Source of the DNA: Gammaproteobacteria bacterium
GTDB taxonomy: Bacteria > Pseudomonadota > Gammaproteobacteria > Steroidobacterales > JABDKV01
Direction of reading: 5' to 3'
DNA: 64,000 bases
Assembly: GCA_029862165.1 (NCBI GenBank)
Contig: JAOTXU010000002.1
Coordinates: forward strand, 62,001-126,000
Shown: positions 1 to 64,000 of the stretch, piece after piece
Layout of the letters: the number at the start of each line of letters is the position of its first letter
Numbering within the stretch: the first letter of the stretch is position 1
The notes under the pieces: model-generated
Seen by the model: only the letters and a program-made list of their open reading frames with translations
What the model was told of the DNA's origin: nothing
Database searches by the model: none
Position numbers and translations under genes: made by a program

Positions 1-592
1 CCTTCCAAGCCGTGTTAACGCGGTGAAAAAAACCGGTGGGATGAATCTCGATCCGGGTCCGATGGAAAATACCGGTCGTGAACTCGATGTTGCCATTCAG
101 GGCAGCGGCTGGTTTGCGGTGCAAGATACCGATGGTAGCGAAGTCTATACACGCGCCGGGGATCTACAGCTGGGTTCAGGTGGCGTGTTGACCAATGGCG
201 TCGGACAAGTCGTACTCGGTGAAGGCGGGCCCGTCGCAATACCACCGTTCGAAAAATTGGAAATTGGTGTCGACGGCAGCGTATCGATTGTTCCACTGGG
301 CCAGACGGCCAATACGCTCGCAACAGTCGATCGTATTCGCCTGGTTGATCCGGATCCGGAGACATTATTCAAAGACACGGATGGCCAGATTCGCACTCGC
401 GACGGCATTGAACCGCCGCCCGATGCCAGTGTGAAACTCGCATCCGGTGTGCTCGAAGGCAGCAATGTCAACGCGATGGCATCTCTGATATCGATGTTGG
501 AGCTTGCGCGGCATTTCGAGATGCAAACCAAGCTAATGGAAACTGCGGATAACAATGCCGCCAGTTCCGCGCGGCTGATGCAGATTAGTTGA
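1..592 (+). CDS. flgF: Flagellar basal-body rod protein FlgF, 5' partial
   Basis: This is a proximal rod component of the flagellar axial structure in the periplasm. The reading frame is open from base 2 to the left edge, so the start lies outside the window; about 196 residues are visible, against roughly 245 usual for FlgF. Visible landmarks are the segment ending GRELDVAIQGSGWFAVQ, typical of rod/hook proteins, and the C-terminal LEGSNVNAMASLISMLELARHFEMQ helix region ending in SARLMQIS. That C-terminus separates FlgF from FlgG. It is followed 33 nt later by flgG in the same direction. The ATG-like codons inside the visible part are not the start, because homology continues upstream of them. 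Confidence 0.95.
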   Translation, partial: LPSRVNAVKKTGGMNLDPGPMENTGRELDVAIQGSGWFAVQDTDGSEVYTRAGDLQLGSGGVLTNGVGQVVLGEGGPVAIPPFEKLEIGVDGSVSIVPLGQTANTLATVDRIRLVDPDPETLFKDTDGQIRTRDGIEPPPDASVKLASGVLEGSNVNAMASLISMLELARHFEMQTKLMETADNNAASSARLMQIS

Positions 593-625
593 TGCAAACG
601 TCTGATCTAAAGGAGTAAGCAGAAA

Positions 626-1411
626 ATGAATACAGCGCTTTGGGCGGCCATGACGGGTCTTGAAGCCCAACAAACCAAGATCTCAGTGATCTCAAACAAC
701 CTTGCCAACGCAAGCACGAACGGGTTCAAGTCGGGTCGTGCGATGTTCGAGGACCTGGTCTATCAAAATGTGCGGCAGGCAGGTGCACAGAGTTCAGAGC
801 AGACGCAGCTACCGTCGGGTCTGATGTTGGGTACTGGCGTGCGTGTTGTAGCGACTGCCAAGACCTTTACACAGGGCGCGGTCTCACAAACAGACAGGGC
901 CCTTGATGTTGCGGTGAGGGGACGCGGATTTTTTCAGGTACTGCAACCGGACGGGAGCATAAGCTATACGCGCGACGGTGCTTTTCAGGTGAACGCGGAT
1001 GGTGAACTGGTCACATCGAGCGGCAACCTGGTGCAACCGGGGATCAGTATCCCCAGCGATGCACAGAGCGTGACCATTGGCGATGACGGTATCGTGTCGG
1101 CAACGCTGGCCGGTCAGCCGGATCCGATCCAAGTCGGCACCTTGCAGTTGGCGGACTTTATCAACCCGGCCGGCCTGCAAGCTCGCGGGCAAAACATGTT
1201 CCTTGAAACCGCAGCAAGCGGACCGGCTCAGGCAGGTACACCGGGTCTTAATGGTTTGGGTACTTTGCAGCAGAACGCGCTGGAAGGTTCGAACGTCAAT
1301 GTCGTCGCGGAACTGGTGAGCATGATCGAGACGCAGCGTGCCTATGAACTGAATTCCCGGGCCGTGGCTACCAGTGACGAGATGCTGCAATACCTGACCA
1401 ACAACGTTTAG
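626..1411 (+). CDS. flgG: Flagellar distal rod protein FlgG
   Basis: FlgG forms the distal rod that crosses the peptidoglycan and outer membrane. The 261-aa product has the expected length. The N-terminus shows the rod signature [15 protein letters not shown] at about residues 27-41, the middle has the [17 protein letters not shown] strand, and the C-terminus ends in the [26 protein letters not shown] helix. The start ATG follows a strong AAGGAG ribosome-binding site. It lies between flgF and flgH, the standard order. Confidence 0.98.
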
Positions 1412-1424
1412 AGGGGCCCGTCTG

Positions 1425-2108
1425 ATGTTTAGTTTACGGATCGTTACAGTCATCGGCATTGCCGTTGGCATCAACGCATGTTCAATTTTGCCGCTGCCAC
1501 AGGGCAATGCTGACGTATGGCAACCGGCCGAGCCAGTCGTGCTGCCCGATGACGTCAAAACCCCGGGTGCAATCTTCAGCCTGGCAAGACAAGTAGAGTT
1601 ATTTTCGGATGTCAAAGCGCGTCGTGTGGGCGATATCATCACGATACGTCTGGTAGAGAAAACTGCTGCACGGAAAAGCTCCAGCACCAGTACGAGCAAG
1701 GACACCTCGATTACTAATCAAAACCCGACGCTGTTTGGCATAGAACTGAGCAGCGACCAAATCCCGATACTGGGTCAGGACGTCGACGGGAGCCAAAGTT
1801 TCGCCGGTGACGGAGCGAGCAGTCAGAGCAATGAGCTCGAAGGCAGTATCACTGTGACCGTCGCGCAACGATTGCCAAACGGAAATCTTTACGTCCGCGG
1901 AGAAAAATGGCTAACCCTCAACCAGGGTGAAGAATTTGTTCGTATCTCGGGAATCGTGCGTCCTTACGATATAGGCACCGACAATTCTATTGCGTCCAGC
2001 AAGGTCGCCGATGCGCGCATCATCTACAGCGGCAAAGGCGCGCTTGCCGATGCCAACCGTCAGGGCTGGCTGGCACGTTTCTTCAGCCGTCCGCTGATGC
2101 CTTTCTAG
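1425..2108 (+). CDS. flgH: Flagellar L-ring lipoprotein FlgH
   Basis: FlgH builds the outer-membrane L-ring bushing around the distal rod. The 227-aa precursor has a hydrophobic signal peptide ending in INAC, with the lipidated cysteine at residue 19. The body carries family features: the VGDIITIRLVEKTAARKSSS segment at about residues 67-86, a serine/threonine-rich stretch, and a C-terminal YVRGEKWLTLNQGEEFVRISGIVRP motif. Asn two residues before the Cys is a slightly atypical lipobox, but the position is right. It starts 13 nt after flgG and precedes flgI by 12 nt. Confidence 0.97.
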   Translation: MFSLRIVTVIGIAVGINACSILPLPQGNADVWQPAEPVVLPDDVKTPGAIFSLARQVELFSDVKARRVGDIITIRLVEKTAARKSSSTSTSKDTSITNQNPTLFGIELSSDQIPILGQDVDGSQSFAGDGASSQSNELEGSITVTVAQRLPNGNLYVRGEKWLTLNQGEEFVRISGIVRPYDIGTDNSIASSKVADARIIYSGKGALADANRQGWLARFFSRPLMPF

Positions 2109-2120
2109 GGAGAAGTCGGT

Positions 2121-3218
2121 ATGAGAATTCTATTTTCCATCCTGATCTGTGGGCTGACTTCACAGCAGGTTTGTGCCGAACGGATCAAAGATCTTGCCGC
2201 GATCGCCGGCGTTCGCACCAATCAGCTGGTCGGTTACGGGCTGGTCGTCGGGCTGGAGGGAACCGGCGATCAAACCAGCCAGGCGCCTTTCACCGTGCAG
2301 AGTATGAAGAATTTCCTGCAACAGTTCGGTGTCACCGTACCCGAGAATTCTAACCCGCAACTAAAGAACGTCGCTGCCGTATCGCTGCATGCGGAACTAC
2401 CGCCATTTGCGAAACCCGGGCAGAGTATCGATATCACCGTATCCTCTCTCGGTAATGCATCGAGTCTGCGAGGCGGGAGTCTATTGATGGCGCCACTACG
2501 CGGTGCCGATGGCGAGATATATGCACTGGCGCAGGGCAACGTAATAGTCAGCGGATTCGGTGCGTCCGGCAATGATGGCTCGCGGGTAACCGTCAATACC
2601 ACCAGCGCCGGACGTATACCCAACGGCGCTATGGTAGAACGCTCGGTGCCGTCAAACTTCACGACGATGCCGGCTGTGTTCCTTAATCTGCACACACCCG
2701 ACTTCACTACAGCCAATCGACTGACCGAGGCCGTTAACGAGATGCTGGGTGACGGCACGGCGCAATCGCTGGATCCGACATCGATCAAGATTGCTGCGCC
2801 GATCGATCCGTCACAGCGTATCAGCTTTGTTTCGGTGCTGGAAAACATAGAATTAGAGCCCGCAGATGCCCCTGCGCGCGTGATCGTCAATTCGCGCACG
2901 GGTACCGTAGTCATTGGCTCCCATGTGCGGGTATCGCCGGCGGCGGTATCGCACGGTTCGTTGACCGTCACGATTACCGAGAGCCCGCAAGTAAGTCAGC
3001 CGGGCGCTTTCAGCGACGGCGACACCGTAGTCGTGAATCGCTCGGACATAGAAATCATTGAAGATCAGCAACGCATGTTTCTGTTTGAGCCTGGCGTCAC
3101 GTTGAATGAGATCGTTACTGCGGTAAATCAGGTCGGTGCGGCACCCGGTGATTTGGTGGCGATACTCGAAGCTCTCAAGCAGGCCGGGTCATTGCATGCG
3201 GAATTAATCGTCATTTAA
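2121..3218 (+). CDS. flgI: Flagellar P-ring protein FlgI
   Basis: FlgI forms the periplasmic P-ring in the peptidoglycan layer. The 365-aa precursor starts with a Sec signal peptide (cleavage likely after VCA at about residue 19). It then shows the hallmark sequence [30 protein letters not shown] in consecutive pieces at residues 21-50. The C-terminal [24 protein letters not shown] stretch is also typical. The stop codon overlaps the flgJ start as TAATG, implying translational coupling. Confidence 0.98.
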
Positions 3219-4048
3219 TGAGTGCGTACAGCGGAATCTATTCAGACATGCAGGGGCTCGCCGAACTGCGTACGCACGCTGTCCGGCGGCCAGAGTCGGC
3301 ATTGGAAGAAGTCGCCGGGCAATTTGAGGCAGTGTTTACGCGGATGATGCTAAAGACCATGCGCGAATCCAGTCTGAACAGTGACCTGCTTGAAAGTAAC
3401 CAGTCGGCGCACTACATGGAGATGTTTGACAGCCAGGTTGCTGTCGAGATGTCGCGGGGTCGCGGTCTGGGTCTTAAACAGCTGCTCATGCGACAGTTGG
3501 GAAGTGATTCTACAAATAAGCCTGTTGAATCGACCGTGGCTATAGATCGCGGTGATTTCGAGCCGGCCAGTCGCAAGGAATTTGTTGCAGCCTTGTTGCC
3601 GTTTGCACGCCAGGTAGAAAAAGAACTCGGTATCTCACACAAAGCGGTGTTAGCGCAGGCCGCGCTGGAAAGCGGTTGGGGTCGCCGTACGATGCGCCAT
3701 CCGGACGGCAAGAGCACGTTCAACCTGTTCGGCATCAAAGCGGACCGGTCATGGAGTGGGGACCGTGTTGCACTGCGAACTCTGGAGTTCGAAGATGGCA
3801 TTGCACACCGTCCGAGGGAAAACTTTCGCGCATATCAGTCGCTGGGACACGCGGTAGACGACTATGCGGGTTTTATTCGCGACAACCCGCGTTATACACG
3901 CGCTATTCAACTTGGCGCAGATCCGCATGCTTATGCACACGAATTACAGCGCGCCGGTTATGCAACCGACCCCGATTACGCGAAAAAAATTGGAGAGATT
4001 CTCGACAGCGACATGTTGCGCGTTGGGAGTCGTGAGGGAGTAATGTAA
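3218..4048 (+). CDS. flgJ: Flagellar rod cap / peptidoglycan hydrolase FlgJ
   Basis: FlgJ caps the growing rod and opens the peptidoglycan for it. At 276 aa it is the long, two-domain type. An N-terminal rod-binding domain (FEAVFTRMMLKTMRES, about residues 32-47) is followed by a C-terminal glucosaminidase domain with LAQAALESGWG, whose Glu is the expected catalytic residue, and YATDPDYAKKI near the end. The start overlaps the flgI stop (TAATG), and its own stop overlaps the flgK start in the same way. Confidence 0.97.
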   Translation: MSAYSGIYSDMQGLAELRTHAVRRPESALEEVAGQFEAVFTRMMLKTMRESSLNSDLLESNQSAHYMEMFDSQVAVEMSRGRGLGLKQLLMRQLGSDSTNKPVESTVAIDRGDFEPASRKEFVAALLPFARQVEKELGISHKAVLAQAALESGWGRRTMRHPDGKSTFNLFGIKADRSWSGDRVALRTLEFEDGIAHRPRENFRAYQSLGHAVDDYAGFIRDNPRYTRAIQLGADPHAYAHELQRAGYATDPDYAKKIGEILDSDMLRVGSREGVM

Positions 4049-5919
4049 TGACAGATTTTCTAAACACGGGCGTGTCGGGACTGATCGCCTTTCAACGTGC
4101 ACTGGCGACAACCAGTCACAATATTGCCAATGCCAACACCGTCGGTTTCAGCCGGCAGCAGGCGTTGCTGACCGCGCGACCGGCGCGTGGTACAGCGCTG
4201 TCGGGTCTGGGTACAGAAGTGTCCAGCGTGCGCCGCATTTACGATCAGTACCTGGTCGGGCAGGTGCAGACCAATACTTCCGCATTTAACCGATTGCAGT
4301 CGTTTCACTCACTGGCCGCCCAGGTTGATAATTTGCTCGCCGGTGGTGGCACCAGCGTTGGCACGATGTTGCAGGATTTTTTTAACGCGCTGGATACGGT
4401 GGCCGACGACCCGGCGGGCTTGATTACCCGCGAGGCGTTTTTGGGTCAGGCGCGTGCATTGACGCAGCGTTTTACTCAGGCGGAGAGTCGCCTGAATGCG
4501 CTGGATCGTGATGTTAACAATCGCGTAAGCAATTCCGTGTCCGAGATTAACGCTTTGGCCGAATCCATCGCACAGATCAATGGCCAGATCGTCGCCAGCA
4601 GTTCCGGCAGTCAGGTGAGCAGTGACCTGTTGGACCAAAGAGACAATTTGTTGACCCAACTCAATGGGCATGTGGCGGTAACGACTGTGCAACAGGACGA
4701 TGGCGCGACGAATGTCTTCATCGCCAATGGGTTGATACTGGTACGCGGCTCCAGTGCAGAGTCGCTGGGCACCACCCAGAACGAATATGAACCCACTCGT
4801 GTGGGCGTGAGGTTTCAAAACGGCACTGAGATAACTTCGCGAATCAGTGGTGGCGAGATCGGTGGTGCATTGGACTTTCGGCGTGAAGTGCTGGATCCGG
4901 CGCGCAACGCACTGGGTCGTCTGGCGCATGGCATTACCGAAACGCTCAATGCACAACATCGCGAGGGTCTCGATCTTACTGGTCTGCAGGGGGGCGATCT
5001 CTTCGCCGTCGGTTCGCCGGTTTCGTTGGCGTCAGCGTTCAATAGCGGCGCGGCGGCCGTAACAACGTCTATCGATGACATCACAACTTTGACCACTGAT
5101 GACTACGTACTGCGTTACGACGGCGCAGTCTGGTCGTTGGAAAATTCCGAGACCGGTGTAGCCGTGCCAATGACCGGTACCGGGACACCGGCTGACCCAT
5201 TCCGCGTTAATGGCATCGCAATCGAAGTCGGTGCAGGTGCCGCGGCCGGAGACCGTTATTTGATTCGGCCCAACAGCAATGCCGCTGCTGGCATGGACCT
5301 GCTGGTCAGCGATCCGGCAAAAATCGCCGCCGCCGCCGCGATCATTGCGACCACCTCGACGGCAAACGCCGGTAATGCGCAGGTCAGTGTCGGCCAGGTC
5401 ATCGACAGTAGTCATCCAAATCTGCTCAATACCGTCAATATTGTTTTTACCGATCCGAATAATTACATGATTGGTGGGACCGGCCCGTTTCCCTATACCA
5501 GCGGGGATCCGATCGACTTTAACGGCTGGCGTGTGGAGATCAGCGGGACGCCGCAGGCGGGCGATACGTTTGCCGTTAGTACAAATACTGCCGGAAGTGC
5601 CGATAACCGTAATGCGCTGTTGCTCAGTGATCTGCAGAGTTTGCGCATGCTGGATAACGGGACATCGAGTCTTGGTGACAGTTTTGGCACATTGGTTGCC
5701 AGCGTAGGAACCGTCACGCAGCATGCCGCGATCAATCGTGATGCACAGCAGATACTGTTGACTGATTCAGAGCAGGCACGACTGACAATTTCCGGTGTGA
5801 ACCTGGACGAGGAAGCAGCCAATCTGCTGCGCTTCGAGCAAGCGTACCAGGCGGCGGCGCAGGTGATCAGCGTTGCCGATCAGTTATTCCAGACATTGAT
5901 CGGGGCGGTAGCACGATGA
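4048..5919 (+). CDS. flgK: Flagellar hook-associated protein 1, FlgK
   Basis: FlgK is the first junction protein between hook and filament. The 623-aa product is of normal length for polar-flagellum species. The N-terminus (FLNTGVSGLIAFQRALATTS, then HNIANANTVGFSRQQ) and the C-terminus (SGVNLDEEAANLLRFEQAY) are the conserved coiled-coil ends that pack in the D0 core. The central 300 residues are variable. It is coupled to flgJ (TAATG) and overlaps flgL by 4 nt (ATGA). Confidence 0.97.
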   Translation: MTDFLNTGVSGLIAFQRALATTSHNIANANTVGFSRQQALLTARPARGTALSGLGTEVSSVRRIYDQYLVGQVQTNTSAFNRLQSFHSLAAQVDNLLAGGGTSVGTMLQDFFNALDTVADDPAGLITREAFLGQARALTQRFTQAESRLNALDRDVNNRVSNSVSEINALAESIAQINGQIVASSSGSQVSSDLLDQRDNLLTQLNGHVAVTTVQQDDGATNVFIANGLILVRGSSAESLGTTQNEYEPTRVGVRFQNGTEITSRISGGEIGGALDFRREVLDPARNALGRLAHGITETLNAQHREGLDLTGLQGGDLFAVGSPVSLASAFNSGAAAVTTSIDDITTLTTDDYVLRYDGAVWSLENSETGVAVPMTGTGTPADPFRVNGIAIEVGAGAAAGDRYLIRPNSNAAAGMDLLVSDPAKIAAAAAIIATTSTANAGNAQVSVGQVIDSSHPNLLNTVNIVFTDPNNYMIGGTGPFPYTSGDPIDFNGWRVEISGTPQAGDTFAVSTNTAGSADNRNALLLSDLQSLRMLDNGTSSLGDSFGTLVASVGTVTQHAAINRDAQQILLTDSEQARLTISGVNLDEEAANLLRFEQAYQAAAQVISVADQLFQTLIGAVAR

Positions 5920-7115
5920 GCGGACGTATTTCTACACAAGGACTGTACTTACAGTCGCTGGCTGCGATGCTGAATCAGCAGGCGGCCCTGGCGCGAACCC
6001 AACAGCAGGTTTCCACAGGCCGGCGTTTTGCCACGGCGGCAGATAATCCGGTAGCAGCGGCGCGTGAGTTGGATCTCAGTCGTTCGCTCAAGCGTATCGA
6101 CCAGCTACAACAGAATATCAGTGTTGCCAATCACCGTCTCAGTCTCGAGGACAATGCATTGGCCGAAGTCACTGACACGCTGCAGCGGGTGCGAGAACTC
6201 GCGGTGTTGGTCAATTCCGACACGAACGAGGGTGCTCGAGACGTCATCGTTGAGGAACTCGATCAGCTCCTTAGTCACTTGGTGCAGACGGCCAATATCA
6301 GCGATGGCGAGGGTGGTTACCTTTTTGCTGGTTTTTCGGCAAAAGCGCAGCCGTTTGTGCGTGACAACACAATGGTGCAGTACCGGGGCGACCAGGGACA
6401 GCGTTTCTTGCAAATCGGTTCCGAGCGACGGGTTGCCGACGGCGACTCGGGGGCGTCGGTTTTCCAACTGTTGCATAACGGCAATGGTACTTTCACGACT
6501 CGTGCCGCGTCGACCAACACTGGCAGCGCCATAGTCGATAACGGGGCTTTGCGCGATGCGTCGGCATGGATACCGGATAATTACAAGATCAATTTCCTCA
6601 CCGATACCGATTATCAGGTTGTCGATGGCGGGGGTGTGCCGATTCTTGTTGATACCTACGAGGATGGCGGAGTGATCAGCTTCAACGGCATCGATGTAAG
6701 CTTAAGCGGTCCTGCGGCTGCGGGCGACAGCTTTGAAATCGATCCCAGTCGCTACCAGGACATTTTCGCCACCGTGCAGGATTTCATGAATGCGGCCACC
6801 GGCCAGTCCGCTGACAGCGGGGCACGCGCGGTTTTTCACTCTGACATGAACAGCGTACTCGGCAATCTGGATCGTGCACTCGAGCACATCGCGACCGTCC
6901 GTACGCGAGTCGGCACCAGGCTCAGTGCACTCGACGACCAGGGCCAGCTCAATCTTGACAGCCGTTTGTCACTCGAGATCACATTATCTGACGTGCGCGA
7001 CATCGACATAATCGAAGCCGCCAGTCGGCTCGATCTCGAACGCGTCAGCCTGCAGGCGGCACAACAGGCATTTTTGCGGGTGCAAAATCTCTCGTTGTTC
7101 CGTCTGCTTGGCTAA
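5916..7115 (+). CDS. flgL: Flagellar hook-associated protein 3, FlgL
   Basis: FlgL is the second hook-filament junction protein and a flagellin relative. The 399-aa product has the flagellin-like N-terminal helix (MLNQQAALARTQQQVSTGRR, then ATAADNPVAAARELDLSRSL) and a C-terminal helix ending DLERVSLQAAQQAFLRVQNLS. It overlaps flgK by ATGA, so the two junction proteins are translationally coupled. It appears to be the last flg gene of this transcription unit. Confidence 0.96.
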   Translation: MSGRISTQGLYLQSLAAMLNQQAALARTQQQVSTGRRFATAADNPVAAARELDLSRSLKRIDQLQQNISVANHRLSLEDNALAEVTDTLQRVRELAVLVNSDTNEGARDVIVEELDQLLSHLVQTANISDGEGGYLFAGFSAKAQPFVRDNTMVQYRGDQGQRFLQIGSERRVADGDSGASVFQLLHNGNGTFTTRAASTNTGSAIVDNGALRDASAWIPDNYKINFLTDTDYQVVDGGGVPILVDTYEDGGVISFNGIDVSLSGPAAAGDSFEIDPSRYQDIFATVQDFMNAATGQSADSGARAVFHSDMNSVLGNLDRALEHIATVRTRVGTRLSALDDQGQLNLDSRLSLEITLSDVRDIDIIEAASRLDLERVSLQAAQQAFLRVQNLSLFRLLG

Positions 7116-7161
7116 GTACTAGTTAATCGATAAATAGGGTTTCAACCGCTATTATTCAGGA

Positions 7162-7542
7162 ATGCGGTTCGACACCAATAACCTGCAGCGCCTAACGCTG
7201 CCGCTTGGCTTGATGCTGCTTATTTTCGGTATGTCCTCTATCCCTGGAACGACTGAGCAGTCTAATTTCCTCGGTTTTGTGCCGCCGGCGTTGCAAAACC
7301 TGTTACACATGCCGCTTTTTGGTCTACTGGCCTGGCTTTGGTATCGCAGCCTGCGTGGCTTCGGCAGGCCCTCTGCGCAGGCGGTCGCATTGGCTACCCT
7401 TGTTAGCGTGCTGTGGGGCGTGCTCGATGAGATACACCAGTTTTTTGTGCCGGGGCGTTTCGCTTCGCTGACCGACATGGGGTTTAATGTTGCCGGTGCG
7501 CTGATTGTAGCCGCCCTACTCGTTCGCAAAGAAAAAGAATAG
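7162..7542 (+). CDS. VanZ-like small membrane protein
   Basis: This is a 126-aa integral membrane protein of the VanZ-like family. The supporting motif is DEIHQFFVPGRFASLTDM followed by a hydrophobic VAGALIVAALL helix; three or four transmembrane helices can be seen (about residues 12-25, 36-52, 66-83, 98-116). The biochemical role of the family is poorly defined; in some Gram-positives VanZ contributes to low-level teicoplanin resistance. Here it is a lone gene between flgL and fliC with no obvious functional link. The ATG lies just after TTCAGGA, a fair ribosome-binding site. Confidence 0.8.
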   Translation: MRFDTNNLQRLTLPLGLMLLIFGMSSIPGTTEQSNFLGFVPPALQNLLHMPLFGLLAWLWYRSLRGFGRPSAQAVALATLVSVLWGVLDEIHQFFVPGRFASLTDMGFNVAGALIVAALLVRKEKE

Positions 7543-7562
7543 GCGCCCGGACCGCGTTGTCA

Positions 7563-7608
7563 GCCTGCGAGAGAACGACGCCTCGCAGGCCCGTCGACCG
7601 TGTTTTTT
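7563..7608 (+). terminator. Possible terminator between the VanZ-like gene and fliC
   Basis: A perfect 9-bp inverted repeat (GCCTGCGAG / CTCGCAGGC, loop 10 nt) ends at 7590 and is followed, after a 12-nt gap, by a run of six T at 7603-7608. The hairpin is solid, but the T-run is too far away for a classical intrinsic terminator, so it may only attenuate. Confidence 0.4.
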
Positions 7609-7650
7609 CTGCAGATCGCAGGTTTTGATATTACAGAATACGGATTTTTC

Positions 7651-7677
7651 TCAAGAAACTGACGGAGTTACCGATAC
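7651..7677 (+). promoter_or_regulatory. Sigma28 (FliA) promoter of fliC
   Basis: TCAAGAAA, an 11-nt spacer, and ACCGATAC match the sigma28 consensus TAAAGTTT-N11-GCCGATAA at spacing and core bases (CCGATA in the -10). It lies about 95 nt before the fliC ATG, a usual distance. FliA encoded at 14313-15044 would be the cognate factor. Confidence 0.8.
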
Positions 7678-7771
7678 AGCGGCCTGAGGGGGTCACGCTG
7701 CGAAGCGTGTGCTCTATTTTCCAAACAGCAGGCCGTAGGCCGGCTTGGGATTATCAACCAGGAGGGGAGCA

Positions 7772-9241
7772 ATGGCTCTGACCATCAACACCAATGTGAT
7801 GTCACTGAACGCCCAGCGAAATCTGTCCTTGTCGGACAGCAATCTCGCACAGGCGCTACAGCGGCTGTCGACCGGTCTGCGTATCAACAGCGCCAAGGAC
7901 GATGCCGCTGGTCTCGCAATTTCCGACAGGTTCACCACACAGATTCGTGGTTTGAACCAGGCCGTGCGAAATGCCAACGATGGTATTTCACTCGCGCAAA
8001 CGGCGGAGAGTGCACTCAGCGAGGTTAGCAATAACCTTCAACGGATACGTGAGCTTGCTGTACAGTCGGCCAACGCCACGAACTCCGCATCCGACCGTCA
8101 GGCTCTGGACGCTGAAGTCCAACAGCGTTTGGCGGAAATCGACCGTATTTCGTCGCAAACGACGTTTAACAACCGCAAGGTACTCGACGGCAGCTTCGGC
8201 GACGCCGTGTTCCAGGTGGGTGCAAACGTGGCCGAGACGATCCAGGTCAGCCTGAACGCCGGCGTGCGTATCAACCAGATCGGCCAGATCGCCTCTCTGG
8301 AAAGTGCTGCGGTGACAAGTTCCGCACTGACCGAAGGCGGCTTCTCCGTCACGGTGGGGAACAATGAGGCCGTCGTAATCGGTTCGAGTGTTAATGGCGC
8401 CGAACCTGTTGGTCAGGCCGCCGACAGCGCTTACGCGAAGAAATTCGCCATCGATGCCGCCGGTGTTACGGGTTTGACCGTACAAGCCAGCACGTCGGTG
8501 ACCAGCTCGTTCGTATCGGTCGTCTCCGGTGGTAGCGACAGCTACACGTTGGAAATCAATGACGTCAAGATCTACGACGCTTTCGACCTCACGGCAATCG
8601 GTGCTTCGCCATTGAACCTGGCAACCGTCGTCACGGCGATTAACCAGGAAGCTGTCAACACGGGCGTTCGCGCTTCCGTGGATGGTGGTGGTGATTTGGT
8701 GCTGACGTCTAACGAAGGTCGCAACATCAAGGTCTCTGAGACGGGCGACAATGCTACGGGTCTGACCGGCACCATCGGTGCAACCGACTTTACCAACTCC
8801 GCTGCCGGGCTCACCGATACTGAGCGTGGCACCGTTACGTTGAGTGCATCGGAGAGCATCACGTTTAACGGCGCTGATACTGCTTTTATCGGTTTTACTG
8901 ATGGGCAGACCATCACTGTCGATACATCGACTCTGGCGACAGTCAATATCAATACCGTCGCCGGTGCTAATGACGTGATCCAACGTGTAGATGCGGCACT
9001 GACTTCAGTTAGTAGTTTCCGCAGCACACTGGGTGCGATTCAAAACCGTTTTGAGTCAACTATCGTCAACCTACAGACGGTGTCCGAGAACCTGGCTGCT
9101 TCACGTAGCCGTATTCTCGACGCTGACTTTGCCGCTGAAACTGCAAAACTGACTAAAGCGCAGATTCTGCAGCAGGCAGGCATCGCCGTGTTGGCGCAGG
9201 CAAACGCAGTACCACAGGCGGTACTGGGATTGCTGCAGTAA
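7772..9241 (+). CDS. fliC: Flagellin FliC
   Basis: FliC is the filament subunit exported by the flagellar type III system. The ATG chosen gives 489 aa starting [19 protein letters not shown] and follows a strong AGGAGGGG site; an in-frame upstream TTG at 7745 has no such support. Residues 1-170 are the conserved D0/D1 N-terminus, including [15 protein letters not shown], the region recognised by TLR5 in gammaproteobacterial flagellins. The last 90 residues are the conserved C-terminal helix ([19 protein letters not shown], ending GLLQ). Residues of about 180-400 are a variable surface domain rich in Thr, Ser and Val. It is the only flagellin gene in the window. Confidence 0.98.
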
Positions 9242-9254
9242 AGCGAGATCGGAT

Positions 9255-9277
9255 AGCCCGGGGCTAGTCCCCGGGCT
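9255..9277 (+). terminator. GC-rich hairpin after fliC
   Basis: A perfect 9-bp inverted repeat, AGCCCGGGG / CCCCGGGCT with a 5-nt loop, starts 13 nt after the fliC stop. No T-run follows, so it is more likely to stabilise the fliC mRNA 3' end or partly stop transcription before flaG than to terminate fully. Confidence 0.5.
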
Positions 9278-9307
9278 ACTCCGGGTGTAGAAGCAGGAGG
9301 ACGTATA

Positions 9308-9688
9308 GTGTCCAGCCAAATAGCATTAGTCGCCACAGAACCGGTACGAACGCCCACTGAACGTGCGCGCCGTAGCGATGTGGTGAATCGTGCTGGGGGA
9401 CAACAAGTCGCGGAGCAAATAACTCCGCCCGCCGGCAAAACACCTGATCTTGTCGCAACAAAGGCGCCCGAACTGCGGGTTGCAGTAGACACCGTGCGGG
9501 AATTCGTTGCCGATATGCAGCGCGATCTGCAATTCACGGTAGACGAAAATAGTGGTCGTACCATCATCACCGTCATTGATAGTGAGAGTGGCAAGATCGT
9601 TCGTCAAATTCCCTCCGAGGAGCTGTTGCAAATTGCCGAGACGGTCGCCAGTGGCGGCAGTATCAACTTGATAGATAGCCGGGCCTGA
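9308..9688 (+). CDS. flaG: FlaG family protein
   Basis: FlaG is a small cytoplasmic protein found next to fliC and fliD that affects filament length in polar flagella. The 126-aa product has a disordered N-terminal half and the conserved C-terminal FlaG domain: LQFTVDENSGRTIITVID, SGKIVRQIPSEELLQIAE. Translation starts at GTG, supported by AGGAGG 7 nt upstream. Its stop codon is embedded in an intrinsic terminator hairpin. Confidence 0.93.
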   Translation: MSSQIALVATEPVRTPTERARRSDVVNRAGGQQVAEQITPPAGKTPDLVATKAPELRVAVDTVREFVADMQRDLQFTVDENSGRTIITVIDSESGKIVRQIPSEELLQIAETVASGGSINLIDSRA

Positions 9689-9707
9689 ACAGGCCCGGCC
9701 TTTTTTT
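9678..9707 (+). terminator. Intrinsic terminator overlapping the flaG stop, before fliD
   Basis: GCCGGGCCT / AGGCCCGGC forms a perfect 9-bp stem with a GAAC loop, followed by C and seven T. This is a textbook rho-independent terminator. Its 5' arm contains the flaG TGA, and fliD begins only 18 nt after the T-run. Confidence 0.9.
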
Positions 9708-9725
9708 AAAAGCACGGAGTTCGCA

Positions 9726-11135
9726 ATGCTCACCTCGCCTGGAATAGGCTCCGGGCTCGATATCGAGTCTCTGGTCACACAACTCGTCGCGTTAGAAGGA
9801 CGACCCGCAGCAGATAGGTTGTCGCGTCGCGAGGCCGTATTTCAGGCTGAACTCTCCGGGCTCGGTACTTTCAGAGCGGCGTTGGACGGCTTTCGTTCGG
9901 CGCTGGAACCACTCAAGGATCTGAATGAATTCGGTTCGCGAATTGCCAGTAGCAGCGACGAAGAAGTCTTTACCGTCACTTCCGACAACAATGTCGTACC
10001 GAGTGACTATTCCATAGAAGTTGTAAGTCTGGCACAAGCTCAAAAGCTGAGTTCCGGTGCGTTTCTCGACGCCGATAGTTTTGTGGGCACCGGCACACTT
10101 GATATTACGCTGGGCGCGGCGTCCGTGTCAGTCGACATACTTGATTCAAACGAGGCGACGCTCGCAAATATTCGCGACGCCATAAACAATGTCGAGAATA
10201 ATCCCGGCGTCGTGGCCAGTATCGTCAACGCCGAAGATGGTGCACACCTGGTTCTGACCAGTACCGAGACCGGCAAAGCGAACACAATCACTGTCACCGC
10301 GTCGGGCGGCGATGGCGGATTGACCGTATTTGATTACGACCCACCAACCACGACCAATCTGACTGAGGTGCAGGCGGCAACAGACGCCGAGATCCTGATC
10401 GATTCGTTTACGCACTTTAGTACGACAAATGTGGTGACAGGCGCGATCGAAGGATTGACCGTTGAGTTGCTGAACGCTGATCCCGGGAATACCGCGACAC
10501 TATCGGTTAGCGTGGACAAGGACAACGCGCGCACGCTCGTTGAGGATTTTGTTGATGCTTACAACTCATTGCTCGATACGGCAAATGAGTTAACTCGCTA
10601 CAATCCCGAAACCCGGGAAGCCGGTCTGCTGCAAGGCAATTCGATTGTGTCGTCGCTAACCGACCGCTTGTCGCGGGAGTTCAACACAACTATTACTGGC
10701 AATCTCGCTTCTTTGCGCGATTTGAATCTGAGCATCTCGCTGGGCGGCAAGATCGAAATTGATGCCAACGACATAGCGCTGCAGTCCGAAAGGCCAAGCC
10801 TCGATGATGTGTTGGCGGAAAATTTCAATGACGTCGGCGCATTGTTTGCTGACAAGACAGATGGTTTCGCTGTTCGTTTTGATGGATTGTTGGATGAGTA
10901 CCTGAAATTTGACGGGCTGCTCGATGTACGAAGCGATGGATTGCAGATCAATATTGATGGCATCGAAGACAGTCGTGATCGACTGGATCTTCATCTCGTC
11001 GCGGTGGAGAAGCGTCTGCGCACGCAGTTTCTCGCACTAGACAGCTTGATTTCACAGCTAAACGGCACCAGTGGTTTTCTTAGTTCACAGTTATCGAATC
11101 TGGTTCGACCCGACGTGCTACTCGGTCGCAACTAA
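9726..11135 (+). CDS. fliD: Flagellar filament cap protein FliD
   Basis: FliD (HAP2) caps the filament and guides flagellin folding; in polar flagella it may also contact mucin. The 469-aa protein starts with the conserved SPGIGSGLDIESLVTQLVALE segment (residues 4-24). It has the family's FVDAYNSLLDTANELTRYNPET stretch near residue 275, and it ends in a coiled-coil region with LDSLISQLNGTSGFLSSQL. An ACGGAG site precedes the ATG. It sits just downstream of a strong terminator, so it probably depends on readthrough or an internal promoter. Confidence 0.96.
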   Translation: MLTSPGIGSGLDIESLVTQLVALEGRPAADRLSRREAVFQAELSGLGTFRAALDGFRSALEPLKDLNEFGSRIASSSDEEVFTVTSDNNVVPSDYSIEVVSLAQAQKLSSGAFLDADSFVGTGTLDITLGAASVSVDILDSNEATLANIRDAINNVENNPGVVASIVNAEDGAHLVLTSTETGKANTITVTASGGDGGLTVFDYDPPTTTNLTEVQAATDAEILIDSFTHFSTTNVVTGAIEGLTVELLNADPGNTATLSVSVDKDNARTLVEDFVDAYNSLLDTANELTRYNPETREAGLLQGNSIVSSLTDRLSREFNTTITGNLASLRDLNLSISLGGKIEIDANDIALQSERPSLDDVLAENFNDVGALFADKTDGFAVRFDGLLDEYLKFDGLLDVRSDGLQINIDGIEDSRDRLDLHLVAVEKRLRTQFLALDSLISQLNGTSGFLSSQLSNLVRPDVLLGRN

Positions 11136-11161
11136 TTACAAATAGATACAGGGAATAAACT

Positions 11162-11620
11162 ATGATGAGCAACGTTAGTCAGTATCAGCAGGTGAGCGCC
11201 CATGGCGGCGTCGCTGCGTCCGATCCGCATCAACTCATACTACTGCTCATGAACGGTGCGCTCGACGCGATCGCCGTAGCGAAAGGGCACATGCGTCGCC
11301 GTGAGGTTGCTGAAAAAGGTACTAATATCAGCCGCGCGATTTCCATTATTGATGGGCTGCGTGGCTCGCTCGATCACGAAATCGGTGGCGATTTGGTGGT
11401 TAACCTCGACGAACTCTATCGTTATATGGGTCAGCGCCTGCTTCAGGCGAACATCAAGGACAATGCGGACTGGCTCGATGAAGTGTCGGGCCTGTTGCGC
11501 GAGATCAAAGAGGCGTGGGAGCAAATCCCGCCGGAGGTACGCAAGGTCACGCGGGAAATGAGCGATGACAACGCTACCGAAGAACCCGTCGGCAATGCAC
11601 GTGAAAAAATCGCCATCTGA
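11162..11620 (+). CDS. fliS: Flagellin export chaperone FliS
   Basis: FliS binds the C-terminus of newly made flagellin and keeps it unpolymerised until export. The 152-aa product shows the family core SDPHQLILLLMNGALDAIAVAKGHM and the IDGLRGSLDHEIGGDLVVNLDELYRYM region, in helical arrangement. Two adjacent ATG codons exist at 11162 and 11165. It lies 26 nt after fliD and just before a FliT-like gene. Confidence 0.94.
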   Translation: MMSNVSQYQQVSAHGGVAASDPHQLILLLMNGALDAIAVAKGHMRRREVAEKGTNISRAISIIDGLRGSLDHEIGGDLVVNLDELYRYMGQRLLQANIKDNADWLDEVSGLLREIKEAWEQIPPEVRKVTREMSDDNATEEPVGNAREKIAI

Positions 11621-11636
11621 TTGAGTGAGGGCAAGC

Positions 11637-11972
11637 ATGCATGATGATGGTGCAGCCAGTGGCAATAGCAATGTATTTGAAGAAATCATTCAGCTATGCA
11701 CAAGGATAGGTGAGGCTGTACGGGAAGCTGACTGGGACACTGCCGGGGCGTTACTGTCACGCAGACATCGGCTACTCGAGTCAGCTTTCGATAAGCCTCC
11801 CGCAACGGACGCACAGGCTGCCAGCCTGATGACCATAGCGCAGCAAGTCAGCGCTTTTGATCGTGAATTGATGCCTGTAGCAGACACTGCACGTGGTGAG
11901 GCCGCCACAGAACTTAAGAGACTGCGGCGCGCCCGGCTCGCCGCCAATACCTACAAGCAAAACGCGACCTGA
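11637..11972 (+). CDS. fliT: FliT-like flagellar chaperone
   Basis: This is a 111-aa, mostly helical protein immediately after fliS, where FliT (the FliD chaperone) is normally encoded. Sequence support is modest: helices of the type EADWDTAGALLSRRHRLLES and ELKRLRRARLAANTYKQN at the C-terminus are typical of FliT-like proteins. I chose the ATG at 11637 over the GTG at 11625 because TGAGG lies at a suitable distance. The call rests mainly on position, length and helical pattern. Confidence 0.65.
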   Translation: MHDDGAASGNSNVFEEIIQLCTRIGEAVREADWDTAGALLSRRHRLLESAFDKPPATDAQAASLMTIAQQVSAFDRELMPVADTARGEAATELKRLRRARLAANTYKQNAT

Positions 11973-11980
11973 GTCGAAAA

Positions 11981-13408
11981 ATGTCTTCGTGGCCTACGCA
12001 AGTCAGCGCCAAGACCACCGCCGCGGTAGTCCTCAAGACACCATCCGTCAGCAATGCTTGGCAGATCGGTACTGTACTCAAGGCTCTGGCGCTCAGTGAT
12101 AGTGTCGATGGAAAAGTACAGTTGCAAATTGGTGCGCGAGTTGTAACCGCGCAAACGTCGTTACCGCTGCAGTCTGGTCAGACATTGCGCCTGCAGGTTG
12201 CCGAGACTGGACGAACAGTGGTTTTGCGGACCGTCGAGGACGTGGTCAGGAGCGACCCCATCCGCGCCGCCATACGGCAAACCCTTCCACGTCAAATGCC
12301 GCAAGCACCGTTATTAGCTTCTGCAATGAGCCTGGGCAACACACAGCAATCTCCGGAGTTAGCGGTTGCAGTGACCAGGCTGTTAAGCGCAGTCCCTGTT
12401 TCTCATACATTGACGGACGGTCAGGGCTTGCGCTCGGCAGTACATGATTCGGGGATTTTTCTGGAAAACAGGCTGGCACAAGCCCTGAGTCGTGACAAGA
12501 CAGCGCCCACGACTGCAATGCCACGCGACTGGAAGGCTGCGTTGTTGCGTTTTCGTGATCAACTGACCCAGTTGCGGGTTAATTTGGCAGGATCGACCGG
12601 ACCGAAACAAGCACCGGCGGCGCTACCGGGTTCAGGGACCGCGCAGGTTATACGGGCGGCGCCGGCAACCTCAACGGCTACACGACCGGCATCGGTACAA
12701 GTCACGCCTGCGGTAATAACGACCCAAACAACCGCGCCGACTAGTACAGCAACCCCCAATTTGCCATTAGCGAGTACACCAATGCCCGCTGCGGCAATAT
12801 CCAACGCTCCGTCATCCGTGCCGGCAGCCGCGACACAGCCAATCAGCGCACAGTCAGTGGCGTTGGCGGTGCCGCCACCAATGCGTCATGCGCTGCCACA
12901 TGCTCAGCCGGTGGCGCAACCGCCGGTCTTGCCTACGGATCTCCTGAGTTTGGTGGGAGAGTTGATTGGCAATAGCGATGGCGCATTGGCACGGGTTCGT
13001 CTAAACCAGCTGGCATCGGTTACGCCAGAACACAACAATCGACTTGTGTGGTTGCTTGAACTGCCGGTGCGACATGACGACAACCGGGCTGAAATTGTCG
13101 CACTGCGTATTGAAAAAGAAGGCGAGGGACAAAGCGCGGAACAAAACGCCGCCTGGACCGCTGACCTGGCTTTTGACCTGGGAACCAAAGGCGAGCTCAG
13201 GGCGCGAGTGGCATTGCGAGCCGGGCGCATATCGGTTTCTTTCTGGGCCGATGTAGAAAGTACGCGTTCTGAAGTCAACGAAAAGTTGTCTGGACTACAG
13301 GACACGATGGAAAAAAAGCAGCTCGATGTTGGTTGTTTAAGCTGCGGCGCCGGGCGACCTGCCGATCCACCCGCGCCACAGGCTTCATTGCTGGAAACTC
13401 AGGCATGA
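11981..13408 (+). CDS. FliK-like (hook-length control family) protein, second copy
   Basis: This 475-aa protein is built like FliK. It has a structured N-terminus, a long low-complexity linker rich in Ala, Pro, Thr and Ser (about residues 205-305), and a C-terminal domain of about 130 residues with LNQLASVTPEHNNRLVWLLELPVR and DLAFDLGTKGELRARVAL. These resemble the Flg_hook domain that switches export specificity through FlhB. The dedicated fliK is at 24966-26153, so this is an additional family member. It overlaps the FlhB-C-terminal homologue fhlB by ATGA, which suggests a paired function. The last 20 residues include CLSCGAG, two cysteines of unknown meaning. Confidence 0.72.
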   Translation: MSSWPTQVSAKTTAAVVLKTPSVSNAWQIGTVLKALALSDSVDGKVQLQIGARVVTAQTSLPLQSGQTLRLQVAETGRTVVLRTVEDVVRSDPIRAAIRQTLPRQMPQAPLLASAMSLGNTQQSPELAVAVTRLLSAVPVSHTLTDGQGLRSAVHDSGIFLENRLAQALSRDKTAPTTAMPRDWKAALLRFRDQLTQLRVNLAGSTGPKQAPAALPGSGTAQVIRAAPATSTATRPASVQVTPAVITTQTTAPTSTATPNLPLASTPMPAAAISNAPSSVPAAATQPISAQSVALAVPPPMRHALPHAQPVAQPPVLPTDLLSLVGELIGNSDGALARVRLNQLASVTPEHNNRLVWLLELPVRHDDNRAEIVALRIEKEGEGQSAEQNAAWTADLAFDLGTKGELRARVALRAGRISVSFWADVESTRSEVNEKLSGLQDTMEKKQLDVGCLSCGAGRPADPPAPQASLLETQA

Positions 13409-13680
13409 GTGACATCAAAGAACAAAAGCCTGCTGTTGCCGTTGCGCTCAACTATCCAGGCAAGGGTGCGCCAAAGGTCATGGCCAAAGGCCATGGCCTG
13501 GTGGCAGAAAATATTCTGCGGCTGGCTCGTGAGAGCGATATTCCGCTGTGGCAGGACGCCGGGCTCGCCGGTGTGTTGGCCCAGATTGATCTGGGTGATG
13601 AAATACCTGAAGCGCTCTATACCGCCGTCGCTGAAGTGATTGCCTTTGCGTGGCAGTTGCGCAACGTCAACAACCTTTAA
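13405..13680 (+). CDS. fhlB: FhlB, stand-alone FlhB cytoplasmic-domain homologue
   Basis: This 91-aa protein corresponds to the C-terminal part of FlhB/EscU-type export switches: AVALNYPGKGAPKVMAKGHG, then LARESDIPLWQDAGLAGVLAQ, and IPEALYTAVAEVIAFAWQLR. These align with the FlhB segment following the autocleavage site (compare AVALKYDESMRAPRVIAKGAE in flhB of this window). It lacks the NPxH autocleavage motif and all membrane helices. The ATG overlaps the preceding stop (ATGA). FhlB homologues can partly substitute for the FlhB C-terminal domain in export switching. Confidence 0.85.
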   Translation: MSDIKEQKPAVAVALNYPGKGAPKVMAKGHGLVAENILRLARESDIPLWQDAGLAGVLAQIDLGDEIPEALYTAVAEVIAFAWQLRNVNNL

Positions 13681-13708
13681 AGGGGCAGCCCCTTACTGTC
13701 CCCGGTTA
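13681..13708. other. Short convergent intergenic gap
   Basis: This gap separates fhlB (+) and the DUF2802 gene (-). It contains a small inverted repeat, AAGGGG / CCCCTT with a CAG loop, but no T-run on either side. It may be a weak two-way terminator. Confidence 0.3.
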
Positions 13709-14128
13709 CTAAGAGTGTAAGCGCTTGAATAGTTCAGCTTCGCCACGACTGAGACCACATAGATCGATGAGTTGCTCGGATGTAGCACCGTCGCGGACCA
13801 GGCGTACCGCCTGACGCAGATCGGTATTGGTACCGCGCTGATTGAGCTGTACCTGATCGACACGTTGTATCAGTCGCTGCAGACTACGAGCGATGCGTTG
13901 CGTGTTTTTTTCAATGGTTTCAAAGCCCTCAGCGAGCTTGTTTATGGCGGCGCAGTTTTCGGCGGCCTGTCTCGCTTGAGCCTGGCGTTGCAGACGCGCG
14001 TGCACTATCAGGATCAACCCAAATAAAGTGAAAGCCAGTGCCGTGATCAAACTCGGGTCGATCTGCGGTGCCGTCGTGACCGCCACTTGTAACTTTTCGG
14101 CTAAACTCAGATTAGTGGTCATTTCCAT
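13709..14128 (-). CDS. DUF2802 domain protein
   Basis: This 139-aa protein has one membrane helix (about residues 28-45, TALAFTLFGLILIVHAR), a coiled-coil middle (about 50-95), and a C-terminal DUF2802 motif: LRQAVRLVRDGATSEQLIDL, CGLSRGEAELFKRLH. The C-terminal motif looks like a helix-turn-helix fold. In Pseudomonas-type clusters a DUF2802 gene lies at the end of the fliA-che-mot-cheW array. Here it follows fliA almost directly, separated only by a 60-aa ORF whose stop overlaps this start (TAATG). Its function is unknown. Confidence 0.8.
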   Translation of the reverse strand: MEMTTNLSLAEKLQVAVTTAPQIDPSLITALAFTLFGLILIVHARLQRQAQARQAAENCAAINKLAEGFETIEKNTQRIARSLQRLIQRVDQVQLNQRGTNTDLRQAVRLVRDGATSEQLIDLCGLSRGEAELFKRLHS

Positions 14129-14310
14129 TAGGCATACTCATCAATTGTTTGGTCGTCGTTGTCGCGTGTTTCTGGAATGTCTTCATCCTGCTTTGGCTTC
14201 CAGTCCGTTTCCGTAGGTGTGGGCCCAGACTCACGACGCCGCTTATCGCGATGTGTAGGTGGCACGCGCGGGATCGATGTGGGAGCCTTGACGGGAATGA
14301 GTCTCTGCAT
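14128..14310 (-). CDS. Small basic/proline-rich protein of unknown function
   Basis: This 60-aa ORF begins at an ATG 2 nt after the fliA stop codon and ends TAATG, sharing a base with the DUF2802 start. Tight packing on both sides is the main reason to believe it is real. The sequence starts MQRLIPVKAPTSIPRVPP, continues with a run of Lys/Arg, and ends in acidic residues and TIDEYA; it looks disordered. An in-frame start 72 nt earlier would overlap fliA and is not needed. I do not recognise a family. Confidence 0.55.
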   Translation of the reverse strand: MQRLIPVKAPTSIPRVPPTHRDKRRRESGPTPTETDWKPKQDEDIPETRDNDDQTIDEYA

Positions 14311-14312
14311 CG

Positions 14313-15044
14313 CTACTCTCGTCTGGTCCATTCGCTCAATCTTGAGCGCAGTCGTATCAATGCCTGGCCATGAATCTGGCATACACGCGATTCGCTGACG
14401 CCCAGAATCTCGCCTATTTCTCGCAGATTCAGCTCATCATCGTAGTAAAGCGACATGACAAGTTTTTCTCGTTCAGGAAGCTGATCGATCTGTAATGCCA
14501 GGTTCTTAATGAAGTCTGATTCCTCCAGCACCTGCAATGGATCCGGATCGGGATTACGCGGTGGATCGTGTGCACCGTCTTCATTGCTGATCTGGTCAAA
14601 GCTACACAGTCGTGCCGCAGCGGCATCACGTAGCGTCTTATGGTATTCGGCCAACGGGATTCCCAGCTCGTTCGCAATATCGCGGTCGCGCGCATCCCGG
14701 CCCGTGCGATTTTCAATCAGACTCATGGCAGCACTCAATTCACGGACCTTGCGGTGTACCGAACGTGGTGTCCAGTCCAGTCGGCGTATTTCGTCCAGCA
14801 TGGCGCCCCTGATTCGTATACCGGCATAGGTTCGGAAATTCGCACCGCCGTCGGGGCTGTAGCTACTTGCGGCTTCGAGTAAACCGATCATGCCGGCCTG
14901 GATCAGATCATCTACATCAACCGAGGGCGGTAACCGACTAACCAGGTGATAGGCGATGCGTTTGACCAACTCGGCGTTTTCCAGGACCAATTCATCACGA
15001 GCGGACGTTTGAACCTCGAGATATTCGCTCGTCGCAGTAGTCAT
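14313..15044 (-). CDS. fliA: RNA polymerase sigma factor FliA (sigma28)
   Basis: FliA directs late flagellar genes such as fliC. The 243-aa protein has region 2 (VDVDDLIQAGMIGLLEAASSY, about residues 40-60), region 3 (PRSVHRKVRELSAAM), and a region 4 helix-turn-helix, NLREIGEILGVSESRVCQIH, for -35 recognition. It overlaps the upstream flhG by 4 nt and is the last well-known gene of the long fliL-initiated unit. Candidate target promoters in the window precede fliC (7651-7677) and the HDOD-GGDEF gene (38296-38322). Confidence 0.98.
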   Translation of the reverse strand: MTTATSEYLEVQTSARDELVLENAELVKRIAYHLVSRLPPSVDVDDLIQAGMIGLLEAASSYSPDGGANFRTYAGIRIRGAMLDEIRRLDWTPRSVHRKVRELSAAMSLIENRTGRDARDRDIANELGIPLAEYHKTLRDAAAARLCSFDQISNEDGAHDPPRNPDPDPLQVLEESDFIKNLALQIDQLPEREKLVMSLYYDDELNLREIGEILGVSESRVCQIHGQALIRLRSRLSEWTRRE

Positions 15045-15916
15045 GCTATCGCCGCCTTTTTGTGACTGTTAATCAGCCGTTCTGCAAAAAACTCCAGACG
15101 TCCACGCGAACCGCCATCGGGTTGCCAGAGATCAATCTTTTCGGCGAGGCTGCGATAGGCAATAGCACTGCTTGCTGACGGAAATACTGCCGCGACGGGC
15201 ATCTGCCGTTGTACGGCCCGGCGTTGGAAATCGTCATAGGCGATGTTGCCGAAGTGCTGTAGTCGCAGGTCGAGAAATTTTTCGGACGCGCGTGAGAGCT
15301 TGTTAAACAAGACCCGGCCTTCTGCAGCATCACGGGTCATGTTCGTGAGAATGTGGAATTCGCGTACCTGGTGATCGACACTCAGCACTTTCATCAGGGC
15401 GTATGCGTCGGTGATTGACGCTGGATCGTCGCAAACCACGACAATCACTCTCTGTGACGCCTGACTAAAGCTGATCACACTGTTAGCAATCCCTGCCGCT
15501 GTATCGACCACCAGGACATCGAAGCTAAATGCAAGTTCGCTGAAAGCGGTGATCAGTCCTGCATGCTCGGCGGCACTGAGATCGGCCATGCGTCGTCGGC
15601 CAGACGCTGCCGGGACGACACGAATGCCTTCGGGTCCATCGATGACGATGTCTTCCAACGCGCATTCACCGCTCAGTACGTGCGACAAGTTGTAGCGCGG
15701 GTGCAAACCGAGCAACACATCGACATTCGCAAGTCCGAGATCGGCATCGAGCAACAGGACTTTTTGCTTCTGGTGCGACAAGGCAACAGTGAGGTTGATC
15801 GACGCGCAGGTTTTGCCTACGCCGCCCTTTCCGCCCGTTACGGCGATCACCTTTACCGGCTCAGGGCCTGTCATGTGGCGTAGCCCTTGTGCCTGGTCTG
15901 ATGCGTGATCATGCAT
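15041..15916 (-). CDS. flhG: Flagellar number regulator FlhG (FleN), MinD-like ATPase
   Basis: FlhG is a membrane-cycling ATPase that limits flagellar number and, in Pseudomonas, antagonises FleQ. The 291-aa product has the deviant Walker A GGKGGVGKT near residue 30, LLDADLGLANVDVLLG (Walker A'), and VVDTAAGIANSV (switch II). The ATG at 15916 lies within the last codons of flhF; a start 18 nt earlier is also possible. It pairs with FlhF, and the FlhF-FlhG balance sets polar flagellation. Confidence 0.96.
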   Translation of the reverse strand: MHDHASDQAQGLRHMTGPEPVKVIAVTGGKGGVGKTCASINLTVALSHQKQKVLLLDADLGLANVDVLLGLHPRYNLSHVLSGECALEDIVIDGPEGIRVVPAASGRRRMADLSAAEHAGLITAFSELAFSFDVLVVDTAAGIANSVISFSQASQRVIVVVCDDPASITDAYALMKVLSVDHQVREFHILTNMTRDAAEGRVLFNKLSRASEKFLDLRLQHFGNIAYDDFQRRAVQRQMPVAAVFPSASSAIAYRSLAEKIDLWQPDGGSRGRLEFFAERLINSHKKAAIA

Positions 15917-17075
15917 GTGCGAGCACCTCGTCATGATCGTGCAAGGGCTCAGCGTTTCTCAGCTCAAGGGCCCGTTCGATGAGACGAAATCGTTTGCCAC
16001 CTGCCCAATGCAAATCCTCTGGCACGTCCTGTCCATCGGTTACATAGGCGAGCGGCAGCTCGTGTCGCACCAGAGCCGAGATTGCGCCACCCAGGCAGGC
16101 TGCTTCATCCACCTTGGTCAACACGCATCCGCAGGCATCCAGGTGTTTGAAGACCTGCACTGTTTCTTCGAGTACGGCCGCCTGTGCTGTGCAAGACAAT
16201 GTCAGCAGTACGCGTACTTTCGAACTGTTTTGACGAATGGCTGTGAATTCACGATGAATCCGCTTATCGCGCTGACTCATGCCGGCAGAATCGATCAGGA
16301 TCAGTTTCTTGTCGCTCATCGTGTCGAGCGAAGTACATAACTCGGCACCATCACGTACGAGCTGTACCGGTACACCGAGGATTCGGCCGAAGGTCATCAA
16401 TTGCTCTTGTGCACCGATGCGAAACCCGTCGGTCGTCAGCAGCGCAAGCGAGTCCGTGCCGTGTTTGAGTGCATAGCGTGCGGCAAGCTTGGCGATAGTA
16501 GTCGTCTTGCCGACACCGGTCGGTCCCACCAGTGCCACTGCGCCGGGTTCATCAAGTATCTCCCGATCCAGAATCGGAATACGCTCTTTCAGCATTCGCA
16601 GAGCTGCTGGAATTGCGACGCTAATGTCTTTTTCGTCGGCGGCTTCGGCAAGCGATTTGGCCAATTGAGCAGACAGCCCGAGGGCGGTCATTTCGCGCGT
16701 CACCGCCGCACGCACCGGATGGCGGCGCGCGGTGTCGTTCCATGCCAGTGATGCGAGTTGTGATTCCAGCAGTTGTCGCAGCGACGCGACCTCTTGTTTC
16801 ATTCCGGCTAATGCCGGTTCGCGTCCCCATAATTCAGTCGCGGGATCAAGTGCAATGTTGTCCGGTGGTGCTGCGGGGGATGGTGACGACTCGATCGTGG
16901 CACTTTCGTCAGTCTTGGTATCGAGCAGGCTAGCGTCATAATCGACAGCGGCTAATACCTCGATACCATCGTCGATGCGCTTGCTGGACAAAATCACCGC
17001 ATCCGGACCCTGTTTGTCACGCACCATGCGCATCGCTCTGCGCATGTCCGGTGCCAAGTAACGCTTTATTTTCAC
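15909..17075 (-). CDS. flhF: Flagellar placement GTPase FlhF
   Basis: FlhF is an SRP-type GTPase that recruits the first flagellar ring (FliF) to the pole. The 388-aa product has a basic N-terminal B domain (MKIKRYLAPDMRRAMRMV), an N domain, and a G domain with GPTGVGKTTTIAKLAARYA (G1, about residue 185), TTDGFRIGAQEQL (G2), LIDSAGMSQRDK (G3) and LTKVDEA (G4). The gene is 29 nt after flhA and overlaps flhG. Confidence 0.97.
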   Translation of the reverse strand: MKIKRYLAPDMRRAMRMVRDKQGPDAVILSSKRIDDGIEVLAAVDYDASLLDTKTDESATIESSPSPAAPPDNIALDPATELWGREPALAGMKQEVASLRQLLESQLASLAWNDTARRHPVRAAVTREMTALGLSAQLAKSLAEAADEKDISVAIPAALRMLKERIPILDREILDEPGAVALVGPTGVGKTTTIAKLAARYALKHGTDSLALLTTDGFRIGAQEQLMTFGRILGVPVQLVRDGAELCTSLDTMSDKKLILIDSAGMSQRDKRIHREFTAIRQNSSKVRVLLTLSCTAQAAVLEETVQVFKHLDACGCVLTKVDEAACLGGAISALVRHELPLAYVTDGQDVPEDLHWAGGKRFRLIERALELRNAEPLHDHDEVLAHA

Positions 17076-17104
17076 TGTTTGCTCATCCTTGAGTTTTCTA
17101 AAAG

Positions 17105-19216
17105 CTATGCGCTGGAGACCGCCCTACCTGCTGAACTCTCTGCCTGCTGACCCACTGCCGCAATCAGACGCATTGTCTTGCTGTCCGGAACTTCGTTGTA
17201 GGCCAGTACATGCAGGCTGGGAATACTGTGACGCGCCAGTCGCGCCAACCATGGTCTGAGATTTGGTGTAACCAGCAAGACTGCCGGTTCACCGGCAATT
17301 TCTTGCCGCTCTGCAGTTTCCGCCAACGCTTTTTGCACTCTTTCTGCCAATCCTGGCTCCAGACCTGGACCTTCACCGGTCCCCTTCATGGATTCATGCA
17401 AGATGCGTTCCAGCCCGGCGTCCAAAGTGAAGACCGGCAGTTCGATGTCGGCCTCGACGATGTTTTGCACAATGCTCCGACCCAGACCGATGCGGACAGC
17501 GGCGACGAGTGCGGCCGGGTCTTGTGTGCCCACAGCGTTTTCTGCGAGCGTCTCGGTAATTTTTCGCATGTTGCGTACCGGCACACGTTCGGCGAGCAAC
17601 TCCTGCAAGACTCGAACCACTACGCCCAGTGGCAGCGCTTTCGGTACCAGATCCTCTACCAGCTTCGGCGCGTTCTTGGCCAGACGATCGAGTAACTGCT
17701 GCGTCTCTTCGTAACCGAGTAGTTCATGCGCGTGTGTCTGCAGTATCTGACTGAGATGTGTCGCAACGACTGTGCTGGGGTCCACCACCGAATAACCAAC
17801 AGTCTGAGCATGCTCACGTGCCGCCGATTCAATCCATAAGGCATCCAGTCCAAATGCCGGTTCCTTGGTCGCCGCCCCTTGCACCTCGCCGTAAACCCGC
17901 CCTGGATTGATCGCGAGCTCTTTTTCCGGGTGCACTTCATGTTGTGCCACCGGAACACCCATCAGATTAATTCGGTAGGCATTTGGCGGCAGGTTTAGGT
18001 TGTCGCGTATGTGTACCGGTTGTACGAGAAAACCGAGCTCCTGCGACAATTTCTTGCGTACTGCTTTAATACGCACCATCAGTTCGCCGCCCTGTTTGCG
18101 GTCGACCAACGGGATGAGCTTGTAACCGACTTCCAAGCCAATCGGGTCGACCGGCCGAACGTCTTCCCAGCTAAGTTCCGGCAGGGGAGTGTCTTCTTTC
18201 GGTGCCGGCGCCGCTTCTGCGACGACCGATTTCTTTTCCCGTTGCGTAATCAGCCAGGCTGCACCGGCACAGGTACCGGAAAGTGTCAGAAACGCTACGT
18301 TTGGCATACCGGGGACCAAACCCAACATGGCGAGTACGCCCGCGGATACCGCCAGCGTCTTTGGTTGCCCAAATACCTGTTTCATCACCTGGTCGCCCAT
18401 GTCTTGTGCACCGGACATGCGTGTCACGATGATGGCGACCGACGATGACATCAGTAGCGACGGAATTTGTGCAACCAGACCGTCGCCTATAGTCAGCAAA
18501 GTGTAGTTTCTGACGGCGTCCGCGAATGCAAGATCGTGCTGTAGCAGTCCGATAACTATGCCGCCAATAATATTGATGAAGAGTATGAGGATGCCGGCGG
18601 TGGCGTCGCCACGGACGAATTTGCTCGCGCCATCCATGGAGCCATAAAAGTCAGCCTCTTGTCGTACTTCCTCACGTCGGGTACGTGCTTCATCCTGATT
18701 AATCAATCCGGCGTTCAGATCAGCGTCTATAGCCATTTGCTTGCCGGGCATCGCATCGAGGGTAAAGCGGGCACTCACCTCGGAAATCCGGCCGGCACCC
18801 TTGGTTACGACCACAAAATTGATAATGACCAGGATGCTGAATACGACGAGCCCGACGGTGTAGTTGCCGCCGACGACAAATTCACCGAAGGCCTGAATGA
18901 CTTTGCCGGCTGCGTCGGTACCGGTATGACCGTGCAACAGTACGACCCGCGTCGACGCGACGTTCAGGGCCAGCCGCAGCAGAGTCACCAACAACAGGAC
19001 GGTGGGGAATACGCCAAATTCCAGCGGCCGCGCGACATAGATGACGGCGAGAATAATGACCAGCGACAGCGAGATGTTGAAACTAAACAGCAGATCAAGC
19101 GCCAAAGGCGGCAATGGCAACACCATCATGGCAAGCATGGTAATCAGGAGTATGGGTACTCCCAGCCCGTGACGGACAAAAGTCTGTGCGTGACCGAGGA
19201 CTGCGGCCGACGTCAT
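17105..19216 (-). CDS. flhA: Flagellar export gate protein FlhA
   Basis: FlhA forms the nonameric export gate of the flagellar type III secretion system and couples proton flow to export. The 703-aa length is standard. About eight hydrophobic segments fill the first 330 residues. The FHIPEP-family signature includes RFTLDAMPGKQMAIDADLNA, with the acidic residues of the linker intact. The C-terminal half is the soluble substrate/chaperone docking domain. It overlaps flhB by 4 nt. Confidence 0.98.
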   Translation of the reverse strand: MTSAAVLGHAQTFVRHGLGVPILLITMLAMMVLPLPPLALDLLFSFNISLSLVIILAVIYVARPLEFGVFPTVLLLVTLLRLALNVASTRVVLLHGHTGTDAAGKVIQAFGEFVVGGNYTVGLVVFSILVIINFVVVTKGAGRISEVSARFTLDAMPGKQMAIDADLNAGLINQDEARTRREEVRQEADFYGSMDGASKFVRGDATAGILILFINIIGGIVIGLLQHDLAFADAVRNYTLLTIGDGLVAQIPSLLMSSSVAIIVTRMSGAQDMGDQVMKQVFGQPKTLAVSAGVLAMLGLVPGMPNVAFLTLSGTCAGAAWLITQREKKSVVAEAAPAPKEDTPLPELSWEDVRPVDPIGLEVGYKLIPLVDRKQGGELMVRIKAVRKKLSQELGFLVQPVHIRDNLNLPPNAYRINLMGVPVAQHEVHPEKELAINPGRVYGEVQGAATKEPAFGLDALWIESAAREHAQTVGYSVVDPSTVVATHLSQILQTHAHELLGYEETQQLLDRLAKNAPKLVEDLVPKALPLGVVVRVLQELLAERVPVRNMRKITETLAENAVGTQDPAALVAAVRIGLGRSIVQNIVEADIELPVFTLDAGLERILHESMKGTGEGPGLEPGLAERVQKALAETAERQEIAGEPAVLLVTPNLRPWLARLARHSIPSLHVLAYNEVPDSKTMRLIAAVGQQAESSAGRAVSSA

Positions 19217-20334
19217 TCGGTTTCACCACTGGGCAGCTCGATGTCGGGTGCTTCTGGTAATGATTCCCCATGCGCGCTTGCATCGCGTAAGCGGTACACG
19301 TAAGCCATAACCTGTGCGACCGAAGCATAAAGACGCGTCGGTATTTCCTGGCCGATCTCGCTGTCGGCATACAACATCCGAGCGAGCGACGGAGCTTCCA
19401 GCAATGGTACGTTGTGAGCCGCACCAATCTTGCGTATTTGATGCGCGATGAGTTCAGCACCTTTGGCGATGACACGTGGTGCCCGCATGGATTCGTCGTA
19501 TTTCAGTGCGACGGCAAAATGGATCGGATTGGTCACGATGACATCCGCTTTTGGCACATCTTCCATCATGCGTCGACGCGCTAGTTCCTGTTGCGCGCTA
19601 CGGATGCGTGCCTTGACTTCTGGCTGGCCCTCAGTTTCCTTGTGCTCGTCGCGCACTTCTTGTTGTGTCATACGAAGTTTCTTTGCGTTGTCCCAGAGTT
19701 GAAATGGAACATCGACTGCTGCAATGAGAACCAGCACGCTGCTCATGACCAATAGAGCGGTCGCGCACAACCAGGCCGTGTGCGTGAGTGCCGGTCGTAC
19801 AGACTGGGTGCTGAGGGTTAAGAATTCGCCTGCGAGTTGTTGCAGCATCAGCACGGCGGCGGTGCCAACAACCAGAAATTTTGCCAGTGTCTTAAGCAAC
19901 TCAACCAGGCTGCGTAACGCGAACAAGCGCTTGAGGCCAGCAACCGGATTCAGCTTCTCCGGTTTAAAGGCCATTGCCTTGGTGCTAAATGACCAGCCGC
20001 CCAAGAGCGTTGGCGCCGCCATTGCTACGACGGCGCAAACTGTTAGAAATGGCGCGACCAAAAGCAGCCCAGACCAGATCATGGTGGCCAGTTGTGTACT
20101 GAGCACGGAGGAATCGAACATCATTGAACGGGGTAGACTCAATCCCTCACGCAGAATGTTGGTGATGCCGGTGCTCATGCCCGAACCCAACAAGAACAGC
20201 GATGCAGAAGCCGCGATGAGAACTGCGGCGGCATTTAACTCTTTGGAACGCGGTATCTGCCCCTTCTCGCGCGCATCCTTGATGCGTTTCGGCGTTGCGC
20301 GTTCGGTACGTTCTTGAAATTGTTCGTCTGCCAT
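19213..20334 (-). CDS. flhB: Flagellar export switch protein FlhB
   Basis: FlhB switches export from rod/hook to filament substrates after autocleavage. The 373-aa product has four membrane helices in residues 30-215 and a cytoplasmic C-terminal domain. The autocleavage site reads TNPIHFAVALKYD: Asn-Pro and His are present, but the usual Thr of NPTH is Ile. A Glu/Pro-rich tail (ESLPEAPDIELPSGETE) follows. It starts just after fliR and overlaps flhA. Confidence 0.98.
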   Translation of the reverse strand: MADEQFQERTERATPKRIKDAREKGQIPRSKELNAAAVLIAASASLFLLGSGMSTGITNILREGLSLPRSMMFDSSVLSTQLATMIWSGLLLVAPFLTVCAVVAMAAPTLLGGWSFSTKAMAFKPEKLNPVAGLKRLFALRSLVELLKTLAKFLVVGTAAVLMLQQLAGEFLTLSTQSVRPALTHTAWLCATALLVMSSVLVLIAAVDVPFQLWDNAKKLRMTQQEVRDEHKETEGQPEVKARIRSAQQELARRRMMEDVPKADVIVTNPIHFAVALKYDESMRAPRVIAKGAELIAHQIRKIGAAHNVPLLEAPSLARMLYADSEIGQEIPTRLYASVAQVMAYVYRLRDASAHGESLPEAPDIELPSGETE

Positions 20335-20337
20335 TGT

Positions 20338-21111
20338 TCAGCCTGCGAGCAACTCACCCAGAAAACGGAATGCGTCGGCGGTCATCGATAACGTGGCAGT
20401 TTGCAAACCCGGCAGGCTCCACATGATGATGACGAAGCCAATAGTCAGTGTGATGGGAAAGCCGACGGCAAAAAGATTCAGTGTCGGGGCGGCACGACTC
20501 ATCACGCCAAATGAGAAGTTGACCACCAACAGTGCGCCAACCGCGGGCAGCGCGACTAGCATTGCGCCGGCGAACAGCTTGCCGCCCCATAGCGTGGTGG
20601 CCCAGATACCTTCTTGCGAAATCCCGGTAGCACCTACGGGCATCATCACAAAACTGTCTGCCAGTAACTGGATAAACGCCAGATGACCGTCTATCGCCAG
20701 GAACACGAGTGTCGTCATGACCAGGAAGAACTGACTGAGCACGGGTACCGAGACACCACGTTGGGAATCGATCATGAATGCGAAACCCAAGCCCATGCTC
20801 ATTGCCGCGGTCTGACCCGCCACTACCATGGCGTCGAAGACCATTTGCAGAACGGCACCGATGATCAACCCAATCAGCACCTGCTGAAAAATAGTCAGCA
20901 GACCGGTTGAACTGAACGGCTGTGCCAAGGGCGCCTGTGGCAGCAGCGGTGCGATTATGATTGTCAGTCCCAGCGCCAGCAGCAAGCGGATACGCATTGG
21001 AACCAGTCGCGCGCTGAATATCGGCGCGACAGTAAGCGCTGCTGCAATTCGCACGAATGGCAGAAAGTAGCCGCTGATCCAGGCAATTAGCTGTGTGTCG
21101 GTAAACAGCAT
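20338..21111 (-). CDS. fliR: Flagellar export protein FliR
   Basis: FliR is part of the FliP5-Q4-R1 core of the export gate. The 257-aa product, starting MLFTDTQLIAWISGYFLPFVR, has six hydrophobic segments and the family's conserved region with GLGFAFMIDSQRG. An upstream in-frame TTG at 21147 would overlap fliQ; I prefer the ATG at 21111 because FliR proteins begin at this sequence. Confidence 0.95.
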   Translation of the reverse strand: MLFTDTQLIAWISGYFLPFVRIAAALTVAPIFSARLVPMRIRLLLALGLTIIIAPLLPQAPLAQPFSSTGLLTIFQQVLIGLIIGAVLQMVFDAMVVAGQTAAMSMGLGFAFMIDSQRGVSVPVLSQFFLVMTTLVFLAIDGHLAFIQLLADSFVMMPVGATGISQEGIWATTLWGGKLFAGAMLVALPAVGALLVVNFSFGVMSRAAPTLNLFAVGFPITLTIGFVIIMWSLPGLQTATLSMTADAFRFLGELLAG

Positions 21112-21136
21112 GCTGCACGTGTCGCCATCCTTGGGT

Positions 21137-21409
21137 CTAGGTTCCAATCAGATACGGAATATTGCTGATCAGTTGCTGCGTAAAATTCATGATCAGACGC
21201 AACATCCAGGGTCCGGCGACAGCCATTGCAACCGCCAGCGTAATCAGTTTGGGAATAAAACTCAGCGTCATCTCATTAATTTGAGTCGCCGCCTGAAACA
21301 TACCGATCAGTAGCCCGACCGCCAGCGCCGACAATAATAACGGCGCTGCAAGCATCGCAGTCAGCTCCAACGCCTTCTGTCCCACGGCCAGTACTGTTTC
21401 AGGGGTCAT
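21137..21409 (-). CDS. fliQ: Flagellar export protein FliQ
   Basis: FliQ is a 90-aa two-helix membrane protein of the export gate. It begins MTPETVLAVGQKALELTAML, has hydrophobic hairpin helices at about residues 15-42 and 53-77, and the family motif GLLIGMFQAATQINEMTLSF in between. It lies between fliP (9-nt gap) and fliR. Confidence 0.97.
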   Translation of the reverse strand: MTPETVLAVGQKALELTAMLAAPLLLSALAVGLLIGMFQAATQINEMTLSFIPKLITLAVAMAVAGPWMLRLIMNFTQQLISNIPYLIGT

Positions 21410-21418
21410 GGTATCTGC

Positions 21419-22153
21419 TCACACAAAAAAACTTGCTGCCATGGTTTCCATCAGCAGGGCCCAGCCATCGACCAGGACGAAGAGCATGATCTTGAATGGC
21501 AGGGAGATCAGCATCGGAGACAACATCATCATGCCCATAGACATCAGGACGCTGGCCACAACAAGATCGATTATCAAAAAAGGAATAAACACCAGAAAAC
21601 CGATCTGAAAGGCGGTCTTCAGTTCGCTGGTAACAAACGCCGGTACCAGTAATGACAAGGGAACATCTTCTGGGGTTTCAAAAACTGCATCGCCGGCGAT
21701 GCGGGAAAATAATGCGAGGTCGGTGTCACGTGTCTGCTGCATCATGAATTCCCGAAATGGCCCGGTGCTTATCTGCAGTGCCTCGACTGCTTCGGTTTGG
21801 CCGTCCATGTAGGGCTCCACGCCATCGGTCCACGCTGTACTCAGTACCGGCGACATGATGAACAGGGTCAGGAACAACGCGAGACCGAGCAACACCTGGT
21901 TGGGTGGAGACTGTGGCGTGCCGAGCGCTTGCCGCAGTATCGCGAGGACGATGATTACCCGTGTAAAGGAAGTCATTGTCAAAAGGACCGCAGGCAGCAA
22001 TGTGAACAGAGTCATGATCGCCAGAACCTGTATGGTCAGCGTATAACTCTGCGATCCTTCCGCTGAGGTCTCCACTGTCAAGGCAGGGATACCTGGTTCG
22101 GCCAACGCGCCGAGTGGCGCCAGCATTATCACCAGACCTATCAACCGGTTCAT
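21419..22153 (-). CDS. fliP: Flagellar export protein FliP
   Basis: FliP forms the pentameric core of the export channel. The 244-aa precursor has a cleavable signal peptide (residues 1-18, ending ALA), then VLAIMTLFTLLPAVLLTMTS FTRV and the conserved RQALGTPQSPPNQVLLGLAL (about residues 75-95), followed by LIDLVVASVLMSMGMMMLSP. It overlaps fliO by 4 nt. Confidence 0.98.
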   Translation of the reverse strand: MNRLIGLVIMLAPLGALAEPGIPALTVETSAEGSQSYTLTIQVLAIMTLFTLLPAVLLTMTSFTRVIIVLAILRQALGTPQSPPNQVLLGLALFLTLFIMSPVLSTAWTDGVEPYMDGQTEAVEALQISTGPFREFMMQQTRDTDLALFSRIAGDAVFETPEDVPLSLLVPAFVTSELKTAFQIGFLVFIPFLIIDLVVASVLMSMGMMMLSPMLISLPFKIMLFVLVDGWALLMETMAASFFV

Positions 22154-22605
22154 GCTGCGTGCTCGGCAAGTTCAAATTTTAATTCCGTGCCCGGGCTCGC
22201 AGCCGGGTCAGCGAGTTCAAGCCCCAGATCCGCACCCGGGCCCAGTGTTCCCAGGTTGCTGAGCTGTCCCGGTGTGATGCCGATCAGCAAGCGCTGATCG
22301 CCTGCTCGAACCAACAATATTTTTTCTTTTGGCCCAACGGGCAACACGTCGACGACTTCCAGCATGGCGCTGCCACCACGTTGTACGCGCTGCATGCGTT
22401 TCATAACCCAGCCGACCAATACGATCAGGCCGAGCACGACGGCGAGACTGAAAAATACCGAGATGAGACTTCCTGTGCCCAATGTTGAGCCCTCAGGCAG
22501 AACCGACTCCGCGGCAGTCGCAGAGGGGGTGGAGAGTAGAGTTGCGACCATCAACACCATACGGAGACGGTCCTGCCTTTGGGTGCCTTCCATGGCAAAA
22601 AACAT
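22150..22605 (-). CDS. fliO: Flagellar protein FliO
   Basis: FliO assists assembly of the FliP pentamer. The 151-aa product has an N-terminal signal-like stretch, one membrane helix (about residues 47-66, LISVFFSLAVVLGLIVLVGWVM), and a small cytoplasmic domain with VVDVLPVGPKEKILLVRAGDQ. The first ATG follows the fliN stop immediately; a second in-frame ATG 12 nt later is equally plausible. Position between fliN and fliP supports the call. Confidence 0.92.
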   Translation of the reverse strand: MFFAMEGTQRQDRLRMVLMVATLLSTPSATAAESVLPEGSTLGTGSLISVFFSLAVVLGLIVLVGWVMKRMQRVQRGGSAMLEVVDVLPVGPKEKILLVRAGDQRLLIGITPGQLSNLGTLGPGADLGLELADPAASPGTELKFELAEHAA

Positions 22606-23031
22606 TTAATTCAATTTCTCGAGACGCTGTTTGGGACTCATCACTTCAGTCAGGCGGATGCCAAAGCCATCGTCGATTACGACCAGTTCGCCGTGGGCCA
22701 GTAAGGTTCCGTTGACCAGCAAGTCAAGTGGTTCACCTACACGGCGATCAAATTCCACTACCGAGCCCTGATTGAGTTGTAACAGATCACGAACCGTCAA
22801 GGTCGTGCGCCCCAGCTCCAGTGTCAGCGTAACCGGTACATCGAGTATCAGTTCCAAACCCACATCTTTGCCCAGGGTCTTTGCCGCCCCGCCCGGCAGA
22901 TTTTCAAGTTGGGCCCGCGGCAAATTAGCGCCTTGATCGGAGCTCACAACGGCGGCTGTACTATCGTCGGTAGCTACGGCGGTTCCGTCATCGGCAACAG
23001 CGACGTCGTCCGTTGTCGTTGTATCACTCAT
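22606..23031 (-). CDS. fliN: Flagellar motor switch protein FliN
   Basis: FliN forms the lower part of the C-ring. The 141-aa product has a Thr/Asp/Ala-rich N-terminal 45 residues and a conserved SpoA-type domain from about residue 50: LELILDVPVTLTLELGRTTL, LLQLNQGSVVEFDRRVGEPL, VNGTLLAHGELVVIDDGFGI. It shares a base with the fliM stop (TAATG). Confidence 0.98.
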   Translation of the reverse strand: MSDTTTTDDVAVADDGTAVATDDSTAAVVSSDQGANLPRAQLENLPGGAAKTLGKDVGLELILDVPVTLTLELGRTTLTVRDLLQLNQGSVVEFDRRVGEPLDLLVNGTLLAHGELVVIDDGFGIRLTEVMSPKQRLEKLN

Positions 23032-24056
23032 TAATGGCTCTCCCGGTTTTGATTCGCGGATCGTTGACCGTCAGTCGGGGCAACGATCTCGACGGCATTA
23101 CGATTTCTCGAAGTTCCGATGCGTGCGGCAAAGACTGGTGTGCCCGCGGCTTCAAGGAAGACCTCTTCAGGCAGATTCACCGGTATTACATCACCGGGTT
23201 GCAGACTGAGTACGTCTCCCAGGCGCAATACGGTATGCGTAAGTGTCGATTGCAGGCCAATCCGTGTTTCTTCGAGGCGGTTGCGCACAGCAAGATTCCA
23301 CTGTGTCTCATCCAGATCACAGTCTTTCCGCGGCGCAGAGTCGAGCAACTCTTCAACCGGTTCCAGCAATACGCGCGGAATAATCATCTGCAGACACATT
23401 TCCTCGCCTGCCAATTCGACGATAAAGTCCGACACGATCACCTGCTCTTTGGCGTTGGCGATCGCTGCGAATTGCGGGTTCTGTTCCTGGCCGATTAGCT
23501 CTGGTTCCAGGGCGAGCACTGGTTCCCAGCCATCGCTGAGCGCCTCAAAGACTCTTTCGAGCAACAGGGAGACCATGCGGTTTTCCACCTGAGTAAACTC
23601 TCGTGCTGGCGGATCTTTGGGAATCTTGCCCTTGCCACCAAAGAAACAGTCGACCGTCATGAGCACGAGCCGTGTCTCCGGCACGATCAGCATTGTGCCG
23701 GGCAACGGTGATACTCGAACCAGATTGAGAAACGACGGCATCGTCAAGGTTGGCATATGCTCGCCAAACTTACGCGCCACATTGCTCGCGGCCTCTACTT
23801 CGACCGGTCTACGTAGTAATTCGCTTAATGAGTCGCGCAGATACCGCGCGATGCGAGTATTAATTATTTGTAGTGTAGGCATCGCACCGCGTGACAGACG
23901 ATCGCACTCTGAAAAATCGTAAAGCGCAATCTCGCCACCCTGAATTTGGTCGCCGCCGGTTTCTACGGAGCCGTCATCAATACCCTGGATCAATGCGTCG
24001 GTCTCTTCCTGCGAGAGAATTTCTTCTCGCCCGGGATTTTCGATTTCTGTGCTCAT
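23031..24056 (-). CDS. fliM: Flagellar motor switch protein FliM
   Basis: FliM is the CheY-P-binding C-ring component. The 341-aa product has the N-terminal EILSQEETDALIQG segment (about residues 10-23) that binds CheY-P in related proteins, a middle domain with SLPGTML-like and CFFGG motifs, and a C-terminal SpoA domain (LRLGDVLSLQPGDVIPVNLP). CheY-binding residues are retained although no che genes lie in the window. It overlaps fliL by 4 nt. Confidence 0.98.
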   Translation of the reverse strand: MSTEIENPGREEILSQEETDALIQGIDDGSVETGGDQIQGGEIALYDFSECDRLSRGAMPTLQIINTRIARYLRDSLSELLRRPVEVEAASNVARKFGEHMPTLTMPSFLNLVRVSPLPGTMLIVPETRLVLMTVDCFFGGKGKIPKDPPAREFTQVENRMVSLLLERVFEALSDGWEPVLALEPELIGQEQNPQFAAIANAKEQVIVSDFIVELAGEEMCLQMIIPRVLLEPVEELLDSAPRKDCDLDETQWNLAVRNRLEETRIGLQSTLTHTVLRLGDVLSLQPGDVIPVNLPEEVFLEAAGTPVFAARIGTSRNRNAVEIVAPTDGQRSANQNRESH

Positions 24057-24592
24057 TGGGCAACGAAACTCGTGAAGTAGACAGCTTCGACTTCCTTGTC
24101 GTCTGTATAGGGTTTGAGGACCGTGTTGATTGTTTCGCAGGCTTCTGCGAGCAAGGCCTGTTTGCCATCAGTACTGAAAACAGCGTCGTCGGTCTGACTG
24201 GCGAGTAACAACAACAAGGCGTTGCGTAACGCTGGCGTATGTTCTTTGACCTGGTCAATCACCATCTGGTCGCGTGCCATGACCTCCATTTCAACCTGGA
24301 GAAAACCCGTGTCACCGCTACCAGCGAAATTGACGACCATCGCCGGTTTTAACGGCCAGTAAATCGGAAGTGCATCCGGGGGTCCTTCATTCCCGGCACC
24401 TTCACCGTTTTCTCCGGCTTCCTCGCTCTGCAGCACCACTGGTGGTGCGAGCCCAAGCTTGGCCGATATCAGTGGTGCAATGGTTTGCCCCGCCAATACG
24501 ATGATGAATATGCCGATGCCCATCATCAGCGTTTTCATCATGCCGCCCGATTTTTTGGGCTCTTCTTGCGCCGCTTCTGCTTCTTCAGCCAT
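24053..24592 (-). CDS. fliL: Flagellar basal-body-associated protein FliL
   Basis: FliL is an inner-membrane protein that surrounds the stators and supports torque. The 179-aa product starts MAEEAEAAQEEPKKSGG; a membrane helix follows at about residues 18-40, and then a periplasmic domain with YWPLKPAMVVNFAG and FLQVEMEVMARDQ. I chose the ATG at 24592 because AGGAC precedes it at the right distance; an upstream in-frame ATG adds 23 unlikely residues. It is the first gene of a sigma54-driven unit running to the DUF2802 gene. Confidence 0.95.
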   Translation of the reverse strand: MAEEAEAAQEEPKKSGGMMKTLMMGIGIFIIVLAGQTIAPLISAKLGLAPPVVLQSEEAGENGEGAGNEGPPDALPIYWPLKPAMVVNFAGSGDTGFLQVEMEVMARDQMVIDQVKEHTPALRNALLLLLASQTDDAVFSTDGKQALLAEACETINTVLKPYTDDKEVEAVYFTSFVAQ

Positions 24593-24627
24593 GTCAGTCC
24601 TAAATCCAGTTACGTTTAGGAAACTAG

Positions 24628-24643
24628 AGCAACAAACGTGCCA
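24628..24643 (-). promoter_or_regulatory. Sigma54 promoter of the fliL unit
   Basis: On the minus strand this reads TGGCACGTTTGTTGCT, a full match to the sigma54 consensus TGGCACG-N4-TTGCW with GG and GC 10 nt apart. It lies 36 nt before the fliL ATG. A FleQ/FleR-type activator would be needed. Confidence 0.9.
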
Positions 24644-24769
24644 AAAACTGAAAACCTCCAATAATCAACCGTTTAGTTTACAGCCGCGCCGCAAGTGTCA
24701 GAACATTGACCGCGTGGGGCTTTGCTTGCCGTCGGAAAACCGTCGACCGCCAGTCTTTTAGAGCTCGCG

Positions 24770-24822
24770 GGCGATTTGCGTGTATTGAGACACGCATATC
24801 AACTCGTCGCGAAGCGACGCGC
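24770..24822 (+). repeat. 53-nt repeat, copy A (inverted pair with 26291-26343)
   Basis: It begins GGCGATTTGCGTGTAT and ends GAAGCGACGCGC. It contains two small palindromes (GTGT-loop-ACAC; CGTCGC-GAA-GCGACG). Reverse-complemented copy B matches 51 of 53 bases by hand alignment. The flank past the right end is related but diverged in the two copies. Confidence 0.85.
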
Positions 24823-24887
24823 TGGCAAGACCGATGGCCGAACTCATTTGGTTACGGGGAGGAGGTGGCCATTTACCCAAAAGCGAA

Positions 24888-24920
24888 CCCTCCCCCAAAA
24901 TGGGGGAGGGGTTTTGTTTT
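24888..24920. terminator. Hairpin with T-rich tail between fliK and fliL
   Basis: A 9-bp stem, CCCTCCCCC / GGGGGAGGG, with an AAAAT loop is followed on the plus strand by GTTTTGTTTT. On the minus strand, where fliK is transcribed toward fliL, the tail is only partly T-rich. It may end fliK transcription and is also part of a repeat-derived region. Confidence 0.55.
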
Positions 24921-24965
24921 CCCGCGGCTCGAGGGGATCACGGGAGGGGCTCCAGGAGAGGAGGC

Positions 24966-26153
24966 CTAGACATAGGTGTCGATCAGGCCCTCACGAATCT
25001 GGGCGTGACCACCGGCAATGATGTCGGTGTCTTCAATTGCTGCAGTCGTTGTTTCTGATTGCTTCGCGCCGTGCATTGAGTCACCGGTATCGCCGGCCTG
25101 GTGTCTATCGCCAGGTGAATGTTGCGAGACGCTTGAGTCGGAGAGTTCGATGCCCTGTTGGGCAAACATCTCGCGCAAGCGCGGCATGGCGAATTCCACA
25201 GCTTCCCGGGTTGTACCATGCTGTACGGTAAAGGCCACCTTGGCTTCGTCATTGGCAACCGAGATACGGATGTCGATCGGCCCGAGTTCCGGGGGATTCA
25301 ATCGAATTTGAGCCCGACCGATTCCGTTTTCGGTCATCCACATCACGCGCTGGCCGAGTGACTCACCCCATCGCGAATCGGCGACGGGATGATGGATCGT
25401 CAAAGCGTGCTCCGTCGTGACCGTCAGCGGTTGTGATATCGCGGGTGCGGCAGTCGTGACCAAACCTGCGATATCTGGCGCAATGCTCGCGACCGGCTGC
25501 TGTTGTGGGTGGCCGGCGAGTTGCGTAATTTCGACAGGTGGTTTTTGCACAACTGGAGCAACCGGCTCATTGACCAACCGAGTCGCAATAAAAGGTGCGG
25601 CTTGCACCTGTGGTTTTGCCTGTGCTGCTGTGGCGACCGGTCTTGAGGCTCTGCCCAGCGGTTTGTCAGGATCGGCTTGAATGACCGGTTTGATCTGTAC
25701 CGGTTGCGGCAAGCCAGGCAGCGGCAATACCTCCGCCTGTTCAGTCGTGTCAGTGATGGCCTGGGAGACTTCCGCTAATTCCGTTGCCTGTTCGACGTCA
25801 ATGACTTCCGGGAGTATGTGCTCGACGGGTGCCGATGTCTCGGCCTCTACCAGGGCTGCCGACAACGGCAAGACATTGCCGGAAAGCGGCAATGCTTGGA
25901 CGGCAATGCCCTGGGCCACGGGTGGGAAAACCGTCGTGGGCTCGGGCACGACCGGGTCGACGGCAGGCGCTTTAGCACTAAGCTGGCTCATCAACTGAGC
26001 GAACAGCACGGAGGGCTCGCCAGGCGGGATTTCTGCTGTTTCAGCAGTAATTCGCAGGCTATTCAGACTGACCGTTGTCGCACCTGACAGTGGTGTCAGT
26101 GACAAAAAAGGCAATGCGGTCGGTTCCACCTGGGTGTCCTCTCGTTGGGCCAT
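24966..26153 (-). CDS. fliK: Flagellar hook-length control protein FliK
   Basis: FliK measures hook length and triggers FlhB switching. The 395-aa product has a disordered Pro/Val/Ala/Gln-rich N-terminal two thirds. Its C-terminal Flg_hook domain is conserved: LGQRVMWMTENGIGRAQIRL, NPPELGPIDIRISV, EAKVAFTVQHGTTREAVEFA, MPRLREMFAQQGIEL. The region after that is Ser/His/Gln-rich. It has its own consensus sigma54 promoter, unlike the usual position at the end of the fliE-J operon, and is flanked by inverted 53-nt repeats. Confidence 0.95.
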   Translation of the reverse strand: MAQREDTQVEPTALPFLSLTPLSGATTVSLNSLRITAETAEIPPGEPSVLFAQLMSQLSAKAPAVDPVVPEPTTVFPPVAQGIAVQALPLSGNVLPLSAALVEAETSAPVEHILPEVIDVEQATELAEVSQAITDTTEQAEVLPLPGLPQPVQIKPVIQADPDKPLGRASRPVATAAQAKPQVQAAPFIATRLVNEPVAPVVQKPPVEITQLAGHPQQQPVASIAPDIAGLVTTAAPAISQPLTVTTEHALTIHHPVADSRWGESLGQRVMWMTENGIGRAQIRLNPPELGPIDIRISVANDEAKVAFTVQHGTTREAVEFAMPRLREMFAQQGIELSDSSVSQHSPGDRHQAGDTGDSMHGAKQSETTTAAIEDTDIIAGGHAQIREGLIDTYV

Positions 26154-26184
26154 GACAGGCCGGTCATTTACTCACCGGATATGT

Positions 26185-26200
26185 TGCAAAGGCCGTGCCA
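26185..26200 (-). promoter_or_regulatory. Sigma54 promoter of fliK
   Basis: On the minus strand this reads TGGCACGGCCTTTGCA, a complete match to TGGCACG-N4-TTGCW with correct spacing. It lies 32 nt upstream of the fliK ATG and next to a repeat-derived sequence that separates fliK from fliJ. Confidence 0.88.
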
Positions 26201-26205
26201 GTTCT

Positions 26206-26240
26206 TCCGCACTGGGGGAGGGTTGGCGTGGGGGGCGGAT
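26206..26240. repeat. G-rich REP-like remnant upstream of fliK
   Basis: The stretch containing GGGGGAGGGTTGGCGTGGGG resembles the GGGAGAGGGTTGGGGTGAGGG type of extragenic repeat seen in many gammaproteobacteria. A related stretch lies at 24888-24910 and another at 56957-57003. I cannot define its ends. Confidence 0.45.
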
Positions 26241-26290
26241 CATGCGTCATTCGGCCCCAATCAAAAGAGCTTGGCCTTCGGCCTGACACG

Positions 26291-26343
26291 GCGCGTCGCT
26301 TCGCGACGAGTTGATATGCGTGTCGCGATACACGCAAATCGCC
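26291..26343 (-). repeat. 53-nt repeat, copy B (inverted pair with 24770-24822)
   Basis: Read on the minus strand, it begins GGCGATTTGCGTGTAT and ends GAAGCGACGCGC and differs from copy A at two positions. Together the copies bracket fliK and its promoter, about 1.5 kb apart in opposite orientation. Confidence 0.85.
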
Positions 26344-26386
26344 TCGAAGGGGGGATGGAAAAGGAAATAGGTAATTGGTAAGGGTT

Positions 26387-26836
26387 CTAGGACGTGATCG
26401 GTTTACGGGTTCGCAGCAGGGCGCTGACTTCTTCAATTTGTTCCTGTTCGCGTCGGTCTTCAGTCCGCTGTTCGGCCTGGGCGTAGCGGTCGGTTGCGTT
26501 GTCGAGTGCCTTGCGATGGGTGCGGCGTTCGGCCCACTGCGAATGACTCTCGGCAAACTCATCGCGTAAACGGGCGATTAGTTGATGCTGGCGAACGATT
26601 GCGTGCTCCAGCCGGTCCAGGAACAGGCGGTAGTCCTGCAAACGCACCGGGTCGGCGGTGGCCTCATGGGACATGACGTTCGCGGTCGTGTACTCGGCAT
26701 GATATTGCTCAAGGTCATCCAGGAGTTTTTCCTGATCGTCTAGTCGAGCCTGTGTTTCGCCGAGTTGCTTTGTGGCTTCTTTTTCGTGGTGTGCTGCCAG
26801 ATTGGCGATTGGTTGTATTCTTCTGGAGCGACTCAT
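26387..26836 (-). CDS. fliJ: Flagellar export chaperone FliJ
   Basis: FliJ is a coiled-coil protein that links the FliI ATPase to FlhA and escorts chaperones. The 149-aa product is almost entirely helical and charged, with heptad patterns from about residue 15 to 130 and a basic start MSRSRRIQPIANLAAHHEKE. It overlaps fliI by ATGA and is the last gene of the fliEFGHIJ unit. Confidence 0.93.
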   Translation of the reverse strand: MSRSRRIQPIANLAAHHEKEATKQLGETQARLDDQEKLLDDLEQYHAEYTTANVMSHEATADPVRLQDYRLFLDRLEHAIVRQHQLIARLRDEFAESHSQWAERRTHRKALDNATDRYAQAEQRTEDRREQEQIEEVSALLRTRKPITS

Positions 26837-28224
26837 GATTCAGACCCTTCCGATTGGTGGCGTTTGGCGACCAGTTCGCTGAGGTCGTGCAGGCTCTGCT
26901 GCCAGTTCACCGGCTCCTGCAGATCCTGCCGCATGAATTCCTGTATTCGAGGCCAGTACTCGATCGCCTCATCCACACGTGGATCGCTGCCCTTACGGTA
27001 GGCGCCGACACTTATCAGGTCTTCATTGTGTCGGTAGGTGGTGTAGAGCTGGCGGAAACGGTGTACTTGTTGCTGATGTTGTTTTGAACTGATTTCGGTC
27101 ATAGCGCGGCTGATCGACGCTTCCACATCGATCGCAGGATACAAACCGGACTCGGCCAACTGTCTCGACAAGACGACATGCCCATCGAGCACGGCGCGAG
27201 CGGCGTCCGCAATTGGATCGCTGTGATCATCGCCTTCAACCAGCACGGTATAAAATGCCGTGATAGAGCCTTGCACATTGGCACCATTGCCGGCACGTTC
27301 CACCAATTGCGGTAGTTTTGCAAATACAGAAGGAGGGTAGCCTTTTGTTGCGGGTGGTTCGCCGATAGCCAGCGCAATCTCGCGTTGCGCCTGGGCAAAG
27401 CGGGTTAACGAGTCCATGAGTAACAAGACCTTTTTGCCCTGGTCACGAAAATATTCCGCGATGCAGGTAGCAAGCCATGCGCCGTGCATACGCATCAGCG
27501 GTGGGTGATCTGAAGGCGTCGCGACTACGACAGCGCGATGCATGCCTTCAGGACCCAATACATCTTCTATGAATTCTTTGACTTCGCGCCCACGCTCGCC
27601 GATCAATCCCACTACAGTCACATCTGCGCTGGTAAATCGGGTCATCATGCCCAACAGACGGCTCTTACCCACACCACTACCGGCGAACAATCCAACCCGT
27701 TGACCTCGGCCAACGGTAAGCAATGAATTGATCGCACGTATGCCGACGTCCAGCGGCTCGCGTATCGGCTGACGCGCGAGTGGATTGATCGTGCTGCCGG
27801 CCAGGCGCACGCGTCGGCTATGTTGCACGGGCCCGCGACCGTCCAGTGGCTGTCCCGCGCCATCGATGACACGACCGAGCAATTCGTCGCCTACCTTTAC
27901 ATCCTCGCCGCGTTGGATCGGAATGATGCGTGCGTTGGGGATCATGCCACGCATGTCACCGGTGGGCATGAGAAACAGTTTTTCGCCGGCAAAACCGACT
28001 ACCTCGGCCTCATAGCGGGCGCCATCAGGCGAGACCACATGACAGCGACCGCCGACCGGCGCCTGACAGCCTTCAGCCTCCATGGTCATACCAATTACTC
28101 TGCGTAGCACACCTTCCACAGCCGGCCCCGGACTGTCCTTGGCCAGTCTTTCGTAGTTTGCGAGGCGCGACAGCCAGCGATTCACACGTTGTTGTGACAA
28201 AGATGCTGTGTCCGTGTCGCTCAT
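26833..28224 (-). CDS. fliI: Flagellum-specific ATPase FliI
   Basis: FliI is the export ATPase related to F1 beta. The 463-aa product has Walker A GLFAGSGVGKSRLLG at about residue 178, Walker B VLLLMDSLTRFAQAQRE at about 265, and the family region GEPPATKGYPPSVFAKLPQL. The N-terminus is basic and binds FliH. It overlaps both fliH and fliJ by 4 nt. Confidence 0.98.
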   Translation of the reverse strand: MSDTDTASLSQQRVNRWLSRLANYERLAKDSPGPAVEGVLRRVIGMTMEAEGCQAPVGGRCHVVSPDGARYEAEVVGFAGEKLFLMPTGDMRGMIPNARIIPIQRGEDVKVGDELLGRVIDGAGQPLDGRGPVQHSRRVRLAGSTINPLARQPIREPLDVGIRAINSLLTVGRGQRVGLFAGSGVGKSRLLGMMTRFTSADVTVVGLIGERGREVKEFIEDVLGPEGMHRAVVVATPSDHPPLMRMHGAWLATCIAEYFRDQGKKVLLLMDSLTRFAQAQREIALAIGEPPATKGYPPSVFAKLPQLVERAGNGANVQGSITAFYTVLVEGDDHSDPIADAARAVLDGHVVLSRQLAESGLYPAIDVEASISRAMTEISSKQHQQQVHRFRQLYTTYRHNEDLISVGAYRKGSDPRVDEAIEYWPRIQEFMRQDLQEPVNWQQSLHDLSELVAKRHQSEGSES

Positions 28225-28811
28225 AACTCGGCATCCTCGCCACGATCGTCGCCCAACATAGTGTTAATGACACGATCAAGACGCGTCTGCATTGTGGCAT
28301 CGACTTGTGAGGTCGGGGAACTGATGCGGCATCCGCCACGTGTGATCACGGGGTCCTCGACGATGCACCATGCGGCCTCGGCCTGAGCGGGAACCAGCGT
28401 TTCGCTAATCAGTTTTGCGTCGTCCGGATGTAGATGCAAGCGGACATCCCGTAATTCGACCGGCAAGACAGCAAGCGCATTACGGACTACGGCGACAACT
28501 TCGCTACGGTTCGTGCGCAATTCCCGGCGCACCAATCTCTTTGCGATAGCAATAGTTAGCGAAGTTAGTTGTTCAATGACCTTGTCGTCTGCGGCGTCCA
28601 GCGGATTACGCAGGGCTGCCAGGATGTCTGTCAAACGAGCCGTCAGTTCAGTCAGAGTGTTACGTGCCGCTTCCAGACCATCTGCATGCCCGCGTGCAAA
28701 GCCGTCCTCGTAGGCGCCAGCAGCGCCACTGCTGCTGCTGTCCTTACCGACTCGCGGAGCTTCCCAGGGCCTGCAGTTAGTGACTCGGTCACGACGCACA
28801 ACATCAGACAA
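28221..28811 (-). CDS. fliH: Flagellar assembly protein FliH
   Basis: FliH regulates FliI and docks it at the C-ring. I prefer the TTG at 28811 (LSDVVRRDRVTNCRPWE), preceded by GGAGAAGA, giving 196 aa that overlaps the fliG stop by 8 nt; an ATG at 28853 lies deep in fliG. The GAAGAYEDGFARGHADGLEAARN region contains GxxxG-type repeats typical of FliH, and the C-terminal half (LVRRELRTNRSEVVAVVRNAL, LHPDDAKLI) matches the V-type ATPase stalk-like domain. Confidence 0.92.
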   Translation of the reverse strand: MSDVVRRDRVTNCRPWEAPRVGKDSSSSGAAGAYEDGFARGHADGLEAARNTLTELTARLTDILAALRNPLDAADDKVIEQLTSLTIAIAKRLVRRELRTNRSEVVAVVRNALAVLPVELRDVRLHLHPDDAKLISETLVPAQAEAAWCIVEDPVITRGGCRISSPTSQVDATMQTRLDRVINTMLGDDRGEDAEL

Positions 28812-29805
28812 ATTCTTCTCCCGAGCTGCCGAGCATGATTGTGCCTTCGTCACCCAGACGTTTGGCCACGCCGATAATCTCTTTTTGTGCCGTCTCCACT
28901 TCGCTCAATCGCATCGGACCACGCACCTCAAGATCGTCTTTCAACATCTCTGCAGCGCGTTTGGACATGTTGCTGAATATCTTGTCGGCGATTTCCTGAT
29001 CGGCGCCTTTTAGCGCGACAGTCAATATTTCCGAAGAGATCTCACGTAATAAGGTTTGCATACCTCGATCGTCGAGTTGTAACAGCATTTCAAAGGAGAA
29101 CATCAGGTCCTGAATCATCTCGCCCATCTCGCCATCGGTTTCATTGACAAATTCGATGACCTTTTCTTCGGTATCTGATCCCAGCGAGGCGAGTATGTCT
29201 GCAGCAACCTGTAAGCCACCGACACTCGACGATTTTCCGCCGACGCCGGGTTCGGCGTGCTGCGACATCACGGCATCCAGCTCTTTCAGCGCCGCCTCCT
29301 GAATATCGTCCAGTGTGGCAATGCGGACGAATACCTCGTGTCGTAACGTTTCATCAAAGCTATTGAGTATTTCTGCAGCCCGTTCACCGTTGAGATGCGC
29401 GAGTACGATGGCAATGATCTGCGGATGCTCGCCATCAATCATTTCCTGGATTGCACTGGTTTCCATCCATTCCAGGGCCTCGAGTTTGTTGCCGTCAGCG
29501 CGTTGCAGGATTCGGTCCAGCAATGAGGTTGCCCGTTTGGCGCCTAATGCGTTTGTTAGTAGCCGGCGAACATATTCGTCTGCGCCGACCCCGAGCGATG
29601 TGCGCTCGCCGACATGGTCGTTGAACTCACTGATGACCTCACCTAGCTGCATACGAGATACACGTGCAAGAGTGGTCATAGCCGTCCCAACCCGCTGCAC
29701 TTCGTCAGTGCTCATGTGGCGCAGAATTTCCGCCGCTTCTTGCTCTTTGAGAGACATTAGGAAGATAGCGGCGCGCTGCGTTCCGGTCAGCGATTCCTCA
29801 CTCAT
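28804..29805 (-). CDS. fliG: Flagellar motor switch protein FliG
   Basis: FliG transmits stator torque to the rotor. The 333-aa product has the N-terminal FliF-binding domain, the EHPQ motif (MIDGEHPQIIAIVLAHL, about residue 127), and a C-terminal domain with charged torque helix residues (MSKRAAEMLKDDLEVRGPMR and LSEVETAQKEI). It overlaps fliF by 8 nt. Confidence 0.98.
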   Translation of the reverse strand: MSEESLTGTQRAAIFLMSLKEQEAAEILRHMSTDEVQRVGTAMTTLARVSRMQLGEVISEFNDHVGERTSLGVGADEYVRRLLTNALGAKRATSLLDRILQRADGNKLEALEWMETSAIQEMIDGEHPQIIAIVLAHLNGERAAEILNSFDETLRHEVFVRIATLDDIQEAALKELDAVMSQHAEPGVGGKSSSVGGLQVAADILASLGSDTEEKVIEFVNETDGEMGEMIQDLMFSFEMLLQLDDRGMQTLLREISSEILTVALKGADQEIADKIFSNMSKRAAEMLKDDLEVRGPMRLSEVETAQKEIIGVAKRLGDEGTIMLGSSGEEFV

Positions 29806-31375
29806 CTTGTGCTACCCAGTCTTTGACCACTCGGGCTGCGCGTTTGGGGTCTTCACCCACCAGTGACCGTGCCGCCGCCATATTCTGGTCATGCGATAGG
29901 GCGGGTGTTCCATCCTGTCGCAGGCCGGCGGGCAGGGCGACGACCCGTGGCGGCGGTGGTGTCAACAGATGTCGAACCGTCGGGCGTAGCAGGCCGAGTA
30001 TTAATCCGAGGACCAGCACGACGCCAACAAGTTGTTTGATGACCTGAGATATGAGGGGCATTTCCCACCATTGGGATTCCGTTACTTCGATCGGCTCGGG
30101 AGACGTGAACGAAGCGTTGACGACATTGACACTATCGCCGCGTGTGGCATCAAAGCCGACGGCTTCGCGCGTCAACGCCGTCATGCGTTCCAACTCCTCT
30201 GCTGTACGCGGTGTGCTGCTTGCTGCGCCGTCTTCGTCCACGGTTTGTCGATCATCCACAATCACGGCAACTGACAATCTTTGGATTGTTCCGGTTTGCT
30301 GGCGCACATGACTTACCGTGCGATCAATTTCGAAATTACGCGTGGCACTCGTGGACGAGCTGCGGGTGGTGTTGTCGGTAGAGCTGTCGTTGGCCGGTAC
30401 ATCTTGCGTGGCGGGTGATTCATTACTCAATGCACCGGGAATGCCCCCAGAAATAGTCGAGTCACCAAGTTTTGTCTGATTACTACTTTGCTCGCTGCGA
30501 ACTGCTGCGGTGGCAGGATCGAAAGATTCCTGCGTACTTTCGGTTTGCGTAAAGTCCATCAAGGCTGTGACTTGCGCCCGGACCTTGCCAAGTCCCGCCA
30601 GGGGCGCAAGTAAATTCTCGATACGGCCAGCATAAGCCTCTTCGACACGGGTCTTGTAATCAAACTGGTGCGCATTCAGTGCCAGATCCGTGGATCGGAA
30701 GGCTTCGGTTAACAATCGGCCTTGTTGATCGACGACCGTAATCTCACCGGTCTCCAAATCCGGGATACTCGATGCCACTAGATGAACCACCGCCGCGACC
30801 TGAGATTCTTCCAATCGACGACCCGGGTACAACTGCACCATGACAGACGCGCTTGCGGGTCGCCGGTCACGCACAAAGACAGATTGCTTGGGCATAGCGA
30901 GGTGCACTCTTGCGCTTTGCACTGGTCGCAAGTTGCTGATTGTGCGCACCAGCTCGGTTTCGAGCATGTGCTGATAACGAGCGCTCTCCATAAACTGGCT
31001 GACACCCAGTCCTTTTTCTTCGCCGATCAGTTCAAATCCCAGACCGCTGCCCTGCGGCAAGCCGTCACTGGCCAATAGCAGCCGGGCTTCGTGCACCCGA
31101 TCGGCCGGGACCATAACCGCACCGTTCGATTGCTGCAGTTCATGCGGTATGTCTGCGGCCATCAGCGCGTTTACTATCGCGCCGGAATCGCGGTCAGCAA
31201 GATTAGCGTAGAGCAGGCTGTAATTTGGCGAACGCGACCACAAAACCGTAGCGATGCCGATTGCCACACTGGCGGCGATTCCGATCAGCAAAAGGCCCTG
31301 CCGCACGGCGGGTACTTCAATCAGATTTCTCGGTGCGCCTGTTTCGACGCCAGCATTCATTGTTGCATCTGCCAT
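29798..31375 (-). CDS. fliF: Flagellar MS-ring protein FliF
   Basis: FliF builds the MS-ring on which the C-ring and export gate assemble. The 525-aa product has two membrane helices (about residues 27-46 and 440-460), a periplasmic region with the YscJ-like domain (NYSLLYANLADRDSGAIVNA, AMPKQSVFVRDRRPASASV), and a cytoplasmic C-terminus for FliG binding (KRAARVVKDWVAQDE). It lies 65 nt downstream of fliE. Confidence 0.98.
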   Translation of the reverse strand: MADATMNAGVETGAPRNLIEVPAVRQGLLLIGIAASVAIGIATVLWSRSPNYSLLYANLADRDSGAIVNALMAADIPHELQQSNGAVMVPADRVHEARLLLASDGLPQGSGLGFELIGEEKGLGVSQFMESARYQHMLETELVRTISNLRPVQSARVHLAMPKQSVFVRDRRPASASVMVQLYPGRRLEESQVAAVVHLVASSIPDLETGEITVVDQQGRLLTEAFRSTDLALNAHQFDYKTRVEEAYAGRIENLLAPLAGLGKVRAQVTALMDFTQTESTQESFDPATAAVRSEQSSNQTKLGDSTISGGIPGALSNESPATQDVPANDSSTDNTTRSSSTSATRNFEIDRTVSHVRQQTGTIQRLSVAVIVDDRQTVDEDGAASSTPRTAEELERMTALTREAVGFDATRGDSVNVVNASFTSPEPIEVTESQWWEMPLISQVIKQLVGVVLVLGLILGLLRPTVRHLLTPPPPRVVALPAGLRQDGTPALSHDQNMAAARSLVGEDPKRAARVVKDWVAQDE

Positions 31376-31440
31376 CGGTTAATCTTCATTCCTCGGTCGG
31401 CCCATCCCTGGGCCTTGTGTCTGATCCATGACGCCGGTAT

Positions 31441-31764
31441 TCAGATTGGCATGTTCATGATTTCGCGATACGCATCGACGAGCTTATTGCGCACTTCTGT
31501 CATCGCCTTAAAGGATATATCCGCCTTTTGTAGCGCGAGCATAACTTCGGTCAGATCGACATCCGGGTCGCCGCTTTCAAATCGCTTGGTCATCGCGCCC
31601 GCAGCACTCTGTGCCGCGTTTACCTGGTCGATGGATTCCTTTAATAGTTGCCCAAAATCCGGTCTGCCCGCTTCTTGCGCGTTGTCAATACTTGGTTGCT
31701 GTTTTGCCTGCGCAGCTAACGCGCGCATGTCGGCGAGTACGCGATTGATGTCGATATCACTCAT
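31441..31764 (-). CDS. fliE: Flagellar MS-ring/rod adaptor FliE
   Basis: FliE joins the MS-ring to the rod. The 107-aa product ends with the conserved DVDLTEVMLALQKADISFKA, then MTEVRNKLVDAYREIMNMPI. It is the first gene of the fliEFGHIJ unit, behind a sigma54 promoter located in the end of fleR. Confidence 0.97.
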   Translation of the reverse strand: MSDIDINRVLADMRALAAQAKQQPSIDNAQEAGRPDFGQLLKESIDQVNAAQSAAGAMTKRFESGDPDVDLTEVMLALQKADISFKAMTEVRNKLVDAYREIMNMPI

Positions 31765-31779
31765 CTTTGTCGTCCCTGG

Positions 31780-31799
31780 AGTGACGGAATTCCGTCACT
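31780..31799. promoter_or_regulatory. Perfect 20-bp palindrome in the fliE leader
   Basis: AGTGACGGAATTCCGTCACT is a perfect palindrome (10+10, no spacer). It lies between fleR and fliE, a short distance downstream of the sigma54 promoter at 31822-31837 and 16 nt before the fliE ATG. It looks like a dimer-binding operator. On the minus strand, downstream of fleR, no T-run follows, so a terminator role is less likely. Confidence 0.7.
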
Positions 31800-31812
31800 A
31801 TTTTGTCTACGC

Positions 31813-33174
31813 TTAACTGCATGCAATTTGTGCGCCAACTCGCGCAGGAATCTCAATTCCCGCTTCGCGCAGCCTCGCGAGCTTGTATCGCAGAGTGCGA
31901 GGGCTGATGCCGAGCAGCTCAGCGGCGGCTTTTCGACTGCCACCGGTCCGGATAGCGTCGAGAATCAGACGGTGTTCGCGGTCACGCAACTGGTTTTGCA
32001 GCGGTGAGTTGTCGCTGTCATCAGCGTCGTCTGCAATGACAGTCGTCGGTCGGCTCGCCCCAAAATGCAAGTCGACCGCTTCGATCACATCGCCACGCAG
32101 TAGAATAAGTGTTCGTTGTAACAGGTTGTCGAGTTCCCTGACATTACCGGGCCAGCGGTGTTGCACGAGCAGCTCACCGGCTTGTGCATCTATCGTCGGC
32201 ACTACGCGGGCGCCGGAGCAATGCCGCTGCAGTAACTTGTGCGCGAGTGGGAGCACGTCGCCGGTGCGTTCACGCAGTGGCGGCAGGGTTATCGGAAAGA
32301 CGTTCAAGCGATAGTACAAGTCCTCGCGGAACCTGCCTTCGCCTACCTCGGCGGCAAGATCACAATTCGTTGTGGCCAGCACACGGACATCAAGTGCGAT
32401 TTGGGCCTTCCCACCGACACGCTCAACTTCACGTTCCTGCAGTACACGCAACAGTTTTGCCTGCAATGCAAGGTCCATCTCGGAAATCTCATCCAGTAAC
32501 AGAGTGCCTTTTTGTGCCTGCTCAAATTTGCCGGCGTGCGAGGTGACAGCCCCGGTAAAAGCACCTTTTTCATGTCCGAACAACACAGCTTCCAGCATGT
32601 TGTCGGGTATTGCCGCGCAGTTGATCGCGACAAACGGCCCATTTGCGCGGCTAGACATCTTATGCATGTAGCGCGCATATATTTCCTTGCCGGTACCGCT
32701 TTCGCCGCTCAATAACACAGTCGCTTCACTGGCCGCGACCCGTCCCGCCATTTCCAGGATCTCGACGCTCTTGGGGTCGGCGGCGACGATGTCATCATCG
32801 TCGTCGTTTATTTCAAGGCGAAACTGATCAATCATGTCGACGAGGACATCGGCTTCGAAGGGCTTGATCAAGTAGTCGGTGGCGCCGTCGCGCATAGCCG
32901 TAACGGCCTTTTGGATAGTGCCGAACGCCGTAATTAAGACAAATGGCAGATCGGGTCGTGCGAGGCGAACTTTGCGTAGCAACTCGTGACCACCCATTGG
33001 TTCCATCTGGACATCGCTAACGACGATGCCTATGTCGTGTTTGTCCAGCTCAGCCAGTGCAGCGACGCCGTCACCGGCCGTGATAACACGATGACCGACG
33101 GTTTCCAGCGTGTCGGCAAGTGCTGTACGCAACGCGGCATCGTCTTCTACCACCAATATCGCGCGTTCGTTCAT
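31813..33174 (-). CDS. fleR: Sigma54-dependent flagellar response regulator FleR/FlrC
   Basis: FleR activates middle flagellar genes (hook, basal body) when phosphorylated by FleS. The 453-aa product has a receiver domain with phospho-acceptor Asp in VVSDVQM (about residue 54). The AAA+ domain has [13 protein letters not shown] (Walker A), GAFTGA (sigma54 contact) and LLLDEISEM (Walker B). A Fis-type helix-turn-helix, SRKAAAELLGISPRTLRYKL, lies at the end. It overlaps fleS by 4 nt. The sigma54 promoter of fliE lies inside its last codons. Confidence 0.95.
   Translation of the reverse strand: MNERAILVVEDDAALRTALADTLETVGHRVITAGDGVAALAELDKHDIGIVVSDVQMEPMGGHELLRKVRLARPDLPFVLITAFGTIQKAVTAMRDGATDYLIKPFEADVLVDMIDQFRLEINDDDDDIVAADPKSVEILEMAGRVAASEATVLLSGESGTGKEIYARYMHKMSSRANGPFVAINCAAIPDNMLEAVLFGHEKGAFTGAVTSHAGKFEQAQKGTLLLDEISEMDLALQAKLLRVLQEREVERVGGKAQIALDVRVLATTNCDLAAEVGEGRFREDLYYRLNVFPITLPPLRERTGDVLPLAHKLLQRHCSGARVVPTIDAQAGELLVQHRWPGNVRELDNLLQRTLILLRGDVIEAVDLHFGASRPTTVIADDADDSDNSPLQNQLRDREHRLILDAIRTGGSRKAAAELLGISPRTLRYKLARLREAGIEIPARVGAQIACS
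31822..31837 (-). promoter_or_regulatory. Sigma54 promoter of fliEFGHIJ
   Basis: On the minus strand this reads TGGCGCACAAATTGCA, with GG and GC separated by 10 nt and a perfect TTGCA -12 box; one base differs from the preferred TGGCAC. It lies within the 3' end of fleR, 57 nt upstream of the fliE ATG. Confidence 0.8.
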
Positions 33175-34391
33175 GTAACTTCCTCGACGACATCACTCAA
33201 AGAACTTGCCGTCTTCCCGCTGGCCATTACCGGTGTTTTGGCCAGCGGCAGAACGATAGAAAAAATGGCGCCGCCACTGTCCCGATCCCGCACTTCTACG
33301 GTTCCTCCATGACCGCGCGCAACCGAAGCGACTACCGCCAGTCCCAGGCCGGTTCCATTAGCGCGGGTTGTATAAAAGGGTTCAAATATCCGTTCCTTGT
33401 CGCTATCGGCGATGCCGGGTCCGTTATCACTCACGCTGAGTTTAATGTGGCCTTCATCCTGCGAAGCGTGTAAGACAATATGCGCTTGGTCATCGCTGTT
33501 TTCGCTAGCATTGGTCGTCAAATTGAGTAGCGCGCCGACTAATGCTTCGCGATGGGCGCTGATTATTAAGCCGGCCGGCGAGCCGAATTCCAATATTGCG
33601 CCGTCGACCAGTTGCGATTCCATGTGCGCCGCAACCTCGGCAAATAATTGATTGACTTCGATTTGTTCGTAGTCAGTTTGTGTGCTGTCACCGGCAAAAC
33701 GAAGCATGTCGTTTACCATACGCTCAAGATGCTTGAGGCTGATCAGGATTTTCTCTGCATAGCGAACGCTGCGCGACGAGGCGTCCTCGCCGGTCAGTTG
33801 AGATGCATAAAGTACGGCCGTTGCCAGGGGTGTGCGCAATTGGTGTGCCAGCCGGGCATTCATTTGACCCATTTCCGTCAGGCGTTTGTTTCTGGCGAGC
33901 AGTTTCTGCATTCTTCGTGTTTCGGTAACATCGGTCATCAACAGGATGCGTCCAGATTGAGTCTTCAGCGGACAACTCGTAAGGGCAATCTCGTGACCGC
34001 TACGCAGCATGAATTCCCCGGCGCCATCGCCCTCCATGGCGAACCTCTCTTCGATAATCTCTGTCCATGAATAGCCCGCCAGCTCCTCACCGAGCAAGGC
34101 CCTGGCGCCGGGATTGCATTCCTGGACGATTCCCTGTCCATCAAGAACGATTACGCCGGCGGGCAGGGTTTCCAGCAAACCCTGAAGTCTGTCCGCCAAC
34201 TTTTCTTTCTCTGCCAGCTCCACGAGACGTTCATCCTGGGCACTGGCCAGTGCAGCACTGAGAGTCTCCGCACGACCTTCAAGTTCACGATAGGCTTCTT
34301 CAAGTTGCAGCGACGTATCGGTGAACTCACTGAAAGCGCGTTCCAGCTCTTCTACGCGATTTCTTGTTGGTGTTGTTTGAGCTTCCTGCAT
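33171..34391 (-). CDS. fleS: Flagellar sensor histidine kinase FleS/FlrB
   Basis: FleS is a soluble kinase that phosphorylates FleR. The 406-aa product has an N-terminal coiled coil (about residues 10-70), a PAS domain (LPAGVIVLDGQGIVQECNPG), a dimerisation/phosphotransfer helix with AHQLRTPLATAV (phospho-His), and a catalytic domain with N (LTTNASEN), G1 (DNGPGIAD) and G2 (GTGLGLAV) boxes. No membrane helices are seen. The ATG follows GGAAGGA. It overlaps fleR and lies 59 nt after the FleQ-like gene. Confidence 0.93.
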   Translation of the reverse strand: MQEAQTTPTRNRVEELERAFSEFTDTSLQLEEAYRELEGRAETLSAALASAQDERLVELAEKEKLADRLQGLLETLPAGVIVLDGQGIVQECNPGARALLGEELAGYSWTEIIEERFAMEGDGAGEFMLRSGHEIALTSCPLKTQSGRILLMTDVTETRRMQKLLARNKRLTEMGQMNARLAHQLRTPLATAVLYASQLTGEDASSRSVRYAEKILISLKHLERMVNDMLRFAGDSTQTDYEQIEVNQLFAEVAAHMESQLVDGAILEFGSPAGLIISAHREALVGALLNLTTNASENSDDQAHIVLHASQDEGHIKLSVSDNGPGIADSDKERIFEPFYTTRANGTGLGLAVVASVARGHGGTVEVRDRDSGGAIFSIVLPLAKTPVMASGKTASSLSDVVEEVT

Positions 34392-34450
34392 GACGCGTTT
34401 CCTTCCGCTTTTCACCCTGGTAAATTTATACGACCCGATCAGATTTGGTC

Positions 34451-35569
34451 TCAGGCACGTGCACTCACCTGATACTTGCGCATTTTCTCTACCAATGTTG
34501 TGCGTCGCAGGTGGAGCAATCGGGCCGCCTGTGCTACGACTCCGTGTGTCTCACCTAAAGCCTGCCGGATTAGCCGCCTCTCTATCGTGCGTAAGTAATC
34601 CTTAAGGTCGAGGCCGTCCTGAGGGAGGTCCATGGATCGGACGGTCCCTGGCACTGACGGTGGGTCTTGTACTTTCAATGCCATATCTATTTCGGCACTG
34701 TGTTGACTACGATATTTTGCCGGCAGATCTTGCAACTCAATTGTCGAACGGGGGTGAGTAATCGCCAGGCGTTCGATCAGGTTCGCCAGTTCGCGAACAT
34801 TGCCTGGCCACGAGAAACGGGCCAATGATGTCATGGCAGTCCTGGAAAACCTGATTCTTGGGTGTCCGGTGCGGAGGCTTCGATCGGCCATCTGCTCGAT
34901 CAGTTCCGGCAAGTCTTCAATACGGTCGCGTAGTGCCGGCGTATCAATTGGAAATACACTCAGACGATAGTAAAGATCTTCTCTGAATGTACCCTTAGCA
35001 ATGCGTTTTTCCAGGTCGCGATGAGTTGCGGCGATTATGCGCACATTGCATCGCCGAGTCTCATTGCCACCGACTCTTTCAAAGCTGCGTTCCTGTAACA
35101 CACGCAGCAACTTGACCTGCATAGCCAGATCCATGTCGCCGATTTCGTCGAGGAATAGGGTTCCGCCCTCAGCGATCTCAAACCGACCCTTGCGTGCGGT
35201 AATCGCACCGGTGAAGGCGCCTTTTTCATGACCAAACAGCTCGCTCTCGATCAATTCGGCAGGTATCGCGCCGCAGTTGACCGGGACAAAGGGTTTGTCC
35301 GTGCGGGATGAAAGTTCGTGAATATTTCGTGCGACCAGCTCTTTGCCGGTGCCGGATTCACCCAGTATCAATACATTCGTATCGTATCGGGCCACCTGAT
35401 CGATCAATCGATGAACCATCGAGATCAGGGTGGACTGCCCACAAGGACGATAGTGCCCTCCCTGTGGTGAGTTCTGGTCGAGGCACTGCGTGCCTTCCTC
35501 TTTGTATCGGTCCGGTTGTTCGCTACAGTCGGTCGAACGAATACTTAAAGAAGTTTCCTTTGCATGCAT
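34451..35569 (-). CDS. fleQ: FleQ-like sigma54 activator lacking the N-terminal regulatory domain
   Basis: This enhancer-binding protein occupies the position of FleQ/FlrA, directly upstream of fleSR. At 372 aa it is about 110-120 residues shorter than typical FleQ. Only some 45 polar residues precede the AAA+ domain, where FleQ normally has its REC-like domain. The AAA+ part is complete: [14 protein letters not shown] (Walker A), [20 protein letters not shown] (Walker B). It ends with a Fis-type helix-turn-helix ([21 protein letters not shown]). An in-frame stop lies upstream, and the gap to the next gene is too short for the missing domain. The ATG at 35569 has GGAG upstream; 35581 is the alternative. 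Confidence 0.85.
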
Positions 35570-35843
35570 CGACGTCTCCATGTCGTAATCCAGCCCATGA
35601 CAATCCTTAGTCCTAGCCTCATGTTTGACATAAACATGACATTCGCCAAAAACCTATCAGTTGGTGACGGGCTTGCCTGTGATCGTGTTCACATTATTCG
35701 GTTCGTTGAATCAAGATGGACGGTTTTTAGTCACCAGTTACATAGCTGTCGACAAAATCCCGTCCGTCTTTCACGGCGTTATGACAAATGCGAAAACGAT
35801 AGCAAGTTTCGGGATAATCCCTCGAGGGGAACTTTTTCTCTTT
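35570..35843. other. 274-nt regulatory gap upstream of the FleQ-like gene
   Basis: No gene is seen. The stretch lies between the 3' end of an HDOD gene and the FleQ-like start, so it should contain the promoter of the flagellar master regulator. An operator-like inverted repeat is at 35620-35638. I could not find a convincing -35/-10 pair. Confidence 0.6.
35620..35638. promoter_or_regulatory. Inverted repeat (possible operator) upstream of the FleQ-like gene
   Basis: CATGTTT-GACAT-AAACATG is a perfect 7-bp inverted repeat with a 5-nt centre, about 50 nt upstream of the start codon. Its size and spacing fit a dimeric repressor or activator site; the binding protein is unknown. Confidence 0.5.
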
Positions 35844-36695
35844 TCATCCTCGTAGCGCTGCCGCCAGAGCATCGATTTCGTGCTGTGTGTCCTGCCGAAT
35901 GCCTGCGATCTTTTCATCATTGAGGCCCAGACGAGTACAGGCTCTGATGGACCGGAATTCGAATTCTTCGTTTGCAGCTTGAGTGGAAATTACCCACGCC
36001 GTTGTAACCACGTCGGTCAGGTCTGTCGGCCCCATTTTTGTGCGTGCCAAGTCCATGTGATCGGCTGCAGCGTCCGCCATGTCCGTAGAGAAACCCCAGC
36101 CCTCGAGAATGGCTCGGCCGATCTGACCGTGCCAATTTTCGATAACAGATTCGAGCGCTTCTTCGCTATCAAAAAACTCCTCGTGGTCTGCGGCGTACAT
36201 CAGGATGTACAGTTTGCCGACGTTGTGGAGCAGACCCGCCATGAGGGCCTCATCCGGGTTGAGTTTTGTCAGGGTCTTGGCGAGCGCAAAACTCGTTGCC
36301 GCCATCTGGGTCGATTCATGAAACACTTTGCGTAAGCGCTGGCGTTGACCCTTCAATGAGGAGCCAAGAAATAACTGTTCTACAGCCACACTCATCGCGA
36401 CGTTGCGCACCATTTTGAATCCAAGTCGATTAATCGCCGTACGAAGTTCACTGACCTGCTTGCCGCCGCGTTTCAACAGCGCCGAGTTAGCCATTGAAAG
36501 CAGCCGCGCTGCCAGTGCTGCCTCTGTACTGGCGATACGAGTCAGTTTTTCGATATCGCAGTCGTCATCGTCCAGCGCGCGTCTGACGCGAACGATAATG
36601 TCCGGAAAAGAAGGGATTTTGACGTTGCCCTTATTAAGGTCGGCTGCCAAATCCTGTACGAAGGCGAATCCTGCCTGCGCTACCGTGTTGGTCAT
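35844..36695 (-). CDS. HDOD domain protein
   Basis: This 283-aa protein is an HDOD domain (IPSFPDIIVRVRRALDDDDC, LAARLLSMANSALLKRGGK, LRTAINRLGFKMVRNVAMSV) without another recognisable output domain. The HD dyad position reads LLHNVGKLY, so His is kept but Asp is Asn; like most HDOD proteins it is probably a non-catalytic signalling scaffold. It follows an HDOD-GGDEF gene by 9 nt and is likely co-transcribed with it. AGGAGC precedes the ATG. Confidence 0.88.
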   Translation of the reverse strand: MTNTVAQAGFAFVQDLAADLNKGNVKIPSFPDIIVRVRRALDDDDCDIEKLTRIASTEAALAARLLSMANSALLKRGGKQVSELRTAINRLGFKMVRNVAMSVAVEQLFLGSSLKGQRQRLRKVFHESTQMAATSFALAKTLTKLNPDEALMAGLLHNVGKLYILMYAADHEEFFDSEEALESVIENWHGQIGRAILEGWGFSTDMADAAADHMDLARTKMGPTDLTDVVTTAWVISTQAANEEFEFRSIRACTRLGLNDEKIAGIRQDTQHEIDALAAALRG

Positions 36696-36704
36696 TTTTT
36701 GCTC

Positions 36705-38237
36705 CTAGGCATCAGCTATTTCAGGTTCGCGATAATCGCGTTGGGGCGCCTGTGGGACTTTCCCGTCGCTTTGCAGGACATTCCATGACGCATGACCATT
36801 ACGGCCCTGCTGTTTGACCGCATAAACGGCGGTATCGGCGGCGGCAAGCATTTCCTCGACAGATTCGAAGAGGCACCCTCGATCGAGGCTCGCGAGACCC
36901 ATAGATATTGTCACTGCCAATTGCAGGTTGTCGTCCAGGTTATGGACGACGTCGGCGATCTGCGGTGGCATCCGTCGTCCCGCTGCTTGCGCCATCTCAG
37001 TGTCGGTACCGGGCATGATGATGACAAATTCGTCGCCGCCGTAGCGTGTAACAATATCGGAATCCCGCAGGTTATCTTTGAGTGCTTTTGTGATGCCGAT
37101 TAGCAGACGGTCGCCGGCGAGATGGCCATGCGTATCGTTTATTTCCTTGAAACGATCCACATCAATGAATGCAATGCTCAACGGCCAGTTGTTCTCCACC
37201 GATGCCGCAAATTCCTGCTCCAGGAGCGTCATCATGTGCGAGCGGTTAAAGGCGCCAGTGAGTGCATCACGGCGGTTTTTTTCTTCCAGTTCGTTGGTGC
37301 GGTTTTCCGCCGACCGAAGCGCCCGCAGGTTTCTCATCATGAGAATCTCGCGGGCCTGGTCCTGGATGGTCTCGATCTGGCTCACGCCGATTAAATCACT
37401 CTCATACAATGACTCGACGTCCGGCGCCTGTTCACTCAGCCGTACAAGTACCGTACTCAGTTTTTCCACCGACGCGCCGGTCGTCGCCTCGAAACGCTCG
37501 GCGAGATCGGCAGTATCACCATCGCTCGTTGGCGACAGGCAGAAATTGGCTATGGACCCTGAAATTGCCACGCAGGCATCAAAGCCGTCCTCGTGCCTGA
37601 GATCCAAGCGGTGACTTTGCTCCACGGCATTAGCCAGGCGTTGCGGCATATTCCAGCTATTCATCAGCCATCCTCCGACCTCTGCGTGGTCGGCACCTAA
37701 CCGTTCGATCTCAAGCTGCAGCAACGCGTCGTGATCGTAATGATCGGGTGTAGTCTCGCCATAGAAGCCGGGTTCGCACTTATCGATTGCGAGTACGCCG
37801 ATATCCTGTAACAGGCCGGCAAGAAAAATGTCTTCAGTATCTGTGCGGCCGAGCACTTCGCCGGTCACTCTTGCGGCAGTCGCGGACAATAAACAATGGC
37901 GCCAGAATAATGGCAGGCTGATACCCGAAACCTGCTGTTTGCGAAAACCTGAGACCAGTGAAAAACTCAATGCGAGAGTCAGTGTGGCATCCAGACCGAG
38001 TACGATTAGCGCCTTGCGCAGGTTGTCACTGCGCCGACGTTGAGCAAACAAAGCCGAGTTGGCGGTACGCAGGATTTTCGTGGCCAACGCCGGGTCTTTA
38101 CTGATAAATCCGGCGACACTGGTCAAATTGAGGTTTGGGTCTTTGGCGAGGTCGACTATTGCCATGGCAACTCGGGATGGGCTGGGCAGATTCGATACCT
38201 TGGCCAGGCGGCTTTCCAATTCTGGTGGTAGTTTCAC
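36705..38237 (-). CDS. HDOD-GGDEF protein, likely diguanylate cyclase
   Basis: This 510-aa cytoplasmic protein has an N-terminal HDOD domain (about residues 15-215; SPSRVAMAIVDLAKDPNLNL, ILRTANSALFAQRR, LLQDIGVLAID), a linker helix, and a C-terminal GGDEF domain from about residue 325 (RDALTGAFNRSHMM, FIDVDRFKEINDTHGHLAGD, RYGGDEFVIIMPG). The GGDEF active site is intact, and an RDSD inhibitory-site motif lies five residues before it, so c-di-GMP synthesis with product inhibition is expected. The HD position reads QDIG, so the HDOD part is non-catalytic. Translation starts at GTG behind GGAG. A plausible sigma28 promoter lies upstream. Confidence 0.92.
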   Translation of the reverse strand: MKLPPELESRLAKVSNLPSPSRVAMAIVDLAKDPNLNLTSVAGFISKDPALATKILRTANSALFAQRRRSDNLRKALIVLGLDATLTLALSFSLVSGFRKQQVSGISLPLFWRHCLLSATAARVTGEVLGRTDTEDIFLAGLLQDIGVLAIDKCEPGFYGETTPDHYDHDALLQLEIERLGADHAEVGGWLMNSWNMPQRLANAVEQSHRLDLRHEDGFDACVAISGSIANFCLSPTSDGDTADLAERFEATTGASVEKLSTVLVRLSEQAPDVESLYESDLIGVSQIETIQDQAREILMMRNLRALRSAENRTNELEEKNRRDALTGAFNRSHMMTLLEQEFAASVENNWPLSIAFIDVDRFKEINDTHGHLAGDRLLIGITKALKDNLRDSDIVTRYGGDEFVIIMPGTDTEMAQAAGRRMPPQIADVVHNLDDNLQLAVTISMGLASLDRGCLFESVEEMLAAADTAVYAVKQQGRNGHASWNVLQSDGKVPQAPQRDYREPEIADA

Positions 38238-38295
38238 GGTACTCCAAACCTCGATTGCACAGCAGCGAGCCCCGATGATTTCGGGGTTATTCCCT

Positions 38296-38322
38296 GTTTC
38301 GGCAGGTTTCGTCAGCTCTTTA
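38296..38322 (-). promoter_or_regulatory. Candidate sigma28 promoter of the HDOD-GGDEF operon
   Basis: On the minus strand this reads TAAAGAGC, 11 nt, GCCGAAAC, matching TAAAG of the -35 and six of eight bases of the -10 (GCCGATAA) at the exact spacing. It lies about 58 nt before the GTG start, between moeA and this gene. Confidence 0.62.
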
Positions 38323-38341
38323 GCTTAGGATGCCGGGTCGC

Positions 38342-39532
38342 TCACCAGCGCCATAGTGGGGCGCAGTATCCAGCGGGAAACTCGTCTACGTTTGCAGTGA
38401 GCTCGATGAAGCCCGTCGTACTGGCAAGGGCATGGAAATCTCCGGAAGTATTAGGCAGATGCGGTTCGGCAAGCATGCCGGACTCATGATGCCGTAGTGT
38501 TACGGGAACGAACCAGGTCAACCTGTTGTGCATGGTCAGTGGCTCGGCCAGACGCGCTGTCTCAATAGGTGCGCTATAGTCCATCGCGGTTTGTAATGCC
38601 GGCACTACATAGCGCCGCGCGCACACCATTGCGGAGACTGGGTTTCCCGGTAATGCGAATACCATCCGGTCGCGCCTGCGTCCCACCCACATTGGTTTGC
38701 CCGGTTTTTGCGCGACTTTATGCAGGAGTATCTCAACGCCGAGTTCATTCATGATCGACGGTATGTAATCGTACTTGCCCATCGAAACCCCACCCGTCAG
38801 AACGACTATTTCATGCTTTTGCAGCGCCTCTTCGATTCCCGTGCGCAATTGTTCTGGATCGTCTGGGAGTTTGTGGCATGTGTTGTCGTCCAAGCCTGCC
38901 AACCGTAATAATCCATTGATGGCGTAGTCGTTCGATCGTCGAATTTGCGCCGGTCCCGGACGAGTTTCCGGATCGATCAGTTCATCGCCGACTGCAACAG
39001 TCATGATTGACGGGATCGAGGCGACGGTTACCGAGGCGGCACCGGCCGATGCGAGCACCGCTATCTCCGGTCCACCGATGCAGGCGCCCGGCTCAAGCAA
39101 GACATCGCCACTGCAATAGTCGCTACCGGCGGGATGGATGAACTGCGATTTTTGCACAGCGGTTCCGATTTCAAGTTCGGCATATTCTGTGGTTAATCGG
39201 ATTTGCTCCACGGGTATTACACAATCACAGCCTTCTGGCAGCACCGAGCCGGTCATGACCTCGATGCAGTTTCCTGGGTCGGCGAGTACCTGGCGTGATG
39301 AACCGGCGGCCTGAATACCCTGTCGTTGAAAACGCGTGCTGCCACGGACAAACGCATCGTGTGCGATAGCGATGCCATCCATCATGACGCGATCAAACGG
39401 GGGCTGATCTCTGTCGGCCCGGACTTGCTGCGCCAGGATTCTGCCAGCTACATCTGTGAGAGCGGCCTTTTCAGTTTGGCACGCGGGCAGCGCGTCTTTG
39501 ATCCGTTGTGTCGCTTCGACGACACTGATCAT
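38342..39532 (-). CDS. moeA: Molybdopterin molybdenumtransferase MoeA
   Basis: MoeA inserts molybdate into adenylated molybdopterin to make the molybdenum cofactor. The 396-aa length and motifs fit: QPPFDRVMMDGIAIAHDAF near residue 43, EVMTGSVLPEGCDCVIPVEQ at about 91, the MoCF domain motif VVLTGGVSMGKYDYIPSIM at about 247, and FALPGNPVSAMVCARRYV. No other moa/moe/mog genes are in the window. It is 10 nt downstream of a phosphomannose-isomerase-like gene and may be co-transcribed with it. Confidence 0.95.
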   Translation of the reverse strand: MISVVEATQRIKDALPACQTEKAALTDVAGRILAQQVRADRDQPPFDRVMMDGIAIAHDAFVRGSTRFQRQGIQAAGSSRQVLADPGNCIEVMTGSVLPEGCDCVIPVEQIRLTTEYAELEIGTAVQKSQFIHPAGSDYCSGDVLLEPGACIGGPEIAVLASAGAASVTVASIPSIMTVAVGDELIDPETRPGPAQIRRSNDYAINGLLRLAGLDDNTCHKLPDDPEQLRTGIEEALQKHEIVVLTGGVSMGKYDYIPSIMNELGVEILLHKVAQKPGKPMWVGRRRDRMVFALPGNPVSAMVCARRYVVPALQTAMDYSAPIETARLAEPLTMHNRLTWFVPVTLRHHESGMLAEPHLPNTSGDFHALASTTGFIELTANVDEFPAGYCAPLWRW

Positions 39533-39542
39533 GTTCGCACAC

Positions 39543-40841
39543 TCATCTGGAGGGGAGATTTACACGAATCAGCTCGGCTGAGGCATCCGCCGCAACCTGA
39601 TAAGCGTCGACCGTAGCCGGAACAATGGCGGATTCACCGGTGGTCAGTTTCGTTGTGTTGCCCGTGTTCTCAATCAGAACCACGCTGCCGTGAATAAGAT
39701 GCAGCGTGTGAAAGTGTTTGCCAGCGATCGACATGATGCGATCTTTCTCGGGTCTGATGTGGTCAACAATGAAACTATCGCTTTTGACTGACCGGAATAC
39801 GCCCGGCGCGCCAGACAAAGGTTTGGGTGTGACCTCAAACTCTTCAGGACTCGTCGCGCCGCAATGCAGCGCCGATAAAGCCTGGTCAATTTCGATGTCA
39901 CGAATCGGAAAGCGGACATGGTCCCAGGCGCGAAACGTTTTGCCGGGTCGTCGAATTTCCAGCATGAGTATTTCGCGTCTGTCGGGGTTGCCCAGGGCAT
40001 GGACCTCGGCCGATGGCGCAATGCCGGCCACCCTACAGACCCTGGCAGGCGTCGCATTGTGAATTATCTGCCCGGGCCTGACCGCCACTTCATTCATCAG
40101 ATCCAGCACATGCCAATACACCGCCCTAAGTGTCAGCAGACACTGATGAACTGCTGCAACATCGGCGTCGTCGGCAAGTAAGGGCTTCAGCGTTTCGATC
40201 AGGTCTTGCAGGTCGTCATCACGACTCGCCAATGCCGGCGCCAGAGTGTTGTGTAGTTGATTGTGATCTACATCCGCGCGCAGCAGTTGCAACAAGTCGT
40301 TCTGTTTCTTGCGGCCCTCGATCAGTTCCCGTCGCAGCGAATCGGGATCGACATTGTGACGAAAACCCAGCCGTATACTGGCACCGGGTTGTGCATCGAT
40401 GATGACGTAGAGTTCTGTATTACCTGGCGGATGAGCCTGCACCGAGAGCAGCTCCTCAATATCCAGCGTCTTGGGTAACAGCGGGATTTCGCCGTGAAAT
40501 CGTTCAAAGAGGGGTTTCCCAAGGATATTCCGTCCCGCGTGATGCAGCAGTTGTGGCAGCGCAATCTCTGAGCCATCTGACAGGCACGCAATGCTGGGGT
40601 GCGCTTCGCTTTCCGGGTCAGATGGGCAGGCCGCGATTTCGAAAGCCTCTCCGAGACCCATCCCGGTAATCTTTTTTTGGTCCGGTAGTGGCGCGCAACC
40701 CTTGTATTCCAGCATACGCAGACCACCCCAGGGGCGTTCAATCAGGTTGTTGGATCTGAGCTTTACGATGCCACGTACGCAGGCAGTTGCCGCGATATCA
40801 CCTGCGGCTATGCGATCGGCCAGATTCTGGGCGTTGTTCAA
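39543..40841 (-). CDS. Class I mannose-6-phosphate isomerase-like protein
   Basis: This 432-aa cupin-type protein resembles type I phosphomannose isomerase. It has an N-terminal IERPWGGLRM and GEAFEIAACP (compare WGG and GESWE of ManA). The metal-site region LDIEELLSVQAHPPGNTELY retains Q-x-H. A C-terminal cupin-like end (GKHFHTLHLIHGSVVLIENT, ESAIVPATVDAYQV) follows. It would interconvert mannose-6-P and fructose-6-P, but sugar specificity cannot be read from the sequence. The start codon is TTG with GGAG at proper spacing. No other sugar genes lie nearby. Confidence 0.72.
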   Translation of the reverse strand: MNNAQNLADRIAAGDIAATACVRGIVKLRSNNLIERPWGGLRMLEYKGCAPLPDQKKITGMGLGEAFEIAACPSDPESEAHPSIACLSDGSEIALPQLLHHAGRNILGKPLFERFHGEIPLLPKTLDIEELLSVQAHPPGNTELYVIIDAQPGASIRLGFRHNVDPDSLRRELIEGRKKQNDLLQLLRADVDHNQLHNTLAPALASRDDDLQDLIETLKPLLADDADVAAVHQCLLTLRAVYWHVLDLMNEVAVRPGQIIHNATPARVCRVAGIAPSAEVHALGNPDRREILMLEIRRPGKTFRAWDHVRFPIRDIEIDQALSALHCGATSPEEFEVTPKPLSGAPGVFRSVKSDSFIVDHIRPEKDRIMSIAGKHFHTLHLIHGSVVLIENTGNTTKLTTGESAIVPATVDAYQVAADASAELIRVNLPSR

Positions 40842-40912
40842 ACGGGACTCCGGAGTATGTTTTCTGCCGAAAACACCTTACTGACCAACAGTCTGTCTGG
40901 CAATGTCCGCTG
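40842..40912. other. Divergent gap between the isomerase-like and IS110-like genes
   Basis: These 71 nt must hold the promoter of the isomerase-moeA pair. I see no convincing promoter elements or terminal inverted repeats of an insertion sequence. Confidence 0.4.
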
Positions 40913-41500
40913 ATGCAGCCGATAATACCCAATGCCGGGATCGTGGGGATGAATCCGGAAATGTCAGTCATAAATAAACTGCTGAAAAACGTTGACTGGA
41001 CGACCTACACGGGTCGTTTGCACATCGGTATCGACATGCTGGCGCAACCACCGATTATGAGCCTGGTCGACGATGCCGACTTTCGCGTTCATGAGCGACG
41101 CCGCTTGCCGGAACAGCCGGTCAAACTTATCGAACAGATAAAAGCTGCGGGAAAAGTCATTGCAGATGTGGTTGTATTGGCGCGCCGTGATGGTTATGAG
41201 CTGGTTGACCAGATGGCCGAGGCCGGTGTCACGGTACACTTATTGACACCGGCTGAACTGCGACGCTACTCCAGAGTCAGAAATCTGGATGACCAACACG
41301 AGGCGTACTGGATCGCGCACCTGTTACGGGCCGGGGCGCTGCCCAACGGTGAGATCTACTGGAACGGCGAACTATGCGATATCAACCCGCATCCCCGCCC
41401 GCAGACCCTGATGCCGTCACTGGCTTCACGCCTGAAATTGCCAAAGAATGCCGTCGAAACGGGGGGAAATCGGCGGTTTTTCACGCGGTGGCAACATTGA
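40913..41500 (+). pseudogene. Degenerate IS110-family (DEDD) transposase N-terminal fragment
   Basis: The 195-aa frame resembles the N-terminal half of IS110-type transposases. It has HIGIDMLAQ (first Asp strand), then DGYELVDQMAEAGVTVHLLT, PAELRRYSRVRNLDDQHEAY, and WIAHLLRAGALPNGEIYWNG, parallel to the family's YWLVDGL...AGYKVHLANP...YS.LK.TDD..DARWLAHLLRLGILP. The expected second acidic residue and the Asp of the DxxDA motif are replaced, and the C-terminal Tnp_20-like half is missing, so it should be inactive. The true start is uncertain (ATG at 40913, 40949 or 40961). It could be a domesticated remnant. Confidence 0.6.
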
Positions 41501-41673
41501 TTCAGTCTTTTTTGCGCGTGGCAGAACAAGGGCTTATCATCAGGGCATAACTTTTTCCGGCGTTCGCGGTCATAAGCCATTGTCGGCTGATGCTCTCGCA
41601 TCTCGATTCTGCCCGGTTGGGCGCCGACTCCATTGGCACCAGCGAAGGCGCCGTATATCGACGGGGGACCACT

Positions 41674-43047
41674 ATGCCTATTAGAAATATGACGACTCTG
41701 ACCGTATTGAGTCTTTTGCTGCCGGTTGCAGCTTTAGCCGGTGTTTCACCGGATCAGGCAGCGCGTCTCGGCGCTGACTTGACGCCCATGGGCGCCGAGC
41801 AAGCCGGCAATGCCGATGAGACGATTCCGGCGTGGGAGGGCGGTATCTCGTCACCTGCAGATGCTGGTTTTCCCGATTTCAAGACCGGCGGGCATCATCC
41901 GAATCCGTTTGCTGATGACGCGATCAAGTTCACGATCAACGCGCAGAACATGGATCAATATGGCGACAAGCTGACTGCCGGTCATAAGGCGTTGTTGAAT
42001 ACCTACGGTGACACGTATTTTATGAATGTCTATGGGACGCGCCGCAGCGCTGCCTTCCCGCAGCGCATCTATGATGCGACCAAGCGAAACGCGGCCGCTG
42101 CGGAACTCCTCGAAGGGGGTAATGGTGTAACCGGTGCTACCGAGGGTATCCCGTTTCCCATTCCGTCCTCCGGGTTGGAGGTGATCTGGAACCATATCCT
42201 GCGTTATCGCGGTGAGGGGGCCAGTCGGACGATTGGTCAGGCGCCGGTCACGCGCAACGGCAACTACACCATGGTGATGCTCGAGGATGAATTCTATCCG
42301 GCCTATAGCCTCGAAGGTGCCAGCGAAGCAGATCTCGACAACGTCATAATCTATTTCAAGCAACGCGTAACACAGCCACCACGGCTTGCTGGTCAGATCC
42401 TGTTGGTTCATGAAACGTTGAATCAAGTGCTCGAGCATCGCAAGGCCTGGTTGTACAACCCGGGACAACGGCGTGTGCGGCGAGCACCAAATGTAGCCTT
42501 CGACAACCCGGGTACGGCATCCGATGGTCTGCGCACGAGCGACGACCTCGATCTTTATAACGGCAGTCCCGAACGCTACAACTGGGAGCTGGTTGGTAAA
42601 CGGGAAATTTATGTGCCTTACAACGCCTACAAGCTTCATAGTGGTGATTTGAAGTACAAGGACATCATCCGTCCGCTGCATATCAATCAGGATCACGCTC
42701 GCTATGAGTTACATCGCGTATGGGTTGTCGATGCGACGCTGAAGGATGGTATTCGCCATGTCTACAAACGGCGCACTTTCTATATCGATGAGGATTCCTG
42801 GCAGATTTTGGCCGAAGACATATACGACAACCGGGACCAGATCTGGCGCGTGGCGGAGGGGCATGCGATCAACTACTACGATGTTCCGACCCTCTGGACG
42901 ACCCTGGACGTCTACACTGATTTGCAGGTTGGACGATACCTGGCGCTGGGGCTCAATAACGAACAGAACAAGACTTACAACTTCGATGTCAGTCTACAAC
43001 GTGCTGATTTCGGGCCATCCGCACTGCGACGGGCGGGCACACGCTAA
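41674..43047 (+). CDS. DUF1329 exported protein
   Basis: This 457-aa precursor has a Sec signal peptide (residues 1-22, cleavage after LALA-type AALA) and is a DUF1329 family member, related in fold to outer-membrane lipoprotein-sorting proteins. Family sequences visible are ADETIPAWEGGIS, RVTQPPRLAGQILLVHETLN, YNPGQRRVRRAPNVAFDNP, NGSPERYNWELVGKREIYVP and RRTFYIDEDSWQILAED. The ATG chosen follows ACGGGGGA. In other bacteria DUF1329 genes neighbour RND/BNR exporters, but none is present here. The role is unknown, probably envelope or lipid related. Confidence 0.88.
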   Translation: MPIRNMTTLTVLSLLLPVAALAGVSPDQAARLGADLTPMGAEQAGNADETIPAWEGGISSPADAGFPDFKTGGHHPNPFADDAIKFTINAQNMDQYGDKLTAGHKALLNTYGDTYFMNVYGTRRSAAFPQRIYDATKRNAAAAELLEGGNGVTGATEGIPFPIPSSGLEVIWNHILRYRGEGASRTIGQAPVTRNGNYTMVMLEDEFYPAYSLEGASEADLDNVIIYFKQRVTQPPRLAGQILLVHETLNQVLEHRKAWLYNPGQRRVRRAPNVAFDNPGTASDGLRTSDDLDLYNGSPERYNWELVGKREIYVPYNAYKLHSGDLKYKDIIRPLHINQDHARYELHRVWVVDATLKDGIRHVYKRRTFYIDEDSWQILAEDIYDNRDQIWRVAEGHAINYYDVPTLWTTLDVYTDLQVGRYLALGLNNEQNKTYNFDVSLQRADFGPSALRRAGTR

Positions 43048-43055
43048 ATCCTGGC

Positions 43056-43089
43056 CCTATCGGCCCGGCCCTCGGGCCGGGCCGATAGG
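43056..43089 (+). terminator. Very stable hairpin after the DUF1329 gene
   Basis: A 16-bp perfect stem runs from CCTATCGGCCCGGCCC to its complement, with only a TC centre, 9 nt after the stop codon. No T-run follows. It probably protects the mRNA end or assists rho-dependent termination before the tRNA operon promoter. Confidence 0.55.
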
Positions 43090-43155
43090 AGCCTCGCAAG
43101 GCACACCTTATATATAAACCCTCTCCAGACTGCTTTCTGGCAGGCCTGTTTCGGC

Positions 43156-43175
43156 TTGCCGGCATGATCCGGCAA
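43156..43175. promoter_or_regulatory. Inverted repeat upstream of the tRNA promoter
   Basis: TTGCCGG-CATGAT-CCGGCAA, a perfect 7-bp repeat, ends 16 nt before the -35 of the tRNA promoter. It could be a regulator site or a small hairpin; no function can be assigned. Confidence 0.35.
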
Positions 43176-43191
43176 TGGGTATGCAATTCTG

Positions 43192-43220
43192 TTGACACTT
43201 GTCAAGTCAGAACCGACAAT
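43192..43220 (+). promoter_or_regulatory. Promoter of the tRNA-tufB operon
   Basis: A consensus -35 TTGACA, a 17-nt spacer, and -10 GACAAT (4 of 6) lie 17 nt before the tRNA-Tyr 5' end. Confidence 0.75.
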
Positions 43221-43236
43221 AACCGGCTTGGTTTCG

Positions 43237-43321
43237 GGAGGGGTACCCAAGCGGTCAACGGGGGCAGACTGTAAATCTGCTGGCTTTGCCTTCGTAGGTT
43301 CGAATCCTACCCCCTCCACCA
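43237..43321 (+). tRNA. tRNA-Tyr (GTA)
   Basis: This is an 85-nt class II tRNA with a long variable arm. The acceptor stem GGAGGGG pairs with CCCCTCC, the anticodon GTA is at 43271-43273, the T-loop is GTTCGAATC, and the 3' CCA is encoded. It is the first gene of the Tyr-Gly-Thr-tufB operon. Confidence 0.97.
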
Positions 43322-43516
43322 GAAACGGTTTTTTTGTTTCCTAATCGTATATCTGGTGGAGCGAAATCGGATAGTTTCAAACAGATTGAGCTTTGTGTTT
43401 GCGAACGTTTGGCGGGCAAGAGTGTGAGGCTGCGGCAGAATGCCAGGTAACAGGTTTCTGTGTTTGCAAGAGTTTGATGCGACGGCAGGACGCCAAGGAG
43501 GAGCCTACTTACGAAG
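43322..43516. other. 195-nt spacer between tRNA-Tyr and tRNA-Gly
   Basis: No tRNA is found. It has a T7 run at about 43330, a repeated TGTGTTTGC word, and CCAGGTAACAG at 43443-43453, the same 11-mer that follows tRNA-Gly. It may be degenerate duplicated tRNA-flanking sequence. Confidence 0.5.
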
Positions 43517-43590
43517 GCGGGTGTAGTTCAACGGTAGAACCTCAGCCTTCCAAGCTGATGATGTGGGTTCGATTCCCATCACCCGCTCCA
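43517..43590 (+). tRNA. tRNA-Gly (TCC)
   Basis: This 74-nt cloverleaf has acceptor GCGGGTG pairing with CACCCGC, anticodon TCC at 43549-43551 in loop CTTCCAA, T-loop GTTCGATTC, and an encoded 3' CCA. Confidence 0.97.
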
Positions 43591-43630
43591 GGTAACAGAG
43601 TAGAGGGCAAGCCCTGTCCCCTGTTACCTG
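43589..43630 (+). repeat. Inverted repeat filling the tRNA-Gly/tRNA-Thr spacer
   Basis: CAGGTAACAG / CTGTTACCTG forms a perfect 10-bp outer stem, with AGGGC-AA-GCCCT nested inside. It spans the whole spacer and uses the last two bases of tRNA-Gly. It probably presents an RNase-processed hairpin in the precursor. Confidence 0.7.
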
Positions 43631-43705
<75 letters not shown>

Positions 43706-43768
43706 TGTAGTAGTTGACGCGTTTTTTGTCATGTGAGGTAAACCGGTTGGCAGACTGGGGGAAGATCA

Positions 43769-44959
<1,191 letters not shown>

Positions 44960-45043
44960 TTGATACAGGGATCGAACCGGACGATCTTCCGGAAGGTGCG
45001 GCTCGACGACCCCGACCGGAAGTGCAGACGCAGTAGTTGGAAT

Positions 45044-45119
45044 AGGCCAGTAGCTCAATTGGCAGAGCGTCGGTCTCCAAAACCGAAGGTTGGGGGTTCG
45101 ATTCCCTCCTGGCCTGCCA
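45044..45119 (+). tRNA. tRNA-Trp (CCA)
   Basis: This 76-nt cloverleaf has acceptor AGGCCAG pairing with CTGGCCT, discriminator G, anticodon CCA at 45077-45079, T-loop GTTCGATTC, and an encoded 3' CCA. It sits between tufB and secE, as in many gammaproteobacteria. Confidence 0.97.
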
Positions 45120-45135
45120 AGAAGCAGTTTAAGAG

Positions 45136-45516
45136 ATGAATGCAAATACAGAACCATCAGTAAGTCCGTTCGATCGGGTAAAACTGTTCGTCGCCGGCTT
45201 GCTGGTTATAGGCGGCTTGTTCGCCTATTACTATTTTGCGGCAGAGTATTCGCAGGTCTACCGGGTCGTGGGCGTTCTGGTTGCGACGATTCTCGGATTT
45301 GCCATTGCCATGTCGAGTGATCCGGGACGCCGCTTCTGGCGTTTTGCACAGGGTTCGCGAATCGAGTTGCGAAAAGTTATCTGGCCAACCCGTCAGGAGG
45401 CTTTGCAGACGACACTGGCTGTAATCGTATTTGTCATTGTAATGGGCGTTTTCTTTTGGGTGCTTGATCTGTTCCTGCTGTGGGCCACACAGGTACTGAC
45501 TGGTAGAGGTACATGA
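45136..45516 (+). CDS. secE: Preprotein translocase subunit SecE
   Basis: SecE clamps SecY in the Sec channel. The 126-aa product is the three-helix gammaproteobacterial form, with helices at about residues 17-35, 41-57 and 94-118. The essential amphipathic segment is [18 protein letters not shown]. It overlaps nusG by 4 nt (ATGA). Confidence 0.97.
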
Positions 45517-46052
45517 GCGTGGCACTTAGATGGTACGTAGTCCATGCGTACTCAAACTTCGAGCACAAGGTAAAAAAGTCGCTGGAAGAAAGGGTTAAGC
45601 GCTACGGACTCGAAGACAAGTTTGGCGAAATTCTCGTGCCGACCGAAGAGGTCGTCGAAATGCGCGAGGGGCAGAAGCGACGTAGTGAACGCAAGTTTTT
45701 TCCTGGCTACGTGCTGGTGCAGATGGAAATGGACGATGACACCTGGCATTTGGTTAAAGAGGTCCCGAAGGTACTCGGGTTTATTGGCGGGTCGACCGAT
45801 CGACCAGCGCCGATCTCGGATACCGAGGCCAACACGATCCTCAGGCGAGTGCAGGAGGGTGTGGACAAGCCGCGGCCGAAGGTATTGTTCGAGCCGGGCG
45901 AAGTTGTTCGCGTTATCGATGGTCCGTTCAATGACTTCAATGGAGTCGTTGAACAGGTCAATTACGACAAGAACCGGCTACGCGTGGCCGTGCAGATACT
46001 CGGCCGCTCGACGCCAGTTGAACTGGACTTCGGGCAAGTCGAAAAAGCTTAG
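45513..46052 (+). CDS. nusG: Transcription termination/antitermination factor NusG
   Basis: NusG binds RNA polymerase and links it to Rho or ribosomes. The 179-aa product has an NGN domain ([34 protein letters not shown]) and a C-terminal KOW domain ([20 protein letters not shown]). Coupled to secE. Confidence 0.98.
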
Positions 46053-46062
46053 ATTAATAGGG

Positions 46063-46091
46063 GTCGAACGAAGTTTCTACTTTAGTTCGAC
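46063..46091 (+). promoter_or_regulatory. Leader hairpin upstream of rplK
   Basis: GTCGAAC / GTTCGAC pairs around an inner AAGT / ACTT stem. It lies in the 92-nt nusG-rplK gap, where an L1-binding autoregulatory site is found in enterobacteria. The structure is seen; the L1 role is inferred. Confidence 0.4.
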
Positions 46092-46144
46092 GCCTGAACG
46101 GGGAGCCCTGACAAGGCGTTTGCACCCACAGGAGACTCAGACAA

Positions 46145-46576
46145 ATGGCTAAGAAGATTCAGAGCTATATCAAGCTCCAGATTCCGGCCGGGCAGGCTAA
46201 CCCCAGTCCACCGGTGGGCCCGGCGCTTGGTCAGCACGGCGTGAATATCATGGAGTTCTGCAAGGCCTTCAATGCTCATACGCAAAAGATGGAGCAGGGC
46301 ATGCCGATTCCGGTTGTGATTTCTGTTTATACAGATCGCAGTTTCACATTCATTACCAAGACGCCACCTGCCGCGGTCTTGCTACGCAAGTTTGTCGGTA
46401 TTGCCAAGGGCAGCGGTGAGCCCAATACAAATAAAGTGGGCCAAGTGACGCGTGCTCAGCTCGAAGAGATTGCCACGATAAAGATGGAAGATCTCAACGC
46501 AACTGATATGGATGCCGCGGTCCGAATTATCGCAGGCAGCGCCCGCAGTATGGGCCTCGACGTGGAGGGTGTGTGA
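46145..46576 (+). CDS. rplK: 50S ribosomal protein L11
   Basis: L11 shapes the GTPase-associated centre of 23S rRNA and is needed for RelA activation. The 143-aa product has the usual length and features: [39 protein letters not shown], and C-terminal [23 protein letters not shown] precedes the ATG. Confidence 0.99.
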
Positions 46577-46577
46577 T

Positions 46578-47270
46578 ATGGCCAAGATAGCCAAGCGCTT
46601 GCAAAAAGCACGCGAAAAGATAAATCCGGGCCACACGTACTCAATCGATGAGGCGTTATCGATGGTAAAGGAATTTGCCAACGCAAAATTCCGCGAGTCT
46701 GTGGACGTCGCCGTAAACCTTGGAGTCGATCCGCGTAAATCCGATCAAGTCGTGCGTGGCTCGACCGTGTTGCCCAATGGAACCGGCAAGACAGTGCGGG
46801 TGGCTGTATTTGCGCAGGGCGAAAATGCGGATAAAGCGACGGCGGCAGGTGCCGATATCGTCGGTTTTGAAGATTTGGCAGAGACCGTCAAGAAAGGGCA
46901 GATGGATTTTGACGTCGTGATTGCGACACCGGACGCAATGCGTGTGGTGGGGCAACTCGGTCGTATCCTTGGACCGCGTGGCTTGATGCCGAATCCCAAG
47001 GTGGGAACCGTAACACCGGACGTCGAGACTGCCGTGCAAAACGCCAAGGCCGGTCAGGTGCGTTATCGCACTGACAAGGCCGGGATAGTGCACTGCCCAA
47101 TCGGAAAGGCCGATTTTGATAATGCCGCACTGACAGAAAACCTGCGTGTACTGCTGGCCGATTTGACCAAGGCAAAACCGGCGGCCACAAAGGGTGTGTA
47201 TATGAAACGGGTCACTGTGTCTTCAACTATGGGACCCGGATTGATGGTGGATCAAGCAAGTATCGAGTAG
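46578..47270 (+). CDS. rplA: 50S ribosomal protein L1
   Basis: L1 forms the mobile L1 stalk and represses the rplKA mRNA. The ATG at 46578, one base after the rplK stop, gives 230 aa beginning [15 protein letters not shown]. Conserved segments are [38 protein letters not shown] and [20 protein letters not shown]. An upstream start inside rplK is not needed. Confidence 0.98.
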
Positions 47271-47340
47271 TGACTGAACAGGATGGCGGGCGCTCGACCG
47301 AAAGTCGTGTGCCCAGTCTGAGACCGCAGGCGCCTGAATC

Positions 47341-47479
47341 CATGACCGGATGACGGCTTAATCAAGACAGCCTGCGTAGACGGTTTGCTCGTGGTTTGGC
47401 CACGGCTGCCGTCGTTTTAGTGGACGGCACCGCAAGGTGTTCGTTCGTAAACAGGTAGACCGGAGGCTAGGAGGACTAT
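47341..47479 (+). ncRNA. Putative L10(L12) autoregulatory leader of rplJL
   Basis: A 209-nt gap separates rplA from rplJ, as in bacteria where an mRNA leader binds the L10-L7/L12 complex. The stretch CCTGCGTAGACGGT and several short inverted repeats (for example GTGG...CCAC) lie where that leader is expected. The secondary structure was not computed. Confidence 0.5.
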
Positions 47480-48007
47480 ATGCCGCTGAACCTCGAACAG
47501 AAAAAGGCTTTAGTAGCTGAAGTGCATGAGGTGGCGAATGCGGCGCATTCCGCAATCGCTGCTGAGTATAGGGGCTTGAGCGTAGACCAGATGACATCGT
47601 TGCGTGCCAAAGCGCGAAACGAACGTGTCTACGTGAAGGTCGTTAAGAACACTCTGGCGAAACTAGCCATAGCAGGAACCGATTTCGAATGTCTTACTGA
47701 GGCGTTAACGGGTCCACTTGTGTTGGCTTTTTCCCAAAATGACCCGGGGGCAGCCGCACGAGTCGTGAAGTCTTTTAGCAAAGACAACGACAAACTCGTG
47801 ACCAAGGCCGTTGCGATCGGCGGGGACCTTTATCCCGCAACAGATCTGGAACGGCTAGCCAGTTTGCCAACGCTCGAACAGGCGCGTGGAATGTTGCTCG
47901 GTGTATTTAATGCGCCGCTGGAACAACTCGTACGTACTCTGGCAGAGCCGGCGGCAATGTTGGCACGCACACTGGCAGCGCAGGGCGAAAAGCAAGGCGC
48001 AGCTTGA
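47480..48007 (+). CDS. rplJ: 50S ribosomal protein L10
   Basis: L10 anchors the L7/L12 dimers to the ribosome. The 175-aa product starts MPLNLEQKKALVAEVHEVA, has SAIAAEYRGLSVDQMTSLRA and VKVVKNTLAKLAIAGT, and a C-terminal helix for L12 binding. A strong TAGGAGG site precedes it. Confidence 0.98.
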   Translation: MPLNLEQKKALVAEVHEVANAAHSAIAAEYRGLSVDQMTSLRAKARNERVYVKVVKNTLAKLAIAGTDFECLTEALTGPLVLAFSQNDPGAAARVVKSFSKDNDKLVTKAVAIGGDLYPATDLERLASLPTLEQARGMLLGVFNAPLEQLVRTLAEPAAMLARTLAAQGEKQGAA

Positions 48008-48056
48008 GACAGTAATCGGGAAACACAAACACGAGCAAACGAGTTAGGAGATTAGA

Positions 48057-48428
48057 ATGGCACTTTCAAATGCAGATCTGATTAAAGAGTTGAGCGCCAA
48101 GCCGATCATGGAAGTGGTCGAGTTGGTCAAGGCTCTGGAAGAGGAGTGGGGCGTGTCCGCCGCCGTTCCCGTCGCAGCAGCCGCCGCTGCGCCAGCTGAG
48201 GCCGCGGCCGAGGAGCAAACGGAGTTCAACGTTGTAATGTCTAGTTTTGGCGGCAACAAAGTTGCAGTCATCAAGGCAGTTCGCGCAATTAGCGGTCTTG
48301 GTCTCAAAGAGGCCAAGGACATGGTGGAAGGAATCCCGGCGACCATCAAGGAGGGCGTGAGCAAGGACGAAGCGGCTGAGCTGAAAAAGCAACTTGAGGA
48401 AGCCGGCGCCACGGTTGAAGTTAAATAA
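48057..48428 (+). CDS. rplL: 50S ribosomal protein L7/L12
   Basis: L7/L12 is the stalk protein that recruits translation GTPases. The 123-aa product has an N-terminal dimer domain, an Ala/Pro-rich hinge (residues 36-50), and the C-terminal domain with [20 protein letters not shown] and [23 protein letters not shown] site precedes the ATG. Confidence 0.99.
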
Positions 48429-48456
48429 GTTGCGAAAGCAGGGTGAAACGCAATCC

Positions 48457-48503
48457 GACCAGCGGCATGAGTCGCTGGTCGCGTTCCCATGCAATTGTTT
48501 TTT
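48457..48503 (+). terminator. Hairpin/attenuator between rplL and rpoB
   Basis: GACCAGCG / CGCTGGTC forms an 8-bp stem (extended by AACGC / GCGTT outside) at 48457-48480, with a T6 run at 48498-48503. This is where enterobacteria have a partial terminator and an RNase III site that lower rpoBC relative to ribosomal protein synthesis. Confidence 0.6.
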
Positions 48504-48543
48504 GCTCGCACGATGCGGGCATGTAATTTAAGGGTGAGTCCTG

Positions 48544-51500
48544 ATGTCCTATACCTTCACTGAGAAGAAGCGGATCCGAAAGAATTTCGGTAAGCGTCCA
48601 ACTATATTGGATGTCCCGTATCTGTTGTCGATCCAGCTCGATTCTTACGCGAAGTTTCTCCAGGCCGATAAAGAAGGGGAAGCGCGGGCTGATCAAGGCC
48701 TACACGCAGCCTTTCAAACGGTGTTTCCGATCGTCAGCTATTCTGGCAACGCACAGCTCGAATATGTGAGTTATCGACTGGGAATCCCGGTTTTTGACGT
48801 CAAGGAATGTCAGATGCGAGGTCTTACCTATGCTGCGCCGCTACGGGTAAAGGTACGTCTTGTAATCTTTGACAAGGAGAGCAACAAGAAAACGCCAAAG
48901 GACGTCAAAGAGCAGGAAGTCTATTTGGGCGAGATGCCCCTGATGACTGACAACGGAACGTTTGTTATTAACGGTACCGAACGTGTGATCGTGTCCCAGT
49001 TGCATCGGTCGCCTGGCGTATTTTTCGACCATGACAAGGGCAAGACGCACTCATCGGGTAAGTTGCTGTTCTCTGCGCGAGTGATTCCGTATCGCGGTTC
49101 GTGGCTCGATTTTGAGTTCGATCCCAAAGACAACCTGTACGCGCGAATCGATCGGCGGCGCAAGCTCCCGGTCACAATCATCTTGCGTGCGTTGGGTTAT
49201 AACGACGAACAGATGCTCGATATGTTCTTTGAGACGAATGTATTCAAGTTTACGAAGAAAACTATCAAGTTGAAGTTGATCCCGCGCCGATTGCGTGGTG
49301 AATCGGCCACCTTCGATATCAAAATACGCGGCAAGACGATCGTGGAAAGCGGTCGTCGTATTACAGCGAAACATATCCGTGACCTCGAGCAGGCGCACAT
49401 TTCTACGCTGGAAGTTCCGCCGGAGTACTTGCTGGGCAAGACGCTCGCAAACGACGTCGTAGATGAAAATAGCGGCGAACTACTTGGCAGTGCGAACGCC
49501 GAGATCTCGCAGGAGGTACTCGACAAGATAATGGGAGCTGGCGTGAAGGAACTGCGCACGCTGTTTATCAACGACTACGACAGCGGGCCGTATATTTCCA
49601 GCACATTGCGGATCGATCCTTCGCGTACCAGGCTTGAGGCGCTCGTCGAAATCTATCGCATGATGCGTCCTGGTGAACCACCGACAAAAGATGCGGCCGA
49701 TAATCTGTTCCAGAATCTGTTCTTTAATCCGGAGCGCTACGACTTGTCGCCCGTTGGACGGATGAAGTTCAATCGACGCGTTGGTCGTGACGAGATCACC
49801 GGCGACGGCGTGTTGTCGTCGGAAGATATTGTCGCCGTGCTGCGCACCTTGATTGACATCCGTAACGGTAACGGCATGGTTGATGACATCGATCATCTCG
49901 GTAACCGTCGCGTGCGTAGCGTTGGCGAGATGGCCGAAAACGCGTTTCGCATCGGCTTGGTGCGTGTGGAACGCGCCGTCAAAGAACGTCTGACGCTGGC
50001 CGAGTCCGAAGGACTCATGCCACAGGAAATGATCAACGCAAAGCCCGTGGCGGCTGCGGTCAAGGAATTCTTTGGGTCGAGCCAGCTCTCCCAGTTCATG
50101 GACCAGAACAACCCGCTGTCCGAAGTGACGCACAAACGGCGTGTCTCTGCACTCGGGCCGGGCGGTCTGACACGCGAGCGGGCCGGATTCGAAGTACGTG
50201 ACGTGCATCCGACACACTATGGCCGCGTTTGTCCCATTGAGACACCTGAGGGCCCAAACATCGGCCTGATCAACTCACTCGCGGTGTACGCGCGAACCAA
50301 TGAATACGGTTTTCTTGAAACTCCGTATCGCAAGGTAGTTAATGCCAAGGTCACGAGCAAGATCGAATACCTGTCTGCAATCGAGGAAGGCCAGTACGTA
50401 ATTGCACAGGCAAATGCGATTACTGGCAGCCGTGGCGAATTTCTGGATGACCTGATCTCGTGTCGTCACAAGAATGAATTCACGATGTCCAGTCCGGATA
50501 GGATCGAGTACATGGATGTATCGCCGCGTCAGATTGTTTCTGTGGCGGCCTCGTTGATACCGTTTCTTGAGCATGACGACGCAAACCGGGCGTTGATGGG
50601 CTCCAACATGCAGCGCCAGGCAGTGCCGACGTTGCGTGCCGATACGCCGTTGGTCGGAACCGGCATGGAACGGGCCGTCGCAATCGACTCCGGCGTTACG
50701 GTTGTGGCACGTCGCGGCGGCACAGTCGATTCCGTCGATGCCTCGCGTATCGTCGTGCGGGTCAATGATGCTGAAACGACTGCTAATGAGTCCGGCGTCG
50801 ATATTTATAATCTGACCAAGTACACGCGTTCAAACCAAAACACGTGCATCAACCAGCGCCCGCTGGTGGATTCCGGTGATGTTATCGCCTCTAGCGACGT
50901 GCTGGCGGATGGACCCTCAACGAACATGGGTGAACTGGCGCTCGGTCAAAATCTGCTGGTCGCTTTCATGCCGTGGAATGGATACAACTTTGAGGATTCG
51001 ATCCTCATTTCCGAGCGTATCGTGCACGAGGATCGTTTCACGACGATTCATATCGAGGAGCTCACCTGCGTGGCCCGCGACACCAAGTTGGGTCCGGAAG
51101 AGATTACGGCTGACATTCCAAACGTTGGTGACGCGGCGCTGGGCAAACTGGATGAGTCCGGCATCGCTTTCATCGGCGCGGAAGTTCAGGGTGGCGATAT
51201 TCTGGTTGGCAAGGTTACACCCAAGGGTGAAACCCAGCTGACACCGGAAGAGAAGCTGTTGCGCGCGATCTTTGGCGAAAAAGCGTCCGACGTAAAAGAC
51301 ACTTCGTTGCGCGTGCCACCAGGTATGGATGGAACGGTGATCGACGTACGTGTGTTTACCCGTGACGGCGTCGAAAAGGATCAGCGTGCGCTGGCAATCG
51401 AAGCTTCGGAGCTGGCCAGTGTCAAGAAAGATCTGGGCGACCAGCAGCGCATCCTGGAAGAAGACGTCTTCCAGCGTGTCGAACGCATGCTCAATGGCAA

Positions 51501-52623
51501 AATCGCTGAAGGTGGCCCGAACGCACTCAGGGCCGGCAGCAAGTTAACCAAAGCATATCTCGCAGACGTACCACGCGAACAATGGTTCGCAATTCGTTTG
51601 CGTAACGAAGATGCTAACAAGCAACTGGAAAAGACCGCCGAGCGTATCAAATCTCTGCGTAAAGATTTTGAACGCCACTATCAGGAAAAGAAAACCAAGA
51701 TCACTGCCGGTGACGATCTGGCGCCAGGCGTCTTAAAGATGGTTAAGGTCTATCTGGCGGTCAAGCGGCGTATACAGGCCGGTGACAAAATGGCGGGACG
51801 ACACGGTAATAAGGGTGTGATCTCGACGATCGTACCAGTGGAAGACATGCCATACATGGATGATGGCACACCCGTAGATATCGTCCTCAACCCGCTGGGC
51901 GTGCCATCGCGTATGAACGTCGGACAAGTGCTCGAGACACATCTCGGCTGGGCTGCGCGTGGCGTGGGCTTGAAGATCGGTGAAATGCTAGATGCGCAGG
52001 CCGACGCGGCCAAGATCCGCGGGTTCCTCGAGAAGGTCTACAACAAGAGTGGCGGTCAAAAAGAAGACGTGCGTAGCCTGAATGATGAGGAAATTTACGA
52101 ACTGGCCGGCAATTTGCGTGGTGGCGTGCCGATGGCTACACCGGTATTCGACGGGGCTAACGAGGACGAGATCAAACAATTGCTCGAACTCGCAGGCTTG
52201 CCGCAATCCGGGCAGGCGACACTGACCGATGGCCGAACGGGTGAGCGTTTCGACCGAGAAGTGACCGTTGGCTACATGTACATGCTCAAGCTCAACCATC
52301 TGGTTGACGATAAGATGCATGCTCGATCGACTGGACCTTACAGCCTGGTTACGCAGCAGCCGCTAGGTGGTAAGGCACAGTTTGGTGGCCAACGCTTCGG
52401 TGAGATGGAGGTCTGGGCGCTGGAAGCCTATGGCGCATCCTACACACTGCAAGAGATGTTGACGGTCAAATCCGACGATGTTGTGGGGCGTACAAAAATG
52501 TACAAGAACATCGTCGACGGTACCCACGAAATGCAGGCGGGAATGCCTGAGTCTTTCAACGTTCTGGTAAAGGAAATTCGTTCCCTCGGTATCAATATCG
52601 AGCTGGAACAAGATACTCGCTAG
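48544..52623 (+). CDS. rpoB: RNA polymerase beta subunit
   Basis: The 1359-aa product is of gammaproteobacterial length. The rifampicin region reads [20 protein letters not shown] then [20 protein letters not shown], which is the sensitive form (Gln, Asp, His and Ser at the main resistance positions). The C-terminal region has [10 protein letters not shown] and [20 protein letters not shown]. It pairs with rpoC 57 nt downstream. Confidence 0.99.
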
Positions 52624-52680
52624 AACGCGGTGGGTTCAAGGTACACATAGCATGAGAATTGTTTTACATCAGGTGATGCG

Positions 52681-55600
52681 ATGAAAGATCTCCTAAGACT
52701 CTTCAAGCAACAGGTTCCCGTCGAGGACTTCGATGCCATCAAGATTGGGTTGGCGTCGCCGGACATGATCCGGTCGTGGTCCTACGGTGAGGTTAAGAAA
52801 CCCGAGACGATCAACTATCGCACGTTCAAGCCAGAGCGTGACGGGCTTTTTTGCGCGAAGATTTTTGGCCCGGTAAAGGATTACGAGTGCCTGTGCGGCA
52901 AGTACAAGCGTCTCAAGCACCGCGGTGTGGTGTGCGAGAAGTGCGGTGTTGAAGTCACCCAGTCAAAAGTGCGGCGCGAGCGAATGGCGCATATCGAACT
53001 GGCAAGTCCGGTTGCCCATATATGGTTTCTTAAATCGTTGCCGTCGCGTATTGGTTTGTTACTCGACATGACGCTGCGCGAGCTTGAGCGAGTGCTCTAT
53101 TTTGAAGCCTTTGTCGTTATCGATCCCGGCCTGACGCCGCTCGAGCGCGGTCAGCTGCTATCTGATGAGGCGTATCTGGAATCGATCGAAGAGCATGGCG
53201 ATGAGTTTGACGCACGCATGGGTGCGGAAGCCATCCACGAACTTCTGACCACCATTGAATTGGAAACCGAAGTCGCCAAAGTGCGCGATGATATTTCGGC
53301 GACCAACTCCGAAACCAAGATCAAGCGCTTGTCGAAACGCGTCAAGTTGCTGGAGTCATTTATCGAATCCGGGAACAAGCCGGAGTGGATGGTTCTGACG
53401 GTGCTGCCCGTGCTGCCGCCCGATCTGCGTCCGCTGGTGCCGCTCGATGGCGGTCGTTTTGCGACTTCGGATCTGAACGATCTGTATCGCCGCGTGATTA
53501 ACAGAAACAATCGCCTGCGTCGTCTGCTGGAGCTGAATGCTCCCGACATCATCGTTCGCAATGAGAAGCGAATGCTGCAGGAGTCGGTTGATGCATTGCT
53601 CGATAATGGTCGTCGCGGACGGGCTATCACGGGCACGAACAAACGCCCGTTGAAGTCACTGGCCGACATGATCAAGGGTAAGCAGGGACGTTTTCGTCAA
53701 AATCTGCTCGGCAAGCGGGTCGACTATTCCGGTCGTTCAGTAATTGTTGTTGGTCCGACGCTGAAATTGCATCAGTGCGGGCTGCCCAAGAAGATGGCGC
53801 TGGAGCTGTTTAAGCCTTTCATATTCTCCAAGCTGCAACTACGTGGTGAGGCCGCAACCATCAAGGCTGCAAAGCGATTGGTTGAACGCGAGGGCCCCGA
53901 AGTCTGGGATATCCTCGAAGAAGTCATTCGCGAGCACCCTGTCATGCTCAACCGTGCGCCGACGCTGCATCGGCTTGGTATACAGGCGTTCGAGCCGGTA
54001 CTAATTGAGGGCAAGGCAATCCAGCTCCATCCGCTGGTTTGCACCGCCTTCAACGCCGACTTCGACGGTGACCAGATGGCTGTGCATGTGCCGTTGTCGC
54101 TGGAGGCGCAACTCGAGGCGCGTGCGCTGATGATGGCGTCGAATAATATTCTGTCTCCCGCCAACGGCGACCCGATAATTGTGCCGTCACAAGATGTCGT
54201 GCTGGGTCTCTATTACATGACTCGCGAGCGTGTTAATGCGCCTGGCGAGGGCATGATGTTTGCCGATATCCGTGAGGCGCATCGGGCCTACGAAAGCCGC
54301 GAGGTCTCTTTACAAGCGCGCGTCAAGGTGCGAATTACCGAGATTGAGGAAGACGGCTCAGAGCAGGACAAAGTGGTAGAGACTACCGTGGGCCGCGCGT
54401 TGTTGTTTGAAATCGTGCCTGCCGGCTTACCCTTCGAGCTGGTCAATCGCGAGATGAACAAAAAGGCCATCTCTGGAATTATTAATGCCTGTTATCGCAC
54501 AGTCGGCTTGAAAAGAACCGTCGTCTTCGCTGACCAGCTCATGTACACGGGGTTCCATTTTGCGACCAAGGGCGGCGTGTCTATCGGAGTAGACGATATG
54601 GTCGTGCCGGTCGAAAAAACGCACATCCTTGGCAAGGCAGAAGATGAAGTAAGAGATATCGAGAAACAATATGCGTCGGGTCTGGTTACTGACGGCGAGC
54701 GATACAACAAGGTCGTCGATATCTGGTCACGTACCAACGACCAGGTGGCCAAAGCCATGATGGACAAGCTCGGTACAGAGACAGTCGAGGGCGCCGATGG
54801 CAAGGCAACCAGCCAAGCATCGTTTAACTCCATTTTCATGATGGCTGATTCTGGTGCGCGAGGTTCGGCAGCGCAGATTCGTCAGCTTGCTGGCATGCGT
54901 GGCCTGATGGCCAAACCGGACGGTTCAATCATTGAAACACCCATTACGGCTAATTTCCGTGAAGGGCTGAACGTGCTGCAGTACTTCATCTCGACTCACG
55001 GCGCACGTAAGGGTCTGGCCGATACTGCATTGAAAACAGCAAACTCCGGCTACCTGACACGGCGCCTGGTCGACGTGGCGCAGGATCTCGTCGTAACCGA
55101 AGACGACTGCGGAGCGACCGAAGGTTTGCTGATGATGCCGATCGTTGAGGGCGGCGACATTGTCGAACCGCTGCGCGAGCGCGTGTTGGGTCGTGTTACA
55201 GCCGAGCCGGTGACTACGCCTGATGACAGAGTGATAGTCGACGCCGGAGTCATACTCGATGAGCATTTGGTGCAGTTGCTGGAAGACGAAAGCATAGATC
55301 GTTTGCTCGTGCGTTCGCCGATTGCCTGTGAAACCCGTTACGGTGTCTGCCGTTTTTGCTACGGCCGCGATCTCGCACGTGGTCAGCGGGTCAATATTGG
55401 CGAAGCGGTTGGCGTCATCGCTGCCCAGTCGATTGGAGAACCCGGCACACAGCTGACGATGCGTACTTTCCATATCGGCGGTGCCGCCTCGCGCGCCGCG
55501 GCTGTCAACAATATCGAAATCCAATCCAACGGCACGGCGCGACTGCACAATATCAAGTGGGTTGAAAACGCAAAGAAAAACCTGGTTGCAGTATCGCGTT

Positions 55601-56946
55601 CAGGTGAATTGGGCGTGGTCGATCAGCATGGGCGTGAGCGCGAGCGTTACAAGGTGCCGTATGGCGCAATGATTACCGTGCGTGATGGCGATGCGGTCAA
55701 ACCCGGTCAGATCATGGCGACTTGGGATCCACACACTCACCCGGTTGTTACAGAGGTGGCGGGTATTCTCAAATTCGAGGACTTTGTTGACGGGGTCACC
55801 TTTAATCGACAGGTCGACGACATCACCGGTCTGTCGAGTCTGGTTATTACCGATCCCAAACAGCGTGGAACTGCCGGTAAGGATTTGCGGCCGGTGGCCA
55901 AACTGGTCGATAGCAAGGGCAAGGACGTGTTCTTTGCAAACACGGAGATTCCCGCGCTGTACGCATTGCCACCGGGCGCCATCCTTTCGATGGAAGACGG
56001 CGGCAAAGTTAAGGTGGGTGATGTCATCGCGCGCATCCCGCAGGAATCCTCAAAGACCAGGGACATCACTGGTGGTCTGCCTCGCGTTGCGGATCTATTC
56101 GAGGCACGCAAGCCGAAGGAATCGGCAGTGCTGGCTGAAGCGACCGGTACCGTCAGTTTCGGCAAGGAGACCAAAGGCAAGCGTCGCCTGGTTATTACCG
56201 ATCCGGATGGCGAGACACGCGAGGATCTGATTCCGAAGTGGCGCCACTTGCATGTGTTCGAAGGTGAGCATGTCGAGCGCGGTGAAATCATTGCTGACGG
56301 TGAACGCAATCCACACGACATTCTGCGTTTGCAGGGTGTCGAGGAACTCGCCGACTATCTGGTGCGCGAGATACAGGATGTTTACCGTTTGCAAGGCGTG
56401 CGTATCAACGACAAGCACATCGAAGTCATCATTCGCCAGATGCTGCGCAAGGTTGAAGTGACGACGAATGGAGACACCCGGTTTCTGCGCGGAGAACAAT
56501 TAGATCGCGCGCGCGCGTTGGACGTAAATGACCTGCTGATTGCTCAAGGTAAGGAACCATGCACCTTTGACCCGGTGTTGCTGGGTATTACCAAGGCCTC
56601 GCTGGCGACCGAGTCGTTTATCTCGGCCGCTTCATTCCAGGAAACCACCCGCGTGCTCACTGAGGCAGCGGTTCGGGGTTTGCGGGATGATTTGCGCGGA
56701 TTGAAGGAAAACGTCATCGTCGGCCGTCTGATTCCCGCGGGGACCGGATTCGCCCACCACGCCGAACGGAGGGCTGCCCGTAAGGCAGGCACCGTGGAGG
56801 CGCTGTTGGCGGCGATGCCCGGGAAGCCCGAAGATAGCGAGGAAACAGCGCCTGTTGACGAAGCTGCACTCGAGGAGTCACCCTCAGAGGCTGTCACGGC
56901 CGCATCTGACGACGCTAGCCAGCCCCCCGAGGCTGTCGCTGACTAA
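52681..56946 (+). CDS. rpoC: RNA polymerase beta' subunit
   Basis: The 1421-aa product has the N-terminal zinc site ([20 protein letters not shown]), the catalytic NADFDGD loop with three Mg-binding Asp, the bridge-helix region, and the second zinc site ending CRFCYGRD. The last about 40 residues are an acidic Glu/Ala/Ser-rich tail. It follows rpoB in one unit. Confidence 0.99.
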
Positions 56947-56956
56947 GCTCCTGCGG

Positions 56957-57003
56957 ACCCCCTCTGTCACGGGAAGGGGTTTGGGGCGAGGGCCGGGTGA
57001 GGC
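56957..57003. repeat. REP-like extragenic sequence after rpoC
   Basis: The stretch from ACCCCCTCTGTCACGGGAAG onward, with GGGGTTTGGGGCGAGGGCC and GGGTGAGG, has the layout of the CCCTCTCCC-spacer-GGGAGAGGGTTGGGGTGAGGG type extragenic repeats of gammaproteobacteria. CCCC/GGGG arms form a weak hairpin that could help end rpoC transcription. Confidence 0.5.
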
Positions 57004-57073
57004 GAGACAATCCGGCTGTCCAATATGGGCGCCGGCAGGGTGGATGGGCGCTGCGTGCAATGGCCTAACCTGC

Positions 57074-57103
57074 TTGACAGGTTGAGCTGCCCGCCAATAT
57101 CAT
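57074..57103 (+). promoter_or_regulatory. Promoter of the str operon (rpsL)
   Basis: A consensus -35 TTGACA, an 18-nt spacer, and -10 TATCAT (5 of 6) lie 88 nt before the rpsL ATG. Confidence 0.75.
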
Positions 57104-57116
57104 TTGCGCCCTTTTG

Positions 57117-57145
57117 CAGCAGGTCGACCTGAGGTCGTCCTGCTG
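57117..57145 (+). promoter_or_regulatory. Leader hairpin of the str operon
   Basis: CAGCAGG/CCTGCTG and CGACC/GGTCG pair around a TGA loop with a single T-T mismatch, followed by TTTAT. It would sit within a few bases of the predicted mRNA 5' end and may stabilise the transcript or control it. Confidence 0.55.
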
Positions 57146-57190
57146 TTTATGCATGTCCGTCCCATTTTCAGGGGCGTTATTGGTGGAAGC

Positions 57191-57562
57191 ATGTCGACAG
57201 TCAATCAGTTGGTCAGGAAACCGCGGCGTACCAGAACGGTCAAGACAAATGTTCCGGCACTGCAGAGCAGTCCGCAAAAACGAGGCGTCTGTACGCGTGT
57301 TTACACGACGACACCGAAGAAACCGAACTCGGCTCTGCGGAAAGTCGCGCGAGTCAGATTGACGAATGGCTTCGAGGTTACCAGCTACATCGGTGGCGAG
57401 GGGCATAATCTGCAGGAGCACTCGGTCGTGCTGATTCGCGGCGGTCGTGTGAAAGATCTTCCTGGTGTCCGATATCACACGATCCGCGGCACGCTTGATT
57501 GCGCCGGCGTTACTGAACGTCGTCAAGGCCGCTCCAAGTACGGCGCCAAGAAACCGAAGTAG
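57191..57562 (+). CDS. rpsL: 30S ribosomal protein S12
   Basis: S12 checks codon-anticodon pairing at the decoding site. The ATG at 57191 gives 123 aa starting [18 protein letters not shown]. Lys residues in [12 protein letters not shown] and [13 protein letters not shown] are the streptomycin-sensitive forms. Upstream in-frame ATGs would add a non-homologous N-terminus and are rejected. Confidence 0.98.
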
Positions 57563-57574
57563 AGGATTTAAGGG

Positions 57575-58054
57575 ATGTCGAGACGCACACAAGCACCAAA
57601 ACGGATCATCCTGCCGGATCCGAAATTCAAGAGCCAAATGCTGGCCAAGTTCATCAATATGGTCATGGAAAGTGGCAAGAAGTCGGTGGCCGAAAGGATC
57701 GTCTACGGTGCTTTGGACCGTATTTCGGAGCGTTCGGGCGTGCAGGACGATCAGGCCCTGGAAGTGCTTGAGACCGCGTTGGAAAACGTCAAACCGGCGG
57801 TCGAGGTCAAGTCACGACGCGTTGGTGGTGCTACATATCAGGTGCCGATCGAAGTTCGTCCTACGCGTCGGCAGACTTTGGCCATGCGTTGGATGATCGA
57901 TGCTGCGCGTAAGCGCAGTGAGAAATCCATGGCGCATCGTCTCGCACACGAGTTGCTGGATGCATCGGAAAACCGCGGCACTGCGGTCAAGAAGCGTGAG
58001 GACACGCATCGTATGGCAGAGGCCAACAAGGCCTTTTCGCATTACCGCTGGTAA
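57575..58054 (+). CDS. rpsG: 30S ribosomal protein S7
   Basis: S7 nucleates the 30S head and lies at the E site. The 159-aa product starts [20 protein letters not shown] and has [20 protein letters not shown] and [20 protein letters not shown]. It is 12 nt after rpsL. Confidence 0.99.
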
Positions 58055-58074
58055 CGGACGGCCAGGGATTAATC

Positions 58075-60171
58075 GTGCCACGCAGTACCCCCATCGAGCG
58101 TTATCGAAATATCGGCATCATGGCCCACATTGATGCCGGCAAGACGACTACGACTGAACGTGTTTTGTTCTATACGGGCGTCTCACACAAGATCGGTGAG
58201 GTGCACGATGGTGCGGCCGTGATGGATTGGATGGAGCAAGAGCAGGAGCGCGGCATCACGATTACATCGGCGGCAACGACGACTTTCTGGGCCGGAATGG
58301 ATCAACAGTTCCCCGAGCATCGTGTCAACATTATCGATACACCAGGACACGTCGACTTCACAATCGAAGTCGAGCGGTCATTGCGTGTGCTTGACGGTGC
58401 GGTTGCGGTGTTCTGTTCAGTTGGCGGCGTGGAACCACAGTCCGAGACAGTCTGGCGCCAGGCCAACAAGTATGTCGTGCCACGAATGGCCTTTATTAAC
58501 AAGATGGATCGCGCCGGCGCCAACTTCGGCCGCGTGGTCGACCAGATCAAGACACGTCTGGGCGGTAATCCTGTGCCGCTACAGGTGCCGATTGGTGCGG
58601 AAGAAAAATTCGAGGGTGTAGTCGACCTGATCCGCATGAAAGCGATCTACTGGGACGACTCGACCCAGGGCACCAGCTACGAGGCACGCGATATCCCGGC
58701 AGCTCTGGTAGATGAATGTAAAACCCGGCGGGAGTTTTTGATCGAGGCGGCGGCCGAGGCTAACGAAGCGCTGATGGAGAAGTACCTCGAAGGTGGCGAG
58801 CTCAACGAAGAAGAAATTCGCCAGGGAATTCGTGAACGATGCCTTGCCAACGAGATCGTGCCGACGCTGTGCGGCTCTGCTTTTAAGAACAAAGGTGTCC
58901 AGGCCATGCTGGATGCCATCATATATTACATGCCGTCGCCGGTTGATGTGCCGTCTATCGCCGGTATCTTGCCGGACGATACTCAGGGGTCACGGGAATC
59001 TACAGACGACGCACCGTTTTCCGCGCTGGCATTTAAGATTGCGACCGATCCGTTTGTCGGCACATTGACTTTCTTCCGCGTGTACTCGGGTGTGCTAAAA
59101 AGCGGCGACACCGTTTTGAATCCGGTGAAGAGCAAGAAAGAACGCATTGGACGCTTGTTACAGATGCATGCCAATGACCGCGAGGAACTGAAGGAAGTTC
59201 GGGCAGGCGACATCGCTTCTGCTGTTGGACTCAAAGACGTGACCACCGGTGACACGCTGTGTGCTTTGAAAGAGGCCATTACGCTGGAGCGGATGGAGTT
59301 TCCCGAACCGGTTATTGCCGTAGCCGTAGAGCCGAAGACCAAGATCGACCAGGAAAAGATGGGGGTCGCCTTATCCAAACTGGCCAAGGAAGACCCTTCA
59401 TTCCGCGTCAAGACGGACGAAGAATCGGGCCAGACCATTATCTCGGGAATGGGTGAGTTGCATCTGGACATCATTGTCGATCGCATGAAGCGCGAGTTTA
59501 AGGTCGAGGCCAACGTTGGCAAGCCACAGGTGGCCTACCGCGAAACCATACGCAAGGTTGTTGAAAAGCAGGAAGGCAAGTTTGTCCGCCAGTCGGGTGG
59601 TCGTGGTCAATACGGACATGTTGTGGTCCGCATCGATCCAAACGAAGCCGGGGCGGGCTACGAGTTCGAAAACAAGATTGTTGGTGGAGCGATTCCGAAG
59701 GAATACATATCTGCTGTCGGTAAAGGCATCGAGGAGCAAATGCGTAACGGCGTAATAGCCGGTTACCCGGTTGTTGACGTCAAAGTGACATTGTTCGACG
59801 GTTCGTATCATGAAGTCGACTCTAGCGAAGTCGCTTTCAAGATCGCCGGTTCAATGGCATTTAAGGACGGCGCGCTGAAAGCCAAGCCGGTATTGCTCGA
59901 GCCAATGATGAAGGTCGAGGTGGTAACGCCTGAAGACTATATGGGTGACGTGATGGGCGACCTCAATCGGCGTCGCGGTATTACTGAAGGGATGGATGAT
60001 GCGCCGGCTGGTAAGGTGGTCCGTGCCCAGGTGCCGCTTTCAGAAATGTTTGGATATGCCACAGACCTGCGCTCGATGAGCCAGGGTCGGGCAACCTATT
60101 CAATGGAATTTCATCGTTATGCCGAGGTGCCGAATAACGTCGCCGAAGCAATTATCAAGAAAGAGTCCTGA
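58075..60171 (+). CDS. fusA: Elongation factor G
   Basis: EF-G catalyses ribosomal translocation. The 698-aa product has G1 [19 protein letters not shown], switch [15 protein letters not shown]3 DTPGHVDF, G4 NKMDR, and C-terminal domains IV-V ([28 protein letters not shown]). The start codon is GTG. It lies between rpsG and tufA. Confidence 0.99.
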
Positions 60172-60195
60172 GTTTTTTTCTAAGGGGAAACTACC

Positions 60196-61386
<1,191 letters not shown>

Positions 61387-61390
61387 GAAT

Positions 61391-61409
61391 TTAGGGGTTC
61401 GACCCCTAA
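61391..61409 (+). other. Small hairpin between tufA and rpsJ
   Basis: TTAGGGG-TTCGA-CCCCTAA, a perfect 7-bp stem, starts 4 nt after the tufA stop. No T-run follows. It may be an mRNA processing or stability element. Confidence 0.5.
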
Positions 61410-61435
61410 TCTGACTAACCATGGGATATTGAGTA

Positions 61436-61750
61436 ATGGCAGCGAACCAGAACATACGAATCCGGCTGAAGGCCTTCGATCACAGGCTGATCGATACGTC
61501 GGCACGGGAGATCGTTGAAACGGCCAAACGTACCGGGGCCCAGGTGCGCGGCCCCGTCCCGCTGCCGACCAAGAAGGAGCGCTTCACGGTGCTCATATCG
61601 CCCCACGTCAACAAGGACGCCAGGGACCAATATGAGCTGCGGACCCACAAGCGCCTTATGGAGATTGTGGACCCCACAGACAAGACCGTGGATGCCCTGA
61701 TGAAGCTTGATCTGCCGGCCGGGGTGGACGTACAAATTAAATTGAACTGA
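61436..61750 (+). CDS. rpsJ: 30S ribosomal protein S10
   Basis: S10 (NusE) is a 30S head protein and antitermination factor. The 104-aa product has [20 protein letters not shown] and [20 protein letters not shown]. It is transcribed after tufA, and its stop codon overlaps a promoter-like sequence for the following S10-operon genes. Confidence 0.99.
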
Positions 61751-61769
61751 GGGCGAGCACTGCTATAAT
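61742..61769 (+). promoter_or_regulatory. Promoter at the end of rpsJ, upstream of rplC
   Basis: -35 TTGAAC (4 of 6), a 16-nt spacer, and a perfect TATAAT -10. The -35 lies in the last codons of rpsJ. It precedes a leader with two hairpins. Confidence 0.7.
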
Positions 61770-61782
61770 AGGCGGCTCGCTA

Positions 61783-61857
61783 CGGCCCGGCCCGGCATCT
61801 GCCCTGGTCGGGCCGCGGTGCAAAAAGGGGGATGGGCCGGCGGCCCGTCCCCATTTT
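61783..61857 (+). promoter_or_regulatory. Two-hairpin attenuator-like leader before rplC
   Basis: The first hairpin pairs CGGCCCG (61783-61789) with CGGGCCG (61809-61815). The second (61828-61852) is an 11-bp GC-rich stem with a GGC loop, followed by ATTTTA and preceded by AAAAA. It has the form of an intrinsic terminator. The arrangement resembles the L4-responsive attenuator of the S10 operon leader, but it lies after rpsJ rather than before it. Confidence 0.75.
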
Positions 61858-61908
61858 ACTCAGCGTCGACCAATCGTAGCCGGCGTATCGTAAATAGAGG
61901 AAGTGACA

Positions 61909-62553
61909 ATGACGATCGGAGTGGTGGGTCGCAAGTGCGGCATGACTCGCGTCTTCACCGAAGACGGCGCCTCTGTGCCCGTTACGGTCATAGAAGCGAC
62001 ACCGAATCGTGTGACTCAGGTACGCAGTCCGGAACGGGATGGCTATCGCGCCGTGCAGGTTGCGGTAGGTGCGCGTAAAGCAAACCGAGTCTCGAAACCG
62101 ATGCGTGGTCACTTTGCCGCAGCCTCCAGCGAGGCCGGGCGCACCGTTCGCGAATTCCGTCTTGGCGACAGCGAAGGCGATGATCTGCAAACCGGTTCCG
62201 AGATAAAGATCGATATTTTCGAAGCGGGTCAGTATGTCGATGTCTCCGGCACGAGTATCGGCAAGGGTTTCGCTGGAACCGTCAAGCGCCATAATTTTTC
62301 CACTCAGGACAACACTCATGGCAACTCACTGGCGCATCGTGCCCCAGGCTCGATAGGCCAGTGTCAGACGCCCGGTCGTGTATTCAAGGGCAAGAAGATG
62401 TCCGGTCAGATGGGTAACGTGAATCGTACGGCACAGAATCTGCAAGTTGTGCGAGTAGACGCTGAACGCAATCTTATTCTGGTGAAGGGCTCCGTCCCCG
62501 GTTGCAAAGGCGGCGACGTAATCGTCAAGCCCGCCGTTAAGCGACAGGGCTAG
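61909..62553 (+). CDS. rplC: 50S ribosomal protein L3
   Basis: L3 helps start 50S assembly and reaches the peptidyl transferase centre. The ATG at 61909, after AGAGGA, gives 214 aa beginning [20 protein letters not shown], with [20 protein letters not shown] and [16 protein letters not shown] two codons earlier is less likely. Confidence 0.98.
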
Positions 62554-62561
62554 GAGGGCAC

Positions 62562-63167
62562 ATGCAATTACAGTTACACGGTAGCAAGAAAGGCGTCGAC
62601 GTGTCGGATGACGCGTTTTCTCGTGAATTTAACGAGGCGTTGGTTCACCAGGTCGTAAACGCTTACATGGCCGGTAGACGTCGTGGTACCAAAGCGCAAA
62701 AAGATCGTGCCCAGGTCAGTGGTGGCGGAGCCAAACCCTGGCGTCAGAAAGGTACGGGACGGGCGCGCGCCGGTACGAACCGCAGCCCGATCTGGCGTTC
62801 CGGTGGGCGCACCTTTGCAGCGCGTCCCAGAAGCTTCAAACAGAAGGTGAACCGCAAGATGTATCGCGGTGCCATGAGTGCATTGGTATCGGAGTTGATC
62901 CGCCAGGATCGCTTGCTCGTCGTCGAATCATTTTCGCTGGATGCCCCAAAGACTAAAGGCTTGGTGAGCAAACTACGCGATATGGGACTGGATGATGTTC
63001 TGATCTTGCTCGAGGCCTTCGATGAAAACGTGCACCTGGCATCACGCAACCTGGAGAAGGTAGGGATGCTCGAAGTCAGTGCTGTTGATCCGGTCAGCTT
63101 GCTTCACTACGACAAGGTTTTGACGACGGTCGCGGCACTTCGCAGACTTGAGGAGAAGCTGGCATGA
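62562..63167 (+). CDS. rplD: 50S ribosomal protein L4
   Basis: L4 lines the exit tunnel and in E. coli autoregulates the S10 operon. The 201-aa product has the tunnel loop [20 protein letters not shown], then [15 protein letters not shown]. It could act on the leader upstream of rplC. Overlaps rplW by 4 nt. Confidence 0.98.
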
Positions 63168-63460
63168 GCACCGAAAGACTCATGACCGTGCTGTTGGGTC
63201 CACATCTGTCAGAAAAAAGTCAGCGTGTGGCCGACGCACATAACCAGGTCGTGTTTATCGTCCGTCGTGATGCAACCAAGTCTGAGATTCGCGACGCTGT
63301 GCAGGCGATGTTCGATGTTGAGGTCGACAACGTCACCGTTGTGAACCAACGCGGCAAGGTCAAGCGTGCGCGCTTTAGCTTTGGTCGGCGCAAAGACTGG
63401 AAAAAGGCTTACGTTCGTTTAGCAGAGGGCCACGACATCGACTTCGTTGGTGCCGACTAA
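63164..63460 (+). CDS. rplW: 50S ribosomal protein L23
   Basis: L23 is at the tunnel exit and docks trigger factor and SRP. The 98-aa product has [20 protein letters not shown] and [20 protein letters not shown]. It overlaps rplD. Confidence 0.98.
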
Positions 63461-63470
63461 GGAATACGAT

Positions 63471-64000
63471 ATGGCATTGCAGAAAGCAAAACCAACTTCC
63501 GCCGGCCGCCGTTTTACGGTGCGGGTGGTCTCGCCTGAGCTGCATAAGGGCAAGCCATACGAACCGCTGCTCGAGAAGAAAACCCGCACAGGTGGGCGCA
63601 ATACAAACGGCCGCATTACGTCGCGGCATAAAGGCGGTGGTCATAAGCAGCGTTACCGGAAAATTGATTTTCGCCGCAACAAGGACGGCATCCCGGCCAA
63701 AGTAGAACGTTTGGAATACGATCCAAATCGCAGTGCCTACCTGGCTCTGTTGCTTTACGCGGACGGCGAACGCCGTTACATCATCGCACCGAAAGGGCTT
63801 AAGAAAGACGACCAGATCATGTCGGGCACTGAAGCACCAATGAAAGCGGGTAATTGCATGACGCTGCGTACCATACCGCTGGGTTCGATAATTCATTGTA
63901 TAGAAATGAAGCCAGGTAAGGGTGCGCAGATAGCGCGCAGTGCCGGCACGTCCGCGCAGCTTGCTGCCCGCGAGGGCGTTTACGCAACGTTGCGGCTGCG
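63471..64000 (+). CDS. rplB: 50S ribosomal protein L2, 3' partial
   Basis: L2 is essential for peptidyl transferase assembly. The ATG at 63471 ([20 protein letters not shown]) follows AAGGAATAC. About 176 residues are visible, with [20 protein letters not shown] and [20 protein letters not shown], to the window edge with no stop; the remaining roughly 100 residues lie outside. Confidence 0.97.

Follow-up and report, generated by a model that had tools for sequence, protein, structure and literature searches.

Analysis of a 64,000-nucleotide stretch of DNA (the window; C12:62001-126000 of a 3.34 Mb draft genome, labelled G000 among the genomes compared) revealed two consecutive HDOD genes, the first of which also encodes a GGDEF domain with intact cyclase motifs. 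The pair lies next to flagellar regulator genes and behind a sigma28-type box that recurs in the nearest clade of homologues. Judging from these features, we hold with moderate confidence that HDOD-GGDEF and HDOD2 form a late-class (sigma28) flagellar operon giving a negative-feedback c-di-GMP module.

The minus-strand order is moeA, a 104-base gap, HDOD-GGDEF, 9 bases, HDOD2, 262 bases and a fleQ-like gene, with a fleS-like kinase, a fleR-like regulator, fliE and fliF further downstream (Table 1). Gene order and Pfam matches agree with the first-pass annotation, which had described an HDOD-GGDEF gene followed by a second HDOD gene and adjoining flagellar regulator genes. The names fleQ, fleS and fleR are tentative, being based on domains and gene order. 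The flagellin gene, identified by Pfam, and fliA both lie inside the window, while C12 carries flgA, flgM, flgN and the run motA-motB-PilZ-HDOD3 outside it.

Table 1. Features of the HDOD-GGDEF locus and of related loci (window positions unless a contig or locus is given)
Feature	Position	Strand or orientation	Description
sigma28-type box TAAAG-N14-GCCGAAAC	38296..38322	(-)	recurs among 8/28 homologues, this one included
HDOD-GGDEF gene	36705..38237	(-)	510 aa, GTG start; Pfam HDOD and GGDEF; predicted diguanylate cyclase
GGDEF domain, residues 323-480 (RxxD 391-394, GGDEF 400-404)	36798..37271	(-)	Pfam and alignment
Linker helix, residues 285-322, HDOD to GGDEF	37272..37385	(-)	AlphaFold2 model
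HDOD2	35844..36695	(-)	283 aa, single HDOD domain, 9 bases past cyclase gene
fleQ-like sigma54 activator	34451..35581	(-)	376 aa; Pfam Sigma54_activat
moeA	38342..39532	(-)	Pfam MoeA_N, MoCF_biosynth, MoeA_C; collinear upstream neighbour
fliA (sigma28)	14313..15044	(-)	TIGR02479 and NF005413 FliA, both over cut-off
fliC box TCAAG-N14-ACCGATAC	7651..7677	(+)	in-genome comparison
CBS-CBS-GGDEF gene	L063:14859-15869 (C12:52859-53869)	convergent with HDOD3	outside window
PilZ gene	L063:16867-17514 (C12:54867-55514)		between motB and HDOD3; outside window

The box reads TAAAG-AGCTGACGAAACCT-GCCGAAAC in full and ends 58 bases ahead of the GTG of the HDOD-GGDEF gene. The distance from TAAA to the GCCGATAA-type element is 15 bases, equal to that in the exact-consensus flgA/flgM box of the same genome, and the TAAAG-N14-GCCGAAAC arrangement with sigma28 spacing claimed earlier was thereby verified. 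Two of the eight positions of the -10 element deviate from GCCGATAA. As regards membership of the sigma28 regulon, the gene has a candidate promoter of the TAAA-N15-GCCGATAA type with two -10 mismatches, recurrent in the nearest clade. Box scores were computed with our own weights and a general sigma28 consensus, and C at the second -35 position was allowed after the first scan; C is permitted at this position of sigma28 promoters in Pseudomonas. The bare pattern TAAA-N14..16-GCCGA is not enriched genome-wide (76 matches vs 109 for the reversed control), so the claim cannot rest on one genome alone. The two strands of the window together hold five boxes with the score of the HDOD-GGDEF box, which puts one in about 0.8% of single-strand 200-base stretches, and with the lack of enrichment this background makes the single site weak, near-chance evidence. 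Both figures would suit a chance match, yet such an origin is highly improbable, because the box recurs in 7 of the 27 other homologues and in 0 of 274 other starts. It is this recurrence before related genes, not the single match, that makes the site credible.

The recurrence was assessed in 147 related genomes, which yielded 30 loci; two of these (L057 and L058, in G002 and G003) belong to the HDOD3 paralogue and were excluded, leaving 28 homologues, and a second G096 copy (C94, 43%) lies outside the locus set. A box was counted when it scored at least 12.2, the score in the window, within 200 bases upstream of the gene start. Eight of the 28 homologues carry one (G000, the window, with G004, G027, G049, G059, G093, G012 and G025), compared with 0/274 control starts once the family members L175, L189 and L192 are removed (3/277 with them). 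The control set still includes family members and flagellar genes of lower score, and seven further control starts reach 11.9-12.0: a G070 family member, G070 motA, fliC, the G022 fliG start, G001 fleQ, a G022 HDOD-like ORF and the C12:52050 ORF. Fisher p values, which ignore relatedness, are 2e-9 for 8/28 and 2e-7 for the 6/26 with GGDEF intact. A tree built on the HDOD part groups G000, G004, G027 and G049 as one clade (94/88, slightly below the strong-support mark of the tree). The box is present in all four, and in two of these the gene lies apart from flagellar genes. The box starts 8 bases after the moeA stop in G004 and 19 in the window, and the rest of the gap aligns poorly. Conservation of the promoter, which had been proposed as a check on the earlier claim, thus holds throughout the nearest clade (4/4) but not in most homologues beyond it: the box is missing at this threshold from 20/28 homologues in the order, including G028, the sister of G059, and is present in 0/6 homologues outside the order. 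Many of the 20 adjoin fliA and motA/motB-type genes. Sigma28 control of HDOD-GGDEF is accordingly a supported prediction, by comparison, for the nearest clade. The exclusive timing put forward in the first-pass annotation, by which c-di-GMP would be made only once the hook is complete and would signal the time for a choice of lifestyle, is a hypothesis.

Transcription could instead come mainly from moeA read-through or from another promoter, with the sigma28 box adding a minor late pulse. Since no terminator-like site was found between the collinear moeA and HDOD-GGDEF genes, an observation that we counted against the late-class reading, read-through is possible, and BifA of P. putida is described as having both sigma70 and sigma28 starts (PMC5300878). 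Against this arrangement, no sigma70-type site was found in 38100-38600, and the box is retained in G027 and G049, where a moeA match was not found nearby; we consider it quite unlikely. Folding of the leader was no better than chance (z -1.46).

Comparison with other boxes of this genome placed the HDOD-GGDEF box high in the ranking. In a 140 kb scan, the top hit is an exact TAAAG-N14-GCCGATAA between flgA and flgM (score 13.7), and the HDOD-GGDEF box (12.2) is joint second among intergenic boxes, tied with C12:46050, which precedes a 92-aa ORF; the fliC and C12:51978 boxes come next at 12.0 each. The motA box (TTTAG-N14-GCCGATAT) scores just 11.0, a weakness that we also counted against the late-class reading. 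G002 and G003 read TTCAG-N14-GCCGATAT at this place, so that a motA box is present in 3/3 genomes read, and the flgM and motA boxes are both conserved across G000, G002 and G003. The chemotaxis stretch C34 holds no strong intergenic box (best 11.9). By our own count the genome contains 30 distinct genes with GGDEF/EAL matches, and the start was reached for 27; two of the 27 have boxes of at least 12.2, namely the window HDOD-GGDEF gene and the GGDEF gene C19:61135 (L222), whose box TCAAG-N14-GCCGATCT (12.2) lies eleven bases ahead of the likely ATG. The 15 EAL genes, with the start reached in 14, have a top box score of 11.2. The ORF C12:52050, ahead of the CBS-CBS-GGDEF gene, has a box TAAAG-N14-GACGATAT.

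Pfam places the HDOD domain at residues 17-210 of the HDOD-GGDEF protein and 27-214 of HDOD2, and PF08668 matches of 163.4 and 131.2 bits, respectively, assign both to the HDOD family. The GGDEF domain (136.7 bits) contains YGGDEF and the conserved Asp, Lys and Asn positions, with an RxxD inhibitory site five residues ahead of the motif (RDSD-IVTRY-GGDEF); both sites are complete, as the first-pass annotation had stated. Active-site positions are invariant across 17 aligned rows, and RxxD, five residues and GG[DE]EF or SGEEF occur in 26/28 homologues. The HDOD-GGDEF protein is a predicted diguanylate cyclase. Its HD dyad reads LLQDIG and that of HDOD2 LLHNVG, so the degenerate QDIG and HNVG reported earlier are correct; QD replaces HD in 17/17 rows, HN of HDOD2 is invariant in 4/4, and both dyads are incomplete. 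Degenerate dyads are usual in HDOD domains, and for this reason they are not telling; the domain is described as lacking key active-site residues (PMC4114195). No receiver domain was matched by Pfam in either protein, and neither is a response regulator of the GsmR type on this measure. The AlphaFold2 model (pLDDT 82.3, pTM 0.60, domain placement uncertain) shows an HDOD part made up of helices and a single helix that runs into GGDEF. Fold matches of the model include WspR and SiaD, and 3hc1 and SadB for HDOD; the solved structures matched include DosC, WspR and PleD among GGDEF proteins and MmoQ among HDOD proteins.

The genome encodes a paralogue, HDOD3 (C12:53881-54843), which is 42% identical to the HDOD-GGDEF protein over residues 7-314 and is the last gene of the motA-motB-PilZ-HDOD3 operon, behind the weak but conserved motA box. 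What is new here is that this paralogue ends the stator operon with its GGDEF motif missing (three relatives) or the domain absent (this genome). In G002, G003 and G004 it has 483 to 489 aa and a GGDEF-like part without the motif, which Pfam still matches in G002 and G003 (both scanned); in this genome it has 320 aa, lacks GGDEF and adjoins the end of the convergent CBS-GGDEF gene. The proteins of G012 and G025 group with HDOD3 (81/86, weak) and bear a strong box, and a GGDEF match was absent from them at E up to 1. Together with the motA boxes, these two genes indicate that sigma28-type boxes go with both the live and the dead branch. The PilZ match takes in residues 103-182 of its protein and begins at profile position 26, while an RQSFR motif is found as early as residues 6-10, a pattern that would fit a domain interrupted by a long insertion.

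The death or loss of GGDEF in the paralogue branch was counted against a late-class cyclase. It raises the alternative that the HDOD module, not c-di-GMP, does the work, as in GsmR, SadB and PSPTO_4229, and that GGDEF is an optional addition, lost from some copies: HDOD is retained where GGDEF is dead (HDOD3 of G002, G003 and G004), undetected (G012, G025) or absent (HDOD3 of this genome), and HDOD proteins elsewhere are described as altering motility (GsmR, PMC6543031, PMC11004494; PSPTO_4229, PMC11813219). In the live branch, however, the cyclase motifs are intact in 26/26, which argues that GGDEF is in use, and we regard the alternative as somewhat unlikely. More speculative, and in our estimate unlikely, is a pairing of live HDOD-GGDEF with dead- or deleted-GGDEF HDOD3 through their HDOD domains, by which the dead partner would place or restrain c-di-GMP synthesis at the motor. 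If true, this pairing of a live and a dead cyclase controlled by a single sigma factor would amount to a self-installed brake on the flagellum, opposite in sign to PdeH/BifA. With HDOD constant and GGDEF live, dead or absent, the family offers good ground for probing HDOD function.

Context was read for 19 of the 28 homologues (18 fetched stretches and the window), with genes in other genomes labelled by tblastn matches to the proteins of this genome. Eleven of the 19 lie among flagellar genes, three with a box of at least 12.2, and eight (G096, G107, G059, G027, G049, G028, G012 and G025) lie away from them in the stretch read, five with such a box; three of the eight have weak fleR-like matches, which were left uncounted. 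G004 has the gene order of the window, and G002 and G001 agree up to their contig ends; HDOD-GGDEF is followed by HDOD2 in G004 as well, and in G002 at a contig edge. In G011, G032, G066 and G098 the gene comes after fliA and motA/motB-type genes, heading toward fleQ, and G019 and G093 resemble these four except for the intervening genes. The gene is near fliI in G008 and G022 and near motB in G070. Among the nine unfetched homologues, fliA lies within 4 kb in 7/9 and the box is found in 0/9. G107 and G028 have neither flagellar neighbours nor a box of their own, the box of G096 is weaker (11.4), and G130 and G142 were left unassigned in this tally. These counts indicate that most copies adjoin flagellar genes or have their own box. 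The contigs of the same-genus drafts G002, G001 and G003 (L193, L194, L201) terminate inside or just short of the HDOD locus, so the absence of locus parts there is uninformative.

FliA is found in 27/30 genomes with a hit vs 40/117 others (p = 2e-8), or in 25/28 vs 42/119 without the two paralogue hits; FliA was not called in G004, G093 or G142, and G093 shows a partial match. Any hit is missing from 40 of the 67 FliA-bearing genomes, and the gene is therefore no constant member of the regulon.

For the late-class operon, we infer FliA dependence in vivo, enzyme activity, HDOD coupling, a PilZ target and the sign of the effect. FliA would be freed when FlgM exits the cell and would transcribe HDOD-GGDEF and HDOD2 alongside flgM, fliC and motA-motB-PilZ-HDOD3. 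The HDOD-GGDEF protein would act as a diguanylate cyclase that is regulated by its HDOD domain and inhibited by its product at RxxD, and the continuous helix of the model probably relays the state of HDOD to the pair of GGDEF domains. The c-di-GMP made may act through the PilZ protein encoded beside the stator genes and perhaps also the FleQ-like activator, and the outcome would be slower swimming or a closed flagellar cascade once the flagellum exists, that is, negative feedback. Building a flagellum may thus also build its own brake.

FliA genes of E. coli are reported to include those for PdeH, a phosphodiesterase, and for YcgR, a PilZ protein (PMC8669469), and in P. putida and P. aeruginosa FliA is reported to raise BifA and lower c-di-GMP (PMC5300878, PMC4866697), a loop described as positive feedback (PMC5026340). 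Like the window gene, PdeH and BifA are c-di-GMP enzymes linked to the flagellar sigma factor, but they break down c-di-GMP and so favour swimming, whereas the window protein is predicted to make it and bears HDOD. On our best reading the proposed loop is opposite in sign to theirs, and if a sigma28 operon includes a dedicated cyclase, the loop would be inverted and completion of the flagellum linked to later arrest. The general kind is not new, because FliA/RpoF-tied GGDEF proteins are known in Legionella and A. caldus: lpp0952 and A5904_0969 are GGDEF genes reported as down in the sigma28 (FliA/RpoF) mutant, as proposed here. Unlike the window protein, lpp0952 combines GGDEF with EAL, and the accounts available for both are without mention of HDOD. 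In the open-licence literature searched, we found no title or abstract on a sigma28-dependent HDOD-GGDEF protein and no paper containing the string HDOD-GGDEF; as predicted from sequence, the sigma28-linked c-di-GMP control here would be a new variant, of HDOD-GGDEF type.

GsmR of Xanthomonas and SadB and PSPTO_4229 of Pseudomonas share with the window protein an HDOD domain, which where stated has an incomplete HD dyad and no catalytic activity, and have a motility effect. GsmR is described as without the conserved His and without phosphatase or phosphodiesterase activity (PMC4114195), and accounts of HDOD present it as still lacking an established mechanism (PMC6543031, PMC11004494). A cited title names GsmR as a response regulator, and SadB contains a YbaK-like domain, whereas the window protein has GGDEF; HDOD2 and PSPTO_4229 are alike in size and architecture alone. 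Co-regulation of a PilZ gene with the flagellum by FliA is described for flgM-flgN-flgZ (P. putida) and ycgR (E. coli), and unlike these, the PilZ gene here belongs to the stator operon.

The fleQ-like protein has no receiver domain in the Pfam scan, and no NCBIfam model is over cut-off among the matches listed. Upstream of its gene, at window 35678-35693, lies a perfect CRP-type palindrome core (TGTGA-N6-TCACA), the sole one in the window. It recurs before the fleQ-like gene in G001, G002 and G004, and C12:235653-235844 codes for a CRP-family protein.
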